Assembly: GCA_018829095.1 (NCBI GenBank)
Contig: JAHJUF010000073.1
Span: 1 to 59,724, forward strand
DNA: 59,724 nt
Source: Pseudomonadota bacterium
GTDB lineage: Bacteria; Desulfobacterota; Desulfobacteria; Desulfobacterales; Desulfatibacillaceae
Direction: 5' to 3'
The position numbers were made by a program, and so were the translations under genes. Of this stretch, positions 1 through 59,724 are shown piece after piece (positions within the stretch are counted from its first letter, which is position 1; each line of letters starts with the position of its first letter). The notes under the pieces were generated by a model, which did not search any database, was not told the origin of the DNA, and saw nothing but the letters and a program-made list of their open reading frames with translations.

Positions 1-564
1 AGGCGGAAGGTAACGGTCCGCGTTCAGGACGTCCGCCGCAAGCTGAAACGAATACCGGGGCGGCTGGGAAAACTGAACCCCGGCCGAGCCCTTCAGCTTG
101 GAATCATCCAGTGCAAGGGCGATCGACTTGATCTCCACAGCCTGGGTGGAGCCTGTAAAGGAAAGCTCCAATCTGGCCGCTCCCAGGGCACCGGGTTCCC
201 GGGTGTCCACGGCTATCCCGAGTTTTTCCAAGCTGTTCTTGAGGTTGTCCGCCGCCGCCCGGAGGGACCCGGAAAAGGTCAGGTTCTTGTCCAGGGTTTT
301 GACCTGGAAGACGCCGGACCCCGAAATGCCTGCCAGGGTGAAAACGCCGACTTCCAGTTTCCCATCCAGAACAAGGTCCTTGAGTGTACCGGGGAGCGCC
401 TGGCCGGAGGGAGCCGGGGCACCGGGCTTGATTTTCGAAGCCCCCTGATTTTCAGGCGGAAGGTAACGGTCCGCGTTCAGGACGTCCGCCGCAAGCTGAA
501 ACGAATACCGGGGCGGCTGGGAAAACTGAACCCCGGCCGAGCCCTTCAGCTTGGAATCATCCAG
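1..564 (-). repeat. In-frame direct repeat inside the AsmA-like gene (period 453 bp)
   Basis: Bases 1-111 are identical to bases 454-564, and the identity stops at 112 versus 565 (t against g). The offset is 453 bp, exactly 151 codons, so the repeat is in frame. The remaining 340 bp of each unit align but are clearly diverged. The first unit is cut by the window edge, so identity may continue further. Confidence 0.93.
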
Positions 565-1623
565 GGCAAGGGCGATGGACTTGATCTCCACAGCCTGTTT
601 CGAACCGGCAAAGGAAAGCTCCAGCCTTGCCGCCCCCAGGGCGCCGGGTTCCCGGGTGTCCACCTTGACCCCAAGGTTTTCCAGGGTATTCCTGAGGCTG
701 TCCGCCGAGACCCTCAACGATCCGGAAAAAGAGAAATCCTTGTCAAGGTCCCGGGCTGTAAAGGCTCCTGACCCGGTGAGACCCGCCAGGGTGAAGGAGA
801 GCCCCTCCACGGCCAGGGTATGTTGGGCTCCGTCCATCCGGATGTCCCCGCCCAGTTGCCCCTCCACCTTCCGGTTTCCGGAAAAATCGCCGTTCGCCGT
901 CACGTCCGCCTTCATGCCGGTCAAGGCATACTGATTGGAATCCGTTTGGACCAGGGCCTTCCCGGAAATCCGAATCGTGGAATCGAGCCTGGGTGTTTCG
1001 CTTTGTAAAGCAAAACTTAGATCCAGGTCCATGGGCGCGCCGGGCCGGATGCCTCCCAGGGAAAGGGCAACGTCCGAAACCTCGAACCGTTCCTTTTTCG
1101 CCCGGTCTTCCCAGATCACCCGGGAGTTGGAAACCTCCACGCCTGAAACCTCCACGGCCATGCCGGGCCCTTCCGCGGGCGCGGCGGAGGGAGCGGGGGC
1201 GGGCTCCACGGCTTGCCCCTTTGCGCCGAAATCCTCCCAGTTGGATCGTCCCAGGGCGTCCAGGATGAGGTGAAGCTCCATCCCGTTCACCAGGACCTTG
1301 CCCACCTCCACCCTTCGTTTCAAAAGGGGCAGCAGGCGGACCCGGGCCTGGGCGGAAAAAATCCGGGCAAAAGGCTCTTGGCCGAATTCTGGAGGATTGG
1401 AAACGGAAACATCCTTCACGGAAAGCCCAAGCCACGGGAAGAGGGTCAGTTCCAGATCACCGCTCATGGTGAGTTCCCGGCCCGTGGATTCGGCAAAGGC
1501 CGTTTCCATCTGCTTCTTATAGTCATTGGGATCGAAGAACCAAGTCAGGTAAGCGGCCAATGCGCCCACCAGGAGCAGACAGACCAGAAGAACGGCGGCC
1601 AGAACTTTCCAAATCGTTTTCAT
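1..1623 (-). CDS. AsmA family protein, C-terminal part outside window
   Basis: The reading frame opens at ATG 1621-1623 behind a strong ribosome site (AAGGGGGG, about 5 nt away) and stays open to the window edge, so 541 residues are seen and the C-terminus is missing. Residues 4-28 form one N-terminal membrane anchor. The following stretch (FFDPNDYKKQME, then GRELTMSGDLELTLFPWLGL) is the usual start of AsmA-type proteins, large inner-membrane-anchored periplasmic proteins related to TamB and thought to help outer-membrane lipid or protein homeostasis. Two 151-residue tandem modules follow; residues 354-390 and 505-541 are identical even at DNA level. It lies about 250 bp downstream of the PLD gene and may have its own promoter. 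Confidence 0.8.
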   Translation of the reverse strand, partial: MKTIWKVLAAVLLVCLLLVGALAAYLTWFFDPNDYKKQMETAFAESTGRELTMSGDLELTLFPWLGLSVKDVSVSNPPEFGQEPFARIFSAQARVRLLPLLKRRVEVGKVLVNGMELHLILDALGRSNWEDFGAKGQAVEPAPAPSAAPAEGPGMAVEVSGVEVSNSRVIWEDRAKKERFEVSDVALSLGGIRPGAPMDLDLSFALQSETPRLDSTIRISGKALVQTDSNQYALTGMKADVTANGDFSGNRKVEGQLGGDIRMDGAQHTLAVEGLSFTLAGLTGSGAFTARDLDKDFSFSGSLRVSADSLRNTLENLGVKVDTREPGALGAARLELSFAGSKQAVEIKSIALALDDSKLKGSAGVQFSQPPRYSFQLAADVLNADRYLPPENQGASKIKPGAPAPSGQALPGTLKDLVLDGKLEVGVFTLAGISGSGVFQVKTLDKNLTFSGSLRAAADNLKNSLEKLGIAVDTREPGALGAARLELSFTGSTQAVEIKSIALALDDSKLKGSAGVQFSQPPRYSFQLAADVLNADRYLPP

Positions 1624-1680
1624 GCATCCCCCCTTGACTCGGGAATCACAGGTGTTCAAACCAGAACCCTTCACCGCAAA

Positions 1681-1708
1681 AAGGTAAGGCACGGGTTATG
1701 CGTGTCAA
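1681..1708 (-). promoter_or_regulatory. Possible promoter for the AsmA-like gene
   Basis: On the minus strand a perfect TTGACA (1703-1708) is followed after 16 nt by TACCTT (1681-1686), a poor -10 match. It lies about 60 bp upstream of the AsmA start in the gap after the PLD gene. No other feature was seen in 1624-1880. Confidence 0.35.
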
Positions 1709-1880
1709 ATCCCGGGCTGCCCCGGTATTGCGCGGTTAGCCGGTGTTGATCGTTGCCGTGGTCCGGCCCGATTTGGAAAAGAAAGGAGAATGTCCGGGGT
1801 TGCTTTGTGGATCCGCTCACCTGGAAATCGCTCATGAGGATGAAAAAGCGAGACTGAAGGGGAAACTCCAGGCGCGATTC

Positions 1881-3686
1881 TCAGAAAAAGAGCTCCAGGT
1901 ACCGAGACCACTCGATGCGGGTCTTGTGTTCCCTGGCCAGGACCTCCAGGCGTGCGGGAGTGATCTCCCGGGCTTCGTAGCCCAGCTTGGCCATAAAATT
2001 GCGCTGCCGGGCCCTGGCCAGTTCCTGGTCCCAGACAAAAACCAGGTTTTCGGACTCTATGTAGGAGGACCGGAGGGAAAGGTTGAACGAACCCGCGGCC
2101 AGGAGTTCCCCGTCCAATATGAACTCCTTGGCGTGGAGGTAGGGCTGGGGCACGTTCTCCTCGGGCACTCCCGTCTTTTCCCACACCCGCACCCCGGCAT
2201 CCAGAAGCGGCTCCAGGTAGTTCAGGGACAGGAAGTAGCCAGAAGACAGGCTCACTTCTTCCGCGGTCCGGGCGGAATTCATGAGGATGCGCACATCCAC
2301 CCCTCGCAGGGCCGCGTCCTTCAAGGCGTCGTGGAGAAGACCTTCGGGCAGGACCAGGTACTGGCTGGTGGCATAGAAGGTTTCCCTGCAGGACTGGATG
2401 GCCGAGACCAGGGCCTGAAGCGCGTGGTATTCCCGGTCCCAGGGCCGGCTCTGGACGAACAGGCATTGCACCCCAACCTGGCTTCTGCCTTCCCCGGGTA
2501 GAATCAGGGCGGGTTTTCGGGGAAGGCTGGCCTGGGCCATTGCCTGCTCGTAGGAGCGCAGGAATCCCTTCTGGATTTCCCCCACAATGGGGCCTTCCAG
2601 GTAAAGGTCCAGGTCGCTCCACCGGGAAAAATACTGTTCCTCCAGATTCCGTCCCCCCACCACCGCTCTTTGGCCGTCCACCACCAGGATCTTTTCGTGC
2701 ACGGCATAATCCAGGAGGGGCAGGGCCGGAAGGCCGCCGGGCCCCTGAAAGGAGGCGAGCCAGCTGGGGTTGTCGTCCGCGCTCTCCTGCTCCTTTTTCC
2801 GGCTGGCCCATAGCCGGTAAAGCCACTGTTCAGTGCCCGTCTTCTTCCGAGCTTCCCCCTTTGTTTCCCGGGCCGCCTCTCCCACCACCCGGCCATTGAA
2901 CAGGACCACGCTGATTCCCGCCGAAACCCCAGCCTGGCGGGCGCTTTTCACCAGGGATTCCGGGATCTCCCCGGAGTGAAGTTGCTTGGGTTCCCGCCGG
3001 GTCCATTCCGCCAGAAGTTCATTCAATTTGAGCCGAAGGGTCCCAATGGGGGAGGTGGGGTACTGGGTATCCGCGTTCAGGAGGATGTTGACCTCAACCC
3101 CTTCGGATGCCTTCCGGACCAGCTCGTCCGAGATGATTCTCCCGGCGCCCTGATTGCCCAGGGTGTACGACTGAAGGTTGATCTGCCTTTCCGCTGAGCG
3201 GATAAGGCCAAGGACTTTTTCGAGGGCACCTTTTCCGTTGTCCAGGAATTCCAGGGTGCTGGCCGAAGAAATTCTCGCCATGGAGGTTTTTTCCAGGGAT
3301 CGGATAAAAGACTCGTCCCCCACACGGACAAGGTCGTCGGGGCACTTGTAATTCACCTGGAGATGGCCCGAGGCCTGGCCTTCATTCCCAGCCGAATCCG
3401 TGACCACGATGGGCACCAGGTACTTCCCCGTGTCCATCAACCGGGGGATGGACAGGCGGGTCTGGTACCCTCCTTCCCGGGTGGACGCCAAAACGTTCCC
3501 CTCTTCCCGGTCCATTTCCAGGCGCACGGGGAAAAGGGTCTGGGAAAGGTCCACGCGCACGGATTCGATGACCGCACCGTCCTGACCCGTGAAGGTCATG
3601 CAGCGGACGGATGCCGTGGCTTGGCCGTGGTTTTCCACCTGCTCGGGGTCTACGGATATGTTCTTGATGACGATCATGGGCTGCAC
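1881..3686 (-). CDS. Phospholipase D-like protein with two HKD motifs
   Basis: The 601-aa protein carries two HxKxxxxD motifs, HEKILVVD near residue 330 and HAKEFILD near residue 516, each followed by a GGRN or GSFN stretch. This is the two-lobed catalytic arrangement of phospholipase D, cardiolipin synthase and PLD nucleases. Residues 1-110 are rich in beta strands and look like an Ig-like or bacterial cadherin-like domain (VVTDSAGNEG). No signal peptide or membrane segment is visible, so cytoplasmic action is more likely than secretion; whether the substrate is lipid or nucleic acid cannot be told. The start is GTG at 3686, with ATG at 3677 as an alternative. It sits 17 bp downstream of the 270-aa gene and is probably the third gene of the XRE operon. 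Confidence 0.8.
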   Translation of the reverse strand: MQPMIVIKNISVDPEQVENHGQATASVRCMTFTGQDGAVIESVRVDLSQTLFPVRLEMDREEGNVLASTREGGYQTRLSIPRLMDTGKYLVPIVVTDSAGNEGQASGHLQVNYKCPDDLVRVGDESFIRSLEKTSMARISSASTLEFLDNGKGALEKVLGLIRSAERQINLQSYTLGNQGAGRIISDELVRKASEGVEVNILLNADTQYPTSPIGTLRLKLNELLAEWTRREPKQLHSGEIPESLVKSARQAGVSAGISVVLFNGRVVGEAARETKGEARKKTGTEQWLYRLWASRKKEQESADDNPSWLASFQGPGGLPALPLLDYAVHEKILVVDGQRAVVGGRNLEEQYFSRWSDLDLYLEGPIVGEIQKGFLRSYEQAMAQASLPRKPALILPGEGRSQVGVQCLFVQSRPWDREYHALQALVSAIQSCRETFYATSQYLVLPEGLLHDALKDAALRGVDVRILMNSARTAEEVSLSSGYFLSLNYLEPLLDAGVRVWEKTGVPEENVPQPYLHAKEFILDGELLAAGSFNLSLRSSYIESENLVFVWDQELARARQRNFMAKLGYEAREITPARLEVLAREHKTRIEWSRYLELFF

Positions 3687-3703
3687 GGCTTTTCAGGCGG
3701 GTG

Positions 3704-4516
3704 CTATTCTCCCTTGCGGCCGGGTCCGGCCAGGGGACCGGGAGGATCCTCACCGGTTATGCCCTTCCAGGTCCGGGCATCGGCCAGGTGGATGAACACC
3801 CGGTTCATGCGTTCCATATCCCAGGAGGAAGGACCGTGGGGGTCGGGAAGGATGTCCGCCTGAACAGGGGGCCCCCACTCCATACCCAGGTCAGGCCCGA
3901 AGGCAGCCAAACCTTCGGAGATCCGGCCCCGGCCTCCCGGGGAAGTGCCCTGGCATAGGGATCTGTAAACCGAGTGCTTCATGGGAAAGGCGGCCAACTG
4001 AATCCCCCCGTGCCGGGCGGCTCCCAGAAGAGCTTCTTCCGCAGTCCTGCCAGAGTGCAGGGGGGTGGCCACCATCTGCCGCAGAGTCCTGTCCTGTCCC
4101 AGGAGCCCAGGAATCCAATGTTGGGGGGGGCAAACAGCGTAATCCTGGTCCCCTTCCTGGAGGGTTTCGGTCCAAAGAGCCAGGGTGAGCATGTTGACCT
4201 TGCCCGTGCCGGCCTTCACCGCAAAGGGATAGGGACAAGGATTCCCCCCATCGCTGTCGGGCATGAGACCGATCCACAGACTTTCTCCGGGATAAAGAGG
4301 CACGAACACACCACCTCTTTCCCGCCAGGACTCGGGGAGCTTTTCCGCGAAATCATCCACGTGCCGGATGGGCAGTCGGCCGTTTTCCGAGGTTAGGAGG
4401 CGGGCCGGGGAATTTTCGGGACGCTGGACGGTACGAACCAGGAAGACCCTCAAGAGGGCCCAAGGCTCCAGGTCCGGATGGTAAAACCGCAACTCCTGTC
4501 CGCTAAGTTCAAGCAT
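3704..4516 (-). CDS. Conserved-looking protein of unknown function (270 aa)
   Basis: I do not recognise this protein securely. It is soluble, with no signal peptide, membrane segment or familiar nucleotide-binding motif. The stretch RQMVATPLHSGRTAEEAL with GGIQLAAFPMK after it (about residues 155-190) and a later ADILPDPHGPSSWD block look like conserved patches; from memory they resemble an uncharacterised protein group, which I could not verify. The ATG start at 4516 has AGGT upstream and lies 6 bp after the stop of the XRE regulator. Spacing therefore suggests one operon of regulator, this protein and the PLD protein. It may be the functional partner or target of one of them. Confidence 0.6.
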   Translation of the reverse strand: MLELSGQELRFYHPDLEPWALLRVFLVRTVQRPENSPARLLTSENGRLPIRHVDDFAEKLPESWRERGGVFVPLYPGESLWIGLMPDSDGGNPCPYPFAVKAGTGKVNMLTLALWTETLQEGDQDYAVCPPQHWIPGLLGQDRTLRQMVATPLHSGRTAEEALLGAARHGGIQLAAFPMKHSVYRSLCQGTSPGGRGRISEGLAAFGPDLGMEWGPPVQADILPDPHGPSSWDMERMNRVFIHLADARTWKGITGEDPPGPLAGPGRKGE

Positions 4517-4522
4517 GAAGAC

Positions 4523-4891
4523 CTACCACTTTCCGTCCCGAACCTCCCGGATGATGCGAAGTACCGCATGGTCCGGAAGGTTTTTCAGATCCCGGATGAG
4601 CTGGGCGAAAAGAAGCGGCCTCTTCCGGATCACTTCCTGGACGTCCTTCCCGATCTTTCCGCAAAGGGCCAGGAGAACGTCTTGATCCTCATCCAATTCC
4701 AGGGCCAGGAGCAGGATCTTTTCCTCGGACAAAGGAGCGTTCTCCCCCCGTTCCACCTTGGAAAGGTAGGAAGGCTCCACCCCGATTCGTTGGGCCACCT
4801 GGCGCAGGGAAAAGCTGCGATCCGTCTTCCGGAAGGATTCCCTCTTCTCCCGGATGTAGGCTCCGAACGGGTTTTTGTCGGTGTTACGCAC
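4523..4891 (-). CDS. XRE-family helix-turn-helix regulator
   Basis: This 122-aa protein has a classical XRE/Cro-type helix-turn-helix at about residues 26-65 (SLRQVAQRIGVEPSYLSKVE followed by RGENAPLSEE and a leucine-rich helix). The C-terminal 50 residues form a short helical tail (FAQLIRDLKNLPDHAVLRII) that could serve dimerisation. The start is GTG at 4891 with AAGGCAAGG just upstream. A good sigma70-like promoter and a palindrome overlapping the predicted transcript start lie immediately upstream, so autorepression is likely. It is the first gene of the operon with the 270-aa and PLD genes and is divergent from the 843-aa NTPase, so it may control both directions. Confidence 0.85.
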   Translation of the reverse strand: MRNTDKNPFGAYIREKRESFRKTDRSFSLRQVAQRIGVEPSYLSKVERGENAPLSEEKILLLALELDEDQDVLLALCGKIGKDVQEVIRKRPLLFAQLIRDLKNLPDHAVLRIIREVRDGKW

Positions 4892-4907
4892 TTTTGCCTT
4901 GCCTTCA

Positions 4908-4927
4908 TGTGTACTGTGTGGTACACA
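4908..4927. promoter_or_regulatory. Palindromic operator candidate for the XRE regulator
   Basis: TGTGTAC (4908-4914) and GTACACA (4921-4927) form a perfect 7-bp inverted repeat around a 6-bp spacer. A second overlapping dyad, GTGTG-GTA-CACAC, lies at 4916-4928. The site abuts the -10 box of the regulator promoter and sits in the 184-bp gap between the regulator and the divergent NTPase gene, the usual place for an autoregulatory operator. Confidence 0.6.
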
Positions 4928-4955
4928 CTATACATCCGGCCAGACCCCTTGTCCA
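4927..4955 (-). promoter_or_regulatory. Sigma70-like promoter of the XRE operon
   Basis: The minus strand reads TGGACA (4950-4955; 5 of 6 to consensus), a 17-nt spacer and TATAGT (4927-4932; 5 of 6). This leaves a short leader of roughly 30 nt before the GTG at 4891. The overlap with the palindrome would let bound repressor block polymerase. Confidence 0.65.
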
Positions 4956-5075
4956 CCCCGGAATGTCCCGAAGCAGCGAACCTGAGTTCCACGACCTCCC
5001 CGGACACCTTATGATGCCACGCGGGGGGCCAAAACGCAATACAGGCCAGGCGGGCCGACAAGAAAGGAAATAGCC

Positions 5076-7607
5076 ATGATCCTGAAACCTTCCATCTTCC
5101 TTGGCGAGCACGCGATCCGGGCGGCATGGAACTGCATGGCCACGGGGCTTTTCCCCGCCCAGCCCGTGACGGCCCGGCCGGATTATGCCCTTCTCCCCCG
5201 TCAGGCATCGATGGTTCCGGTTTCCTGGATTCCAGGCAGGCCCCCGGCCATGGCCCTTCAGGACCTGCCGCCTGGACTTGGGAGACACGAAAAGAACATC
5301 CTTCTGGCCCTGACCGAAGCGCCCTTTTCCCTGTTCCGTTTCACCGGCCCGGCGGGCAGTGGCAAAACCAGCACCCTGCGGTACCTGGCCGGAGTCCTGT
5401 CCGCCTGCCCGTTTCCCCGGGCTAGGTTGATCGTGGCGGATTCCAGGAGCCTGTGCCTGGACGTGAATGAAATGAGCGAAGGGCCCGGGATGCTGGACAG
5501 GGTTTCCGGACAGTTGGCGGAATTGATTCTCCGCGAACTGTATGCCCAGGACTTCCCGTCGGGAGCCCATCCTACCATCCCTTTGTTTCCTCTTTCCCGG
5601 GAAACAAAGGACTCCCTGGCCGCCTATCCCTCTCTCAAAAAGGCCCTCCGTCCGGTCCTCGGAGGGGAAAAGGGGTGCCGTGTTTCGGATGCAGGAGGGA
5701 TATCCGGGCCTGTGGCTATGGAAGCCTGGAAAAGCGGGCGGGAACGATTGAAGGGAGCCCTGGGGTGCTTCCTGGCCGAGACCCTTTCGGCCGCCGGGAG
5801 CACCGGGCGGGCGATTCTGGTCCTGGACGGCCTGGAGGTACTGCCAAGTTTCCTGGCCAAGGGGCTGATCCAGGACCTCTCGAAAGCCATTTGCACCCAG
5901 GGGGAAACCCGTCTCCGTCTCGCTCTGTCCTCCCGCCCGGACGTTCATCCCCAAATGCCCAAAAGCCCGCCATGCCTGGATCTCGCCCATTACGCGCCAG
6001 ACCCGCAGATGGAAATGATCTTCCGGGTGGACCGATTCCTGGAAAACCCCTTCAACATATTCTACTTTTCCAACCTGGACCAGGGCACCCAGAACCTTTT
6101 CCTCCAAAGTCTTTCCTGCCTCCGGGCCAGTTTGGTGAAGCCCAAGAGCCTTTTCAATTCCATGCTCCATTCCGTGGGGGGCTCCAACCTGGCAGCCTGC
6201 CATCTTCTGGGCATTCGTTTCTGTCTCTCCCTCTGTTTCTCCCGGGAACATCCTCCACGGATCACCCTACCCCAGCGTCCGGGGGACCTTTTGGACCGGA
6301 ACGAGCTTTTCCAGGATCTGGAATCTCTTTTGGGACCCTGGGAATGGCTCCTGGGTGGGCCGGAAGTCTCCTCAGAACAGGTCGAATACGCAGGCGAGTG
6401 GCTATCTGGCGCGTTTTGCCGGTGCCTGGAACGGGAGGAAATGGAAGACGAATCTGCACCGGGGCGGGATCAATCTCCTGAAACTTCCTGGGTTCTCCGC
6501 CCCGGAGCCCGCCACTTCCTCCAGAGTCTGGCCCGGAAACACGGTGCCGGAAAAAGTTCCCATGAGGTGGAGTCATGGGCCCGGACCCTGGCCCAAAGCC
6601 TGCGCCCGGGCCGGGGATTTATAAACCCGGATCGGGTGGGTATCCTGGTCCGGGGGTTCGAGACGGATTTTCGAGCCCGTCTCATCCATCTGTGGCTGGC
6701 GGCCGGGATTGAGGAAGAGCGGGAACTCGTGGAAGTCCTAGGCAGCTTTGCCATGGCCGTGGGTCGGGAGATTGCCGGGGCATGTGAGCGTAAGGGTGCC
6801 CCGGAATCTCAAAATCCGGATACCCAGGTCCCGGAACCACCGGCGTGGAATGATTTTTCTGAGGCCGCGTTGGCGGCGTCGGGGCTGGGCCGGAGTGGTG
6901 TCGAGACTTTCAACGCATTTTACTGGGGCGGGTCGAATCTTTCCCTGGCCGGATTCCACTCTCTCTGCCTGATCCAGGATGCGGGACACCAGGGAATGGG
7001 GTGGAAAGAATTGAGGGCTTCTCTCCAGGCCATGGGATACTCCCGGGTGCTGGCAGGGTGCATCCTCCTGGACCTGATGAACCAGGACCATTCCCTGGTC
7101 TCCCGCATTCCGGACATCCAGGAACCGGGCATGGGAACCCTGGTTCTCACGGAAGGAGGCCGGCGGTTTTTCGACGAAGTCCTATCGTCACCGGAATACC
7201 TGGCCTGGGCCTTTGAATCGGTGCCCTCGCTGCGCAGGTCGATCCGGCAGGCCATCGGTACCTGGAAGGAGGCCGTGACTCCCTGGGAGCCTGGCAAATG
7301 GATTTTGGCGGGTTTCCAGGCAGCTCTGGCCTTGGAGGGTGGATTGATGTCCCGAGTTGGAGAGGGAAAAATCGCTCCTTCCCCCTTCCAGGATGTGCCT
7401 CCGGCCGCAAAGCTCTTTTTGAAAATCTACGAGGTGGGCCTGCTAAGCATGGAAGCCTGCTCCCAGACTCCGGGAGAGCTGAGAAGGGTCCTTGCTTTAA
7501 AAAACCAGATCCGGCAATGGAAATCCTTCCGGAAGACCGTGGCGAATTTTCTCCCCAAAACCCCGGGGCACCCAGGGGAATTTTCTGTCGGATCCAGACC
7601 CGAATGA
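5076..7607 (+). CDS. Uncharacterised 843-aa P-loop NTPase, STAND/AAA-like
   Basis: A Walker A motif, GPAGSGKTS, is at residues 91-99 and a Walker B-like ILVLDGLE is at about 247-254. That spacing and the single NTPase domain suit STAND/AAA-type ATPases. The rest is long and mostly helical with no named domain I can recognise. Around residues 625-705 a stretch with GWKELRASLQ and ending LTEGGRRFFDEV looks like a winged helix. No membrane segment is seen. The ATG at 5076 follows GAAAGGAAA. It is transcribed away from the XRE operon across a shared 184-bp gap. By architecture it could be a sensor or regulatory switch, but function is unknown. A long antisense frame (4905-6251, minus) is a GC-rich shadow. 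Confidence 0.8.
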   Translation: MILKPSIFLGEHAIRAAWNCMATGLFPAQPVTARPDYALLPRQASMVPVSWIPGRPPAMALQDLPPGLGRHEKNILLALTEAPFSLFRFTGPAGSGKTSTLRYLAGVLSACPFPRARLIVADSRSLCLDVNEMSEGPGMLDRVSGQLAELILRELYAQDFPSGAHPTIPLFPLSRETKDSLAAYPSLKKALRPVLGGEKGCRVSDAGGISGPVAMEAWKSGRERLKGALGCFLAETLSAAGSTGRAILVLDGLEVLPSFLAKGLIQDLSKAICTQGETRLRLALSSRPDVHPQMPKSPPCLDLAHYAPDPQMEMIFRVDRFLENPFNIFYFSNLDQGTQNLFLQSLSCLRASLVKPKSLFNSMLHSVGGSNLAACHLLGIRFCLSLCFSREHPPRITLPQRPGDLLDRNELFQDLESLLGPWEWLLGGPEVSSEQVEYAGEWLSGAFCRCLEREEMEDESAPGRDQSPETSWVLRPGARHFLQSLARKHGAGKSSHEVESWARTLAQSLRPGRGFINPDRVGILVRGFETDFRARLIHLWLAAGIEEERELVEVLGSFAMAVGREIAGACERKGAPESQNPDTQVPEPPAWNDFSEAALAASGLGRSGVETFNAFYWGGSNLSLAGFHSLCLIQDAGHQGMGWKELRASLQAMGYSRVLAGCILLDLMNQDHSLVSRIPDIQEPGMGTLVLTEGGRRFFDEVLSSPEYLAWAFESVPSLRRSIRQAIGTWKEAVTPWEPGKWILAGFQAALALEGGLMSRVGEGKIAPSPFQDVPPAAKLFLKIYEVGLLSMEACSQTPGELRRVLALKNQIRQWKSFRKTVANFLPKTPGHPGEFSVGSRPE

Positions 7608-7643
7608 CCGGACGGCGAGTGCCCGAGTGACCAGGTGCGGTTA

Positions 7644-8378
7644 TCATCCCAGAAAGGAACGGACAAAGGATCTCTCAAACTCCACGGCTTCCAGGCAGCG
7701 ATAGAATTGTCTTTCCATTTTCCGGAACGATTCCGTATGGATGCGCCTAGTGCGACCTTCTCTGCACCGGACCGGACACAGGGAGTGCAGGACTTCGTGG
7801 TAAATGACATATTCCACGAAAAAATCCGGCACGGCTGGACTGTCCAGCACCGGATGCACCCGGACGATTCGGAACACAGCGGACCAGCTTCCAAGCCGGA
7901 TGGAAGACCTTTTAACGGATGACTTTGTGACCGAGGCCCACCCGATACGGATTCCTTCCACGCAAAGGCCGTGGACCCTGGCCACTTCGGCCAGGAGGTG
8001 AGCCAAGTTGTGGTGCCGCCCCTTGTACTCCAGGGCTCTGGGCGAGCTTTTCCGAACCAGGAGGTGGAAAAGGCCCTGGTTTTCCTTCAAAAAGGCGTCC
8101 AGACAGACTCCGCTGTCCGGGTCACCATCCTGGATGTAGGCCGCCAGGGCGTGAAGGGTCTTTTCGTCCGCCGCCCGGAAGGCGTGTTGGAGCCGGACTT
8201 CCAGACCCCTTCCTGGAGTTTTCTTCACGGATAGCACAGAGCTTTTGTTCATGGTGAACCGAACCCACAGGGGCCGGGATATCAGAGAACGCAAACGTGT
8301 AATGAACTCCGCCTCTGAAGCCATGGAATACGGGGGTTTTTCCAATATACTCGAATTTTCATCCATGTACCGAACCAT
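7644..8378 (-). CDS. SprT-like zinc metallopeptidase
   Basis: The C-terminal half contains YHEVLHSLCP (HExxH at about residues 193-197) and a later RRIHTESF histidine near residue 212 that would be the third zinc ligand. Upstream are SIRLGSWSAVFRIVRVHP and LDSPAVPDFFVEYVI. This is the usual pattern of the SprT-like/YgjP-related peptidase fold. The first 120 residues are not recognisable. The start is uncertain: ATG 8378, 8366 and 8336 are all in frame and none has a good ribosome site. It is convergent with the NTPase gene, 36 bp apart, so the two are probably not co-transcribed. Predicted cytoplasmic, as there is no signal peptide. Confidence 0.78.
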   Translation of the reverse strand: MVRYMDENSSILEKPPYSMASEAEFITRLRSLISRPLWVRFTMNKSSVLSVKKTPGRGLEVRLQHAFRAADEKTLHALAAYIQDGDPDSGVCLDAFLKENQGLFHLLVRKSSPRALEYKGRHHNLAHLLAEVARVHGLCVEGIRIGWASVTKSSVKRSSIRLGSWSAVFRIVRVHPVLDSPAVPDFFVEYVIYHEVLHSLCPVRCREGRTRRIHTESFRKMERQFYRCLEAVEFERSFVRSFLG

Positions 8379-8540
8379 AGATTTCTATCAGTTAGCCGTG
8401 TCAAATGTTACCAACGATTGAACGGCGGGGGCATTTGGCGTCCATTTCCTATCCCAAATACGTCATCCGGCCCAATGGCTCACCTCTTCTCCAGGAAAGA
8501 ACGCAAACCCTCTTGAGGGCCCTCCAACCCATTTCATCCT

Positions 8541-8568
8541 TTGAAAAGCTCTCCACTCCGACTATACT
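8541..8568 (+). promoter_or_regulatory. Promoter-like site, distal
   Basis: TTGAAA (8541-8546), a 16-nt spacer and TATACT (8563-8568) make a good sigma70-type match. The next coding start on this strand is 8758, so the transcript would have a long untranslated leader or be non-coding. Confidence 0.45.
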
Positions 8569-8708
8569 GAATGTGTGCCCGAGCCAAGGCTCAATTCCCT
8601 ACGGGCCGAACTCCCAAAAAAATGTTTTTTCGATGTTGAAAATCTTACTGACAATCTCCTCATGAAACAAATATTTGATTTTGAAACCCTTTTCTATCAT
8701 AGTAAAGC

Positions 8709-8737
8709 TTGTCAAAGTGAATGGAAATCATTACTAT
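8709..8737 (+). promoter_or_regulatory. Promoter-like site of the 96-aa gene
   Basis: TTGTCA (8709-8714), a 17-nt spacer and TACTAT (8732-8737) lie about 20 bp before the 96-aa start codon. This spacing would give a very short leader that still includes the ribosome site at about 8749. Confidence 0.5.
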
Positions 8738-8757
8738 AGGCCTACCCTTGGAGAATC

Positions 8758-9048
8758 ATGGAAGATTTAATCATCAAAAAATACGGCGAGTGGAACTTCC
8801 TGCTGGAAGGCCAGGGAGAGCAAATGCTGGTCTGGCCGTATTTTAGCGGACAGCCTTTTGCGCTGGAGGTTACCGGGGCCACCGAGGGACCGGGGCGCAT
8901 CCAGTTCCGAAAAGCGTTTCCCTACCCCGCCAACTATTGGGACCGGTCCCGCAAAATTCTTTCCTGGTGCAAGCAGTTTGCGGCTTCCGAGAATCTACGA
9001 AAAGAAGAACTGGCGGCCTACCAGGCTTGGCTGGACAAATCGGAGTAA
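8758..9048 (+). CDS. Small protein of unknown function (96 aa)
   Basis: I do not recognise this protein. It is soluble and rich in aromatic residues (YGEWNFLLEG, MLVWPYFSG, YPANYWDRSR) and ends in a charged helix (LRKEELAAYQAWLDK). It is believed to be a real gene because a GGAG ribosome site lies 6 nt before the ATG, a promoter-like sequence is directly upstream and its codon use matches the surrounding genes. Nothing around it hints at a role. Confidence 0.6.
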   Translation: MEDLIIKKYGEWNFLLEGQGEQMLVWPYFSGQPFALEVTGATEGPGRIQFRKAFPYPANYWDRSRKILSWCKQFAASENLRKEELAAYQAWLDKSE

Positions 9049-9129
9049 CCCGCACAATACCTTTACCAAAGCCATCCCACCCCATTCTTCATCCAGCTTC
9101 TCCCTTAAGCCCTTTCCTCCATCCGCGAT

Positions 9130-9426
9130 TCAAGAGGAAGAGCCTTTTCCCGCCCTGGAATAAGGCCTCCGTGGGGGCCCCACGCGCGGCGCGCGCGCTC
9201 CTGTGCCCAAAGCCCGGAACCCATGCGCGGCCAAGCCCGCTCCCCAACCCAGGATCGGCCAGGAAAACCAAAGACGCTCGGGAAATGCAAGCAGGTTGAT
9301 GGTCACAATCACCATATTCACAAACAAATACAGAAGAAGATGCTTGTAGAAAACGGTTTTTTTCCGAACCCGCCCCCGGGCCTCCAGGAGGGCTTTTTCG
9401 TACTGCTCGTCCAGGGGATGTTCCAT
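9130..9426 (-). CDS. 2TM domain membrane protein
   Basis: After an acidic/basic N-terminal helix (residues 5-24) come FYKHLLLYLFVNMVIVTINLL and WFSWPILGWGAGLAAHGF, two membrane helices separated by a short turn. This is the pattern of the 2TM domain family, small inner-membrane proteins also found fused to histidine kinases; function of the free-standing form is unknown. The ATG at 9426 has AAAGGA about 6 nt upstream. The last 25 residues are a low-complexity Arg/Pro/Gly tail encoded by a GCGCGC-rich stretch, which is unlike the family and may be lineage-specific. Confidence 0.75.
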   Translation of the reverse strand: MEHPLDEQYEKALLEARGRVRKKTVFYKHLLLYLFVNMVIVTINLLAFPERLWFSWPILGWGAGLAAHGFRALGTGARAPRVGPPRRPYSRAGKGSSS

Positions 9427-9708
9427 GGATTCCTTTCCCTTTCGTGGGTCGGCCCTGCGACCTCCGGGCGACCTTGAGGTTCATGCTAATCCCCGGGTCC
9501 GTGCAATGCAACACACATGCGTGCGACCAAACTGAACTCCCTACCCTTCTCCGGCTTGAAAGACTGTCCCAGGGCTTCATTCCGGGCACTGAAATGCATT
9601 CCTTCTTGGATTCATGGAAAAGCCATGCTACATACCCCCATACTGCAAAATAGAACATCCTTTGGGAAGGCTGAAAATTTTAACCCTGTTTTGCCGATGG
9701 GGGCTTGC

Positions 9709-10161
9709 ATGGGCATTTTCGGCTGGTGGAAAAGAGACCAGGAACCCGATCTGGACGGACTCACGGGTATCGCCAAACTCATCGGGGAGGACATCGACCG
9801 GCTGGTGGCCGAAACCTTTGCCGCCTACCAGGAGCTTCTTCTCACCCAGCCACCGGGATTCATCGTGCCCGCCGTGTGGGGTGCCCGCAAGGACGGGGAA
9901 CTCACGGACGAGCAGAAATCCATCTATAAGAAGGTCGTCCCGGCCATGAAGCGGGTTTTGGAAAACCTGCGCTTCCGCAAGCTCTCCCGGGGGCAGGAAT
10001 TCGCCATTGATTTCCTGGTCCGGGGTCTCATCATCACCAAGATCGCCTGCCTGGTGGAGATAGGCAAGAGCAGGTCCAAGCTCTTTCCGGACACCAATTC
10101 CCGGGAAAAAGACGAGCAACTGGAACGCTTGAGCCGCATGGAGCCCCTGGGCCGGGCCTGA
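9709..10161 (+). CDS. Conserved-looking soluble protein of unknown function (150 aa)
   Basis: I do not recognise a family. From the ATG at 9709 (GGGGG upstream) the protein starts MGIFGWWKRD and is almost entirely helical and charged (IAKLIGEDIDRLVAETFAAY, then KKVVPAMKRVLENLRFRKL). A hydrophobic helix, FLVRGLIITKIACLVEIG, lies in the C-terminal third. The frame is open further upstream to 9517 but that stretch has no coding character, and no ribosome site precedes its first start. It converges with the SPL gene, leaving 3 bp. Confidence 0.6.
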   Translation: MGIFGWWKRDQEPDLDGLTGIAKLIGEDIDRLVAETFAAYQELLLTQPPGFIVPAVWGARKDGELTDEQKSIYKKVVPAMKRVLENLRFRKLSRGQEFAIDFLVRGLIITKIACLVEIGKSRSKLFPDTNSREKDEQLERLSRMEPLGRA

Positions 10162-10164
10162 TGA

Positions 10165-11274
10165 TCATTCCCGGATTCCGCACACCCTGACCGCGCTTTG
10201 GTTCAGATAAGCTGACAAACCCTTTTCCCCAGGCCAGAACCCCATGCACCTTTCCCATACCTCCTGGTCTTCCATGCAAAAATAGGCGGTCACTTCCGGT
10301 GCCACTGCCTGTATTTCCTCAACCATCTCCCGGCACAGGGCCATGCGGATGGGCTTGAACACCCGCATCTTGTTGTCCAGTCCCGGCACCATCTCCCCCA
10401 GAACCAGTTCCGAACCCGGACGCCGCTCCCGGATCATCTGGCCCAGAGAAGGCGGATAGCGCAGCGTGCCCAGACTTATCCAAACCACCCTCTCCGACGG
10501 CACCCTGGCAAAAACCTCCCGGACCACCTCGCGGTAATCCTTCTCACATCCGGGATACGGTACAAGAGGATCGAAATGGAACGCCAGGGGATAGCCCCAT
10601 TCCGCGCACCGGGCTGCTGCGGAGAGCCTTGCCGAAAGGCTGGTCGCCCCTTTTTCGTGTTCCCGGACCACCCTGGGGGCATTCATGCTCCAGGCCAGGA
10701 TGGTTTTTCCCCGGTGATCCAGGCCTTTCAAGGCATCGATGTTCACAGTCTTGGTTTTCAGTTCCAGCACGGCGTGGTCCTGGGCCGCGAATCGTTCCAC
10801 CAATCTGGGGGTCAGGTCCCAAAGAGACTCCCACACCAAGCTGTCCGTAAACTCGCCGGTTCCCATGCGTCGGGTGGCCGGATCCCGGGCTTTAAGCACC
10901 TGATCCAGTTCGGAAAACAGTTCATCCTGGTTGGCGAAAAGTTGCATGACCGGAGGGTGAAAATAGGTCTGGAGCACGCAGTAGGCGCAGTCCATGGGAC
11001 AGAACGTGCCCACATGAAGGATGGTGTATCCACAACAGGTGTATTCGCTCGTGCCCGGGCAGGGGCGAATGAAGCGGCCCTGGTTCCGGGTGATGTACAG
11101 CACGGATTTGGCCGCAGCCACGGGGTCTGGCAAGGAAAGGACATGGCGAAAAACTTCGCCTGGACCGTCCACGAGTTCCACCGGGACCCCGGCTAAGCGT
11201 TGACGGATGTCCCGGGCCAGGGGGGTATCCTGGACCCGCAGGTCCACAAACAGCTGGCGGATGGCGGGCTTCAT
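10165..11274 (-). CDS. splB: SPL-family radical SAM protein (spore photoproduct lyase-like)
   Basis: The radical SAM cluster motif CPMDCAYC (Cys92, Cys96, Cys99) is followed by VLQTYFHPP, and the 369-aa length and layout match the spore photoproduct lyase family. In true lyases a cysteine near residue 141 donates hydrogen to the repaired thymine; the corresponding stretch here reads GTGEFTDSL with Phe142 where that cysteine is expected. I therefore infer a different, unknown reaction in this branch, which occurs in non-spore-forming bacteria. The gene follows the ParB-like gene by 4 bp and is probably co-transcribed with it and purC. The symbol refers to the family only. Confidence 0.82.
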   Translation of the reverse strand: MKPAIRQLFVDLRVQDTPLARDIRQRLAGVPVELVDGPGEVFRHVLSLPDPVAAAKSVLYITRNQGRFIRPCPGTSEYTCCGYTILHVGTFCPMDCAYCVLQTYFHPPVMQLFANQDELFSELDQVLKARDPATRRMGTGEFTDSLVWESLWDLTPRLVERFAAQDHAVLELKTKTVNIDALKGLDHRGKTILAWSMNAPRVVREHEKGATSLSARLSAAARCAEWGYPLAFHFDPLVPYPGCEKDYREVVREVFARVPSERVVWISLGTLRYPPSLGQMIRERRPGSELVLGEMVPGLDNKMRVFKPIRMALCREMVEEIQAVAPEVTAYFCMEDQEVWERCMGFWPGEKGLSAYLNQSAVRVCGIRE

Positions 11275-11278
11275 GAGG

Positions 11279-12231
11279 TCATTCCCCCATCACCCGTTTC
11301 AGGGCCGGATTTTTTAGAAGATCCAGGGTGCGGGAAAGATGTTGGGAAAGTTCCTTTTCGGAGTCGAATTGCAGGCGCAGGACGTGGGTGGTGCCCTCGA
11401 AGAATGGAGGCGGCTCCCATTTCATCCGGGGTGGGAGGCGCAGACCGGCCACCAGCCGATCCCTTTCCGCAGTTTCCCGGTCCACGGTGGGATACCGGCG
11501 CTGGTGCAAAATCGCCCGGACTCGGGTAGCAGCAGCGTTCTTGTCTTTTTCTTCCCGGATGGCAGCCCCGATGCCCGGGTCCTCCAGAACCTGGGCGGGG
11601 GAAAGGTTTTCCCGTTCCGCGATTTCCCGCACCAGGGACAGGATCTGGCGCTGACGGGAAAGGCTCTGGGGAAGCTCCAAAAACAGGCGGGCCAGGGCCT
11701 TGGCGTTACTTTCCTCCAGCCTGCCCAGGTCCAGAGCCACGGGAAAGGCCAGCGCACCGGCTTCCAGAGCTTCCTGGAGTGTGGCTGGCATCCGGCACAG
11801 GCTTTCCCAATCCTTCAGACGAGGAATGGGGGCTTCCAGGCCCAGGGCCCGGCGGACAAGGTCCTGCCGGGCGTCCCAGGCCAAATCCGGCCCCAGGAGA
11901 GCAATAGCCCGGGAGGTTTCCAGCAGGCCCAGGGGCCGGGCAACGGCATTTAGGGAAACCGCCGCAAAGGCGCAGACCCCGTCCGGCGTGGACAGAGGAA
12001 GGACCATGGCTGGAACCGGCGAGCATCCCAGTTCCCGGCAGGCTTCCCGGCGGGAGAATCCGTCCACCACCTGAAAACGGCCGTCCTGCCTTTCCCTCAG
12101 GAGAACCGGAGCCAGCAGCCCCGCCTCCCGAATAATGCCCACCCAGCGGTTCTCTCCGTTGGTCCCGGAGATACGGAACGTGATGTCCGAGCCGGAAACT
12201 GTCTCCAGGGGGACTTCCTGGAACTCGGGCG

Positions 12232-12235
<4 letters not shown>
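11279..12235 (-). CDS. ParB N-terminal domain protein
   Basis: The first 90 residues follow the ParB/Srx fold pattern: an Ile-rich strand, [32 protein letters not shown] with its DGFxR turn, and PVPAMVLP. The rest (residues 100-318) is helical and could include a DNA-binding part, but no ParA gene, no parS-like site and no origin genes are near, so a role in chromosome segregation is not supported. The ATG overlaps the purC stop (ATGA), and the stop lies 4 bp before splB. The context points to a housekeeping operon with a ParB-like regulator or CTP/ATP-binding protein of unknown function. Confidence 0.75.
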
Positions 12236-14832
<2,597 letters not shown>

Positions 14833-14850
14833 ATTTTGGTGCCAGCCCAG

Positions 14851-16716
14851 CTATTCTGAATCGGGAGCCTGGTTTTTTCCGGGCTCCCGATTTTTTTTCT
14901 CCAGGGCTTCCCGAATTTTTTTGGCCACCGTGTGGTTCATACCGGGCACGGCGGCCAGTTCCTCCTCCGAGGCATCCCGAAGCCTCTTCACGCTCTTGAA
15001 TCGCCGCAGCAAGGCCTTTTTTCGCTTCTCCCCCACCCCGGGCACATCGTCTAAGACCGACCGCCGAACCGTCCGGCCCCGCTGAATCCTGTGCAGGCTG
15101 ATGGCAAAACGATGGGCCTCGTCCCTCACCCGGGAGAGGAACACCAGGGCGTCCCGGTCCTTCCCGAACATCACGGGGTTGGCCTGGCCGGGGAGATAAA
15201 TTTTATCCTCCGCCTCTCCCTTTTCCTCCTCCTTCTTGGCGATGCCCGCGCAGGGAACCTTTTCGATGAGACCCAGTTCCGCTAGGACCTGAACGGCCAT
15301 GGAAAGCTGCCCCCTGCCTCCGTCCACCAGGAGCAGGTCCGGCAGTGGTTCCGCCTCCTTTTCCGGGTCAAAACGCCTGGCCAGGACATGGCGCATGGCA
15401 CCGTAGTCATCCCCGGACATCACATCCCGGACCTTGTAACGGCGATACGAATCCTTGTCCGGCGCGCCGTCGGAGAAAACCACCTGGCTGGCCACTGTCT
15501 GGCTACCCTGGGTGTGGGAGACGTCAAAGCATTCCAGACGGCCCGGGGGACCGGTCAGCCGCAGCCTGCGCCCGACCTTGGCCAGGGCCTCCTTTTGGTA
15601 CTCCTCACCGGAAAGGCGGCGTTCCAGGGCATCAACGGCGTTTTGCCTGGCCATGTCCGTGAGGCGCACTTTCTCTCCCCGTTGGGGAACCAGGATGCGC
15701 ACCCGGCCGCCCCGGGCATCTCCCAGTCGGTCCTCCACAAAGGCCGCGTCCTCCAGGGGCTCGGAAACCAGGATTTCCGGCGGCACGAAGGCGTCCTTTT
15801 CGTAGACCTGGAGCAGGAAATCCTGGAGCAGATTCCGGTCCTGGCTCACCGCCTCCAGAAAGGGATAGTTCCGGGAACCCACCAAAAAGCCCCCCCGCAC
15901 ATGGAGCATGGTGACCATGCATCCCGCGGGCCGCGCCACCAGGGCTGCCACGTCCCGGTCCTCGAAATCCGTGGTCACGGCCACCTGGCGCTCCACCGTC
16001 TTCTTGATGGCGAACATCTTGTCTCGAAATTCGGCGGCCCGCTCGAACTCCTCTCCTTCCGAGGCCAGGAGCATCTTCTCCTGGTATTTCTTGAGGAGGG
16101 AGGGGGTCTTGCCCTTGAGGAACAGGATGGCCTCCTGAATCATCTCCTGGTACTGGTCCGGGTCCACGAGAAGGCAGCAGGGGCCCAGGCAGTTGCCCAT
16201 CTGAAAGTTGATGCAGGGGCGAGTGCGCCGGGGCAACTCGGGTTTTTTGCATCTGCGAATACGGAAGGTCTTGTGGATGATCTTCAACGTCTCACGGGCC
16301 GCGCCCGCAGAGGTGAACGGCCCGAAATAGCGGGCTCCGTCCTTTTTCACCTTTCTGACGATCTCCAGGCACGGATAGGGCTGGTTCTGGTCGATGCGCA
16401 GGCTGGGATAGAGCTTCCCGTCTTTCAGCACCACGTTGTACCGGGGCTTGTGGCGCTTGATAAGGTTGGATTCCAGGACCAGCGCCTCGTGAGCCGTGGC
16501 GGTCAGAATGGTCTCGAAAATGGCAATTTTGGAGACCAGGACATCCGTCTTTGGATCCCGGTTGGCGGGCCGGGCGAAGTAGGAGGAAACGCGCCTCTTC
16601 AGATTGGCGGCCTTGCCCACGTACAGGATGTTTCCGGCCTCGTTCTTCATAAGGTACACGCCGGGCCCCTGGGAGGTGGCCGCCAATTTTTCCAGAATGT
16701 GGGCTGGGGTGTCCAT
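14851..16716 (-). CDS. uvrC: Excinuclease ABC subunit C
   Basis: UvrC makes the two incisions flanking bulky DNA lesions. All parts are present in the 621-aa protein: GIY-YIG nuclease (GVYLMKNEAG and ILYVGKAANLKRR, residues 18-45), a cysteine cluster near residues 155-180 (CKKPELPRRTRPCINF, GNCLGPC), UVR motif, RNase H-like 5' nuclease (ECFDVSHTQGSQ, LLLVDGGRGQL) and C-terminal helix-hairpin-helix pair (LDDVPGVGEKRKKALL, VPGMNHTVAKKI). It follows uvrB by 11 bp and is very likely co-transcribed. Its final codons double as the mdh terminator on the other strand. Confidence 0.97.
   Translation of the reverse strand: MDTPAHILEKLAATSQGPGVYLMKNEAGNILYVGKAANLKRRVSSYFARPANRDPKTDVLVSKIAIFETILTATAHEALVLESNLIKRHKPRYNVVLKDGKLYPSLRIDQNQPYPCLEIVRKVKKDGARYFGPFTSAGAARETLKIIHKTFRIRRCKKPELPRRTRPCINFQMGNCLGPCCLLVDPDQYQEMIQEAILFLKGKTPSLLKKYQEKMLLASEGEEFERAAEFRDKMFAIKKTVERQVAVTTDFEDRDVAALVARPAGCMVTMLHVRGGFLVGSRNYPFLEAVSQDRNLLQDFLLQVYEKDAFVPPEILVSEPLEDAAFVEDRLGDARGGRVRILVPQRGEKVRLTDMARQNAVDALERRLSGEEYQKEALAKVGRRLRLTGPPGRLECFDVSHTQGSQTVASQVVFSDGAPDKDSYRRYKVRDVMSGDDYGAMRHVLARRFDPEKEAEPLPDLLLVDGGRGQLSMAVQVLAELGLIEKVPCAGIAKKEEEKGEAEDKIYLPGQANPVMFGKDRDALVFLSRVRDEAHRFAISLHRIQRGRTVRRSVLDDVPGVGEKRKKALLRRFKSVKRLRDASEEELAAVPGMNHTVAKKIREALEKKNREPGKNQAPDSE
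14859..14898 (+). terminator. Rho-independent terminator of mdh
   Basis: The arms 14859-14869 and 14882-14892 form an 11-bp GC-rich stem around a 12-nt T-rich loop. The stem runs directly into a tract of eight T on the plus strand (14891-14898). The whole structure lies inside the last codons of the convergent uvrC gene. Confidence 0.88.
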
Positions 16717-16727
16717 GGTGCGTGGCT

Positions 16728-18719
16728 CTACATCTCCAGGAGGTCTTTTTTCAGGCTCGTGATTTCATCGCGGAGCCGGGCGGCTTTTTCAAAGGAAAGC
16801 TCCCGGGCGGCCGCGCGCATCTCCTTCTCCAGATCCACGATGATCCGGGCAAGGTCCTTCCGGTTTCCATGGCTTGGGCCGGGTCCGGGATCCACGGGCA
16901 CGGTGACGTAGTCCGCCTCGTACACGGAATCGAAAATGGAGCGGATTTCCTTGCGGATGGTTTCGGGGGTGATGCCATGCTCCTGGTTGTATTCCGCCTG
17001 GACCAAGCGGCGGCGGTCGGTTTCGTCCATGGCCCGCCTCATGCTGTCCGTCACCCTGTCCGCGTAAAAAATGACCGTGCCGTTAACGTTCCGGGCTGCC
17101 CGGCCGCAAGTCTGAATGAGGGACCTCTCGGACCGGAGGAACCCTTCCTTGTCCGCGTCCAGGATGGCCACCAGGGAAACTTCGGGAATGTCCAGGCCCT
17201 CCCGCAGAAGGTTGATGCCCACCAGCACATCGAAGTTGCCCAGGCGCAACTCCCGGATGATCTCCATACGGTCCATGGTCTGGATGTCCGAGTGGAGGTA
17301 CCGCACCTGGACTCCCAGGCTCTGGTAATATTCCGTGAGATCCTCGGACATGCGCTTGGTGAGGGTGGTGACCAGGACCCGCTCACCAGCCTCCTCCCGG
17401 AGCCGAATCTCCTCCAGAAGATCGTCCACTTGGTTTCCGGCGGGCCGGACCTCCACAGCCGGGTCCATGAGGCCGGTGGGCCGCACGATCTGCTCGGCCA
17501 CCGCGCCCTTGGCAACTTCCATCTCCCAGTTCCCGGGAGTGGCGGAAACGTAGACGGTCTGGGGGATTTTGTCCTCGAATTCCTCGAACTGCAAGGGCCG
17601 GTTGTCCAGGGCTGAGGGAAGCCGGAAACCGAATTCCACCAGGGTCTGTTTCCTGGACCGGTCTCCCCGGTACATACCCCGCACCTGGGGCACGCCGATG
17701 TGGGATTCGTCGATGAAAAGAAGCATGTCCGGAGGAAAGTAATCGATGAGGGTGTAGGGTGGTGATCCCTCCTTGCGGCCCGTCAGGTGCCGGGCGTAGT
17801 TCTCGATGCCCGTGCAATAGCCAAGCTCGTGCATCATTTCCAGGTCGTAACCCGTGCGTTCCTCGATGCGCTGAGCCTCAATGAGTTTGTTCTGGTCCCG
17901 AAAATGATTCACTCGGTCCTTCAGTTCCTTCCGGACCGCATCCATGGCCCGCACCAGGGTCCGGCGGGTGGTGACGTAGTGGCTGGCCGGGTAGATCATG
18001 ACCCGGGAAAGGCTCCTCTTGACCGTTCCGCGCAGGGGGTCGATTTCCGCGATGCTCTCGATTTCATCCCCGAAGAACTCCACTCGCACGGCCTGGTCCT
18101 CTTCGTAGGCCGGGAAGATTTCCACCCGGTCCCCCCGGACCCGGAATACGCCCCGGTGAAAGTCTATGTCATTGCGTTCGTACTGCATGGCCACAAGGTC
18201 CTTCAGCATCCTGTCCCGGTTCACCTCGGTTCCGGCCTCCAGGGAAAGGCGCATGGCCACGTAGTCCTCGGGCGCGCCCAGGCCGAATATACAGGATACG
18301 GATGCCACCACGATGACATCCCGCCGGGTCAGCACCGAACGAGTGGCCGAGTGGCGCAGCTTGTCGATCATCTCGTTGATGGAGGAGTCTTTCTGGATAT
18401 AGGTGTCAGAGTTGGGGAGATAGGCCTCGGGCTGGTAGTAGTCGTAGTAGGAAACAAAGTATTCCACCGCGTTTTCGGGGAAAAGCTGGCGGAATTCGTT
18501 GTAGAGTTGAGCGGCCAGGGTCTTGTTGGGAGCGATGACCAGGGAGGGTTTTTCCACCCGGGCGATGACTTGAGCCATGGTGAAAGTCTTGCCCGAACCT
18601 GTGACGCCCAGGAGCACCTGGTGGGGCTTGCCCGTAAGCACACCCTGGGAAAGGATCTCAATGGCCTGGGGCTGGTCGCCCTTGGGCGTGAATTCGCTGG
18701 TGAGTTGAAAAAGGGACAT
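16728..18719 (-). CDS. uvrB: Excinuclease ABC subunit B
   Basis: UvrB is the damage-verifying helicase-like core of nucleotide excision repair. The 663-aa protein has Walker [11 protein letters not shown], the beta-hairpin region ([12 protein letters not shown]), DESH box ([14 protein letters not shown]), helicase motifs V and VI ([29 protein letters not shown]) and a C-terminal UVR motif for UvrC binding ([11 protein letters not shown]). ATG 18719 ([10 protein letters not shown]) matches the family start. The frame stays open up to 18926, but that extension is the palindromic repeat element and should not be added to the protein. Confidence 0.97.
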
Positions 18720-18792
18720 GAAGACGCTTTCCCTTGCCAACCGCGCAAGGGCTTGTGCGGGTTGTTCCCGGAAACCGGATAGGTCAAAAAAT

Positions 18793-18923
18793 GATGGAGA
18801 TGCAACAAGTCCAAAATCTACCGAAATCGTCATTCCGGCGAAGGCCGGAATCCAGTTTTTCAAGTTGTTACAAAAACCCTGGATCCCGGCCTTCGCCGGG
18901 ATGACGACCTGTTGTATCTCCAT
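18793..18923. mobile_element. MITE/REP-like palindromic element between cysS and uvrB
   Basis: The element is an imperfect palindrome of about 131 bp. The outer arms 18793-18810 and 18906-18923 are 18-bp inverted repeats with two mismatches. Inside are two REP-type units in opposite orientation (18829-18855 and 18880-18906), each itself palindromic around GGCGAAGGCC or GGCCTTCGCC. Units of this kind recur in many proteobacterial genomes and give spurious PAKAGIQ/IPAFAGM peptides. No transposase is nearby, so movement would be in trans. It lies in the leader of uvrB. Confidence 0.8.
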
Positions 18924-18953
18924 CAAAAGATAAGAAGCTGAAGGCCCCCCTGT

Positions 18954-18973
18954 CCCCCCTTGCCAAAGGGGGG
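18954..18973. repeat. Perfect short hairpin between cysS and the MITE-like element
   Basis: CCCCCCTT and AAGGGGGG form a perfect 8-bp stem with a 4-nt loop, 14 bp beyond the cysS stop. It may act as a weak terminator for the cysS operon, although no T tract follows on the minus strand, or be another dispersed repeat. Confidence 0.5.
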
Positions 18974-18986
18974 AAGAAAGGATGGA

Positions 18987-20408
18987 TCAGGCAAGCTTCC
19001 AGGTGGTCTTGCCCTGTGCGTCTTGGAGAATCACCCCTTTTTGGGCCAGTTGATCCCGGATGGTGTCTGCCAAAGCAAAATCCCGGTTCTTTCGGGCCTG
19101 GTTCCGAAGCTCGATCTGCATCTCGATCTCCTCCGGGTCCAAGCCCTTGTCCTGCACGGCCTTTTGGGAAGCCGCTTGGAAGAAAGCCTCCGGGTCCTCC
19201 CCAAACAGGCCCAGGGTCTTGCCCATGCCCGCCACGGCCGCCCGGATGCCGGAAAGCTCGGCAGCGTGTTTTTTCGGATCCTCGTCCAGAAGTCGGTTGG
19301 CCTGGCGCACGGCCTCGAAGGTTATGCCCAGGGCACCGGCCGTGTTGAAGTCATCGTCCATGGCCTGGACGAACCGGGCCGGCCAGTCGTCTCCGTCCCC
19401 ATCGCCGGGTCCCACGGCTTCCTGGATGCGCTTCAGGCAGGCGTAAATCCTTTCCAGGGCCCCGCCCGCCTCAGCCATGGCTTCGGGGGTGAAATCCACG
19501 GGGCTCCGGTAGTGCTTGGACAGGAGGAACATGCGGATGGTCTCGGGATGGTGTTCGGACAGCACATCCCGAATGGTGCGGAAGTTGCCCAGGGACTTGG
19601 ACATCTTTTCCTGGTCGATGTTCACGAAACCGTTGTGGACCCAGAATCGGACAAAAGTCTTGCCAAAGGCCGCCTCGCTCTGGGCGATCTCGTTTTCGTG
19701 GTGGGGGAAGATGAGGTCCTGGCCGCCACCGTGGATGTCAAAGGTGACGCCCAGATGGGAATGTCCCATGGCGGAGCATTCGATGTGCCAACCGGGGCGA
19801 CCCGGACTCCAGGGGCTCTCCCAGTTCGGCTCGCCGGGTTTGGACGCCTTCCACAGGGCAAAATCAAAGGGGTCTTCCTTGCGCTTGTCCACCTCCACCC
19901 GGGCTCCGGCCTCCATATCCTCCAGTTTGCGGCCCGAAAGTTTGCCATACCCGGAAAAGGCCCGCACCCGAAAGTACACGTCTCCGTCCACCACGTAGGC
20001 GGACCCTTTTTCCAGAAGACTTTGGACCAGCTGGATGATCTCCTGGATGTGCTCCGTGGCCCGGGGCTCCCGGCTGGGCCGGAGCACGCCCAGGGCGTCC
20101 ATGTCCTCATGAAACTCCCGGATGTAGCGCTCGGCCACCTCCCGGGACTCCACCCCGGTCTCCTGGGCCCGGCGGATGATCTTGTCGTCCACGTCCGTGA
20201 AGTTGCGCACGTACAGCACGTCCCATCCCTTGGACATCAGGTGCCGGAACACCACGTCGAAAACCACGGCGCTCCGGGCGTGCCCCATATGGGCCGCGTC
20301 GTAGACCGTGGGGCCGCACACGTACATGCGGACCTTTCCGGGGACAGCGGGGACGAACTCTTCCTTCTTCCGGGCCAGGGTGTTGTAGATCAGCATATGG
20401 TTCCCCAT
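18987..20408 (-). CDS. cysS: Cysteinyl-tRNA synthetase
   Basis: Charges tRNA-Cys. The 473-aa class I synthetase has the zinc and active-site start YVCGPTVYDAAHMGHARS, FTDVDDKII, the second zinc cysteine and histidines in WHIECSAM and HHENEIAQSEA, and the KMSKS loop as EKMSKSLGN. The C-terminal anticodon-binding part is intact (ARKNRDFALADTIRDQL). ATG 20408 is used; ATG 20396 is also possible. It lies 19 bp after ispF, the order often seen in bacteria, and completes the DUF2760-Hsp70-Hsp70-ispF-cysS run. Confidence 0.97.
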   Translation of the reverse strand: MGNHMLIYNTLARKKEEFVPAVPGKVRMYVCGPTVYDAAHMGHARSAVVFDVVFRHLMSKGWDVLYVRNFTDVDDKIIRRAQETGVESREVAERYIREFHEDMDALGVLRPSREPRATEHIQEIIQLVQSLLEKGSAYVVDGDVYFRVRAFSGYGKLSGRKLEDMEAGARVEVDKRKEDPFDFALWKASKPGEPNWESPWSPGRPGWHIECSAMGHSHLGVTFDIHGGGQDLIFPHHENEIAQSEAAFGKTFVRFWVHNGFVNIDQEKMSKSLGNFRTIRDVLSEHHPETIRMFLLSKHYRSPVDFTPEAMAEAGGALERIYACLKRIQEAVGPGDGDGDDWPARFVQAMDDDFNTAGALGITFEAVRQANRLLDEDPKKHAAELSGIRAAVAGMGKTLGLFGEDPEAFFQAASQKAVQDKGLDPEEIEMQIELRNQARKNRDFALADTIRDQLAQKGVILQDAQGKTTWKLA

Positions 20409-20427
20409 TTGGGCCTTTCCCGCCCGA

Positions 20428-20925
20428 TCATCCTTGGGTTTGCCCGGCTCCGGCGGTCTTTTCGATCAGGGCCACACAGGTCGCGGCCATGCCCTCTTCC
20501 CGCCCGGTGATCCCGAGTCCCTCGGTGGTGGTGGCCTTGACATTGACCCGGCCGGATTCGATCCCAAGGGCCCGGGCGATGTTTTCAGCCATTTGCTTCT
20601 TATAAGAAGAAATTTTGGGTTTCTCGGCAACCAGCGTGGCATCCAGGTTCCCAACGCAAAAACCGAGCGCCCGGAGTTTGTTCCCCGTTTCCTCAAGCAA
20701 CGCCAGGCTTGGGATGCCCTTGTAAGCCGGGTCCGTGTCCGGGAAGTGCTCGCCCAAATCCCCCAGGCCAGCAGCCCCCAAAAGGGCATCGCACACCGCG
20801 TGAAGGAGTACATCCGCGTCCGAATAGCCAAAAAGCCCCAGATGATGAGGGATCTCCACACCCCCCAGGATCAGGGGCCGCCCGGGCACCAGCCGGTGAA
20901 CGTCGTACCCGTACCCGATGCGCAT
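20428..20925 (-). CDS. ispF: 2-C-methyl-D-erythritol 2,4-cyclodiphosphate synthase
   Basis: IspF cyclises CDP-methylerythritol phosphate in the MEP isoprenoid pathway. The 165-aa protein has the zinc ligands in GYGYDVHRL and SDADVLLHAVCDALLGA, FPDTDPAYKG, and the C-terminal VNVKATTTEGLG and GREEGMAA. ATG 20925 with GGGAGG upstream is preferred to upstream in-frame codons. It starts 22 bp after the stop of the 923-aa Hsp70-like gene and precedes cysS. No ispD fusion is present. Confidence 0.96.
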   Translation of the reverse strand: MRIGYGYDVHRLVPGRPLILGGVEIPHHLGLFGYSDADVLLHAVCDALLGAAGLGDLGEHFPDTDPAYKGIPSLALLEETGNKLRALGFCVGNLDATLVAEKPKISSYKKQMAENIARALGIESGRVNVKATTTEGLGITGREEGMAATCVALIEKTAGAGQTQG

Positions 20926-20947
20926 GAATGCACCTCCCTTGCCGTTG

Positions 20948-23719
20948 CTATCCGTGAAGAATGATGCCCGAGGGCAAAGCCTCCCCGAACATGGCATCCT
21001 CATCCCGCCGGTCCATGGGAATCACTTCGCTCACCATCCGTTTCCATTCCGTGGCAAAGTCCCAGGTTGAGAGCCAGTCCGCAACCCGATTAAGGAACAC
21101 ATCCTCAAGATCACGTTTCCGGTCCCCGGTACGCCGGGCCATGTGGGCCACGGCCTGGGCCGCCGGCTTCGCGTTCTTCCAGTCGGACTTCATGACGCGG
21201 CTCACCCATTCCTGGGCTTCCTGGGCAGGGATCACCCGATCCAGGGGGCCGTACAGCAGCCCCCGGGCCCCCAGGCGGGACAGGGACCACAGGAGTTGGG
21301 CCGGGGATTTTTTCGGATTCAGTTCCTTCAGGAGATGGCGTCCGAAAACGGTTTTGTCCTTCACGGAAAGGCGCTCCAGGTTGGCCAGGAGCATCCACAT
21401 CTCCACGGATTCATGGGCCGGGATTTTGGTGGTCACGGATTTTTTCGGCCTAAGCATGGAGGAAAGCTCCTGGAGCACCTGACGTTGATGCCCGGCTGAA
21501 AGGCCACCAGCAACCCGCCGCCAGAGCACCCACCACTCCATGCGCACCTGGGGGTTTTTACCGAATGCCGGGCCTTTCTGGAACAAGGGCCACAAGGTCT
21601 TGATCCGGTGCTCGTCAATGGCCTCCCCAAACCCCGGCCGAAGACAGAAACCCGTGAGGTTCAGCCACCGGGCTTCGTGATCAGCCGAAAGCCTGCGGCC
21701 GTCCGTTACTTCCAGAAGATCCTCCCCTAACCTCCGGATAAGGCCCAGGGGCCACTTGCCCCGGGGAGTCTCCAGGACGTCGGCCAGGGCATTGGCCAGC
21801 CTTTCCGGGGCTACTACGGCAGAGTCCCCGGCCTTGTACACGCCCCGGATGAGTTCCCGGGCCTTGTGGACCGTCTCCTCCTCGAAAACCTGGTCATCCG
21901 CAACGTCCAGGGCCAGGTCCGCGTCCCGGAGCTGGAAGGAAAGACGCCACTGGTGATCCGTGTTCCTGGACCGGCACCACAGGGCCAGGGTGCCCAATTC
22001 CGTGTAATGGGCCTCCAGGTTCACGGGAATGGCGGTCTGCCCGGCCTTTTTCCCGAACTGAATCACTGTGCGGATGGGGGGCAACAGGGTCAGAGTGTCA
22101 TCGATGTCGATGATGTCGCCGCTCCTGTCCCCGGAACGGAAGGAAGAGGAATATACGGTGAAACTTACGGGCTGGTTGGCCAGGACCGTGAACTCCCGGT
22201 CTTCCAGGGGAATCCGGCTGCCCTCCTCCACCCCGCGTTCCATGAGGCAGATGGCTTTTTCCGGTTTTCCTCCGGCCTCGGGGCCGCCCAGGGCCAGGTA
22301 GTAGCCCCGGGCGCTGCCCGAGCCAACCCGGACGCCCTTGCCAGCCTTCACAAGTCCATAGTAGGCCGCGCCCCGGGAAACAGCGAGGTCCAGATCCGGG
22401 TTTTCCAGGACCCGGGGCTGGGCGTCGGCGTGAAACCAGTGCCGGATGCCCTCCCGGATGCGATTCTGGATGATGCCGGGCTTGAGGGCTCCTCCGTTGA
22501 AAAGGATGAGGTCCGGGTACGGCACTTCCCGCCCCAGGAACTCCTTCACGTCCGCCGCATGGCGTTCCAGGAACCGGCAGATGTGGCGGTTGATGACCGC
22601 GTCCTGGGCATAGGGCAGACCGAATTCCGTGATCCCCGCCTTCTGGGCCGCAGGGCCGGGGTCCGAGGCCTCCACCAGGGGGAAAAACCCCTCCAGGATG
22701 GCGGTTTCGATCTCCTCCCGGTCGAGGACAGCCGAAAGGGTTCCGGCAATGAGCCGTCCGCCCTCGCCCATGAGGGTCACGGTGTACGAGTCCGCCTGGC
22801 CCGAAAGGATGGTTTCCTTGGCCATGCGGCACTGATGGCACAGGGCTTGCCAGCGGTTGGCGTTCAAGGAAAAAGTCTGGCCCTTCTTCATGCGGGCCTC
22901 GGTTTGCCGGGCCAGGGCCAAGTCGATGTTGTCGCCGCCAAGAATCAGGTGGTCGCCCACGGCGATGCGCTCAAACCGGGGATGCCCGTCCACGTCCCGT
23001 AGGGTGATGAGGGTGAAGTCGCTGGTTCCGCCCCCCACGTCCACAGCCAGAATGAGTTCGCCGGGGGACACATGGCGGTCCCAGTCGTTTTCGTGGAACA
23101 CGAGCCAGGAGTAGAAGGCGGCCAGGGGTTCTTCCAGGAGGGTGATCTCCGGGATGCCGGCCACGCGCGCGGCCTCCACAGTGAAGTCCCGGGCCACCTG
23201 GTCAAAGGACGCGGGAACCGTGATGATGACATTCTGGTTTTCCAAAAACAGGTCTTCGTCTTCCCCCTGGAAATGGTTCCACGCAGCCCGCAGGTGGGCG
23301 AGATAGGCAGCCGTAGCCGCCACGGGGGAAAGCTTGTCCACGCCCTGGTCAGCCGCCCACGGCAGGATGGGTGCCGTTCTGTCCACCTGGGAATGACAGA
23401 GCCAGCTCTTGGCCGAGGCCACCAAACGCCCGGGCACCCGGGAACCCTGTTCCCGGGCCAGGATCCCCGCCACCGTGGCCGGCTCCAGGTCCCAGGGAAG
23501 AGCCAGTTCAGCCCGGTTCACATCGTACTTGCCCGGGAGGTACAAAAAGGAGGGGAGCACATTGGACTGGCCCACTTCGCCGCCGCCCACCAATTGGGGG
23601 ACAGGCAGGACGTGGATCCGGTTCTTGCCACTATCCTTTTCCAAATCCACCCAGGACAGGGCTGAGTTGGTGGTGCCGAGATCAATCCCGATGAGGAACC
23701 GGCGTTCACGAAGCTCCAA
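20948..23719 (-). CDS. Hsp70-family protein with long C-terminal extension (DUF3731-type)
   Basis: The first 420 residues form an actin-like Hsp70 ATPase: GIDLGTTNSALSW (phosphate 1), VPASFDQVARD, LLEEPLAAFYSW, DVGGGTSDFTL (phosphate 2) and LFNGGALKPG. The remaining 500 residues replace a normal substrate-binding domain with a short beta region and a long helical part (LRRLGEDLLEVTD and WWVLWRRVAGGL near residues 690-785) that I assign from memory to the DUF3731 type. TTG 23719 has GAGGGA upstream and overlaps the end of the other Hsp70 gene by 14 bp. Client proteins are unknown; cytoplasmic. Confidence 0.88.
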   Translation of the reverse strand: MELRERRFLIGIDLGTTNSALSWVDLEKDSGKNRIHVLPVPQLVGGGEVGQSNVLPSFLYLPGKYDVNRAELALPWDLEPATVAGILAREQGSRVPGRLVASAKSWLCHSQVDRTAPILPWAADQGVDKLSPVAATAAYLAHLRAAWNHFQGEDEDLFLENQNVIITVPASFDQVARDFTVEAARVAGIPEITLLEEPLAAFYSWLVFHENDWDRHVSPGELILAVDVGGGTSDFTLITLRDVDGHPRFERIAVGDHLILGGDNIDLALARQTEARMKKGQTFSLNANRWQALCHQCRMAKETILSGQADSYTVTLMGEGGRLIAGTLSAVLDREEIETAILEGFFPLVEASDPGPAAQKAGITEFGLPYAQDAVINRHICRFLERHAADVKEFLGREVPYPDLILFNGGALKPGIIQNRIREGIRHWFHADAQPRVLENPDLDLAVSRGAAYYGLVKAGKGVRVGSGSARGYYLALGGPEAGGKPEKAICLMERGVEEGSRIPLEDREFTVLANQPVSFTVYSSSFRSGDRSGDIIDIDDTLTLLPPIRTVIQFGKKAGQTAIPVNLEAHYTELGTLALWCRSRNTDHQWRLSFQLRDADLALDVADDQVFEEETVHKARELIRGVYKAGDSAVVAPERLANALADVLETPRGKWPLGLIRRLGEDLLEVTDGRRLSADHEARWLNLTGFCLRPGFGEAIDEHRIKTLWPLFQKGPAFGKNPQVRMEWWVLWRRVAGGLSAGHQRQVLQELSSMLRPKKSVTTKIPAHESVEMWMLLANLERLSVKDKTVFGRHLLKELNPKKSPAQLLWSLSRLGARGLLYGPLDRVIPAQEAQEWVSRVMKSDWKNAKPAAQAVAHMARRTGDRKRDLEDVFLNRVADWLSTWDFATEWKRMVSEVIPMDRRDEDAMFGEALPSGIILHG

Positions 23720-25499
23720 GGTCGTCCCTCTCCCGCACGGAAAATTCCAGCTTCCACTTCTTGTCCGACTTTTCGGACACGCACCAGAGTTCCAGAGTGC
23801 CCACCTCCGTGGCCTGGACTTCCAGGGTCACGGGCATCACCTCGCCCGCCTCACCGTCCAGCATGGTCATCAAAGTGTCCACGGGCTCGATTTCCTTTTC
23901 CCAGTCATCCACCACGTTTCCTGCTTTGTCATCCTTGCGCTGGGTGGAGGCCAGGAGTTCGAACCGGACATCCTCCCCCACCACCAGGCCAAACCGGGCC
24001 TCGGAAAGGGAACTCCCGGTGCCCTCTTCCATGCCGAAAGGGGCGACGCACAGGGCCCGCACCGGCGCGGACATGCCCGGCACGGCAGGCATGGAAGCTT
24101 CCACACCGATGTAGTACGCCCGGTTCAGCCCGCCCCGGATACGCACGGCAGCCCCCCGCCGGGCCAGTCCGTAATAGGCCGCTCCCGTGGCCACGGAGAG
24201 GTCGTACTGGGCACCGGAAAGCTCCCGCACACCGCCATCGTCCCACGAGTCCAGCACGGCCTTCACCCGGTCCCGAAAGGCCGGAGCCTTCATCACGCCG
24301 CCGTTGAAAAGAATGGCCGTGGGCACCCCGTTGCCGAATTTCGCAAGAAATGAGGCCAGGTGACAGGTTACCGAGGGGTCGGATTCATAAATCAGACCCA
24401 ATTCCCGCATGCCCATGCGATTGCTCTGGACGGGCCGGGCGCCTTTTTCGCAAAACGGCAAAAACCCGTCCGAAAGGGTCTTTTGGATTTCCTCCCGGGT
24501 CAATTCGGTTTTGATGGTGCCCGCGATGAGCCCGGAACCCCGGCCCAGGACCGTGATGGGTGCGGACTCCACATCCTCTCCGGACAAAAGTTTTTCCTTG
24601 GCGTTCCGGCAACTCTGCCACAGGCCGCGCATCTGCCAGGCATCGAGCTTTTTTCCCTGGGACGACAGCTTGGCCGCCACCACATGGGCCAGGGTAAGAT
24701 CCATGTTGTCCCCGCCCACCAGGAGGTGTTCGCCCACGGCCACACGCTCCAGGGCCAGGTCGCCCTCCTCCTGGCTCACCTGGATGAGGGAAAAGTCGCT
24801 GGTGCCGCCGCCCACATCGCACACCAGGACCAGATCCCCTACGTCCACCTGCTCCCGCCAATTGTCCCGGGACTGCCAAATCCAGGAGTAGAAGGCCGCC
24901 TGGGGCTCCTCCAGGAGGGTCACCCTTTCCATGCCCGCCATCTGGGCCGCCCGGACCGTGAGTTCCCGGGCCACGGCGTCAAAAGACGCGGGTACGGTGA
25001 GGTGGATTTCCTGGTTCTCCAGAAGCGCTTCTTCCCCTTGTGCCGCCATCTCGTGGTTCCAGGCGCTCCGTATGTGGGAAAGCACGGCCGCCGAGGCTTC
25101 CACGGGAGAGAGCTTCCCTTGGGGAGGCTCCTCCGCACCCCATGGCAGGGTTTTTTCGTTCCGGTCCACTCGATGGTTGGCCAGCCAGCTCTTGGCCGAG
25201 GAGATGAGACGGTGGGGAATTTCCGCGCCTCGGTCCCGGGCGAAAGCACCCACGGCCCGGCTGGAATCCGGGTCCCAGGGAAGCGCGAGTCCTCCCTCGG
25301 GCACATCGTGAGGCCCGGGAAGAAGCACAAAAGAAGGTAGGGTTGCGGACTTGTCCACGGTTCCGGGCGCGATCAATTGAGGAATCTCAAACACCCGGAT
25401 GGCGGGATGCTCGCCCTTTTCTGCGGACGATTCGGTCCAGGCAACCACGCTGTTGGTGGTGCCCAGGTCAATGCCGACGACGTACTTGGAATCAGCCAA
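23706..25499 (-). CDS. Hsp70-family protein, shorter paralogue
   Basis: About 597 aa. The ATPase signatures are VGIDLGTTNSVVAWTE, VPASFDAVARELT, LLEEPQAAFYSW, CDVGGGTSDFSLI and LFNGGVMKAP, all paralogous to the following gene. A short beta-rich C-terminal region (about 430-597) could bind substrate, but the alpha lid of DnaK is missing. The start is TTG; I prefer 25499 because GAGGA lies 8 nt upstream, while 25514 is the alternative. It is between DUF2760 (27 bp upstream) and the 923-aa Hsp70 (overlapping), so the two Hsp70 proteins are likely made together and may act as a pair. Confidence 0.88.
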   Translation of the reverse strand: MADSKYVVGIDLGTTNSVVAWTESSAEKGEHPAIRVFEIPQLIAPGTVDKSATLPSFVLLPGPHDVPEGGLALPWDPDSSRAVGAFARDRGAEIPHRLISSAKSWLANHRVDRNEKTLPWGAEEPPQGKLSPVEASAAVLSHIRSAWNHEMAAQGEEALLENQEIHLTVPASFDAVARELTVRAAQMAGMERVTLLEEPQAAFYSWIWQSRDNWREQVDVGDLVLVCDVGGGTSDFSLIQVSQEEGDLALERVAVGEHLLVGGDNMDLTLAHVVAAKLSSQGKKLDAWQMRGLWQSCRNAKEKLLSGEDVESAPITVLGRGSGLIAGTIKTELTREEIQKTLSDGFLPFCEKGARPVQSNRMGMRELGLIYESDPSVTCHLASFLAKFGNGVPTAILFNGGVMKAPAFRDRVKAVLDSWDDGGVRELSGAQYDLSVATGAAYYGLARRGAAVRIRGGLNRAYYIGVEASMPAVPGMSAPVRALCVAPFGMEEGTGSSLSEARFGLVVGEDVRFELLASTQRKDDKAGNVVDDWEKEIEPVDTLMTMLDGEAGEVMPVTLEVQATEVGTLELWCVSEKSDKKWKLEFSVRERDDLGAS

Positions 25500-25526
25500 G
25501 GCGGATTTCCTCAAACTTTCCGGTTC

Positions 25527-26318
25527 CTAAAGGATTTCAACTTCAGCCGGGGAAATGATCCGGGGATCTCCGGCACCGCTCACGGTGGGCAGATCAAATT
25601 TGCCTGCCTTCCAACCGTGGTGGCGCAGCACACCCTCAAAAGGCGGATCGCCTGTGACGCGCCCCGAAAGCTTTACCGCTGCTGGGTCGAAGCCCGGGGG
25701 CACGGTCACCGTGTCGCCCTCGGCGGCATCCATCACAGCCCGGGGCTTCAAGTGCTTTTCCACGATTTTCTTGCAGGCATCCTGGACACCCCGCACGGCC
25801 GCGCCGATCTGGGCATCGTCGTATTGGGCGAGATCCTCGGAGAAAAAATCCATGAGCCGGCCTTCGCGCTGAAGCATGGAGAAAAGGAGAAGGGAGCGTT
25901 TTTGATCCTCCAGGGCCTTTTCCCGCTGGGCAGCAGCCAATCGCTCCTTTTCCTCCGTGCTTTTGGCGACAGCCTTGGCCGCAGATTTTTTGTTCGTCAC
26001 CACCTGCCCGGTTTGCTTGCCCTGAAGCACTCCCTTACGGAGGCTCCCCCGGAGGATGCCCCACAAAAGGACCGCGAACAGGAAAACCATCAAGAGCAAA
26101 GCAGCGCTCAGGTACAGCCGGAAATCCTGCATGAGTTCCATGAGGTTCTGGAGGAAGTTTATTTCCAGGCCCCGGGTGGCCACCAATTGGTCATTGATAT
26201 GATCCACCAGTTCTGCGGTCTTCCAAATCACGGTGAGGTAGAAGGCCGTGCAGAACACGGTCATCCACAAAAGAATCCACCAGAAGGATCGCCGGATGTG
26301 GCGGTCAAGCCATTCCAT
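25527..26318 (-). CDS. DUF2760 domain membrane protein
   Basis: The 263-aa protein has two membrane helices (about residues 10-32 and 68-92), a charged linker rich in K, E and A (about 95-145), and a soluble C-terminal domain with LLLFSMLQREGRLMDFFSED, DDAQIGAAVRGVQDACKKI and LRHHGWKAGKFDLP, which is the DUF2760 pattern. DUF2760 genes are known next to Hsp70-family genes; the function is not established. ATG 26318 with GGGGGTG upstream is chosen over a TTG at 26330. It is first in the operon behind a clear promoter and could tether the Hsp70 pair to the inner membrane (inference). Confidence 0.85.
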   Translation of the reverse strand: MEWLDRHIRRSFWWILLWMTVFCTAFYLTVIWKTAELVDHINDQLVATRGLEINFLQNLMELMQDFRLYLSAALLLMVFLFAVLLWGILRGSLRKGVLQGKQTGQVVTNKKSAAKAVAKSTEEKERLAAAQREKALEDQKRSLLLFSMLQREGRLMDFFSEDLAQYDDAQIGAAVRGVQDACKKIVEKHLKPRAVMDAAEGDTVTVPPGFDPAAVKLSGRVTGDPPFEGVLRHHGWKAGKFDLPTVSGAGDPRIISPAEVEIL

Positions 26319-26398
26319 GGGCACCCCCAATCAGCTAAAGCAAAGGTTGAGGTTTTCCGCCTTCCTGCCTCCCGGAAAAGCCCGGGCCATAACAGATC

Positions 26399-26428
26399 AT
26401 ATTACGGAGCGCACGAAACAGGTGTCAA
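26399..26428 (-). promoter_or_regulatory. Promoter of the DUF2760-Hsp70 operon
   Basis: A perfect TTGACA (26423-26428) is followed after 18 nt by TAATAT (26399-26404) on the minus strand, about 80 bp before the DUF2760 start. No CIRCE-type or sigma32-type sequence is apparent, which suggests constitutive rather than classical heat-shock control. Confidence 0.6.
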
Positions 26429-26582
26429 CCGCCATTCTCCCTGGACCCGAATTCGTTGCCCGGCAAGGTAACCCCGGGATGTCGAACCGTCAACCCGGGA
26501 TGCCTTGCGGGACATCTCCCCATCTGGTAGAAGCCCCGTGAGTGAAAATCTTCCGACAGGAGCGGAAAGGCGCACCCTCATC

Positions 26583-27173
26583 GTGGAGAAGCAACCCATC
26601 ATCCTGGCCTCGGCCTCGCCCCGGAGGCGGGATCTGCTGACTCAGGCCGGCGTTTCCTTTGTGGTGTGGGTGCCGGACGTGGACGAGGAACTGAACCCCG
26701 GCACGCCGCCTATGGAGGCCGCCCAGGTCCTGGCGGAACGAAAGGCCCGCCTCGCCGCCCGGGAGCACCCCGAATCCTGGGTCCTGGCTGCGGACACCCT
26801 GGTCTGGACCGAAGAGGAAATCCTGGGCAAACCCAGGGACCCTGGGGATGCCCGGCGTATGCTGACCCTGCTTTCCGGCCGAACGCACCGGGTGACTACC
26901 GGGTTCTGCCTTGGCCGGGAAAACGGCGGCCCCTGGATTGTTGATGCCGTGACCACCGAGGTGGCTTTCCGGGACCTTTCCCCCGGGGAGATCGAGTGGT
27001 ACATTCAGACTGGGGAACCTTTTGACAAGGCCGGGGGCTACGGCATCCAGGGCCTGGGGGTTTTCCTGGTCCGGGAGATCCGCGGTTCCTACACCAACGT
27101 GGTGGGCCTGCCCGTGTGCGAGGTTCTGGAGCATCTGGCCAAGGCCGGAGTCATCGAGAGAACGGTGGGATGA
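26583..27173 (+). CDS. maf: Maf family nucleoside triphosphate pyrophosphatase
   Basis: Maf proteins hydrolyse non-canonical or excess nucleoside triphosphates to monophosphates. Signatures are LASASPRRRDLL at the N-terminus, VLAADTLVW, LGKPRDPGDARRML, TGFCLG and FDKAGGYGIQG near the C-terminus. GTG 26583 places the first motif 8 residues in, as in homologues, but its ribosome site is poor; an earlier GTG at 26538 is possible. Its stop overlaps the yggS start (ATGA), so the two are translationally coupled. Confidence 0.93.
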   Translation: MEKQPIILASASPRRRDLLTQAGVSFVVWVPDVDEELNPGTPPMEAAQVLAERKARLAAREHPESWVLAADTLVWTEEEILGKPRDPGDARRMLTLLSGRTHRVTTGFCLGRENGGPWIVDAVTTEVAFRDLSPGEIEWYIQTGEPFDKAGGYGIQGLGVFLVREIRGSYTNVVGLPVCEVLEHLAKAGVIERTVG

Positions 27174-27874
27174 GCCCTTCCGCCCCTGAAATCGAGGATC
27201 GCGTCCGGGATGTCCTGGACCGCATCGCCCGGGAAGCCGGCCGGGCCGGCCGGTCGCCGGACTCCGTTCGTCTGGTGGCGGTCTCCAAGACCGTGGAACC
27301 CGGCCGCATCTGCCGGGCTGCCGTAGCTGGTGCGGGCCTTTTCGGAGAGAATTATATCCAGGAGGCCCGGGACAAGATTGCCGAACTTTCCGATCTGGCC
27401 GTTTCCTGGCACTTCACCGGGCACCTCCAAACCAATAAGGTCCGTTACGCGGTGCGGCTCTTCGACCTCATCCACACCGTGGCCTCCCTGCGCCTAGCCG
27501 TGGAGATAGACCATCGCGCACGCCTGGAAAACAAGGTCCAGGACATCCTGGTCCAGGTGAACGTGAGCGGAGAGGAAGCCAAGGATGGAATCGCGCCGGA
27601 GGAGGCCGAAGCCCTGGTGAGGAAAATCGCGGATCTGGCCCACGTGAGGCTCCGGGGGCTCATGACCATGCCGCCTTACAACCACGCCCCTAAGGACTCC
27701 CGGCCCCATTTCGCGGCCCTGGCGGCCCTGGCTCGGTCCCTGGATGGCCTGAGTATCCCCGGGGTTCAAATGAACGAGCTTTCCATGGGCATGAGCCACG
27801 ATTTTCCCGTGGCCATCCAGGAAGGGGCCACCCTGGTGAGGGTGGGCACGGCCCTTTTCGGTGAACGGAGTTGA
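27170..27874 (+). CDS. yggS: YggS/PLPBP family pyridoxal phosphate homeostasis protein
   Basis: A 234-aa type III-fold PLP-binding protein that controls the free pyridoxal phosphate pool. The PLP lysine lies in LVAVSKTV (about residue 40), and other signatures are LFGENYIQEARDK, WHFTGHLQTNKVR, VNVSGEEAKDG, GLMTMPP and LSMGMSHDF. The start ATG overlaps the maf stop. Nothing unusual is seen. Confidence 0.95.
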   Translation: MSPSAPEIEDRVRDVLDRIAREAGRAGRSPDSVRLVAVSKTVEPGRICRAAVAGAGLFGENYIQEARDKIAELSDLAVSWHFTGHLQTNKVRYAVRLFDLIHTVASLRLAVEIDHRARLENKVQDILVQVNVSGEEAKDGIAPEEAEALVRKIADLAHVRLRGLMTMPPYNHAPKDSRPHFAALAALARSLDGLSIPGVQMNELSMGMSHDFPVAIQEGATLVRVGTALFGERS

Positions 27875-28002
27875 AAAGGCCGTTGTTTCAAGTTTCCAGG
27901 CGGTCTCGGCGTCCAGCCTAAGGGCTTGAATAACCATCGGGAACCTTTTTTCTCCTTTCGCTCCATCCCCAGGGAGGCGCGGGAAAGCATCCTCACTCGA
28001 CC

Positions 28003-29826
28003 ATGTTCTTCAATGTCATCCAAATCGCGGTGGTGCTGCTTCTGTACCTGACCCGCGCCATTGTCGAGCCCGAGCTTTCCCTTTCCTCGTCCCTGTCGCT
28101 TTTGGCCGCCTGTTTCCTGATCTTCACCCTGGTCTGCAAGCTGTTCTTTTCCCGCCTGGACAAAAGCATCGCCATGGGCCGGGTTTCCAACCCCTTTGCC
28201 GCCCATGACCGGGCCGTGGCCCGCCAGCAGATCCTGGCCATCGTCCTTTCCGGACTGTACCTGTATGTCCTGGACCTCAAGTCCTGGCTCTCCCTGGTTT
28301 TCCCCCTGGGCGATGTCCCCACTCTGGGAGCCCTGGTCTTCATGGGGCTGTTCGTCATCCACCTCGCAGTGGTGTGGCGATTTGCCCATCAACCCTACCG
28401 GCACTTCCACCCCAGCCCGGTTTCCCGCACCATCTACGTGCGCTCCAACCTGCAACTCTCCCTGCCCATGCTCCTTCCCTGGCTGGGTATCTCCCTTGCC
28501 CTGGATCTGTTCTGGCTCCTGCCCTTCCCCCGGGCCCACCATTTCCTGGAAACCCTTTGGGGCCAAGCGGTTTTTCTCCTGGTCTTCCTGGTGCCTGTCA
28601 TCATCTTCACCCCGGCTCTGGTGCCCCGTTTCTGGAACTGCCGGCCCCTGCCCCCTGGCCCGGTCCGGGAACGTATGGAGGCCATGACCCGTCGGGCCGA
28701 CATTTCCTTCCGGGAAATCCTCCTGTGGCCCCTTTTCGGCGGCAACATGATCACCGCCGGAGTCATGGGGCTGGTGGCCCGCTTCCGGTACATCCTGGTT
28801 ACCAACGGCCTGCTCCAGATGGCCACGCCTCAGGAACTGGACGCGGTCCTGGCCCATGAGATCGGCCATGTGAAGCGCAGGCATCTCCTCTGGTACGCCG
28901 TGTTCTTTTTCGGATTCTTCCTCCTCCTCATGGCACTCCTGCAGCCCTGGCCCTATTTTGCGTTCTGGGTGGGGATCTCGTTTCCAGGCGCTGGGTTCGC
29001 CAATGAATCCGGCCTGCTTTCCGTACTTTTTCTCATTGCCTCCTTTGTCCTCTATTTCCGCTATGTATTCGGCTACTTCATGCGGAACTTCGAGCGGGAG
29101 GCGGACCTTTACGTGTTCGAACTCCTGGACAACCCCGTACCCCTCATCACCTGCCTGCAAAAAATCTCCGCCATGAGCGGCCGTCCCCTGGAGGAAAAGA
29201 ACTGGCATCATTTCGGCATAGGGGAACGGGTCGCTTATATGGAAAAAGCCCTGGCCGATCCTGAAGCCATCCTGGCCCACCGCCGGAAGCTTCGGAGGAG
29301 TATGGCCGCCTTTGCCCTTCTCGTGGCGATGCTGGCTTCCGGGGCTCTATACCTCTCCAAGGCACCCCTGGTTCCCCGGCACCTGCTCGCCATAACCAAC
29401 GAAAAGGCTCGACAACTCCCGCCCTCCGAAACAGCGGCCGGATTCGCGGTGCTGGGCGATCTCCTCCTTTCCCTGGATCATCCCCGGGAAGCCGTGGAGG
29501 CCTACAAAAAGGCCCTTAAAGTCATGTCCTCTTTTCCGGAGGTGGAAAACAACCTGGCCTGGACCCTGGTCACCACCCAGGATCCGGAACTGGCAGACCC
29601 CGTCAGGGCCCTGACTCTGGCTGAAAACGCCGCACGCATGGCCCCCATGCCCCACATCCTGGACACCCTGGCCGAGGCCCAATACGCCAACGGGCTATAT
29701 GCCAAAGCTGTGGAATCCGGAAAAATGGCTCTGGAAACCGCCCGCCGCATGGGGGATAGGTTCATGATTCCCTACTACCGGGAACAGATGGAAAAATTCC
29801 AAAAGGCCCGGGATGGGGAAGATTAG
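28003..29826 (+). CDS. M48-family membrane metallopeptidase with TPR tail
   Basis: The 607-aa protein has several hydrophobic helices before and after the zinc site HEIGH (residues 285-289, within AVLAHEIGHVKRRH) and the third ligand in FEREADLYV (about 364-368). This is the layout of Ste24/HtpX-like integral membrane proteases. After a last membrane helix (about 430-450) comes a soluble TPR-like region (LGDLLLSLDHPREAVEAYKK, then AEAQYANGLYAKAVESGK) that may bind substrates. No clear ribosome site precedes ATG 28003. Likely role: quality control of membrane proteins. It stands alone between yggS and glnS. Confidence 0.88.
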   Translation: MFFNVIQIAVVLLLYLTRAIVEPELSLSSSLSLLAACFLIFTLVCKLFFSRLDKSIAMGRVSNPFAAHDRAVARQQILAIVLSGLYLYVLDLKSWLSLVFPLGDVPTLGALVFMGLFVIHLAVVWRFAHQPYRHFHPSPVSRTIYVRSNLQLSLPMLLPWLGISLALDLFWLLPFPRAHHFLETLWGQAVFLLVFLVPVIIFTPALVPRFWNCRPLPPGPVRERMEAMTRRADISFREILLWPLFGGNMITAGVMGLVARFRYILVTNGLLQMATPQELDAVLAHEIGHVKRRHLLWYAVFFFGFFLLLMALLQPWPYFAFWVGISFPGAGFANESGLLSVLFLIASFVLYFRYVFGYFMRNFEREADLYVFELLDNPVPLITCLQKISAMSGRPLEEKNWHHFGIGERVAYMEKALADPEAILAHRRKLRRSMAAFALLVAMLASGALYLSKAPLVPRHLLAITNEKARQLPPSETAAGFAVLGDLLLSLDHPREAVEAYKKALKVMSSFPEVENNLAWTLVTTQDPELADPVRALTLAENAARMAPMPHILDTLAEAQYANGLYAKAVESGKMALETARRMGDRFMIPYYREQMEKFQKARDGED

Positions 29827-29982
29827 GATGAAGCTCCCGCCGGAAGATTCCCCGCTGGGGCTCTGGACTTCGTGCGGGTGAAAAGGTCGCCCCCCCCTGG
29901 TCCCGCATCGTCTTGAACCGGCCGGACTGGGGCATGGAAACGCGCCTGGAGGTGCCGGGCCTCTGATTCTTGCCGGTCCTCG

Positions 29983-30011
29983 CTGACACCTGCGCCCGCG
30001 TATGCTATAAA
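29983..30011 (+). promoter_or_regulatory. Promoter of glnS
   Basis: CTGACA (29983-29988; 5 of 6), a 17-nt spacer and TATAAA (30006-30011; 5 of 6) lie about 50 bp upstream of the glnS ATG, with no gene between. The rest of 29827-29982 shows nothing recognisable. Confidence 0.65.
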
Positions 30012-30064
30012 GTTGCTCGAACAGAGCAGGAAACCAGAAACCCCCATCTTTTTTAGGTATCCCC

Positions 30065-31765
30065 ATGAGCGAAGCAGGCACTCTCCAAGAAAAACCGGGT
30101 CTGGATTTCATCCGGGCTAGAGTGAAACAGGACGTGGAAGAAGGAAAGAACAACGGCCGGGTCCACACTCGGTTTCCCCCGGAGCCCAACGGCTACCTCC
30201 ACATCGGCCACGCCAAAAGCATCTGCCTGAATTTCGGCATAGGGGCGGAATTCAACGGGAAATGCAACCTCCGGTTCGACGACACCAACCCGGCCAAGGA
30301 AAGCCCGGAATTCGTCCGTTCCATCCAGGAGGACGTCCGGTGGCTGGGCTTCGACTGGGAAGACCGGATGTTCTTCGCCTCGGACTATTTCGAAAAGCTC
30401 GCGGACTTCGCCGGTGAACTCATCCAAAAGGGCCTTGCCTACGTGGACAGCCTCAGCGCGGACGAAATCCGTGAACACCGGGGCACCCTGACCGAACCAG
30501 GACGCGAAAGCCCCTTTCGGAACCGCACAAAGGAGGAAAACCTGGATCTTTTCCGGCGTATGCGGGCCGGGGAATTTCCCGACGGTGCCCACGTGCTTAG
30601 AGCCAAAATCGACATGGCATCCCCCAATCTCCTCATGCGGGACCCCACCCTGTACCGCATCCGGAGGATCCATCACCATCGCACCGGGGACAAGTGGTGC
30701 ATCTACCCCATGTACGACTTCACCCACTGCCTCTCCGACGCCATGGAGGGAATCACCCACTCCGTCTGCACCCTGGAGTTCGAGAACAACCGCCCCCTGT
30801 ACGACTGGGTCCTGGACAACGTGTCCGCACCCTGCCATCCCCAGCAGATCGAGTTCGCCCGCTTAAACCTCACCCGGACCGTGCTTTCCAAGCGCAAGCT
30901 CATCCGGTTGGTGGAGGGCGGATTTATGTCCGGTTGGGACGACCCGCGTATGCCCACCCTGGTGGGGATGCGCCGTCGGGGATACCCGCCCCGGTCCATC
31001 CGGACGTTCTGCGAACGCATCGGCATTGCCAAGCGCGACAGCACCGTGGACATGGCCCTGCTGGAGCACTGCGTGCGGGAGGATCTGAACGCATGGGCTC
31101 CCCGGATCATGGCCGTGCAGGACCCCATTAAAGTCACCATCACCAACTGGCCCCAGGGCAAGGTGGACAACCTGGAATGCCCGTTCATGCCCAATGACCC
31201 GTCTGCCGGGTCCCGGATCGTGCCCTTTTCCGGCGAGCTTTTTATCGAACGGGAAGACTTCATGGAAGACCCTCCCAAGAAATTTTTCCGCCTGGCCCCG
31301 GGCCGGGAGGTTCGCCTGCGGTATGCCTATTTCATCCGCTGTGAGGAAGTGGTCAAGGACCCGGGAACCAACGAGATCACGGAAATCCTCTGCACCTACG
31401 ATCCGGAAACCCGGGGGGGAGATGCGCCGGACGGCCGCAAGGTCAAGGCAACTCTCCACTGGGTTTCCGCAGCCCATGCCCTTCCGGCCGAGGTGCGGCT
31501 CTACGATTCTCTGCTCACGGAATCCGGCCCTGATGAGCCCGAGGATTTCACCGAACGCCTGAACCCGGATTCGCTCAAGGTGCTCACGAACTGCCGGGTG
31601 GAACCCAGCCTCAAGGATTGCCAGCCCGAAAGCTTGTGCCAGTTCGAGCGCCTGGGCTACTACTGCGCGGATCGTATGGACCACGAGCCCGGCGCGCGCC
31701 TGGTCTTCAACCGAACGGTATCCCTGAGGGACACCTGGGCCAAGATTCAGAAAAAGGGGGAGTAA
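30065..31765 (+). CDS. glnS: Glutaminyl-tRNA synthetase
   Basis: Charges tRNA-Gln directly. The 566-aa class I enzyme has [20 protein letters not shown] (HIGH box at about residues 43-46), [20 protein letters not shown] with [15 protein letters not shown], and [10 protein letters not shown] as the KMSKS-type loop. The C-terminal beta-barrel anticodon domain is complete ([42 protein letters not shown]). AGGT lies upstream of ATG 30065. A strong hairpin terminator follows the stop. Confidence 0.97.
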
Positions 31766-31786
31766 GGGAACGCCGGGAGGAATCCG

Positions 31787-31838
31787 CAGAATAAAAAGGG
31801 CCCGCCATCCTCATGGACGGCGGGCCCTTTTTATTCTG
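31787..31838. terminator. Bidirectional terminator between glnS and the crotonase gene
   Basis: The arms 31787-31806 and 31819-31838 are a perfect 20-bp inverted repeat with a 12-nt loop. Its GC-rich core is flanked by A5 on one side and T5 on the other, so both strands show a stem followed by a T run. It ends 14 bp before the end of the convergent gene. Confidence 0.93.
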
Positions 31839-31851
31839 TTGCTGGCTTTGA

Positions 31852-32661
31852 CTATTTTCCCTTGAACCGGGGTGCCCGTTTTTCCATGAATGCGCCCACG
31901 GCCTCCAGAAGATCCTCGGACGGCAGGGCAGCGGCGTTCTTCTGGGCCACGTGGGCAAGGCCGGGATACACGCCATTGTCCCGGGAAAAATTCATAACGT
32001 CCTTGATCCCGGCCAGGGTAAGGGGCGGAAGCGCGGCAAGCTGATCAGCCAGGGTTTCCGCCTCGGCCAGAAGCGCCGCCTGGTCCTTGCACAGGGTGGT
32101 GATGAACCCCATCTCCAGGGCCTCACGGGCGGTGAAGTCCCGGCCGGTCAGGGCCAGTTCCCGGGCCCGGCCCTGGCCCACGAGAAAGGGCAGGCGCTGG
32201 AGGGTCCCTAGGTCCGCCACGATGGCGAGGCGCGTTTCCCGGACGCTGAATACCGCGTCCTCGGAGGCGATACGGATGTCACAGGCGCTGCAGAGGTCCA
32301 TGCCGCCGCCGATGCAGTGGCTGTGAATGGCGGCCACCACCGGCTTGGGGCATTGCTCCACCACGTTCATGCTTTCCTGGAGCTTGACGATTTCTCGGCG
32401 CATGTACTCCCTGGCGTCCGCACCCGCCCCGCCCGAAAGAAGCGCCCCGGCCCAGGCGAGATCCAGACCGGCGGTGAAGCTCTTGCCTTCCCCACGGATG
32501 ACCACCACCCGTACTTCGGGGTCATCGCCCAGTTTGCGGATGTGGTGCGTCAGGCCCGTGAAAAAATCGCCGTCCATCACGTTGCGCCTGTCCGGGCGGT
32601 TCAGCACCAGCCAGGCCACGTGATCCTTCTTGTCGATGCGGAAAATCCCGTCCTCGCTCAT
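31852..32661 (-). CDS. Crotonase family, delta3,5-delta2,4-dienoyl-CoA isomerase-like
   Basis: The 269-aa protein has the crotonase core: FTAGLDL for the first oxyanion-hole strand and IHSHCIGGGMDLCSACDIR for the second. The following VRETRLAIVADLGTLQRLP closely parallels dienoyl-CoA isomerases (ECH1 type), including the Glu and Asp used as acid/base there, so I favour isomerisation of unsaturated fatty acyl-CoA over hydration. A GGAGAGG ribosome site precedes ATG 32661. It lies 17 bp downstream of the flavoprotein gene and is likely co-transcribed with it. Confidence 0.88.
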   Translation of the reverse strand: MSEDGIFRIDKKDHVAWLVLNRPDRRNVMDGDFFTGLTHHIRKLGDDPEVRVVVIRGEGKSFTAGLDLAWAGALLSGGAGADAREYMRREIVKLQESMNVVEQCPKPVVAAIHSHCIGGGMDLCSACDIRIASEDAVFSVRETRLAIVADLGTLQRLPFLVGQGRARELALTGRDFTAREALEMGFITTLCKDQAALLAEAETLADQLAALPPLTLAGIKDVMNFSRDNGVYPGLAHVAQKNAAALPSEDLLEAVGAFMEKRAPRFKGK

Positions 32662-32678
32662 GGCATCCTCTCCGGGTT

Positions 32679-33644
32679 TCAGGTTGCGGCGACCCGTTTC
32701 ACCGTCTCCTCGGCCTGGGCCATGATCCGCTGGAACAGCTCGGCCACGCTGGGGATGTCGTGGGCGAGACCGATGCCCTGGCCCAGGGCAATGATGCCCG
32801 CATTGACGTCACCCTGATCGTACATCAGTTTGGCGTTCTCGCCTTTGATCACGTCGTAGACTTCCGTGAATTCCGCATGGCAGGCCTCCAGCTCGGCGCA
32901 CTTCTTGGCCGCATCGTTGATCCACACCCGGTGGGTGGCGTTTAAGGACCGCATGATGAGCATGGTGTCCAGCTCAGAGGCATTTATAATGGCCTTTTTC
33001 AGATTGTCGTGAATGGGGCATTCCTTGGTGACAAGAAGCCGGGTCCCCAGGATGGCGGCCTCGGCCCCCAGGGCCATGACCGCCACCAGCCCCCGGCCGT
33101 CCGAAACCCCGCCGCCGCCGATGACCGGGATCTTCACCGCATCCACCACCGAGGGAACCAGGACCAGGGTGCCGATGTCCAGCTTGCCCGTGGCACCGCC
33201 GTTCTCATAGCCCACCACGGTGATGATGTCCGCGCCCATGGCCTGGACCTTCAGGGCGTAACGAACGCCCACGCATTTGTGGATCCAGGTCATGCCCGCG
33301 TCCTTGAATCGGTTGCACAACTCCTCAGGCGCGCTGTGGCCGCTGGTTTCGACGATCTTCACGCCTTTTTCCACCATGACATCCACATAAATGTTGTTGT
33401 CAATGGCGCGCATGGCGGGGAACAGGTTGATGTTCACCGCAAAGGGCTTTTTGGTCGCCGCCTGGATGCGGTCGATGGCGGTGGCAAACTCCTCCCGGGA
33501 CGGATACATGGCCGATGCCAGGATTCCCAAGCCTCCGGCCTCGGATACCGCGGCCACGAATTCGGCGCTGGAAATCCACATCATGGTTCCGCCGATCAAG
33601 GGATACTGAATCCCCAGCTTTTCGGTCACTTTGGTCCTGAACAT
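32679..33644 (-). CDS. Nitronate monooxygenase/enoyl reductase-like flavoprotein
   Basis: A 321-aa TIM-barrel FMN protein of the NPD/2-nitropropane dioxygenase family: YPLIGGTMMWISSAEFVAAV, GGLGILASAMY, PFAVNINLF, VVGYENGGATGK, PVIGGGGVSDGRGLVAVMAL and GAEAAILGTRLLVTKECPIH, the last two being the FMN phosphate site. Family members oxidise nitronates or act as enoyl reductases. Pairing with a dienoyl-CoA isomerase-like gene hints at an acyl-CoA substrate (inference). GGGAGG precedes ATG 33644. Confidence 0.88.
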   Translation of the reverse strand: MFRTKVTEKLGIQYPLIGGTMMWISSAEFVAAVSEAGGLGILASAMYPSREEFATAIDRIQAATKKPFAVNINLFPAMRAIDNNIYVDVMVEKGVKIVETSGHSAPEELCNRFKDAGMTWIHKCVGVRYALKVQAMGADIITVVGYENGGATGKLDIGTLVLVPSVVDAVKIPVIGGGGVSDGRGLVAVMALGAEAAILGTRLLVTKECPIHDNLKKAIINASELDTMLIMRSLNATHRVWINDAAKKCAELEACHAEFTEVYDVIKGENAKLMYDQGDVNAGIIALGQGIGLAHDIPSVAELFQRIMAQAEETVKRVAAT

Positions 33645-33693
33645 GGGTTCCTCCCGAAGTTAGAATTTTGTCCGTTATGAACGGCAAGGCTCC

Positions 33694-33722
33694 AAAATCC
33701 CCGATTCGACGTCCAAAGTCAA
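33694..33722 (-). promoter_or_regulatory. Possible promoter of the flavoprotein-crotonase pair
   Basis: TTGACT (33717-33722; 5 of 6), a 17-nt spacer and a weak -10 GATTTT (33694-33699) lie about 50 bp upstream of the flavoprotein start on the minus strand. Confidence 0.35.
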
Positions 33723-33763
33723 TCCTCGGGCCATGTCCTGCGCGGATTCCGGATGACGGGGGT

Positions 33764-34612
33764 TTAGCAAGGGGGGAATTCGCCAGCTTTTTTTGCCAGG
33801 TCGTAGAGATGGGCCAAGTGGTGGGTGGGTCCGTGGCCGTGGCCCAGGGCCAGGCCGCTCTCGATGGCCCGGGTCACGAACTTCTTGGCCAGGGCCACAG
33901 CCTCGGGAACATCCAGGCCGCGGGCCAGGCCTGCTGTGATGGCCGAGGCAAAGGTGCAGCCTGTTCCATGGGTGTGGGGGGTCTCAATGCGCACCCCGGG
34001 AAACTGGATGAACGAGTTTCCGTCAAACAGGATATCCCGGGGGGCCTGGGCCAAGTGGCCGCCCTTGACCACCACGAAACGCGGTCCCAGGGCCTGAATG
34101 GCCCGGGCGGCCCGTTCCATGTCCTGGGAGTTTTCCACAGGAAACCCGGCCAGGGCTTGAGCCTCGTGGAGATTGGGGGTTACCACAAGGGCCAGGGGGA
34201 GAAGATGCCGGACCAGGGCTTCCCGGGCGCTGTCCGAAAGCAGGGGATCCCCGCTTTTGGCCACCATGACCGGGTCCACCACCAGCCGGGTGAATCCGTG
34301 TTCGCGGACTGCGCCCGCCACGGCCTCCACGATTTCCGGGGAGGACAACATGCCGGTCTTCACGGCGTCCACGCCGATGTCTTCAGCCACGGCGTTGATC
34401 TGGAGGACCACGAAATCCGGGGAGACATCCAGGACTCCCAGGACGCCCACCGTGTTCTGGGCCGTGAGCGCGGTGATGGCGCTCATGCCGTACACCCCCA
34501 GGGCGGCGAAGGTCTTCAGGTCCGCCTGGATTCCCGCGCCGCCGCCGGAATCGGAACCCGCGATGGTGAGGGCCCGGGGAATGGGGGATGCCTGGCTGGC
34601 GGTGGAGGTCAT
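33764..34612 (-). CDS. thiD: Hydroxymethylpyrimidine/phosphomethylpyrimidine kinase
   Basis: ThiD phosphorylates HMP and HMP-P in thiamine synthesis. The 282-aa ribokinase-fold protein shows ALTIAGSDSGGGAGIQADLK at the N-terminus, TALTAQNTVGV, VDAVKTGMLSS, LVVDPVMVAKSGDPLL, VTPNLHEAQAL and the anion hole THGTGCTFASAI. No ThiE fusion is present. ATG 34612 overlaps the thiL stop (ATGA). I saw no TPP riboswitch upstream of thiL. Confidence 0.96.
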   Translation of the reverse strand: MTSTASQASPIPRALTIAGSDSGGGAGIQADLKTFAALGVYGMSAITALTAQNTVGVLGVLDVSPDFVVLQINAVAEDIGVDAVKTGMLSSPEIVEAVAGAVREHGFTRLVVDPVMVAKSGDPLLSDSAREALVRHLLPLALVVTPNLHEAQALAGFPVENSQDMERAARAIQALGPRFVVVKGGHLAQAPRDILFDGNSFIQFPGVRIETPHTHGTGCTFASAITAGLARGLDVPEAVALAKKFVTRAIESGLALGHGHGPTHHLAHLYDLAKKAGEFPPC

Positions 34613-35649
34613 GGCGTATCTCCCATTGGAAGCTTGGGACGGAAATGATCCCAGCCGCAGGAGGCACCGGACCTCATGGTTTTCCCGTGTTCATCCAATA
34701 CCAGGACCCCCTGGCCGGGTTCGAGAATTTCCCCGATCTCCGTTGCCCTCGCCATTCCGTCACCGTTCAAAAGCCTGATGGCCATTTCCACCTGTTCCGG
34801 GGGTACCGTGAAAAGCAATTCATAATCTTCTCCCCCGGAAAGGGACCAGTCCAGGAGGTCCTTTCCCAAAGCATCGGCAGCCTCTCGTGACTGGGGAGAA
34901 ACCGGAACACGGTCCGCGTGGACCCGGGCGGAAACCCCCGAGCTTTCGCAAAGGTGGGAAAGGTCCGCCAGCAGGCCATCGCTCACGTCCAGGGCAGCGG
35001 TCACCCCGCCCCAGGCGCCTATCGCCCTGCCCTCCCCAATGCGTGGCTCGGGGTCCTGGTGGGCGGCCACAAGCCTTTCCCGAATCCCGGCGGGCACGGT
35101 TGCCGATGGATGATCCAACAGAGCCAGTCCGGCAGCCGAATCGCCCAACGATCCGGTGACCAGGATCCGGTCTCCGGGCCGGGCACCCGAGCGCAGCAGG
35201 GCCCGGCCCGATTCCACCTTGCCCAGAAGAAAAATATCCACCACAACCCGGTCCGGGTGGCGGGACACGTTTCCACCGGCCAGGGCGAACCCGAACCGCT
35301 CCGCCGCCTCACCAAGCCCCTGGTACAGGCCGTCAGCCCATGCGACGGGCAGGTCCCCGGGTACGGCCAGGCTGACAAAAAGGTAGGCTGGCCATCCCCC
35401 CATGGCGGCCACATCGCTCAGGTTGACGGCGGCTGCCTTTCTCCCCAGGAGACGGGCCGAGGTCCGGTCCCGGATAAAGTGAACCCCTTCCACCAGCATG
35501 TCGCAGGTGGCCAGGAGGTCTTCCTCCCCACCCATACGGATCACGGCGGCATCGTCTCCCACAGGCACCACCAGCCCGGGAGCGGCAAGGGGCATGCTCC
35601 TGCACAGGCGCTCGATCAATCTGAATTCTCCGGCCTCTCCCACGTTCAC
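34609..35649 (-). CDS. thiL: Thiamine-monophosphate kinase
   Basis: ThiL makes thiamine pyrophosphate from thiamine monophosphate. The 346-aa protein has VPVGDDAAVI, the metal-binding CDMLVEGVHF, AAVNLSDVAAMGGWPAYLFVS, FALAGGNVSRHP, GDRILVTGSLGDSAAGLALL and SDGLLADLSHLC. GTG 35649 has GGAGGG upstream. It is 4 bp from the GNAT gene and overlaps thiD; with thiD it completes the late HMP-to-TPP steps. Confidence 0.96.
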   Translation of the reverse strand: MNVGEAGEFRLIERLCRSMPLAAPGLVVPVGDDAAVIRMGGEEDLLATCDMLVEGVHFIRDRTSARLLGRKAAAVNLSDVAAMGGWPAYLFVSLAVPGDLPVAWADGLYQGLGEAAERFGFALAGGNVSRHPDRVVVDIFLLGKVESGRALLRSGARPGDRILVTGSLGDSAAGLALLDHPSATVPAGIRERLVAAHQDPEPRIGEGRAIGAWGGVTAALDVSDGLLADLSHLCESSGVSARVHADRVPVSPQSREAADALGKDLLDWSLSGGEDYELLFTVPPEQVEMAIRLLNGDGMARATEIGEILEPGQGVLVLDEHGKTMRSGASCGWDHFRPKLPMGDTP

Positions 35650-35653
35650 GGGA

Positions 35654-36109
35654 TCACACCCTCCGGATCATGGCGATTTCGTCGCAATCGGGAAACTTGA
35701 CGCAGTTGAGGCAGTCCGCCCAAATTTTTTGGGGCAGATCCCCCTTGTCCACCTCGGTGAATCCCATGCGCCGGAAAAAGTCCGGCACGTAGGTCAGGGC
35801 AAAAATCTTCTTGATCCCGTACAGGCTCGCTTCTCCCAGGGCCCAGTCCATGAGGAGCCGGCCGATGCCCTGGCCCCCGTGGCCCTGCTCCACGGCCAGA
35901 GAACGGACCTCAGCCATGTCCTCCCAGCAAATCTGAAGGGCGCAACAGCCCACCAATCGGCCCTCCACGGGATCCTCGTACACCGCGTAATCCCTCAGGT
36001 GGTCGTAGAGGGCGCTCAGGGGGCGGGGAAGAAGTTTTCCCTCCACCGCAAAATCCTGGAGCAGCCGATGGATGGGCCGGACGTCATGAACGGTCGCCTT
36101 GCGTATCAT
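35654..36109 (-). CDS. GNAT N-acetyltransferase, short ArgA-like
   Basis: The 151-aa single-domain acetyltransferase has the acetyl-CoA loop RSLAVEQGHGGQGIGRLLMD (residues about 69-88) and the tail IFALTYVPDFFRRMGFTEV with WADCLNCVKFPDCDEIAM. The cysteine-bearing C-terminus and overall pattern match the short N-acetylglutamate synthase-like proteins of many anaerobes, which could start arginine synthesis. Function as arginine enzyme is an inference because no arg gene is near. It lies 107 bp after the PBP gene and 4 bp before thiL. Confidence 0.82.
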   Translation of the reverse strand: MIRKATVHDVRPIHRLLQDFAVEGKLLPRPLSALYDHLRDYAVYEDPVEGRLVGCCALQICWEDMAEVRSLAVEQGHGGQGIGRLLMDWALGEASLYGIKKIFALTYVPDFFRRMGFTEVDKGDLPQKIWADCLNCVKFPDCDEIAMIRRV

Positions 36110-36215
36110 GGATTCCCGGACGGCCCTGCCGTCCCCTCCTTTTCTTGATTGAACTCCAGGCTATTTCCCAAGGAATCCCTTTTGCCTGGAAGCGAAGGAA
36201 AACACAAGGGGGCGG

Positions 36216-38174
36216 TCAGGCAGCCTTCTTTTCCAGGGCAAGAACCCCGTTGGGATCAGGCTTCCCGGTTACCGGATTGATCTTCCGGTATTCCGTACCC
36301 GTGGGCTGGGAGAAATCACCGTGGGACCGGTTTTTCAGGACGGATTCCATGAACCGGAGCCAGATGGGTAGCGCGGCCCGGGCTCCGGTTTCCTTTGGCC
36401 CAAGAGAGGCACCGTCGTCCCGGCCCACCCACACGCCCACCACCATCCGGGGGGTGAATCCCACAAACCATGCGTCCCGGCAATCGTTGGTGGTCCCGGT
36501 CTTTCCCCCCAGGGGGACACCCAGGGTCCTGGCTTGGCGTCCCGTGCCTTCCCGGACCACCGCCTTGAGCATATCCACCATCACGGCGGCGGTCTTCTCG
36601 TCCAACACGGCCCGCCTTTCCGGCCGGGCGCGATAGACAACCCCGCCCGTGCGGTCCGAAACCTCCAGAACGCTGTGGGGCCGGACCCATCGCCCCTGGC
36701 CCGGGAAAACCGCATAGGCCCCCGTAAGATCCTCCAGGGTGACTTCCGAGGAGCCTAAAGCCAACGAGAGGTTGGGAGCCAGGGTCGACCGGATGCCCAT
36801 CTCCCGGGCCAGCCGGACGATCTCCGAAGGAGAAACGCGAAGGGCCAGACGCACGGCCGGGACGTTACGGGAATCCACCAAGGCCCGGCGGAGGCAGATT
36901 TCCCCCTCCCAGGCGCCGTCGTAATTCGCCGGCGACCAGTCGGAATGGTCGGGACCCCCTGGAAACACCATAGGGGCATCCAGAACCAGGGAGTCCTGGC
37001 CCAGCCCCCCCCGGATAGCCAGGGCGTAGACCAGGGGCTTGAACGCGGAACCCGGCTGGCGGCGGGCCTGGGTGGCGCGGTCAAAGGGGGTTTTGGAATG
37101 GTCATCCCCTCCCACCAGAGCCTGGACCTGCCCCGTGGCCACATCCAGGCAGACCAGGGCCGCCTGCACCTGCTCCGGTTCCCCGCCCCGGGCCTCCACC
37201 CGTTCCCGGACCTGGCCCAGGCCCTGGTCCACAGCCTCCAGGGCCATCTGCTGGAGATCCCACCACAGGCTTGTGCGCACGGTCAAACCACCCTGGTACA
37301 GGGCTGATGCCCCCAGTTCCGGCAGGAGGGTCTGACGGACCTGTTCCACGAAATAACCCGCCTTGGGCCCCGAACCCGATCCAACGGCCGTTTTTACAGG
37401 TTCAGCCACGGCCTTTTCATATTCTTCCCGGCTGATCCAGTCCAGGCCGAACATCTGGGAGAGGACGACGTCGCGCCTTTTTTTTGCCCGGTCGGGGCTC
37501 ACCAGAGGAGAATACCTGGAGGGGCTCTTGGGCATGCCCGCAATGAGGGCGCATTCGGCCAGGCTCAAGTCCCCCAGGGACTTGCCGAAAAAGGTCCTCG
37601 CGGCCATGGAGGCCCCGTAAGCGCCGCTTCCGTAGTAGATGAGATTCAGGTAGCGCTCCAGGATCTCGTCCTTGGTATAGCGCCTCTCCAACTGGAGCGC
37701 CAGCATGGCCTCCCGGAGCTTGCGGGTCAGGGTCTTGTCCGGGCTCAGGAACAGATTTTTGGCCAATTGCTGGGTGATGGTGCTGGCCCCCTCCACGTAG
37801 TTCATGGCCAGAAGGTTGTGCGCCACGGCCCGGGCCAGGCCTTTGATGTCCACACCCCAGTGGGAATAGAAATGCTGGTCCTCCGTGGCCTGGACCGCGA
37901 GTTTCAGATTTGGGGGAATCCGGTCCAGAGCCGTGGGGGAGCGCCTCTGGGTGTACCACTCGTCCAGAACCACCCCATCGGCGGAAAGGACCCGGGTCAC
38001 GGATGGGGGAGCGGTTCCATCCAGGATCTGAAGGGGCGGCAGATCACTGGTGATCCAGAAGACCAGGGCAGCCATACAGCCGGCCAGCATGCCCGCCACC
38101 CCGCCCATCAGAAGGAGGAGGATCAGGGAGCGGCCTCCCCGGGCCTTCTTTCCCTCTTTCCGTCCGGGTTTCAA
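36216..38174 (-). CDS. Class A penicillin-binding protein (PBP1 type)
   Basis: A bifunctional peptidoglycan synthase, 652 aa. A cytoplasmic basic N-terminus is followed by one membrane helix (about residues 17-42). The glycosyltransferase domain has TEDQHFYSHWGVDIKG, EGASTITQQLAKNLFL and RRYTKDEILERYLNLIYYG. The transpeptidase domain has the nucleophile motif SAFK (in RQPGSAFKPL), SRN in VDSRNVPA, and KTGTT. The frame runs to 38654, but TTG 38174 overlaps the CPBP stop (TTGA) and gives a normal N-terminus, so I use it. Confidence 0.93.
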   Translation of the reverse strand: MKPGRKEGKKARGGRSLILLLLMGGVAGMLAGCMAALVFWITSDLPPLQILDGTAPPSVTRVLSADGVVLDEWYTQRRSPTALDRIPPNLKLAVQATEDQHFYSHWGVDIKGLARAVAHNLLAMNYVEGASTITQQLAKNLFLSPDKTLTRKLREAMLALQLERRYTKDEILERYLNLIYYGSGAYGASMAARTFFGKSLGDLSLAECALIAGMPKSPSRYSPLVSPDRAKKRRDVVLSQMFGLDWISREEYEKAVAEPVKTAVGSGSGPKAGYFVEQVRQTLLPELGASALYQGGLTVRTSLWWDLQQMALEAVDQGLGQVRERVEARGGEPEQVQAALVCLDVATGQVQALVGGDDHSKTPFDRATQARRQPGSAFKPLVYALAIRGGLGQDSLVLDAPMVFPGGPDHSDWSPANYDGAWEGEICLRRALVDSRNVPAVRLALRVSPSEIVRLAREMGIRSTLAPNLSLALGSSEVTLEDLTGAYAVFPGQGRWVRPHSVLEVSDRTGGVVYRARPERRAVLDEKTAAVMVDMLKAVVREGTGRQARTLGVPLGGKTGTTNDCRDAWFVGFTPRMVVGVWVGRDDGASLGPKETGARAALPIWLRFMESVLKNRSHGDFSQPTGTEYRKINPVTGKPDPNGVLALEKKAA

Positions 38175-38812
38175 GGTGCCCCCAGCCAGGCCAGGGCAAA
38201 CAGTGCGAAGTTGCCCGATGCATGGATCATGATGGGCACCAGGAGATTTTTTTCCTTTTCGTACGCCAGGGCGAAGACCACGCCCCCCACCATCTGGGTG
38301 AAGGGGATCCGGGAGGCCCCCATGTGGGGCAACACGAAGAACACGATGGAAACCAGAAGGGCCGCCGGAATTCCCCAGCGCCGGAAATAGCCGTAAACTA
38401 GTCCCCGGAAAAAAAGCTCCTCCGCCAGAGGGGCGATGAAGGTCCCCACGAAAATAAACAGCGCCAATCCCAGGGTGGATTCGGGCAATCGGGAATGGAG
38501 CATACGAAGCGGCGCAAGCCCCAGGAGGTGCAGGACCAGGATGCCGATCCCGGCCACCAGGGCAAAAAACAGGCACCACAAGGCTCCGCGCTTGAACCCC
38601 GGCAGAAGGTTCACCCGGGCCAAACCAAAGGACGGAGCCCCATTTCCCAGGCACCAGGCCATGCCCATAACCCAGGCCGCCTGGGCCAGCCGGACAGTTC
38701 CCAGGGCGGTCATGTCCACGGCCACCGTGCCCCGGGGAATGAAAAAGGTCATCCCCTCCAGGGCCAGCACGCCGGACAGGCCGGCCCAGAAAATGGCCGG
38801 CCTCAGCGCCAT
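38171..38812 (-). CDS. CPBP family intramembrane metalloprotease (Rce1-like)
   Basis: A polytopic membrane protein of about 213 aa with the CPBP motifs: EELFFRGLVYGYFRR (EExxxR), a histidine in FVLPHMGA, and a later HASGN. These are the presumed active-site residues of the Abi/Rce1 glutamic or metallo-endopeptidase family. Start is ATG 38812 or TTG 38824; both overlap the end of the upstream gene by 10-22 bp. It is coupled to the PBP gene downstream. Substrate unknown. Confidence 0.88.
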   Translation of the reverse strand: MALRPAIFWAGLSGVLALEGMTFFIPRGTVAVDMTALGTVRLAQAAWVMGMAWCLGNGAPSFGLARVNLLPGFKRGALWCLFFALVAGIGILVLHLLGLAPLRMLHSRLPESTLGLALFIFVGTFIAPLAEELFFRGLVYGYFRRWGIPAALLVSIVFFVLPHMGASRIPFTQMVGGVVFALAYEKEKNLLVPIMIHASGNFALFALAWLGAP

Positions 38813-40311
38813 TCCTGTGTCCAACCCAGGCTTTTCAAGGCCCGGTAGGCATACATCTGGACGTACCAGTCCCCCGAATCCCGAAGTATGCCCAAAAGGA
38901 CTTCCCGGGCCCTGGGGTTTCCGCCATGCCCCATGGATTCCATGGCCTTGCAGCGCACATTGCGATGAGGGTCCCGGGCCAGGGCGGTCAAATCATCAAA
39001 GGCCCGGGCACATCGGGCCCCCCGGAGGGCTCGGGCCGTCCAGTAGCGTACCGCCGTGTTTTCATTGGTCAGAAGCGACTCGTAGGTGTCCAAGGAACAG
39101 ATGTCCTTGCCCTCTTCCATGGTTTTCTTTATGCTGGCTGTGATGAGGATGGAGGAGTCCGAGGCCAGGAGGTCCGTTGCTTCCATTTCCGGGTGCGCTC
39201 CTCCCAGGGACCGGACCGGGACCAGGGCCAGGAGCCCAATGGCCATACAGACCGTTCCGGGGAGCCACCATCGCCAGGGCCCGCGAAAAAAACCAACGCC
39301 CTTTTCCAGGCCCGCGAAAAGCGTGAGGTATAAAAACAGGGGGAAACCGAAAACCAGGGTGTAATAGGTCAGGGTTCGGACTCCCTCCTGGTTATCGGTT
39401 TCTATGGAAAACTCTTCCAGGGCATCCTCCAGATGGGTTTTGAATTCCCTGGAGTCTTTTTCCAAAATCTTCCGTTTCCCATGGAAAAGGCCGAGCCCTT
39501 GGCCCGAGGGGCGCAGGAGGAGATCCGTGGGCACCCCTTCCGGCACGGGAAAATAATCCCGCATGGCAAGACCACGGGCCACGCCCCGGGGAAAATCCCT
39601 GGGAGAAAGTTCTTCCTCCCTGACGGTCTTGATGAGCTTCTGGTGCAGCGCCTTAAAGGATTCAGCCGGATAAAGGGTATAGTCGTAATAGAATTCGTTG
39701 AACGCGTTCCCAGCCGGATTGGAAAGGAGGAGGCTGTCCCGCAGATCCAGGAACAGGGTCCGGTCCAGGTGCAGAAGCCACCCCCCTGCCAGGATGACCA
39801 CCGGGAGGAAAAAAGCCAGGGCCTCCTTCAGGGTTCTCCGGGCGTCCACTCTTTGGGAAAGGCACCAGGAAACCAGGAAGGCCGCCAGGGGAACCAGGAG
39901 CCCCAGGAGGGTTCCGGGCAGAGTGAATCCACGAGAATTCACGAATACCAGGAGGCTGGCCTCCAAGATCGCGGCCAGGGCCAGGGCCAGGTGAAAACCC
40001 AATCCCATTCTTTTGGCCAGCCAAGCCCAAAGGGAAAAGAGAATCCCCAGGCCGGTTCCCACGGTGAAGGAATAGAACAGCGCTCCCAGTACCGGAGTGG
40101 TCAGGCCATCAAGAAGTGGGAAGACCTTTGGGCCGGGCACGGTCACGTATCCGGCCGCATCCAGAGCCTTCATCCTGGTCAGGAGGGCTTGGTTGGACCA
40201 CCAGATCCATCCCATAGCTACAATTTGACAGGCCGCCATACCCGCCAGGGTTGAAATCATAAGGCCCGTGGCGAATCCGCCTGACTTCTGCTTTTTGTTC
40301 CCCTCCTCCAT
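38803..40311 (-). CDS. Multi-pass membrane protein with C-terminal HEAT repeats
   Basis: About 502 aa. The N-terminal 180 residues contain roughly five membrane helices, followed by a periplasmic-looking region (about 195-330), another one or two helices (about 340-390) and a cytoplasmic HEAT-like repeat tail (YWTARALRGARCARAFDDL, NVRCKAMESMGHGGNPRARE, YVQMYAYRALKSLGW). I do not know this family. Starts at ATG 40311 or 40335 are both possible. It overlaps the CPBP gene and is probably the first gene of the HEAT-CPBP-PBP set, which hints at a role in envelope growth (inference). Confidence 0.75.
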   Translation of the reverse strand: MEEGNKKQKSGGFATGLMISTLAGMAACQIVAMGWIWWSNQALLTRMKALDAAGYVTVPGPKVFPLLDGLTTPVLGALFYSFTVGTGLGILFSLWAWLAKRMGLGFHLALALAAILEASLLVFVNSRGFTLPGTLLGLLVPLAAFLVSWCLSQRVDARRTLKEALAFFLPVVILAGGWLLHLDRTLFLDLRDSLLLSNPAGNAFNEFYYDYTLYPAESFKALHQKLIKTVREEELSPRDFPRGVARGLAMRDYFPVPEGVPTDLLLRPSGQGLGLFHGKRKILEKDSREFKTHLEDALEEFSIETDNQEGVRTLTYYTLVFGFPLFLYLTLFAGLEKGVGFFRGPWRWWLPGTVCMAIGLLALVPVRSLGGAHPEMEATDLLASDSSILITASIKKTMEEGKDICSLDTYESLLTNENTAVRYWTARALRGARCARAFDDLTALARDPHRNVRCKAMESMGHGGNPRAREVLLGILRDSGDWYVQMYAYRALKSLGWTQEWR

Positions 40312-40395
40312 GCCCTGCCTCGCCGTGATGACCATGCCAAAGGGATAAACCAGCCCTTGCAGAATAGCTCCCTTTTGCCCACGCTGCAAACAAAA

Positions 40396-40425
40396 GGGCC
40401 CGGCCCCCGTGGGGGAGCCGGGCCC
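40396..40425 (-). terminator. Terminator of the dsr operon
   Basis: GGGCCCGGC (40396-40404) and GCCGGGCCC (40417-40425) form a 9-bp all-GC stem with further C/G pairing in the loop. On the minus strand it is followed by TTTTG. It lies 24 bp after the dsrP stop. Confidence 0.85.
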
Positions 40426-40449
40426 GATTGGCTCAGAAAAGGAAGCGAT

Positions 40450-41607
40450 TCAGCTCGCAGCTTCCTTTTTGACCTCCAGAGCGATCTTGAACAGCACCGT
40501 CAGGATAAAGATGCCCAGGGAATAAATTCCCACGGTGATGGCAAGCTCGTACACGCTGGGATAGTACTCGGTGACGTGGTCCAGCATGTTGGGAATGAAT
40601 CCTGCAACCACAAGCCCCATGCCCTTTTCCAGCCATGTGGACAGAACAAGCGCCATGAGGGCGATGATGAGGATCTTCTCGTTGTTGCGGAACCTGGGGG
40701 GGATCAGCAGAATTAGGGAGAAGATCCCCAGGAGTACCGACGCCCACATGACCGGCACCAGGGCGTAGTGCCCCTCCAGACCCGCAAACAGGTAAATAAA
40801 CGTATGTTTGTGGCCCGGAATATTGCTGTAGAAGGCGGTAAAAAGTTCCAGGGACAGGAAGAACAGGTTGGTGATCATGGCGTAGGTGATGATCTTGGCC
40901 AATGCGCGGATGGCCTTCTGCCCCGGGTCGAATCCAGTGAGACGCCTCAGGATGAACACGATGAGCAGAAGAATGGCCGGTCCGGCGCAAAAAGCGGACG
41001 CCAGGAACCGTGGAGCCATAATGGCCGTGAGCCAGAAATGCCGGCCCGCCAGACCTGAGTACAGAAAGGCCGTCACGGTGTGGATGGAAAAGGCCCAGGG
41101 AATGGAGAGATAGATGAGGGGCTTCACCCACTTTGGGGGAGGCATGCTCTTCCTCTCGCTCTGGAGAACCGTCCACCCGACAACGATGTTCAGCAGCATG
41201 TAGACGTTCAGCACAATCGCATCCCAGAACAGGATGGAGTTGGGCGTGGGATACAGAAAGAGATTGAGCAGCCGGGAGGGCTGGCCCAGGTCCACCAGGA
41301 CGAACATCATGCAAGTGAAAACCGCAGCCACGGCCATGAATTCGCCCAGTATGGTGATCTTGCCGAACTCCTTGTAGTTGTGGAGATAATACGGCAGGAC
41401 CAGCATGACACCCGAGGCGGCCACGCCCACCAGGTAGGTCAGCTGGGAGATGTAGATGCCCCAGCTGACATCCCGGGACATGCCGGTGACCCCCAGGCCC
41501 TGGAAATACTGGTACAGGTAGGCTCCGAAGCCTATCGCGATGAAAAACGAAAGGACCGCGAGCCAACCCCAGTATCTTTCACTTCCTTTCAATGCCTTTT
41601 CCAGCAT
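40450..41607 (-). CDS. dsrP: DsrP, NrfD-like membrane quinone-interacting subunit
   Basis: Sulfite-reduction-associated complex DsrMKJOP subunit. The 385-aa protein is almost entirely hydrophobic with about ten membrane helices and the NrfD/PsrC pattern (VLVDLGQPSRLLNLFLYPTP, WAFSIHTVTAFLYSGLAGR, FLASAFCAGPA). It is thought to exchange electrons with menaquinone and pass them to or from the DsrO/DsrJ periplasmic subunits. ATG 41607 (MLEKALKGSERYWGWL) matches homologues and has GAGGTG upstream; a GTG at 41613 is the alternative. Last gene of the operon, before a terminator. Confidence 0.95.
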   Translation of the reverse strand: MLEKALKGSERYWGWLAVLSFFIAIGFGAYLYQYFQGLGVTGMSRDVSWGIYISQLTYLVGVAASGVMLVLPYYLHNYKEFGKITILGEFMAVAAVFTCMMFVLVDLGQPSRLLNLFLYPTPNSILFWDAIVLNVYMLLNIVVGWTVLQSERKSMPPPKWVKPLIYLSIPWAFSIHTVTAFLYSGLAGRHFWLTAIMAPRFLASAFCAGPAILLLIVFILRRLTGFDPGQKAIRALAKIITYAMITNLFFLSLELFTAFYSNIPGHKHTFIYLFAGLEGHYALVPVMWASVLLGIFSLILLIPPRFRNNEKILIIALMALVLSTWLEKGMGLVVAGFIPNMLDHVTEYYPSVYELAITVGIYSLGIFILTVLFKIALEVKKEAAS

Positions 41608-41619
41608 AGCCACCTCACA

Positions 41620-42420
41620 CTATATGATGTAGTAGATCTGGGGCTGTGTCCCCAGCTCGGGCTTGCGCCGAATGGTGAAATGCTTGCGCAGAGCCTTCGA
41701 AACCTCGGACTCGTGGTCATCAAGGTCGCCGAAGATCAGTTCGTTGTTCTTGCAGGCCTCCACGCAGGCGGGCATCTGCCCCTTGGCCAGCCTTTCGGCG
41801 CAGAAGTTGCATTTTTCCACCACGCCCTTGGTACGGCTGGGAAATTCGGGATTGGGAGGCGAGAAATTGCCCTCGGCGTCCTTAAGACTTGCCTGTTGCC
41901 TCGGGTCGAACCAATTGAAGCTCCGGGAGCCGTAGGGGCAGCCCGCCATGCAGAACCGGCAGCCGATGCAACGGTGATAATCCATCATCACGATGCCGTC
42001 GGGCCGCTGGAAAGTGGCCTGGGTCGGGCAGACCCGGACGCAGGGAGGATTCACGCATTGGTTGCAGAGAACCAGGAAAGGCTCCCTGGCGATCTCGGCC
42101 GGAAGGTGCTCGTTCTCCTGGCCGGGAAAGGTGTGCTTGTAGCCTTCTTCCCAAATCCACTTGATCTCGTGGAGATGGTTCTCATAATGGGGGATATTAT
42201 GGGCCTTGTTGCAGGCCTCGATGGCGGCTTTCCGGGTTTCTCCCGTGAACTTGCCTACATCCACCGCCATGGCCCACCGCTTTGCCGTGAGGGCATTGTC
42301 GAAAGGCGCGGCACCCTTCGGCTTGACCCCCATGGCCAGGGCTTCGACCGAAGGCCGCACCGTCAGCCCGGCAGCCGTGACCCCCAGGATTTTCAGAAAG
42401 CTCCTCCTGGTGCTATCCAT
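41620..42420 (-). CDS. dsrO: DsrO, periplasmic iron-sulfur subunit
   Basis: A 266-aa ferredoxin-like protein of the DMSO reductase FeS subunit type. It begins with a Tat signal (STRRSFLKILG at residues 3-13), so it folds in the cytoplasm and is exported. Cysteine clusters LCNQCVNPPCVRVCPTQAT, HRCIGCRFCMAGCPYG and CNFCAERLAKGQMPACVEAC suit several [4Fe-4S] clusters. ATG 42420 has AAAGGAG 8 nt upstream and overlaps the dsrJ stop. It should connect DsrJ and DsrP electrically. Confidence 0.95.
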   Translation of the reverse strand: MDSTRRSFLKILGVTAAGLTVRPSVEALAMGVKPKGAAPFDNALTAKRWAMAVDVGKFTGETRKAAIEACNKAHNIPHYENHLHEIKWIWEEGYKHTFPGQENEHLPAEIAREPFLVLCNQCVNPPCVRVCPTQATFQRPDGIVMMDYHRCIGCRFCMAGCPYGSRSFNWFDPRQQASLKDAEGNFSPPNPEFPSRTKGVVEKCNFCAERLAKGQMPACVEACKNNELIFGDLDDHESEVSKALRKHFTIRRKPELGTQPQIYYII

Positions 42421-42821
42421 CACTTCATCTCCTTTGGCTGGAGGTGGCATTCCCAGCAGTACGGACTGACACCTGCGTAGTTGTGACAGGAGTCACAAAA
42501 CTTTTCCTTGTTGGAATGACACTCCATGCAGGTGTTGGACAGGCTCATCTCGTAGCGGACGCCTGTAAAAGCGGGATACGCGCGGTTGCTGTTCCGGACC
42601 ACCGAAGTTCTCCACTCGTTCAAGAGCTTCATGTGGTTGGCGCGCATGTACTCCGTATTTTCCACGCAAACAGGCTCGCTCATGGCGGCGATGGCTTCGG
42701 TCTGGATGTTGGGCTCCGGGGGAGGAGTGGCCTTGCCCATGTTGTAATAAAGGGGAAAGGTGAACACCAAAAAGAAGATGACGAGCCCGACGGTGACTTT
42801 GCCCAGATCGTAGATCTTCAT
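42420..42821 (-). CDS. dsrJ: DsrJ, triheme cytochrome c
   Basis: A 133-aa periplasmic protein with one uncleaved or cleaved N-terminal hydrophobic segment (residues 8-27) and exactly three CxxCH haem motifs near the C-terminus (CMECH, CDSCH, CWECH). This matches the known triheme DsrJ of the DsrMKJOP complex, including the conserved CVEN cysteine in the middle that has been discussed as an unusual haem ligand. It overlaps dsrK by 4 bp and dsrO by 1 bp. Confidence 0.95.
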   Translation of the reverse strand: MKIYDLGKVTVGLVIFFLVFTFPLYYNMGKATPPPEPNIQTEAIAAMSEPVCVENTEYMRANHMKLLNEWRTSVVRNSNRAYPAFTGVRYEMSLSNTCMECHSNKEKFCDSCHNYAGVSPYCWECHLQPKEMK

Positions 42822-44440
42822 CCTTCATCCTCCATTCCGGGAAGGTCCTCGCCACGCAAGTCCGTGGTGCGCTTCTTCTCGCCGTCAAGCACGAGAGCGT
42901 TGCCCACCAATTCATGCACGCCGGTCACGCCGACTCCCGGTACCCAGTAGTCCATGAGGGGCGGCAGGGCGGCCCGGTCGATGGCGCAAACGCAGGCCAA
43001 CATGTTCACGCCGTGTTTCTCGTGGACATGCCGGACGGCGTTGGCCCGGGGCAGGCCCCCGCGGAACCTCAGTTCCAGGTTCTCGCCGGCGTTCAGCCCC
43101 GATCCGCTTCCGCAGCAGAAAGTCTGCTCCCGGATGGTGTTGGGCGGCATTTCGTAGAAGTGGTTGCAGGTCTTATTGATGATGTACCTGGGCTCTTCCA
43201 AGAGACCCATGCCCCGAGAGGGGTTGCAGGAGTCATGAAAGGTCAGCCGCAAGTGATCATTACGGCTCTTGTCCAGGTTGAGCTTGTTATGTTTGATCAG
43301 ATCGGCCGTGAACTCCGTGATGTGCACCATCTTGTTGGACTTGGCGTTTTCGAACTTTGTGCCGGTGATGGGGTTCACGGGTTGTTCCAGGAAGTCGGAC
43401 GGGCCGTTCATGGTGCTCATGTACTGGTGGATCACCCGCCACATGTGGCCGCACTCGCCGCCAAGGATCCATTTGACCCCAAGGCGCTTGGCCTCGGCGT
43501 ACATCTTGGAGTTCAGGCGCTTCATCATCTCGTTGGACGTGAAGGATCCGAAGTTGCCGCCCTCGGAGGCATAGGTGCTCCAGGTGATGTCCAGGCCCAT
43601 GCTCTCCAGGTAGTGGAAGAGGATGAGATACCCCATGGCCGTGTACGTACCCGGATCACCGAACACATCCCCGGAGGGCGTGATGAACAGAATTTCCGCG
43701 CCTTTCCGGTTGAAGTTCGGCTTCACCCGCACGCCCGTGACATCCTCGATCTCGTCCACGAAGAAGTCCAACATGTCCTTGAAGGCGTGGGGCTGGATGC
43801 CCAGGTGATTGCCCGTGCGGTAGCAGTTGGCCACCGGCGTGGCGATCCAGTCGATGTTCAGACCCAGGAGGTTCAAGAGCTCGCGGGCGATCATGGTGAT
43901 CTCCGCAGTGTCGATTCCGTAGGGACAGAACACGCTGCACCGGCGGCATTCGGAGCACTGGAAGAAGTAGTACCACCATTCCTTGAGCACCGGCAGGGTG
44001 AGTTTGCGGGCACCCACCATTTTGCCCATGAGTTTGCCCGCCAGGGTATAGTCCTTGCGGTAGACCGAACGAAGGAGTTCGGCCCGGAGAACGGGCATGT
44101 TCTTGGGGTCGCCCGTGCCGATGAAGTAGTGGCACTTGTCCGCACAGGCTCCACACCGGACGCAGGTGTCCATGAAAATTTTCAGGGAACGGAAACGGTC
44201 CAGGCGGTCCCGGAGTCCGTCCACGATGATCTCCACCCAATTTTCAGGGAGGCCCCAGTCTTCCTCTTCCGGGTTCCATTTGTGGGGGTTGGGCATGCCC
44301 ACGTACTCAACGGACTGGGGTTTCGCCGCGTAGCAGTACATCCCCTTCCGGATGACGGTGGGCGTGTCCATCCACCCGGTGGCCGGCGGATTGTGATCAA
44401 TCCGTATCATCTCCTGGGATTTGGGGACTTCATCAGCCAT
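42818..44440 (-). CDS. dsrK: DsrK, HdrD-like catalytic iron-sulfur subunit
   Basis: The 540-aa cytoplasmic subunit thought to reduce the DsrC trisulfide. It has two classical [4Fe-4S] motifs (CVRCGACADKCHYF near residue 93 and CSECRRCSVFCPYG near residue 160) and two CCG-type cysteine regions (GGECGHMW with HDSCNPSRGMG, and FCCGSGSG with ACVCAID) for a heterodisulfide reductase-like cubane site. No membrane helix; it docks on DsrM. GGAG lies upstream of ATG 44440. It starts 2 bp after dsrM and overlaps dsrJ. Confidence 0.95.
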   Translation of the reverse strand: MADEVPKSQEMIRIDHNPPATGWMDTPTVIRKGMYCYAAKPQSVEYVGMPNPHKWNPEEEDWGLPENWVEIIVDGLRDRLDRFRSLKIFMDTCVRCGACADKCHYFIGTGDPKNMPVLRAELLRSVYRKDYTLAGKLMGKMVGARKLTLPVLKEWWYYFFQCSECRRCSVFCPYGIDTAEITMIARELLNLLGLNIDWIATPVANCYRTGNHLGIQPHAFKDMLDFFVDEIEDVTGVRVKPNFNRKGAEILFITPSGDVFGDPGTYTAMGYLILFHYLESMGLDITWSTYASEGGNFGSFTSNEMMKRLNSKMYAEAKRLGVKWILGGECGHMWRVIHQYMSTMNGPSDFLEQPVNPITGTKFENAKSNKMVHITEFTADLIKHNKLNLDKSRNDHLRLTFHDSCNPSRGMGLLEEPRYIINKTCNHFYEMPPNTIREQTFCCGSGSGLNAGENLELRFRGGLPRANAVRHVHEKHGVNMLACVCAIDRAALPPLMDYWVPGVGVTGVHELVGNALVLDGEKKRTTDLRGEDLPGMEDEG

Positions 44441-44442
44441 GG

Positions 44443-45483
44443 TTACTCCTTCTCCGCGCTATCAGCGGCATCGGCGGGCATTTTATCCACGGGGAGCCCG
44501 GCTTCGATCATGCGGTCTCTGAACTCGTCTTCGTATTCCTCGTAGGTATGGAGATGAACCTCGGGGTTCCAAGGGTTCACATGATGAAACTCCCGGCTGT
44601 TGCCGCGCAGGTTCCGGGTGGGGCTCATGAAGATGCCGCCCAGATGCATGAGCTTGCTGAAAGGAAAGTACGCCAGCAGCACGCTCACCAGGAACAGGTG
44701 AATGAAAAAGAAGATGCCAATCCCTTCCGGCACGGACGGATGCAGGCTCGCCAAGCCCAGGGTCAGTTCCCGGATCGCTACGATGTCCACATGGACCACG
44801 TAGCGCATGATCAGGCCCGTTCCCGCGATGGAGAGGATCAGGAACAGGGGAAAGTAATCAGCAGGAAGACTGATGTAGCGCACGTTGGAAACGGCAAGGC
44901 GCCTGAAGAGGAGGTAGCCGGCCGCGCCAAAAAGCACGAACCCGGAAATAATGATCCCCGGAAGGCCGATCTGGAGAAATCCGTCCAGGGCGTCCAGCAG
45001 TTGAATAGGTGCCGGAATGGGCTCCAGAAAGAACCGCAGGTGCCGTATCACCACGGTGAGAAAGGCATAGTGGAAAGCCAGGGCGGCCACCCACAGCCAG
45101 AGTTCCCACCCGTAAGCGATCCTGGGCCCCTGGGAGTCGAGCTGCATCTTGGTATTCCGGAAAAGGGACCTGAAAGTCAGAATCTCCAGGGCCATGCGGC
45201 CCACGACATGCCATTTGCTGGAGGGATTCTCCAGCTTATCCGGCTTGATCCAGGGCAGACTCTTCTGCTGGCCGCAGGTTGTTGCAATGGAGAAGGGAAC
45301 CGGGCTTTTGGCCCAGGAAAGCACCTTCCAGATGAAACCGAGGATGAACACGGCCAATGCAAGAAGGGGAATCACCACGCCGAACAAGGGGTGTAGGGCG
45401 GGTACAGCCCCGCCGATGGTGCCGACGACCAGCACGGCTCCCACGGCAATCAGGGATACGATAACCGATGTCAGAAAATTCAT
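44443..45483 (-). CDS. dsrM: DsrM, membrane cytochrome b subunit
   Basis: The 346-aa NarI/HdrE-like protein has about six membrane helices with histidines suited to haem b ligation (AALAFHYAFLTVVIRHLRF, MRYVVHVDIVAIRE, FIHLFLVSVLLAYFPFSKLMH). It is believed to link the menaquinone pool to DsrK. A soluble C-terminal tail (HVNPWNPEVHLHTYEEYEDE) is typical of DsrM. GAGGTAA precedes ATG 45483. It follows the RsbRD-N gene by 16 bp. Confidence 0.95.
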   Translation of the reverse strand: MNFLTSVIVSLIAVGAVLVVGTIGGAVPALHPLFGVVIPLLALAVFILGFIWKVLSWAKSPVPFSIATTCGQQKSLPWIKPDKLENPSSKWHVVGRMALEILTFRSLFRNTKMQLDSQGPRIAYGWELWLWVAALAFHYAFLTVVIRHLRFFLEPIPAPIQLLDALDGFLQIGLPGIIISGFVLFGAAGYLLFRRLAVSNVRYISLPADYFPLFLILSIAGTGLIMRYVVHVDIVAIRELTLGLASLHPSVPEGIGIFFFIHLFLVSVLLAYFPFSKLMHLGGIFMSPTRNLRGNSREFHHVNPWNPEVHLHTYEEYEDEFRDRMIEAGLPVDKMPADAADSAEKE

Positions 45484-45499
45484 TGACGCTTACCTCGCT

Positions 45500-46060
45500 T
45501 CAGGTTTCGGTTTCCTCGCTTGCCCGGTTTTCGGCCTCTTGGCCGGATCCGGAGGCCTCCGGCAACTCACAGACCAAATTCGCCTTGGCCAGGGCGTTGT
45601 AAACGGCATTCTTGACTTCCGCCAGGCGTATCTCGGCAAGTTTGGCCTTGGACTCCGCGTAGAGATCAAACCCTGTCAGGGCCAGCCGGTCCACCCGGGA
45701 ATCCAGTTCATACAGGTCCTGGTCCTTGAGCTTGGCCAGTTCCTTTCGGAGCTTTTCCCGGACGATGCCTTTCAGCTCGAAAAGAAAAGCCACCGCACGG
45801 GAAGGGGTAAAATCCTGGACCGCCCGGACCCGCATGAAGTCAGCCAAAAAATCAAGTTTTACTTCATGTTTGTCATGAAAAAGCCCGTCGAACGCTTCTT
45901 CCAGTCCCAGGCTAAGCTTGTGCCCCACCGGATTGGCAAAGGGGTCTTTCTGTTTTTTTAGAAACTGGGTGGCATCTATCGGATAGGTGGCAAGAGTGCG
46001 TTCCTTCCATTCCTTCAGAATGGCCGAACGATTCTCCTTGAGGAGTTCCGGGATATCCAT
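45500..46060 (-). CDS. RsbRD N-terminal domain protein, first gene of the dsr operon
   Basis: A 186-aa soluble protein. The first 140 residues (LLKENRSAILKEWKERTLATY, then KDPFANPVGHKLSLGLEEAF and SRAVAFLFELKGIVREKL) follow the RsbRD-N pattern, a globin-related helical sensor fold. The C-terminus is acidic and low in complexity. ATG 46060 is chosen because the upstream frame extension has no coding character. Small proteins of this kind are found in front of dsrM in other sulfate reducers, so a role in sensing or assembly for DsrMKJOP is plausible, but no mechanism is known to me. Confidence 0.82.
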   Translation of the reverse strand: MDIPELLKENRSAILKEWKERTLATYPIDATQFLKKQKDPFANPVGHKLSLGLEEAFDGLFHDKHEVKLDFLADFMRVRAVQDFTPSRAVAFLFELKGIVREKLRKELAKLKDQDLYELDSRVDRLALTGFDLYAESKAKLAEIRLAEVKNAVYNALAKANLVCELPEASGSGQEAENRASEETET

Positions 46061-46175
46061 TTCCACCCGTCCGCCGGAAGCATGGAACCGCACCGAAAAC
46101 GTCTTCCCATCCGGGATGGGCGGGCAGCATCCTGTTTCCAAGCACAACTTGCTGATATAAAAGAAAATAGAATCC

Positions 46176-46197
46176 GTAATTTTCCGGAACTTATTAC
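46176..46197. promoter_or_regulatory. Dyad in the dsr leader, possible operator
   Basis: GTAAT (46176-46180) and ATTAC (46193-46197) flank a perfect TTCCGGAA palindrome (46182-46189). The dyad lies just downstream of the -10 box of the dsr promoter in a short AT-rich island, a position where a repressor or activator could act. No regulator is identified. Confidence 0.4.
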
Positions 46198-46203
46198 CGC
46201 GCG

Positions 46204-46233
46204 ACCTTAGTCCGACACTTCCTGTCCTGTCAA
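46204..46233 (-). promoter_or_regulatory. Promoter of the RsbRD-dsrMKJOP operon
   Basis: A perfect TTGACA (46228-46233), an 18-nt spacer and TAAGGT (46204-46209; half match to the -10) lie about 145 bp upstream of the RsbRD-N start on the minus strand, with no gene between. Confidence 0.55.
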
Positions 46234-46388
46234 GAAAAAAGAGGTTTCACTTGCATGGGCCGCTGCTATCAAAAGTAGAATGGCGCGAACGGAGGAGGTT
46301 CGGGCAAAGCTGCGAAAAAAGGAGCCATGGAGGGGATCGTGGGATTTGCCCATGAAGAACGGGAGAGTTGTATTCGCTCTGGGAATTC

Positions 46389-47018
46389 CTACGTGCCTTC
46401 GGCGCATTCCAGGTCCCTGGCCAGAGCCGCCGCGTGGAGGTGCCCCGCGATGTGGACCGGGCTTTTCTGGTAGATGGGATCCCAGGCCGAGGGGTCTGCG
46501 GAACAAAACTGCTGGGAGACAAGACCCATCAGCTCCCCCGCCTCGCCTGCAGGGGTTCCGGCAAGCTTTTCGGCTGCCTCCCAGGTGGCTCCGCAGGGAG
46601 CGCCCCGGAGAACCTGCACCTCGGCCACCTTGCCGTCCTTCAGGAAAACGCGGAACCTCGGTGCCCCGAACCGTTGTCCATACTCGCCCAAGGCAGCCTG
46701 CCCGGGAAGGGCACATCAGGTGGGGGGGCACAGGACACCCGGGACCTCCATCTTCTTTCCCGAGGCTACCATGGGCACCTTGTCTCTCTGGCACAGCCGG
46801 GCCAGGTCCAGGGAAAGGTCCGGATGGCGGAGGAAGTCCAGCACGAGATCGGCACGGATCTCCTGGGGAAAATAGGGGGACGTGTCGTCAAGGACTGGCG
46901 GCAGGGCTTGGTCCAGGCTGTGGACCGTCAAGTCGAAAGAGCCCTGGCCGTATGCTTTGAGCCCCCGGATCTTGGCTCTGGCAGAGCCTCCCTGCTCGAA
47001 AACCCAGATCCTCTGCAT
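46389..47018 (-). CDS. DUF166-family protein, probable selenoprotein (Sec101 at UGA 46716-46718)
   Basis: The frame from ATG 47018 meets TGA at 46718-46716 and continues in the same frame to 46389, giving 209 residues if the UGA is read. Both halves belong to one DUF166 domain: DLVLDFLRHPDLSLDLA (residues 58-74), then CPPT-U-CAL (97-104), then VEVQ-type strands and RGAPCGATWEAAEKL (138-152) and HIAGHLHAAAL near the end. The UGA sits in the conserved cysteine patch and next to Cys102, the usual place for Cys-to-Sec exchange. A hairpin with G in the apical loop lies 17 nt after the UGA. ATG overlaps the pepA stop, so it is coupled to pepA. DUF166 function is unknown; old thymidylate-synthase labels are doubtful. 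A nonsense pseudogene is the alternative. Confidence 0.75.
46687..46706 (-). promoter_or_regulatory. Candidate bacterial SECIS hairpin
   Basis: On the mRNA, starting 9 nt after the UGA, two CC/GG pairs, a C-U mismatch and a 5-bp stem (GGGCA with UGCCU) enclose a GGC triloop. The loop begins 17 nt after the UGA, and its first two bases are G. Known bacterial SECIS rules ask for a loop about 16-37 nt away with a G in the first two positions, so the fit is good. Judged by eye only. Confidence 0.5.
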
Positions 47019-48409
47019 CAGTAGACCCCCAGGAACCGGGCCAGGAGCCGCACTCCGAACCCGGTGGCGAAACGGCCCACCTCTCCCCGGGGGGATTCCC
47101 CGTTGTAGGCGGTTCCAGCGATGTCCAGGTGGGCCCAGGGCAGGCCTTGGACGAACTCCTGGAGAAACGCCGCTCCGGTGACGGAACTGGCGTGTCCCCG
47201 GGGGTATTTGGCGATGTTCCGCAGGTCCGCCCGGTCGCTCTTCATGGCCTCAGTGTACTCGGGGTACAGGGGCAGCCGCCAAAGGCGCTCCCGGGTGGAT
47301 TCCCCGGCCTCGTAAAGCTCCCCGGCCAGGGTGTCGTCATTGGAGAAAAGTCCGGCCGCCGCAGTTCCCAGGGCCACCAGGATGCCCCCTGTCAGGGTGG
47401 CGACATCCACCACGCGGGTGGGAGAGAACCGCCGGATGCCCCAAGCCAGGGCGTCAGCCAAAACCAGACGGCCCTCGGCGTCCGTGTTGCCTATCTCCAC
47501 GCTCTTGCCCAAGCCGGACCGGTACACATCCCCGGGAAAGTAAGACCGGGCGTCCATGGCGTTGTGGGCCGCGACCACCACACCGGCCACGTTCACGGTC
47601 GGCCGGAGGATGGACAGGGCCCGCATGATGCCCAGGACCGTGGCCGCTCCGGCCATGTCCGTGCGCATGTCCTCGATGCTGCCCGAGGATTTCAGGTTCT
47701 GGCCCCCGGAATCAAAAGTGATGCCCTTGCCCACGAGGAGGATGCGTTCCTTGCGCCTGGGCGCGCCCAGGTATTGGGCCATGGCCAGGCGGGGGGGGTG
47801 GACCGAACCCTTGCCCACGGCGAAGAGGAGCCCCAGGCCCTCGTCGCGGATGCGGTCCTCGTCCAGCACCTCCACGGCCAGGGAGGGATCCTTTTGCCCC
47901 AGGGCCTCGGCCTCGGCGGCGAGCCTCTGGGGCGTCACCTCCTCAGCGTTTTCATTCACCAGATCCCGGGCGTACCAGACGCATTCGCAGAGGGTGGCCG
48001 CCTTTTCCAGTTTTTTCCGGGAGGATTCGGCGCCCACGACCTGGACTGTCTCCATTTGGGGCCCGGGCTCGCCCTTGTATCGTTCAAAGGAGTAGGCCCC
48101 CAGCCAGGCCCCTTCCACGCCAGCCACGTCCCCTCCCCCGCCGGCCTTTCCGGACAGATCCAGGCAGATCCCGGTGCGCTTGAGTTCCAGGGCCTTGCGA
48201 ACTCCCGCCGCCGCTGCGCCAAGGATGGCCCGGGGTCCTGAATCGCTGCCCTGGCCCAGGCCGCAAAGGATGAGGGTCTCCCCGTCCTGGTAACGGACGG
48301 TGACTTCGGACCGGTCTCCCTGGAAATCCCGGATGTCTCCGGCTTCCTCCCGGGTCAGGAACCGGATTCGCGTTTCCATGCCGGGTTTTTTTGCCAGAAT
48401 CAGCCGCAT
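47018..48409 (-). CDS. pepA: M17 leucyl aminopeptidase
   Basis: A 463-aa cytosolic leucine aminopeptidase. The catalytic C-terminal domain has VGKGITFDSGGQNLKSSGS, MRTDMAGAATVLG and the family signature NTDAEGRLVLADAL, which supply the two-metal site; a bicarbonate-site arginine is in EGRL. The N-terminal 150 residues are a weakly conserved macro-like domain, as usual. ATG 48409 (MRLILAKK) is chosen over an upstream in-frame ATG at 48448. Its TGA overlaps the ATG of the DUF166 gene. Confidence 0.93.
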   Translation of the reverse strand: MRLILAKKPGMETRIRFLTREEAGDIRDFQGDRSEVTVRYQDGETLILCGLGQGSDSGPRAILGAAAAGVRKALELKRTGICLDLSGKAGGGGDVAGVEGAWLGAYSFERYKGEPGPQMETVQVVGAESSRKKLEKAATLCECVWYARDLVNENAEEVTPQRLAAEAEALGQKDPSLAVEVLDEDRIRDEGLGLLFAVGKGSVHPPRLAMAQYLGAPRRKERILLVGKGITFDSGGQNLKSSGSIEDMRTDMAGAATVLGIMRALSILRPTVNVAGVVVAAHNAMDARSYFPGDVYRSGLGKSVEIGNTDAEGRLVLADALAWGIRRFSPTRVVDVATLTGGILVALGTAAAGLFSNDDTLAGELYEAGESTRERLWRLPLYPEYTEAMKSDRADLRNIAKYPRGHASSVTGAAFLQEFVQGLPWAHLDIAGTAYNGESPRGEVGRFATGFGVRLLARFLGVY

Positions 48410-48496
48410 ATTTCTTTCCCCCTCCCCAGGAAGCCCTGTTCCGTCCAAAGGCCGATCGGCAAATCGGTCTTCCCCAAAGGCGGGCTTCCGAAATCC

Positions 48497-48526
48497 TTGA
48501 CGCCCCGGGGTTGCCTTGCGTACTAA
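48497..48526 (+). promoter_or_regulatory. Possible promoter of the 210-aa membrane protein gene
   Basis: TTGACG (48497-48502; 5 of 6), an 18-nt spacer and TACTAA (48521-48526) point to the gene at 48611. It lies in the divergent gap with pepA; no clear promoter for pepA was found. Confidence 0.4.
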
Positions 48527-48610
48527 TGCCTCTGGTCACGGAATCGGACTGCCGGATTCCGGGACCAGACCCCTGCCATTTCCCATTCATCCCGAAAGCC
48601 GGAGGGAACC

Positions 48611-49243
48611 ATGACCGAAGCCAGCCAGCAAGCCCTCGAATCCCTGCGCATCACCGCCAACATGCAATGGTACGTGGTGCCCCTCCTGGTTTTCGTGCTC
48701 TACGTGTACATCAACGAGGCGGAACGGGGCAACTGGAGCGCCGTGTTTTTGGGAATCGCCGCCTGGGGGGCGGAAACCATCTGGGAGATGTTCAATGCCC
48801 TGATCCTCCATTTCTCGAATTTCGCGCCCCTGTGGGCCACGCCCGGCGGCAACTCGGCGTTCATCATTTACGCAGGTCTGAACATCGAGATCACCTTCTT
48901 CTTTGCCGCAGCAGCCCCCATGGTCATCAAGGCCCTGCCCAGGGACCCGGGCCTGAAAATCGGGGGCCTGCCCAACCGGGTCCTCATCCCCGTGGGCTTC
49001 GGCGTCCTGGCCGTTTTCGTGGAAATCCTGCTCAACCAGGCCGGACTCCTGGTCTGGTCTTACGATTGGTGGAAATGGCCCCACGTGTGGCTCATCCTGG
49101 TGGTATACTGCCTGCCCTGGTACGCCCTGGCCTGGTGCCACGACCATCTGGCCATGAAAACCAAAGCCCGGGCCGCTCTGGCGCTCCCGGCGGCAGCGGT
49201 CTTCCTGCACCTGGTTTTCGCCACCTGGCTGGGCTGGATATGA
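48611..49243 (+). CDS. Multi-pass membrane protein of unknown function (210 aa)
   Basis: I do not recognise a characterised family. There are about six membrane helices: VPLLVFVLYVYI, a WGAETIWEMFNALIL segment, AGLNIEITFFFAAAA, VLIPVGFGVLAVFVEILL, WLILVVYCLPWYALAW and ALPAAAVFLHLVFATWL. The EIWEMFNAL and NIEITFF acidic residues inside helices are unusual and could bind a cofactor or ion. GGAGG precedes ATG 48611 by about 4 nt. It is followed, after a structured gap, by a second membrane protein in the same direction. Confidence 0.78.
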   Translation: MTEASQQALESLRITANMQWYVVPLLVFVLYVYINEAERGNWSAVFLGIAAWGAETIWEMFNALILHFSNFAPLWATPGGNSAFIIYAGLNIEITFFFAAAAPMVIKALPRDPGLKIGGLPNRVLIPVGFGVLAVFVEILLNQAGLLVWSYDWWKWPHVWLILVVYCLPWYALAWCHDHLAMKTKARAALALPAAAVFLHLVFATWLGWI

Positions 49244-49252
49244 TCAGAACCC

Positions 49253-49384
49253 ATCTCAAAAATCCTTTTCATCGCGAGGTGGAGCGGAAAGCCCGAGGGC
49301 AAGGAAGCAGACGAGAAAGGACCGGAAACGTGGCAGAGCCACGTCGAGGACCTTTTTTGGCCGATGACGCCGACATCGGGATTT
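49253..49384. repeat. Structured intergenic element, possible dispersed repeat or terminator
   Basis: Between two membrane-protein genes lies about 130 bp with several nested inverted repeats: ACGTGGC/GCCACGT (49328-49334 and 49338-49344, 3-nt loop) inside AAAGG/CCTTT and followed by six T, then CCGATG/CATCGG (49361-49366 and 49374-49379). AAATCC near 49259 and GGATTT at 49379-49384 form short outer inverted repeats. No second copy exists in the window. Confidence 0.5.
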
Positions 49385-49413
49385 GCAACCCACCGCAGCA
49401 GAGAAGGATTTTT

Positions 49414-50049
49414 GTGACAGGTTATCGGCACCCCATGGTCCGGGCCTGCGCCTGGGCCTTCCTGGCCGGGGCCGGAGTCATCGGGCCCCTGGACTATTTC
49501 CATGCCGCCACAGGGGTGGAGGACTATCTCCGGAAGATACCCTTCACCCTTTCCCACGCCTGGCCCATACACGTGCCCTTTCAAATGGGGTTGATCGGGG
49601 TGATCCTGGTGCTTTTCTGGACCGTCTTCCATGGCCGGGTCTTGATTCCGGTCCTGGGCGCCGAGGGCCGGCGCCTGGCCTCCCTGCCGGCTGTTGTCCT
49701 ATCCGTGGCCGGAATCACCGGCGGATACCTGGCGGCCTGGATTCTTTTGGACAGCCCCCATTATTCCTCGTGGTGCGTCCTGTTGTTCTCCCTTTCCCTC
49801 CTATCCGTTATCCTTGCAGGCTCTCCGCACCAGACGGCGGCCTTTGTCCTGGTGGCCCTGATCGGGATCTGGGCCGAGTGGCTCCTCCTGTCCCCGGGCA
49901 TCGGTTATTACCGGTTCGCCCGGCCAGACTGGTTTGGCCGCTCCTCCTCCTGGCTATTGCCAACCTACGGATGGGTGGGGCTCTTCATCCATGAGCTTTC
50001 CCGCAAGGCCCTGGGGGGATCCCTCTCCCAGCAAGGCGCGGCTTCCTGA
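49414..50049 (+). CDS. Multi-pass membrane protein of unknown function (211 aa)
   Basis: About six or seven membrane helices, for example CAWAFLAGAGVIGPLDYFHA, FQMGLIGVILVLFWTVFHG, LPAVVLSVAGITGGYLAAW, VLLFSLSLLSVIL and FVLVALIGIWAEWLLL. The helix boundary motif PLDYFHAATGVEDY and the loop SPGIGYYRF look conserved-like but I cannot name the family. GTG 49414 has AGAAGGA 5-6 nt upstream; ATG 49435 is an alternative. It runs convergently towards the YprB-type gene, 30 bp apart. Confidence 0.75.
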   Translation: MTGYRHPMVRACAWAFLAGAGVIGPLDYFHAATGVEDYLRKIPFTLSHAWPIHVPFQMGLIGVILVLFWTVFHGRVLIPVLGAEGRRLASLPAVVLSVAGITGGYLAAWILLDSPHYSSWCVLLFSLSLLSVILAGSPHQTAAFVLVALIGIWAEWLLLSPGIGYYRFARPDWFGRSSSWLLPTYGWVGLFIHELSRKALGGSLSQQGAAS

Positions 50050-50079
50050 TTCAACAGGGCGCGGGACCAGATCCGAAGC

Positions 50080-50823
50080 TCATCTCTCGTCCCCCAAAAG
50101 TCGGGCGGAGAGCTTTTCCACTGCGTACTCCATGAGGGGCTTCAAGTTCAGGATGTCCTCGGAGTTGTAGGCGATGAGGGTTTTCAGAGCTTTGCCGTCC
50201 CCGGCCTGGTGCGCCCTCCAGAGGCGGATTGCGTCCAGGCCGGAAAGGCCTTCCACAGATTCGGGCCGGGCGATGGAAAGCTTCTTTTCGATGAGCTTGA
50301 GGCCCCCGTTGAGGCCGAGTTGCAGGAGGACCCACCTCAGGTCCACGTGGATGGGGGGAAGGTGGATGTGGGGGAAATGGTTCCGGATGATGGGCAGGTC
50401 AAAGAGGCTGCCGTTGAAGGTCACCACCAGATCGTAGCCGGCCGCAGCCGCCTCGAAATCCTGGAGGTTCTCCCCGGACACGAAGGTCAGTACTTGGCTT
50501 CCGTCATAAAGCCCGATGACCGTGATCTCGTCATATCCGGGCCCCGGGCAGGTTTCGATGTCCAGATACGCAACCCGGCGGGAAAAGGCGGGGAAAACCC
50601 TCCACATGTGTCCACCGGGGAGCCAGCCGGAAAAAAACTCCGGATCCCCTTTCCGCCGCATGCACTCTTCCAGCCTTTCTCGGGCTTCACCATCCAGGCG
50701 AGGCCCGAGGACCGGCCCCGGGCAATCCAGAAAATCACGCCAAGTCCGGATTCCGCGCGTCCACAACCGGCGCTCCCTCTTGAGGCCCACCCCGGAAAGA
50801 TGGAGAAAGGTGCGTTCCAGCAA
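50080..50823 (-). CDS. YprB-type ribonuclease H-like 3'-5' exonuclease
   Basis: A 247-aa DEDD-superfamily exonuclease of the YprB kind. It begins LERTFLHLSGVGLKRERRLW, and the catalytic acids are in YLDIET (about residue 87), TFNGSLFDLP (about 135) and YNSEDILNLKPL (about 219). The family probably processes DNA or RNA ends; the exact substrate is unknown. The start is TTG 50823, at the position where homologues begin; no good ribosome site is visible, so translational coupling to the 66-aa gene 47 bp upstream is likely. Confidence 0.85.
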   Translation of the reverse strand: MLERTFLHLSGVGLKRERRLWTRGIRTWRDFLDCPGPVLGPRLDGEARERLEECMRRKGDPEFFSGWLPGGHMWRVFPAFSRRVAYLDIETCPGPGYDEITVIGLYDGSQVLTFVSGENLQDFEAAAAGYDLVVTFNGSLFDLPIIRNHFPHIHLPPIHVDLRWVLLQLGLNGGLKLIEKKLSIARPESVEGLSGLDAIRLWRAHQAGDGKALKTLIAYNSEDILNLKPLMEYAVEKLSARLLGDER

Positions 50824-50870
50824 AAGAGAGCCCGGATTTTCAGGCGGATTGGCGGAGGAGTTGTCCTGAA

Positions 50871-51071
50871 TCAGTTCATTTCATCCCAACGGTCCTCGGC
50901 CCGGCGGAGCATCACGGCGAGTTCAGGTGCCTCAGCCTCAATCCTGACAGCCGTTTCCTTCCAGGTTTCCGTGACCGAGTGGTAACCCAGCTTTTTCAGC
51001 AGGACCTCCACCCGAAAAAACAGTTCATCGCGGTTCATGTCGTCAAAGTCCATGTCCATGTCCTTGTCCAT
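50871..51071 (-). CDS. Small acidic protein of unknown function (66 aa)
   Basis: It begins MDKDMDMDFDDMNRDELFF and continues as helices (VEVLLKKLGYHSVTETW, APELAVMLRRAEDRWDEM). The family is not recognised. An AAGGAGG ribosome site lies 7 nt before ATG 51071, which supports a real gene; the longer in-frame extension upstream lacks coding character. It lies between the GGDEF-AAA-HEAT gene and the YprB-type gene in the same direction. Confidence 0.65.
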   Translation of the reverse strand: MDKDMDMDFDDMNRDELFFRVEVLLKKLGYHSVTETWKETAVRIEAEAPELAVMLRRAEDRWDEMN

Positions 51072-51171
51072 GGTCAAGCCTCCTTTTGGCAGGGTTTTCA
51101 GGTGGAGGGAACATGCACCCGGCAGAGGGAAAAAGCAAGTCCTGGCAGGGAAGAGTTCGGTTGCGGCGATT

Positions 51172-54100
51172 CTACTTGCGGCCCTTTTTTTTGCCTGGCT
51201 CCTGGCCGGCCACAGTCCTGGCCTTGCGGGCAAGCTGGCGGATGCGGGCATCTTCGTCCTCGTCAAAGGAGGCCAGAAGGGCAATGGTTTCCGGCTGGTT
51301 CATCTGGGCCAGGGCAAAGGCGGCGGCCGCCCGGACCGTGGGGTTGTGCTTGAGCTTTCCGGTGAAGAAACTCCTATGCTCCAGCGCCTTGGCCAGGGAC
51401 CGGGTTGCGCCGGGGTCTCCGATCTGGCCCAGAGCCTGGCAGCAGGCGGTCTGGACCTCGGGGTCCTCTCGGTTTTCCAGGGCGTTCCCCACAATCTCTA
51501 CAGCCTCGCGGATCTTCAGGCGTCCCAGAAGCCGGATGGCGTCCGCCGCCACCTGGGAGTCATGGCTCTGGGCATATTCCAGCAGGAGTTCGGCCACGAA
51601 ACGGGTGTTCAACCTCTCCGCCAGCCCAAGGGCAGCGCGCCGGACCCGCAGATTTTCGTCCCCCAGGCCGTAGGAAAGCTCGGTGCGCAGGTCCCGGGTC
51701 ACGGTGTCTCCCACTTCCAACATGCGGACCCTCAGATCCACGCTCCCTTCCGTCACCAGGTCCCGGCGGAATGCATCCACAGCCAGGCCGCCCTGTTTCT
51801 TCAAAAGGCTTGCGGCGATCTGCCGCACCCGCAATTCCGAGGCCTGCTTGACCACCTCTATGAGAGCGGAGGCGTTTTCCGATCCCTGGCTGGCCAGGAG
51901 TTGGAGGGCTTTCTGATGGCGGGCCGGGTCTGGATTGGCGGCGTCTTCCATAACCAGGTTCCGGACTCCTGGGGAAAGTTCCTTTTTCAGGACCCGTGCC
52001 AAAAGCCGGCTTTTCTCCTCCTTGACCCCTTCCACCTCCTGGCGCTTCCGGTCCATGAACCCCAGGACCCAGCTGGCCAGGGGATATTCCCCAAGAAGGA
52101 TGAACTGTTCCGTGATGGACAGGAGCGTGTCGGCCAACTTTTCCATGGCCAGGGGTTCGGTTTCCCCGATCATGGCCCCTAGCAGGGGATCGGCCAGGAT
52201 ACGCAGGAGCCGGGAAGCGGCGGCCAGTTCGGGCATTTCAGCCATGACCTGGACCATTTCCAGAATTTCCTTCTTCCTTTCAGGCTCGGACCGGCCGTAC
52301 TCGGCAAAAAGGCGTCCCAGGATTTCCAAAACCTTATTTTCATCTCCTTTGAGAAACAAGTCCCGGATGCGGTTCGCCAGGGACTCGGGGTCCTCGTCCT
52401 CGGGCCTCTCGGGCTCCTCGGGTTCCTCCTCGGGGGGGGATGGCTCAGGTTCACTGGCTCTGCCCTCCTGGGTGATGATGCCGTAAAGGGCCTCATTGAG
52501 GAGGATACCCTCGATCCCCTTTTCGGCCGCGAATTCCCACCAGAAGGGGGACTGGTCCGCATCGGAAGGCTGCTGTCCCGCCATGGTGAACAGGTCCACC
52601 ACTTCCTTTCGGCTGAGCTTGGGAAGGAAAGAAATGCTTTTCAACCCCGAACCCTTCATGAACTTCAGGAGAGGCACAGTGATCTTTTCAAAAATCGTGG
52701 GATCGGGCCGGACCCCGTTGAGCAGGATGTTGTTTTCCACCCGGGTCAGGGTCAAAACCGACTTGCGGCCGAGGAAGTCCATAAGGGCGACGGTGAACTG
52801 CTCCAGGGAGGAGGAAGCCACGGGGCCATCGGGGGGATACAGCTTGAGCTTGCTGGCCGCCCCCAGCATGCTCCGGACTGCCAGGGCCGCCAAACGCTGA
52901 TCCTCCATATCCAGATCCTGGAGTCCATGGACCCCGACAGCCGCCTGGGTCATGGATGCCACGTTGCCATCTTCCTCCTCCAGAAAGGTTTCCGGCGGGG
53001 TATCGTCATCCGTCAGCCGGGCATAGCGAACCTGCATGGGGATGACGCCCACGAGGTTGTACTCCGCCTGGAAGACCTGCCAGAAATCCTTGCCGATAGC
53101 CTTGGGGTCCACCCCTGCTACGGCTTCCAGCATCCGCCGGAGCTCCTGCTCCCCCAGGCCTCGCCGGAAAGCCAAGGCTCGAAGTTCGTAACGGTTCATG
53201 AAGGTGATGAAGGATTCGGCCACGCCCTTGAATTCCTGGACCTGGACCGGTTCGTTGTTGGCCAGGAGTTCCTTCCTCTCCACCCCCAGACCTACCACCT
53301 CATTCTTCTTCAATATTTTGTTGACTGCTTCCCAGAGGGCGTGCACGGCATTGGCGGTAAGCTGGCTTCCCGGTGGATACAGGCGGGTGTTGCGCACGGC
53401 CACCAGGAAGGTCCTCAGGAGATCGGGGAGATGGGTCAGACTGTCCGGGTGAAGGGGCACGTCGGCCAGGGGCTCTTCCCCTAGGCGCTCACCCGTATAG
53501 TCCAGCGCCTCCCGGACGTTGAACACGATGGCATTGTGTTCGGCCTGGAGTTTTTCGTATTTGCTCGCCTTCTCGAGGTTGGCCGAACGCTTGAAGTGGT
53601 AGGCCAGGATGGCCGCCGAGGGTACGAGCTGTTTTTCGTAGAGAGTTTCCTGATAGTTGCCGATGTGCTCGTGCAGTTCTTCCTTCCGGTCATCCCCAAT
53701 GTTCTGGTAGATAATCTGCTGGATTTCCTTGCCCAGGAACCGGAGTCTCTCGTCGTTCATCTGGAAGTCCACGGAGACAAGGTTCTGGGCCACGGCCTGG
53801 TCCAGAAATTCCAGGACCCGGGCCTCCATGGTTTCCGTGCTTCCGGTAAGCATGGATAGGGAGACGTTTTCCCCAAAGGTGGAGGCATGATCCAGAAGCT
53901 TCAGGCCCTCCTCGTCCAGGGTGGCCACCTTCTGGCGGATGATCTCCTCCAGGGACCTGGGCAGGTACCCCTCCTCCAGGGGCTCCACCACCCAGTTGTT
54001 GCCGGAAAAGCAGATGCGCTTATCGTAGACCAGCTTGGGGAGGATCTCTGCCAAAAACAGGGGGTTGCCCTGACTGGTATCGGCCATGGCCTTGGCGAAG

Positions 54101-55419
54101 CCCTCGGGGAGTTCGATGCCAGGAAACACAGCCTTCATATGATCGGCGATGTCCTGGATTCCCAGGGCTGTGAGGCGGGACCGCCGGATACCGAGTTCCT
54201 TCCCGTAGGAGGAAAGGAACCGCTCCATGGGCCCGGTTTCCAAATCCATTTGGCGGGTGTCGGCCGAAGTGGCACAGATGAATACAGGGACTTCCTTTCG
54301 CAAAAGGAGCATGCGGAAAAAAAGGAGGGTGGCCTCGTCCGCGTAATGAAGATCATCCACCAGGAGGATCAGGGGCTGAAAACCCAGGAGCCGGGGAATG
54401 AAGTGGAGGATGGTGTTGAAGATGGCCTCTCGTTTGGCCGATTCGTTCTCGAATTCCACCTCCTCCTGTTCCGAGCCTCCCAGCCAGGGCAGAATTTGGC
54501 CCAGGCAGGCCATTTCCCGGGGGGTGAGGCTATCCAAAATCCTCATGCCCCGGTCTTCTTCCAGATTCATGAGGCCCATGAGGACCGAAGCGGCGAGGTA
54601 ATAAGGCCGGAAAAGCTCCTGGGGGATTCCGGGAACCTTCACCCTCTTGATCCGGGTCTGGTCCAGGCTCCTGTGCACGGTTTCCAGGAATGTACTCTTG
54701 CCCAGGCCCGGAGAGCCCTCCACAATGAGGAACTGACTCTGGCGGAGCTTGAATCCCTTCAGGGCCGCCGTCACCTCCGCAAGCTGGGCCTTTCTTCCCG
54801 CGATGCGCCCGGCCCCGAGATAATGGAGGGCCGTTTTGGTGAAAACCGTTTCCGGCGCTATTTCTCCCGCGTTGGCCAGGCAGTCCCGCCCCGAGTCCTT
54901 GGCGTGGTAGAGGGCGCTATCCGCCTTTTCCACCAGGGACTTGCCATTGTTGGCGTCCTCGGGGGCACAAGCCACCCCTATGCTTATGGTTAAGTATAGG
55001 TCCCCCCCCACCTCGGGGCCTTTGCAAGGCCTTTCGTGAAAAACATCGATGATTCTCTTGCCCAGGATTATGGAGTCATCCTTGGACGTCCCTGGGAGAA
55101 GAATCATGAACTCATCCCCGGCATAGCGGATGGGAATGCCCTGCTCCCCAGCCACCTCCTTCAGCAACTGGGCCACGTAGACCAGAGCCTTGTCCCCCCC
55201 GGCGTGGCCATACATGTCGTTGATCTGTTTGAAGTAGTCCAGGTCCATCATGAGGAGGGACACGGGCTTTTCTTCGACAGCCTCCCAGTCCACCTTCTGC
55301 TCGAAATAATGGTTCAGGAAACGGCGGTTCCTGATCCCGGTGAGCTCATCGTCGAAGATGAGCCGGGAAGGGTCCTTGCCCACGTTCTGCAGGAAGAATA
55401 TGAGATCCTCATGCTCCAT
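51172..55419 (-). CDS. GGDEF-AAA-HEAT repeat giant signalling protein
   Basis: From ATG 55419 this is 1415 aa. Residues about 20-165 form a GGDEF domain: DDELTGIRNRRFLNHYF, MMDLDYFKQINDMYGHAGGD and RYAGDEFMILLPG, where AGDEF replaces GGDEF and no RxxD inhibitory site is seen. Residues about 200-480 are an AAA/STAND-like ATPase with EGSPGLGKST (about 235) and LILLVDDLHYADEAT (about 350). Two diverged copies of a domain containing RLYPPGS or KLYPPDG follow (about 665-775 and 840-960), then an acidic linker and HEAT repeats (about 1140-1400). It could make c-di-GMP under control of partner binding. A start at ATG 55512 or GTG 55518 cannot be excluded. Confidence 0.83.
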   Translation of the reverse strand: MEHEDLIFFLQNVGKDPSRLIFDDELTGIRNRRFLNHYFEQKVDWEAVEEKPVSLLMMDLDYFKQINDMYGHAGGDKALVYVAQLLKEVAGEQGIPIRYAGDEFMILLPGTSKDDSIILGKRIIDVFHERPCKGPEVGGDLYLTISIGVACAPEDANNGKSLVEKADSALYHAKDSGRDCLANAGEIAPETVFTKTALHYLGAGRIAGRKAQLAEVTAALKGFKLRQSQFLIVEGSPGLGKSTFLETVHRSLDQTRIKRVKVPGIPQELFRPYYLAASVLMGLMNLEEDRGMRILDSLTPREMACLGQILPWLGGSEQEEVEFENESAKREAIFNTILHFIPRLLGFQPLILLVDDLHYADEATLLFFRMLLLRKEVPVFICATSADTRQMDLETGPMERFLSSYGKELGIRRSRLTALGIQDIADHMKAVFPGIELPEGFAKAMADTSQGNPLFLAEILPKLVYDKRICFSGNNWVVEPLEEGYLPRSLEEIIRQKVATLDEEGLKLLDHASTFGENVSLSMLTGSTETMEARVLEFLDQAVAQNLVSVDFQMNDERLRFLGKEIQQIIYQNIGDDRKEELHEHIGNYQETLYEKQLVPSAAILAYHFKRSANLEKASKYEKLQAEHNAIVFNVREALDYTGERLGEEPLADVPLHPDSLTHLPDLLRTFLVAVRNTRLYPPGSQLTANAVHALWEAVNKILKKNEVVGLGVERKELLANNEPVQVQEFKGVAESFITFMNRYELRALAFRRGLGEQELRRMLEAVAGVDPKAIGKDFWQVFQAEYNLVGVIPMQVRYARLTDDDTPPETFLEEEDGNVASMTQAAVGVHGLQDLDMEDQRLAALAVRSMLGAASKLKLYPPDGPVASSSLEQFTVALMDFLGRKSVLTLTRVENNILLNGVRPDPTIFEKITVPLLKFMKGSGLKSISFLPKLSRKEVVDLFTMAGQQPSDADQSPFWWEFAAEKGIEGILLNEALYGIITQEGRASEPEPSPPEEEPEEPERPEDEDPESLANRIRDLFLKGDENKVLEILGRLFAEYGRSEPERKKEILEMVQVMAEMPELAAASRLLRILADPLLGAMIGETEPLAMEKLADTLLSITEQFILLGEYPLASWVLGFMDRKRQEVEGVKEEKSRLLARVLKKELSPGVRNLVMEDAANPDPARHQKALQLLASQGSENASALIEVVKQASELRVRQIAASLLKKQGGLAVDAFRRDLVTEGSVDLRVRMLEVGDTVTRDLRTELSYGLGDENLRVRRAALGLAERLNTRFVAELLLEYAQSHDSQVAADAIRLLGRLKIREAVEIVGNALENREDPEVQTACCQALGQIGDPGATRSLAKALEHRSFFTGKLKHNPTVRAAAAFALAQMNQPETIALLASFDEDEDARIRQLARKARTVAGQEPGKKKGRK

Positions 55420-55663
55420 GATCACTCGCGGGCAATAGGCAGGGCCCCGATACGGCTCCGGGACGAAAAAGTATATGGCGGCTTCCGAAAACGGATGGCT
55501 GGTACCCCGCATGACCACCTGACTTTACAATTGTACATTAGACCGAACCCACTGGTTCATCAAGACTTAAAGCATCGCTTGGGCCCATCAAAACTTGGGC
55601 CGACCGGGAAATCGGTCAATAGGAGAGATCCGACCGGTGGCGGTCCATTCCCATGGATGCACG

Positions 55664-56503
55664 TCATTCCGAGCCAGTCATGACCGTTGCCCGGGCCACA
55701 CTCCTGGGCGAGAAGCCCAGGATGCGCCGGGCCAGCCCGATGTCCAGGGAAGTATTACGGGGACGGGAGTAAGGATAGGCGGCCAGGCTTCCCTTGGGGA
55801 TGGACTCTTCCGGAAATCCCCACGCCCCAGCCAGACGGGTGGCGAATGCATGGCGGTCAAGCGCCTGAGGCCCGGCCAGGTGGAGAATTCCGGGTGGCCG
55901 CTCCAGGCGGGCCACCTCCCAAAGGCCCACGCAAAGACCGTCCACCCAGACCGGGGAACGGACCTCGTCCGTGAAATACGGATAACCGAACCCTTGGCCC
56001 CGCAATCCGGCCAGCAGATCCCGGGACCTGGGGTCCAGGGGGCGGGAGCCGTACACCAGGGAGGTCCGGATCACCAAGCCTCCCATGGAAAGCACACTTT
56101 CCTCAGCCTCCCTCTTGGCCCGGCCATAGGGGGTGATGGGACAGGGTTCGTCCTTTTCCGAGTAGGGCGCGCAATCCCCGTCAAAAACCATGTCCGTGGA
56201 AAGGAGCAAAACTCGGGCCACCGGACGAGGTTCTAGCGCGTCCAGGAGCCTGCAGGTTCCCTGGGCGATGATTTCCTCGGGGCGCTGAAAATCGTAGGCA
56301 AGGTGGAATACCAGATCCGGCCGGGAAGATGCCACCGCTCGCCGGATGGAATCTTCATCTAGGAGGTCGCAGAAGACCTCCCTAACCCCCGGCGGGCAAG
56401 ACCCGTTCAAACGCGTACCCCACAGGTCCATTTCCGGCGGTGCCATGCCGCACAGGCGGGCGCCCACGTACCCACTGGCACCGGTGACAAGGACACGGGT
56501 CAT
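55664..56503 (-). CDS. SDR sugar-nucleotide reductase (RmlD/dTDP-4-dehydrorhamnose reductase-like)
   Basis: A 279-aa extended SDR with MTRVLVTGASGYVGARL (Rossmann), HLAYDFQRPEE, LLSTDMVFDGDCAPYSEKDE, the YxxxK pair in TPYGRAKREAEE, and VIRTSLVYGSRP. The PYSEKDEPCPITPYGRAK stretch is typical of RmlD-like reductases. Last gene of the surface-sugar cluster, 59 bp after the epimerase. The sugar is unknown. ATG 56503 has GGAAG upstream. Confidence 0.85.
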   Translation of the reverse strand: MTRVLVTGASGYVGARLCGMAPPEMDLWGTRLNGSCPPGVREVFCDLLDEDSIRRAVASSRPDLVFHLAYDFQRPEEIIAQGTCRLLDALEPRPVARVLLLSTDMVFDGDCAPYSEKDEPCPITPYGRAKREAEESVLSMGGLVIRTSLVYGSRPLDPRSRDLLAGLRGQGFGYPYFTDEVRSPVWVDGLCVGLWEVARLERPPGILHLAGPQALDRHAFATRLAGAWGFPEESIPKGSLAAYPYSRPRNTSLDIGLARRILGFSPRSVARATVMTGSE

Positions 56504-56562
56504 GGGAATTCTTCCGGCTTACGCTGTGCCGTGGAAAGAGGGCTGCGGAACTCGGGCCCAGT

Positions 56563-57501
56563 TCAGTCCAGGGAAGGAGTCCGTTCCGTCAGAATTTCCG
56601 AAAGCCCCTGGGTCAGGGGGTATCCCGGCTGGAAACCCAGCAGCTTTCGGGCCCGAGTGATGTCCGCCAGGGAATGGCGCACGTCTCCCGGGCGGGAGTC
56701 GCCGTGGACCGGGGTCAGTTCCCGTCCCGCCGCTCGGGAAAGGGCACCGACGAGGTCCAGGATGGAAATGGATCGGCCGGAGCCCACGTTGACCACCTCG
56801 CCGGATCCCAGTCCCGGCCCCTCCAGGGCCTGGAGGACGGCTCGGACCACATCCTTCACGTAAACGAAATCCCGGGTCTGGAGGCCGTCCCCGCAAATGA
56901 AGGGGGAGGCGCCCGTGACGGCGGCCTCAACGAAGCGGGCTATAACCCCGGCGTACATACCCGCCGGATCCTGGCGGGGCCCGTACACGTTGAAAAAGCG
57001 CAGGCTCACCGTTTCCAGGCCATAAAGGGAGGAGAAAACAGCCAGGTGCTGTTCGGAGCACAGCTTGGACAATCCATAGGGGGACGCCGGGCAAGGAATC
57101 ATGTTTTCCTGCTTGGGAAGCTCCGGCGTATCGCCGTACACGGCGCAGGAACTGGCCGCCACCACCCGCCGGGCTCCGGCCTTCCGCGCGGCCTCCAGCA
57201 CGTGGAGGGTGCCGGTGACATTCACGGCATGGTTGTCCAGGGGCCTGGCCACGGAGTCGGTCACAGATACCATGGCTGCCAGGTGCAGGACCCGGTCCAC
57301 GTCCTCCATGGCAGCGGCCACGGCCTCGTAGTTCCGGATGTCTTCCCGGATCATCTCCACATGGTCCGCCACCGCCCCGAGATTGGCGAGGGAACCCGTG
57401 GACAGGTTGTCCAGGACGCGGACCTCGTGCCCGGCCGCAACCAGGGCTTCCGCCGCATGGGAACCGATGAACCCGCAACCTCCCGTAACCAGGACCCTCA
57501 T
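56563..57501 (-). CDS. NAD-dependent sugar epimerase/dehydratase
   Basis: A 312-aa extended SDR of the UDP-glucose 4-epimerase family: MRVLVTGGCGFIGSHAAEAL, LDNLSTGS, LHLAAMVSVTDSV, NVTGTLHVLEAARKAGA, SSCAVYGD and YGLSKLCSEQHL (YxxxK), then FFNVYGPRQDP and DFVYVKDVVRAVL. ATG 57501 matches the family start and has GAAAGG upstream. It starts 2 bp after the nucleotidyltransferase stop, so the two are one unit. Which NDP-sugar it converts is not visible. Confidence 0.9.
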   Translation of the reverse strand: MRVLVTGGCGFIGSHAAEALVAAGHEVRVLDNLSTGSLANLGAVADHVEMIREDIRNYEAVAAAMEDVDRVLHLAAMVSVTDSVARPLDNHAVNVTGTLHVLEAARKAGARRVVAASSCAVYGDTPELPKQENMIPCPASPYGLSKLCSEQHLAVFSSLYGLETVSLRFFNVYGPRQDPAGMYAGVIARFVEAAVTGASPFICGDGLQTRDFVYVKDVVRAVLQALEGPGLGSGEVVNVGSGRSISILDLVGALSRAAGRELTPVHGDSRPGDVRHSLADITRARKLLGFQPGYPLTQGLSEILTERTPSLD

Positions 57502-57503
57502 CC

Positions 57504-58409
57504 TCAACCTTTCCGCTCCCAAAGCTCCCGGGGATAATCACCACTGGCCGTTAGTTCCTCCAGGCGGGCTTTGGCCCGGTCCCGGTCCTGACGAAAGGTC
57601 ACCCCCACCCACTGATCCGGACTGTCCAGGACTCGTACCGTGGCCTGCCCCTGGGCCACCATTTTGTCCACCACAGTGGGCAGGAAGAACTCGGCGGCCG
57701 CATCCCGGCCTCTTTGGGCCATGAAAAGGGCGAACTCCTGCTCCAGCCGGGGGAAAAGGGAGGGCGTGAACCCCCAGAAATTCAAGGACACGGGCTCTCC
57801 GCCCGTGAGGTTCCCCCACCCATCCCCGTCCTGGAACCGGATGGACGCTCCCGCACGCTCAATGCTCGTTCGCTCGGTCACGGAAACCAGGAATCCGTCC
57901 AGGGAAACCCGGCAAATGCCCCGGGACACGGCCCCGTGTTCGGAAAGGGTGTTTTCCAGGGAAAAACCCACCATGGCGAAACGCGATTCGCCCGGATCCA
58001 CTTGGCCCAGGAAATCCGCCATGACGGAAAAAGCCTCCCGGCCGTAAAAGTCGTCGGCATTGATCACGCAAAACGGCCGGGCCACCGCCTCATGGCAGGC
58101 CCAGACCGCATGCCCGGTGCCCCAGGGCTTGGTCCTCCCGGCAGGGACGGATATTCCGGCAGGCAAAAGATCCAATTCCTGGAAAACCAGCCTGACCGGT
58201 CCTTTCTCCGGAAACCTGCGGGCAAGCTCCCGGCAGTCCTTTTCCATGTCCCGGCGGATGACGAAAACCAGGTCGTCGAACCCGGATCTGAGGGCATCGT
58301 ACACCGAGTATTCCAGGATGGATTGATCCCCGGGGCCAATGGGGTCAAGCTGCTTCAGACCCCCGTAGCGGGCTCCCAAACCGGCGGCCAGGATCACAAG
58401 TGTGGGCAT
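57504..58409 (-). CDS. Sugar-nucleotide nucleotidyltransferase-like protein
   Basis: A 301-aa protein with the GT-A nucleotidyltransferase start VILAAGLGARYGGLKQLDP, then ILEYSVYDALRSGFDDLVFVI, GTGHAVWACHE and VINADDFYG with the metal-binding aspartates. It belongs to a conserved branch related to glucose-1-phosphate thymidylyltransferases whose substrate is not established. Next to a GmhA-like isomerase, activation of a heptose phosphate is a reasonable guess. ATG 58409 has no clear ribosome site. Confidence 0.82.
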   Translation of the reverse strand: MPTLVILAAGLGARYGGLKQLDPIGPGDQSILEYSVYDALRSGFDDLVFVIRRDMEKDCRELARRFPEKGPVRLVFQELDLLPAGISVPAGRTKPWGTGHAVWACHEAVARPFCVINADDFYGREAFSVMADFLGQVDPGESRFAMVGFSLENTLSEHGAVSRGICRVSLDGFLVSVTERTSIERAGASIRFQDGDGWGNLTGGEPVSLNFWGFTPSLFPRLEQEFALFMAQRGRDAAAEFFLPTVVDKMVAQGQATVRVLDSPDQWVGVTFRQDRDRAKARLEELTASGDYPRELWERKG

Positions 58410-58459
58410 GATTCGGATTCAATCAAAAGGGAAAAAGGGAAACAACGGCCGGGCAATTC

Positions 58460-59056
58460 TCAGCAGGTGGACTCGCAGCTCAAAGCCTGGCGGAGACGCT
58501 GCATGGCCATGTGTACGATGATCATATGCACGTCCTCCACTTTCTGCATGTCATTGACCCGGGCCACGATGGGAATGTCCGCCAGCCCCGCCAGCCTGCC
58601 CCCGGAAAACCCGGTGAGGCCCACCGTGGTCCCCCCTTGCTCCCGGGCCCAGGCCACGGCTTTCAGGATATTCTCCGAGTTCCCGCTCCCTGAGATACCG
58701 ATGACCACGTCCCCGGGATTGAAAAAATTCTTCAACTGCTCCACGAACACGTCGGCATAGCAGAGGTCGTTGGCATAGGCAAGCATGGTGGAAATGGAGT
58801 CATTCAGGCAGATCATCCGGAACCGGCCTGACTCACCGGGCGAGCAGCCCTTGTTCACATCGCAGACCCAGTGGGAGGCCGTGGAGGCGCTCCCGCCGTT
58901 TCCCATGACAAAGATGTAGGCGCCTTTTTCCCTGGCCTCCAGCATGGCCAGGATCATGGCCTCGAAACCCTCGTGGTCAAAGGCGTCCAAGACCTCCTTC
59001 AAGGCGGAGATGTACCCCCGGGAAAAGGAGGTCGGCTTATGCCCTTGCATGGTCAT
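58460..59056 (-). CDS. gmhA: Phosphoheptose isomerase (GmhA-like SIS protein)
   Basis: A 198-aa SIS-domain protein: FVMGNGGSASTASHWVCDV, LNDSISTMLAYANDLCYADVF, VVIGISGSGNSENILKAVAW and VEDVHMIIVHMAMQRLR, which match GmhA/DiaA-type isomerases turning sedoheptulose 7-phosphate into heptose 7-phosphate. The C-terminus ends with an unusual cysteine pair (SCESTC). ATG 59056 overlaps the stop of the upstream epimerase (ATGA). The heptose kinase and phosphatase are not in the window. Confidence 0.85.
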   Translation of the reverse strand: MTMQGHKPTSFSRGYISALKEVLDAFDHEGFEAMILAMLEAREKGAYIFVMGNGGSASTASHWVCDVNKGCSPGESGRFRMICLNDSISTMLAYANDLCYADVFVEQLKNFFNPGDVVIGISGSGNSENILKAVAWAREQGGTTVGLTGFSGGRLAGLADIPIVARVNDMQKVEDVHMIIVHMAMQRLRQALSCESTC

Positions 59057-59724
59057 TTCCCCTTCACGCTCCGTACTACGTCCAGGTCCTTCATGGTCCG
59101 GTCGGCGTAATCCAGGATGTCCTGCACGTTGTCCTGGTCAAAAAGATAATCCGCATAGCGCCGGACGCTTTCCTCGGGGCCGTGCTGAGGCCCCCAGTCC
59201 AGGGCGCGCATACGGGAGATATCGGAAACCGCGTGCCGGGTGTCGCCAAAGCGGAATCGGCCTCCCACCTCGGGGGGCGGAAGATTCCTGCTCAAGCGCA
59301 ATTCCATCTCTTTTTTCACGATAAGGGCGAAATCGGCCACAGTCCAGGCCCGGCCCCCTCCCACATTGAATGCGGAGCCGGGCATACGGTCGTCCGTGAG
59401 AGCCATGAGATTGGCCCGGACCACGTCGGAGATGTTTACGAAATCCCGGCACTGGAGCCCGTCCTCGTAAATGGTAGGGGCCTTTCCGAAATAGTAGTGC
59501 AGGGAAAAGATGCGGCAGGCCCCGGAGTAGGCATTGTAAAAGGACTGGCGGGGGCCCTGGACGATGGAATAGCGCATGGCCACGCTGGGGATGCCGTAGC
59601 GCTGGCCGAAGGTCAGGGCCTGGAGTTCCTGGGAGTGCTTGGCCATGGCGTAGGCATTGGGCGGAGACATGTGGGTTTCCGGGGTGGCCAGCCACCGGGT
59701 CGGGCCCTGGCAGGTTGGGCAGTC
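59053..59724 (-). CDS. NAD-dependent epimerase, N-terminus outside window
   Basis: The frame is open to the window edge, so about 223 C-terminal residues are seen. It is an extended SDR: PNAYAMAKHSQE (YxxxK), RYSIVQGPRQSFYNAYSG, DGLQCRDFVNISDVVRANL and FNVGGGRAWTVADF. The first visible residues, DCPTCQGP followed by TPETH, resemble the CPxC insert of dTDP-L-rhamnose 4-epimerase-like enzymes. It is the first visible gene of the cluster with gmhA, the nucleotidyltransferase and two more SDR genes. Confidence 0.88.
   Translation of the reverse strand, partial: DCPTCQGPTRWLATPETHMSPPNAYAMAKHSQELQALTFGQRYGIPSVAMRYSIVQGPRQSFYNAYSGACRIFSLHYYFGKAPTIYEDGLQCRDFVNISDVVRANLMALTDDRMPGSAFNVGGGRAWTVADFALIVKKEMELRLSRNLPPPEVGGRFRFGDTRHAVSDISRMRALDWGPQHGPEESVRRYADYLFDQDNVQDILDYADRTMKDLDVVRSVKGK

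Follow-up and report, generated by a model that had tools for sequence, protein, structure and literature searches.

The dfsP locus and its gene neighbourhood

The stretch of DNA analysed here (the window, 59,724 nt), from a sulfate-reducing bacterium, carries on its minus strand, at positions 46389..47018, a gene whose 209-residue product is obtained when a single in-frame UGA is read as selenocysteine (Sec). The reading frame starts with an ATG at 47018 and ends with a TAG stop codon; when it is translated with TGA as Sec, this TGA, at 46716..46718 on the minus strand, is the sole interruption. The Pfam domain DUF166 (PF02593) covers residues 17–203 with an E-value of 4.9e-39. The first-pass annotation of this DNA had described one DUF166 frame of 209 residues with a UGA at residue 101, in the context CPPT-U-C, and these coordinates were confirmed. 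The UGA opens an invariant (U/C)C motif.

The protein was also matched by NF041372, a curated NCBIfam equivalog model named "DUF166 family (seleno)protein DfsP", at 293.6 bits, where the model's cut-off is 200 bits. The match aligns residues 2–203 with positions 1–202 of the 203-position model. Membership of DfsP is marked by a full-length score above the equivalog cut-off and by Sec or Cys as the first residue of the CC motif, and both were found. The window protein corresponds to the model over its whole length and shares the position of its Sec/Cys site; it belongs to this family, with no difference that matters. We therefore refer to the gene as dfsP. A composition scan of the window for other genes with an in-frame UGA gave no convincing candidate.

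Upstream of dfsP lies a leucyl aminopeptidase gene (Peptidase_M17, 47018..48448, minus strand), the TGA stop codon of which overlaps the dfsP ATG. Downstream are an RsbRD_N-domain gene (45500..46147, minus strand) and dsrM, dsrK, dsrJ and dsrO (41620..45483, minus strand). It had been proposed that dfsP is coupled to the aminopeptidase gene, pepA, and adjoins the dsr operon. The stop/start overlap with pepA is real in the window, but in another species of the genus (G008) dfsP is not preceded by a pepA reading frame that extends into it. The RsbRD_N gene, next to dfsP, and the dsr genes are retained in G008, but proximity to dsr was seen in this genus only. In other lineages dfsP is adjoined by folE2, an iron-type alcohol dehydrogenase gene or a UDP-glucose pyrophosphorylase gene, with no single partner. 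Because the neighbours vary in this way, and conservation of pepA and dsr ends at the level of the species or genus, nothing about the function of dfsP can be read from either, and a functional link to them was rejected.

In several lineages (loci L055, L057 and L067), a Cys-type DUF166 gene adjoins or overlaps a gene that clusters with folE2, encoding type I GTP cyclohydrolase (Pfam match for L057). It is possible that this adjacency hints at a role in pterin or folate metabolism.

UGA and cysteine at codon 101

Members of the family model were identified in seven of the nine genomes of the bacterium's family and in 84 of the 395 genomes of its phylum, 58 of them scoring over the cut-off. Alignment of the homologues revealed TGA in 24 analysed loci, every one at the same column, and Cys at that column in the remaining loci. 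In the phylum, a single UGA stands at exactly codon 101 in at least 24 genomes, that of G008 included, and no stop codon other than UGA was found within the DUF166 domain of the UGA-bearing genomes. Across the 51 aligned sequences column 101 is always followed by an invariant Cys, giving the motif U-C or C-C, and archaeal relatives have CC at this position. Homology to 50 relatives (37–67% identity) crosses the UGA and extends to the C-terminus, and C142, H195 and other residues beyond it are invariant, which places the readthrough frame beyond chance. A maximum-likelihood tree calls for at least seven switches of the Sec/Cys label, of which at least two are forced by strongly supported branches; one example is family f76, in which Sec and Cys clades are sisters. 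One genome (G139) holds two DfsP genes, a Cys-type and a Sec-type (C1:1460845-1461453 and C1:2217402-2218007; L081 and L080).

The genes selA, selB, selC and selD are all encoded in the genome from which the window is taken; its draft assembly spans 3.63 Mb over 457 contigs and is 87% complete. The selA match scored 598 bits, and selB scored over its cut-off, although split or cut by contig ends. The tRNA-Sec scored 77 bits, with the anticodon tca assigned by ARAGORN. The selD gene (377 bits; contig C191:4141-5064, L024) contains one in-frame TGA of its own, which probably makes SelD another selenoprotein of the bacterium. A UGA column occupied by Cys in homologues and the presence of selA, selB, selC and selD are the features that characterize a bacterial selenoprotein, and with the SECIS-type hairpin described below they support the earlier proposal that the UGA of dfsP is read as Sec. 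On this comparative evidence, Sec decoding of the codon is almost certain.

We considered whether the UGA might instead be a true stop codon, the downstream half being a dead remnant of a pseudogene or an artefact of sequencing or assembly. The fragmented and incomplete state of the draft genome is compatible with such an error, as is the fact that the hairpin of the window is not significant by itself. However, the same UGA is present in 24 analysed genomes, G008 among them, in a domain otherwise free of stop codons; the invariant residues persist past the UGA; and UGA is the only type of stop found, always at one Cys column. A miscalled sense codon at 46716-46718 is unlikely, since TGA recurs at this codon in a separate species and in no fewer than 22 other genomes. 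We regard this explanation as refuted in practice, with only a very small probability left to it.

Less probable still is the production of two proteins, an N-terminal product of 100 residues and a C-terminal product of 100 residues initiated from a TTG at 46691. Both ORFs exist, and for some of the Cys relatives that fall outside the subfamily the match came in two pieces, but every full-length Cys homologue has the two halves in one open frame, and the join of the halves is where the conserved CC site lies.

The suggestion that DUF166 might be a new selenoprotein family, made in the first-pass annotation on the mistaken view that DUF166 is absent from the listed families, can find encouragement in a Pfam name that is still DUF166 and does not mention Sec, but is contradicted by the existence of NF041372 and by two reviews, and retains practically no probability. 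DUF166 is included among the known bacterial selenoprotein families in a 2022 review, with pfam02593 (PMC9312934), and in a 2026 review, with NF041372 (PMC13188914). As cited in these reviews, the DUF166 selenoprotein is credited to Zhang & Gladyshev (Nucleic Acids Res 2007, 35:4952), from a symbiont of Olavius algarvensis. That delta symbiont is likewise a deltaproteobacterium with a DUF166 selenoprotein, according to the citing reviews (PMC9312934, PMC13188914). Among the papers listed for the name DfsP, all uses were unrelated. The DfsP selenoprotein family is already known, having been described in 2007, and since it also has its own curated model, dfsP is soundly annotated but is no discovery.

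A putative bSECIS hairpin downstream of the UGA

A hairpin with a loop starting with GG had been noted 17 nt past the UGA, and is present at 46687..46706 on the minus strand, with the arrangement CCC GGGCA [GGC] UGCCU (bulged U) GGG. Numbered from the U of the UGA, the upper stem pairs G16-G-G-C-A with U-G-C-C-U28 around the loop GGC; one bulged U and a CCC/GGG stem follow. The apical loop begins about 16–17 nt past the UGA. Published constraints on the bacterial SECIS element (bSECIS) comprise a loop of 3–9 nt with G at the first two loop positions, a stem of at least 4 bp, a location 16–37 nt after the UGA and an energy of −7.5 or lower (PMC13188914). The dfsP hairpin satisfies these constraints, as do 15 of the 30 Cys genes, and this looser published model consequently discriminates poorly.

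The minimum free energy of the 55-nt hairpin region of dfsP was no better than that of shuffled sequences (z +1.23), and the 26-nt hairpin was on a par with synonymous recodings of the peptide that it encodes (z −0.05). Taken alone, the hairpin of the window is no stronger than base or codon composition predicts and proves nothing, and it was rejected as sole evidence for Sec.

The evidence from the whole gene set is good. A hairpin at the exact place, defined as a loop 16–19 nt after the codon with G at the first two loop positions, was found in 21 of the 24 Sec genes versus six of the 30 Cys genes (Fisher p 1.3e-6, with rows that are not independent); these Cys genes include some from family f76, in which close sisters carry Sec. 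Mean hairpin energy was −11.5 for Sec genes versus −6.7 for Cys genes, and the mean z relative to synonymous recodings was −1.6 and −0.4, respectively. Compensatory pairs were seen in G008, where pairs 18-26 and 20-24 (from the U of the UGA) change from G-C and A-U in the window to C-G and G-C; the encoded peptide is GQAA in the window and RRDG in G008, whereas the GG of the loop is retained. Covariation over the whole set was only modest when pairs were counted for one common register, because the register of the hairpin shifts by one base between subfamilies, and a uniform covariation model was set aside. Two Cys-type dfsP genes of family f76 (L030 and L031, from G218 and G340), in the sister clade of Sec genes, still have a hairpin where the SECIS would lie, which may be a remnant left by a Sec-to-Cys change.

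We conclude with high confidence that the gene is dfsP of the known DUF166 family and encodes a soluble protein of 209 residues, in which SelB and tRNA-Sec would decode the UGA at 46716-46718 as Sec, aided by the hairpin just downstream. What looks like a pair of short ORFs is accordingly annotated as one functional selenoprotein, correcting the annotation.

Candidate active site and structure of DfsP

Residues 101, 102, 142 and 195 are invariant in the 51 sequences, and residues 172 and 189 are each retained in 50 of them. On the minus strand, the codons lie at 46713..46715 for Cys102, the partner of Sec101; 46593..46595 for Cys142, within the motif RGAPCGATW; 46503..46505 for Cys172; and 46434..46436 for His195. 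Residue 97, Cys in the window protein, is T in 34 of the 51 sequences and C in eight, and C97 was ruled out on these counts as the redox partner of Sec101. The Cys-Sec pair proposed in the first-pass annotation holds in the form U101-C102, because residue 97 is mostly T and residue 102 is invariant, and falls in the form C97-U101.

Our best guess from this conservation pattern is that U101, C102, C142, C172, H189 and H195 form a selenol/thiol redox or metal site. Sec101-Cys102 would lie at the junction of a putative Rossmann-like N-terminal domain and a putative IscU-like C-terminal domain, joined in the reactive site by Cys142, Cys172, His189 and His195; a selenol/thiol redox pair or a metal site appears most likely.

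The AlphaFold2 model of DfsP has a mean pLDDT of 97.3. Its N-terminal half is similar to a large number of Rossmann-like domains, none of which stands out as a clear relative. The C-terminal half, modelled separately (pLDDT 94.5), returned IscU chains at the top of a Foldseek search with weak E-values (0.18 and above). In VIA comparisons, this half aligned with IscU chains over 88 residues, with Z reaching 6.5 and an rmsd of about 3.4, and with CO dehydrogenase FAD subunits at Z 7.7, values below the Z of 8 under which a match may reflect merely a common arrangement. In an hhalign comparison, C142 fell in register with the central Cys of the FGCG motif of IscU (E 0.0035, probability 9%), whereas the best of 30 shuffled controls reached a probability of 0.8%. 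The DUF166 C-terminal half (46389-46712, minus strand) is thus weakly IscU/NifU-like by both structure and profile comparison.

Several observations set DfsP apart from IscU. A Pfam search at E-values up to 1 matched DfsP to DUF166 alone, with no match to IscU/NifU_N (PF01592). Of the cluster-ligand positions of IscU, only the FGCG Cys is in register with a conserved Cys, C142; the first one (PLCGD) is not covered by the hhalign match, and the alignment of DfsP sequences offers no Cys to correspond to it. Unlike IscU, DfsP has an additional N-terminal domain, predicted to be Rossmann-like. No solved structure related to DfsP by sequence was found. The TSCPD domain was also tried as a relative and rejected, hhalign giving no support, a weak negative given that IscU versus TSCPD was also unsupported in the run.

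The modelled likeness of the C-terminal half to IscU is a new lead that points weakly to kinship, and does not amount to membership. The register of C142 with the cluster-binding Cys of IscU suggests that U101, C102, C142, C172, H189 and H195 may constitute a metal/thiol site. In a further and rather unlikely reading, DfsP would be an IscU-like scaffold fused to a Rossmann-like domain, and Sec101-Cys102, Cys142, Cys172 and a His would serve as ligands of a metal or Fe-S cluster, or as carriers of sulfur or selenium. On that reading, the Sec would be a metal ligand or a persulfide/selenide carrier rather than a plain redox residue. A concrete question follows from the possible IscU-like domain and the invariant U/C-C...C...C...H set: does DfsP bind iron, zinc or an Fe-S cluster?
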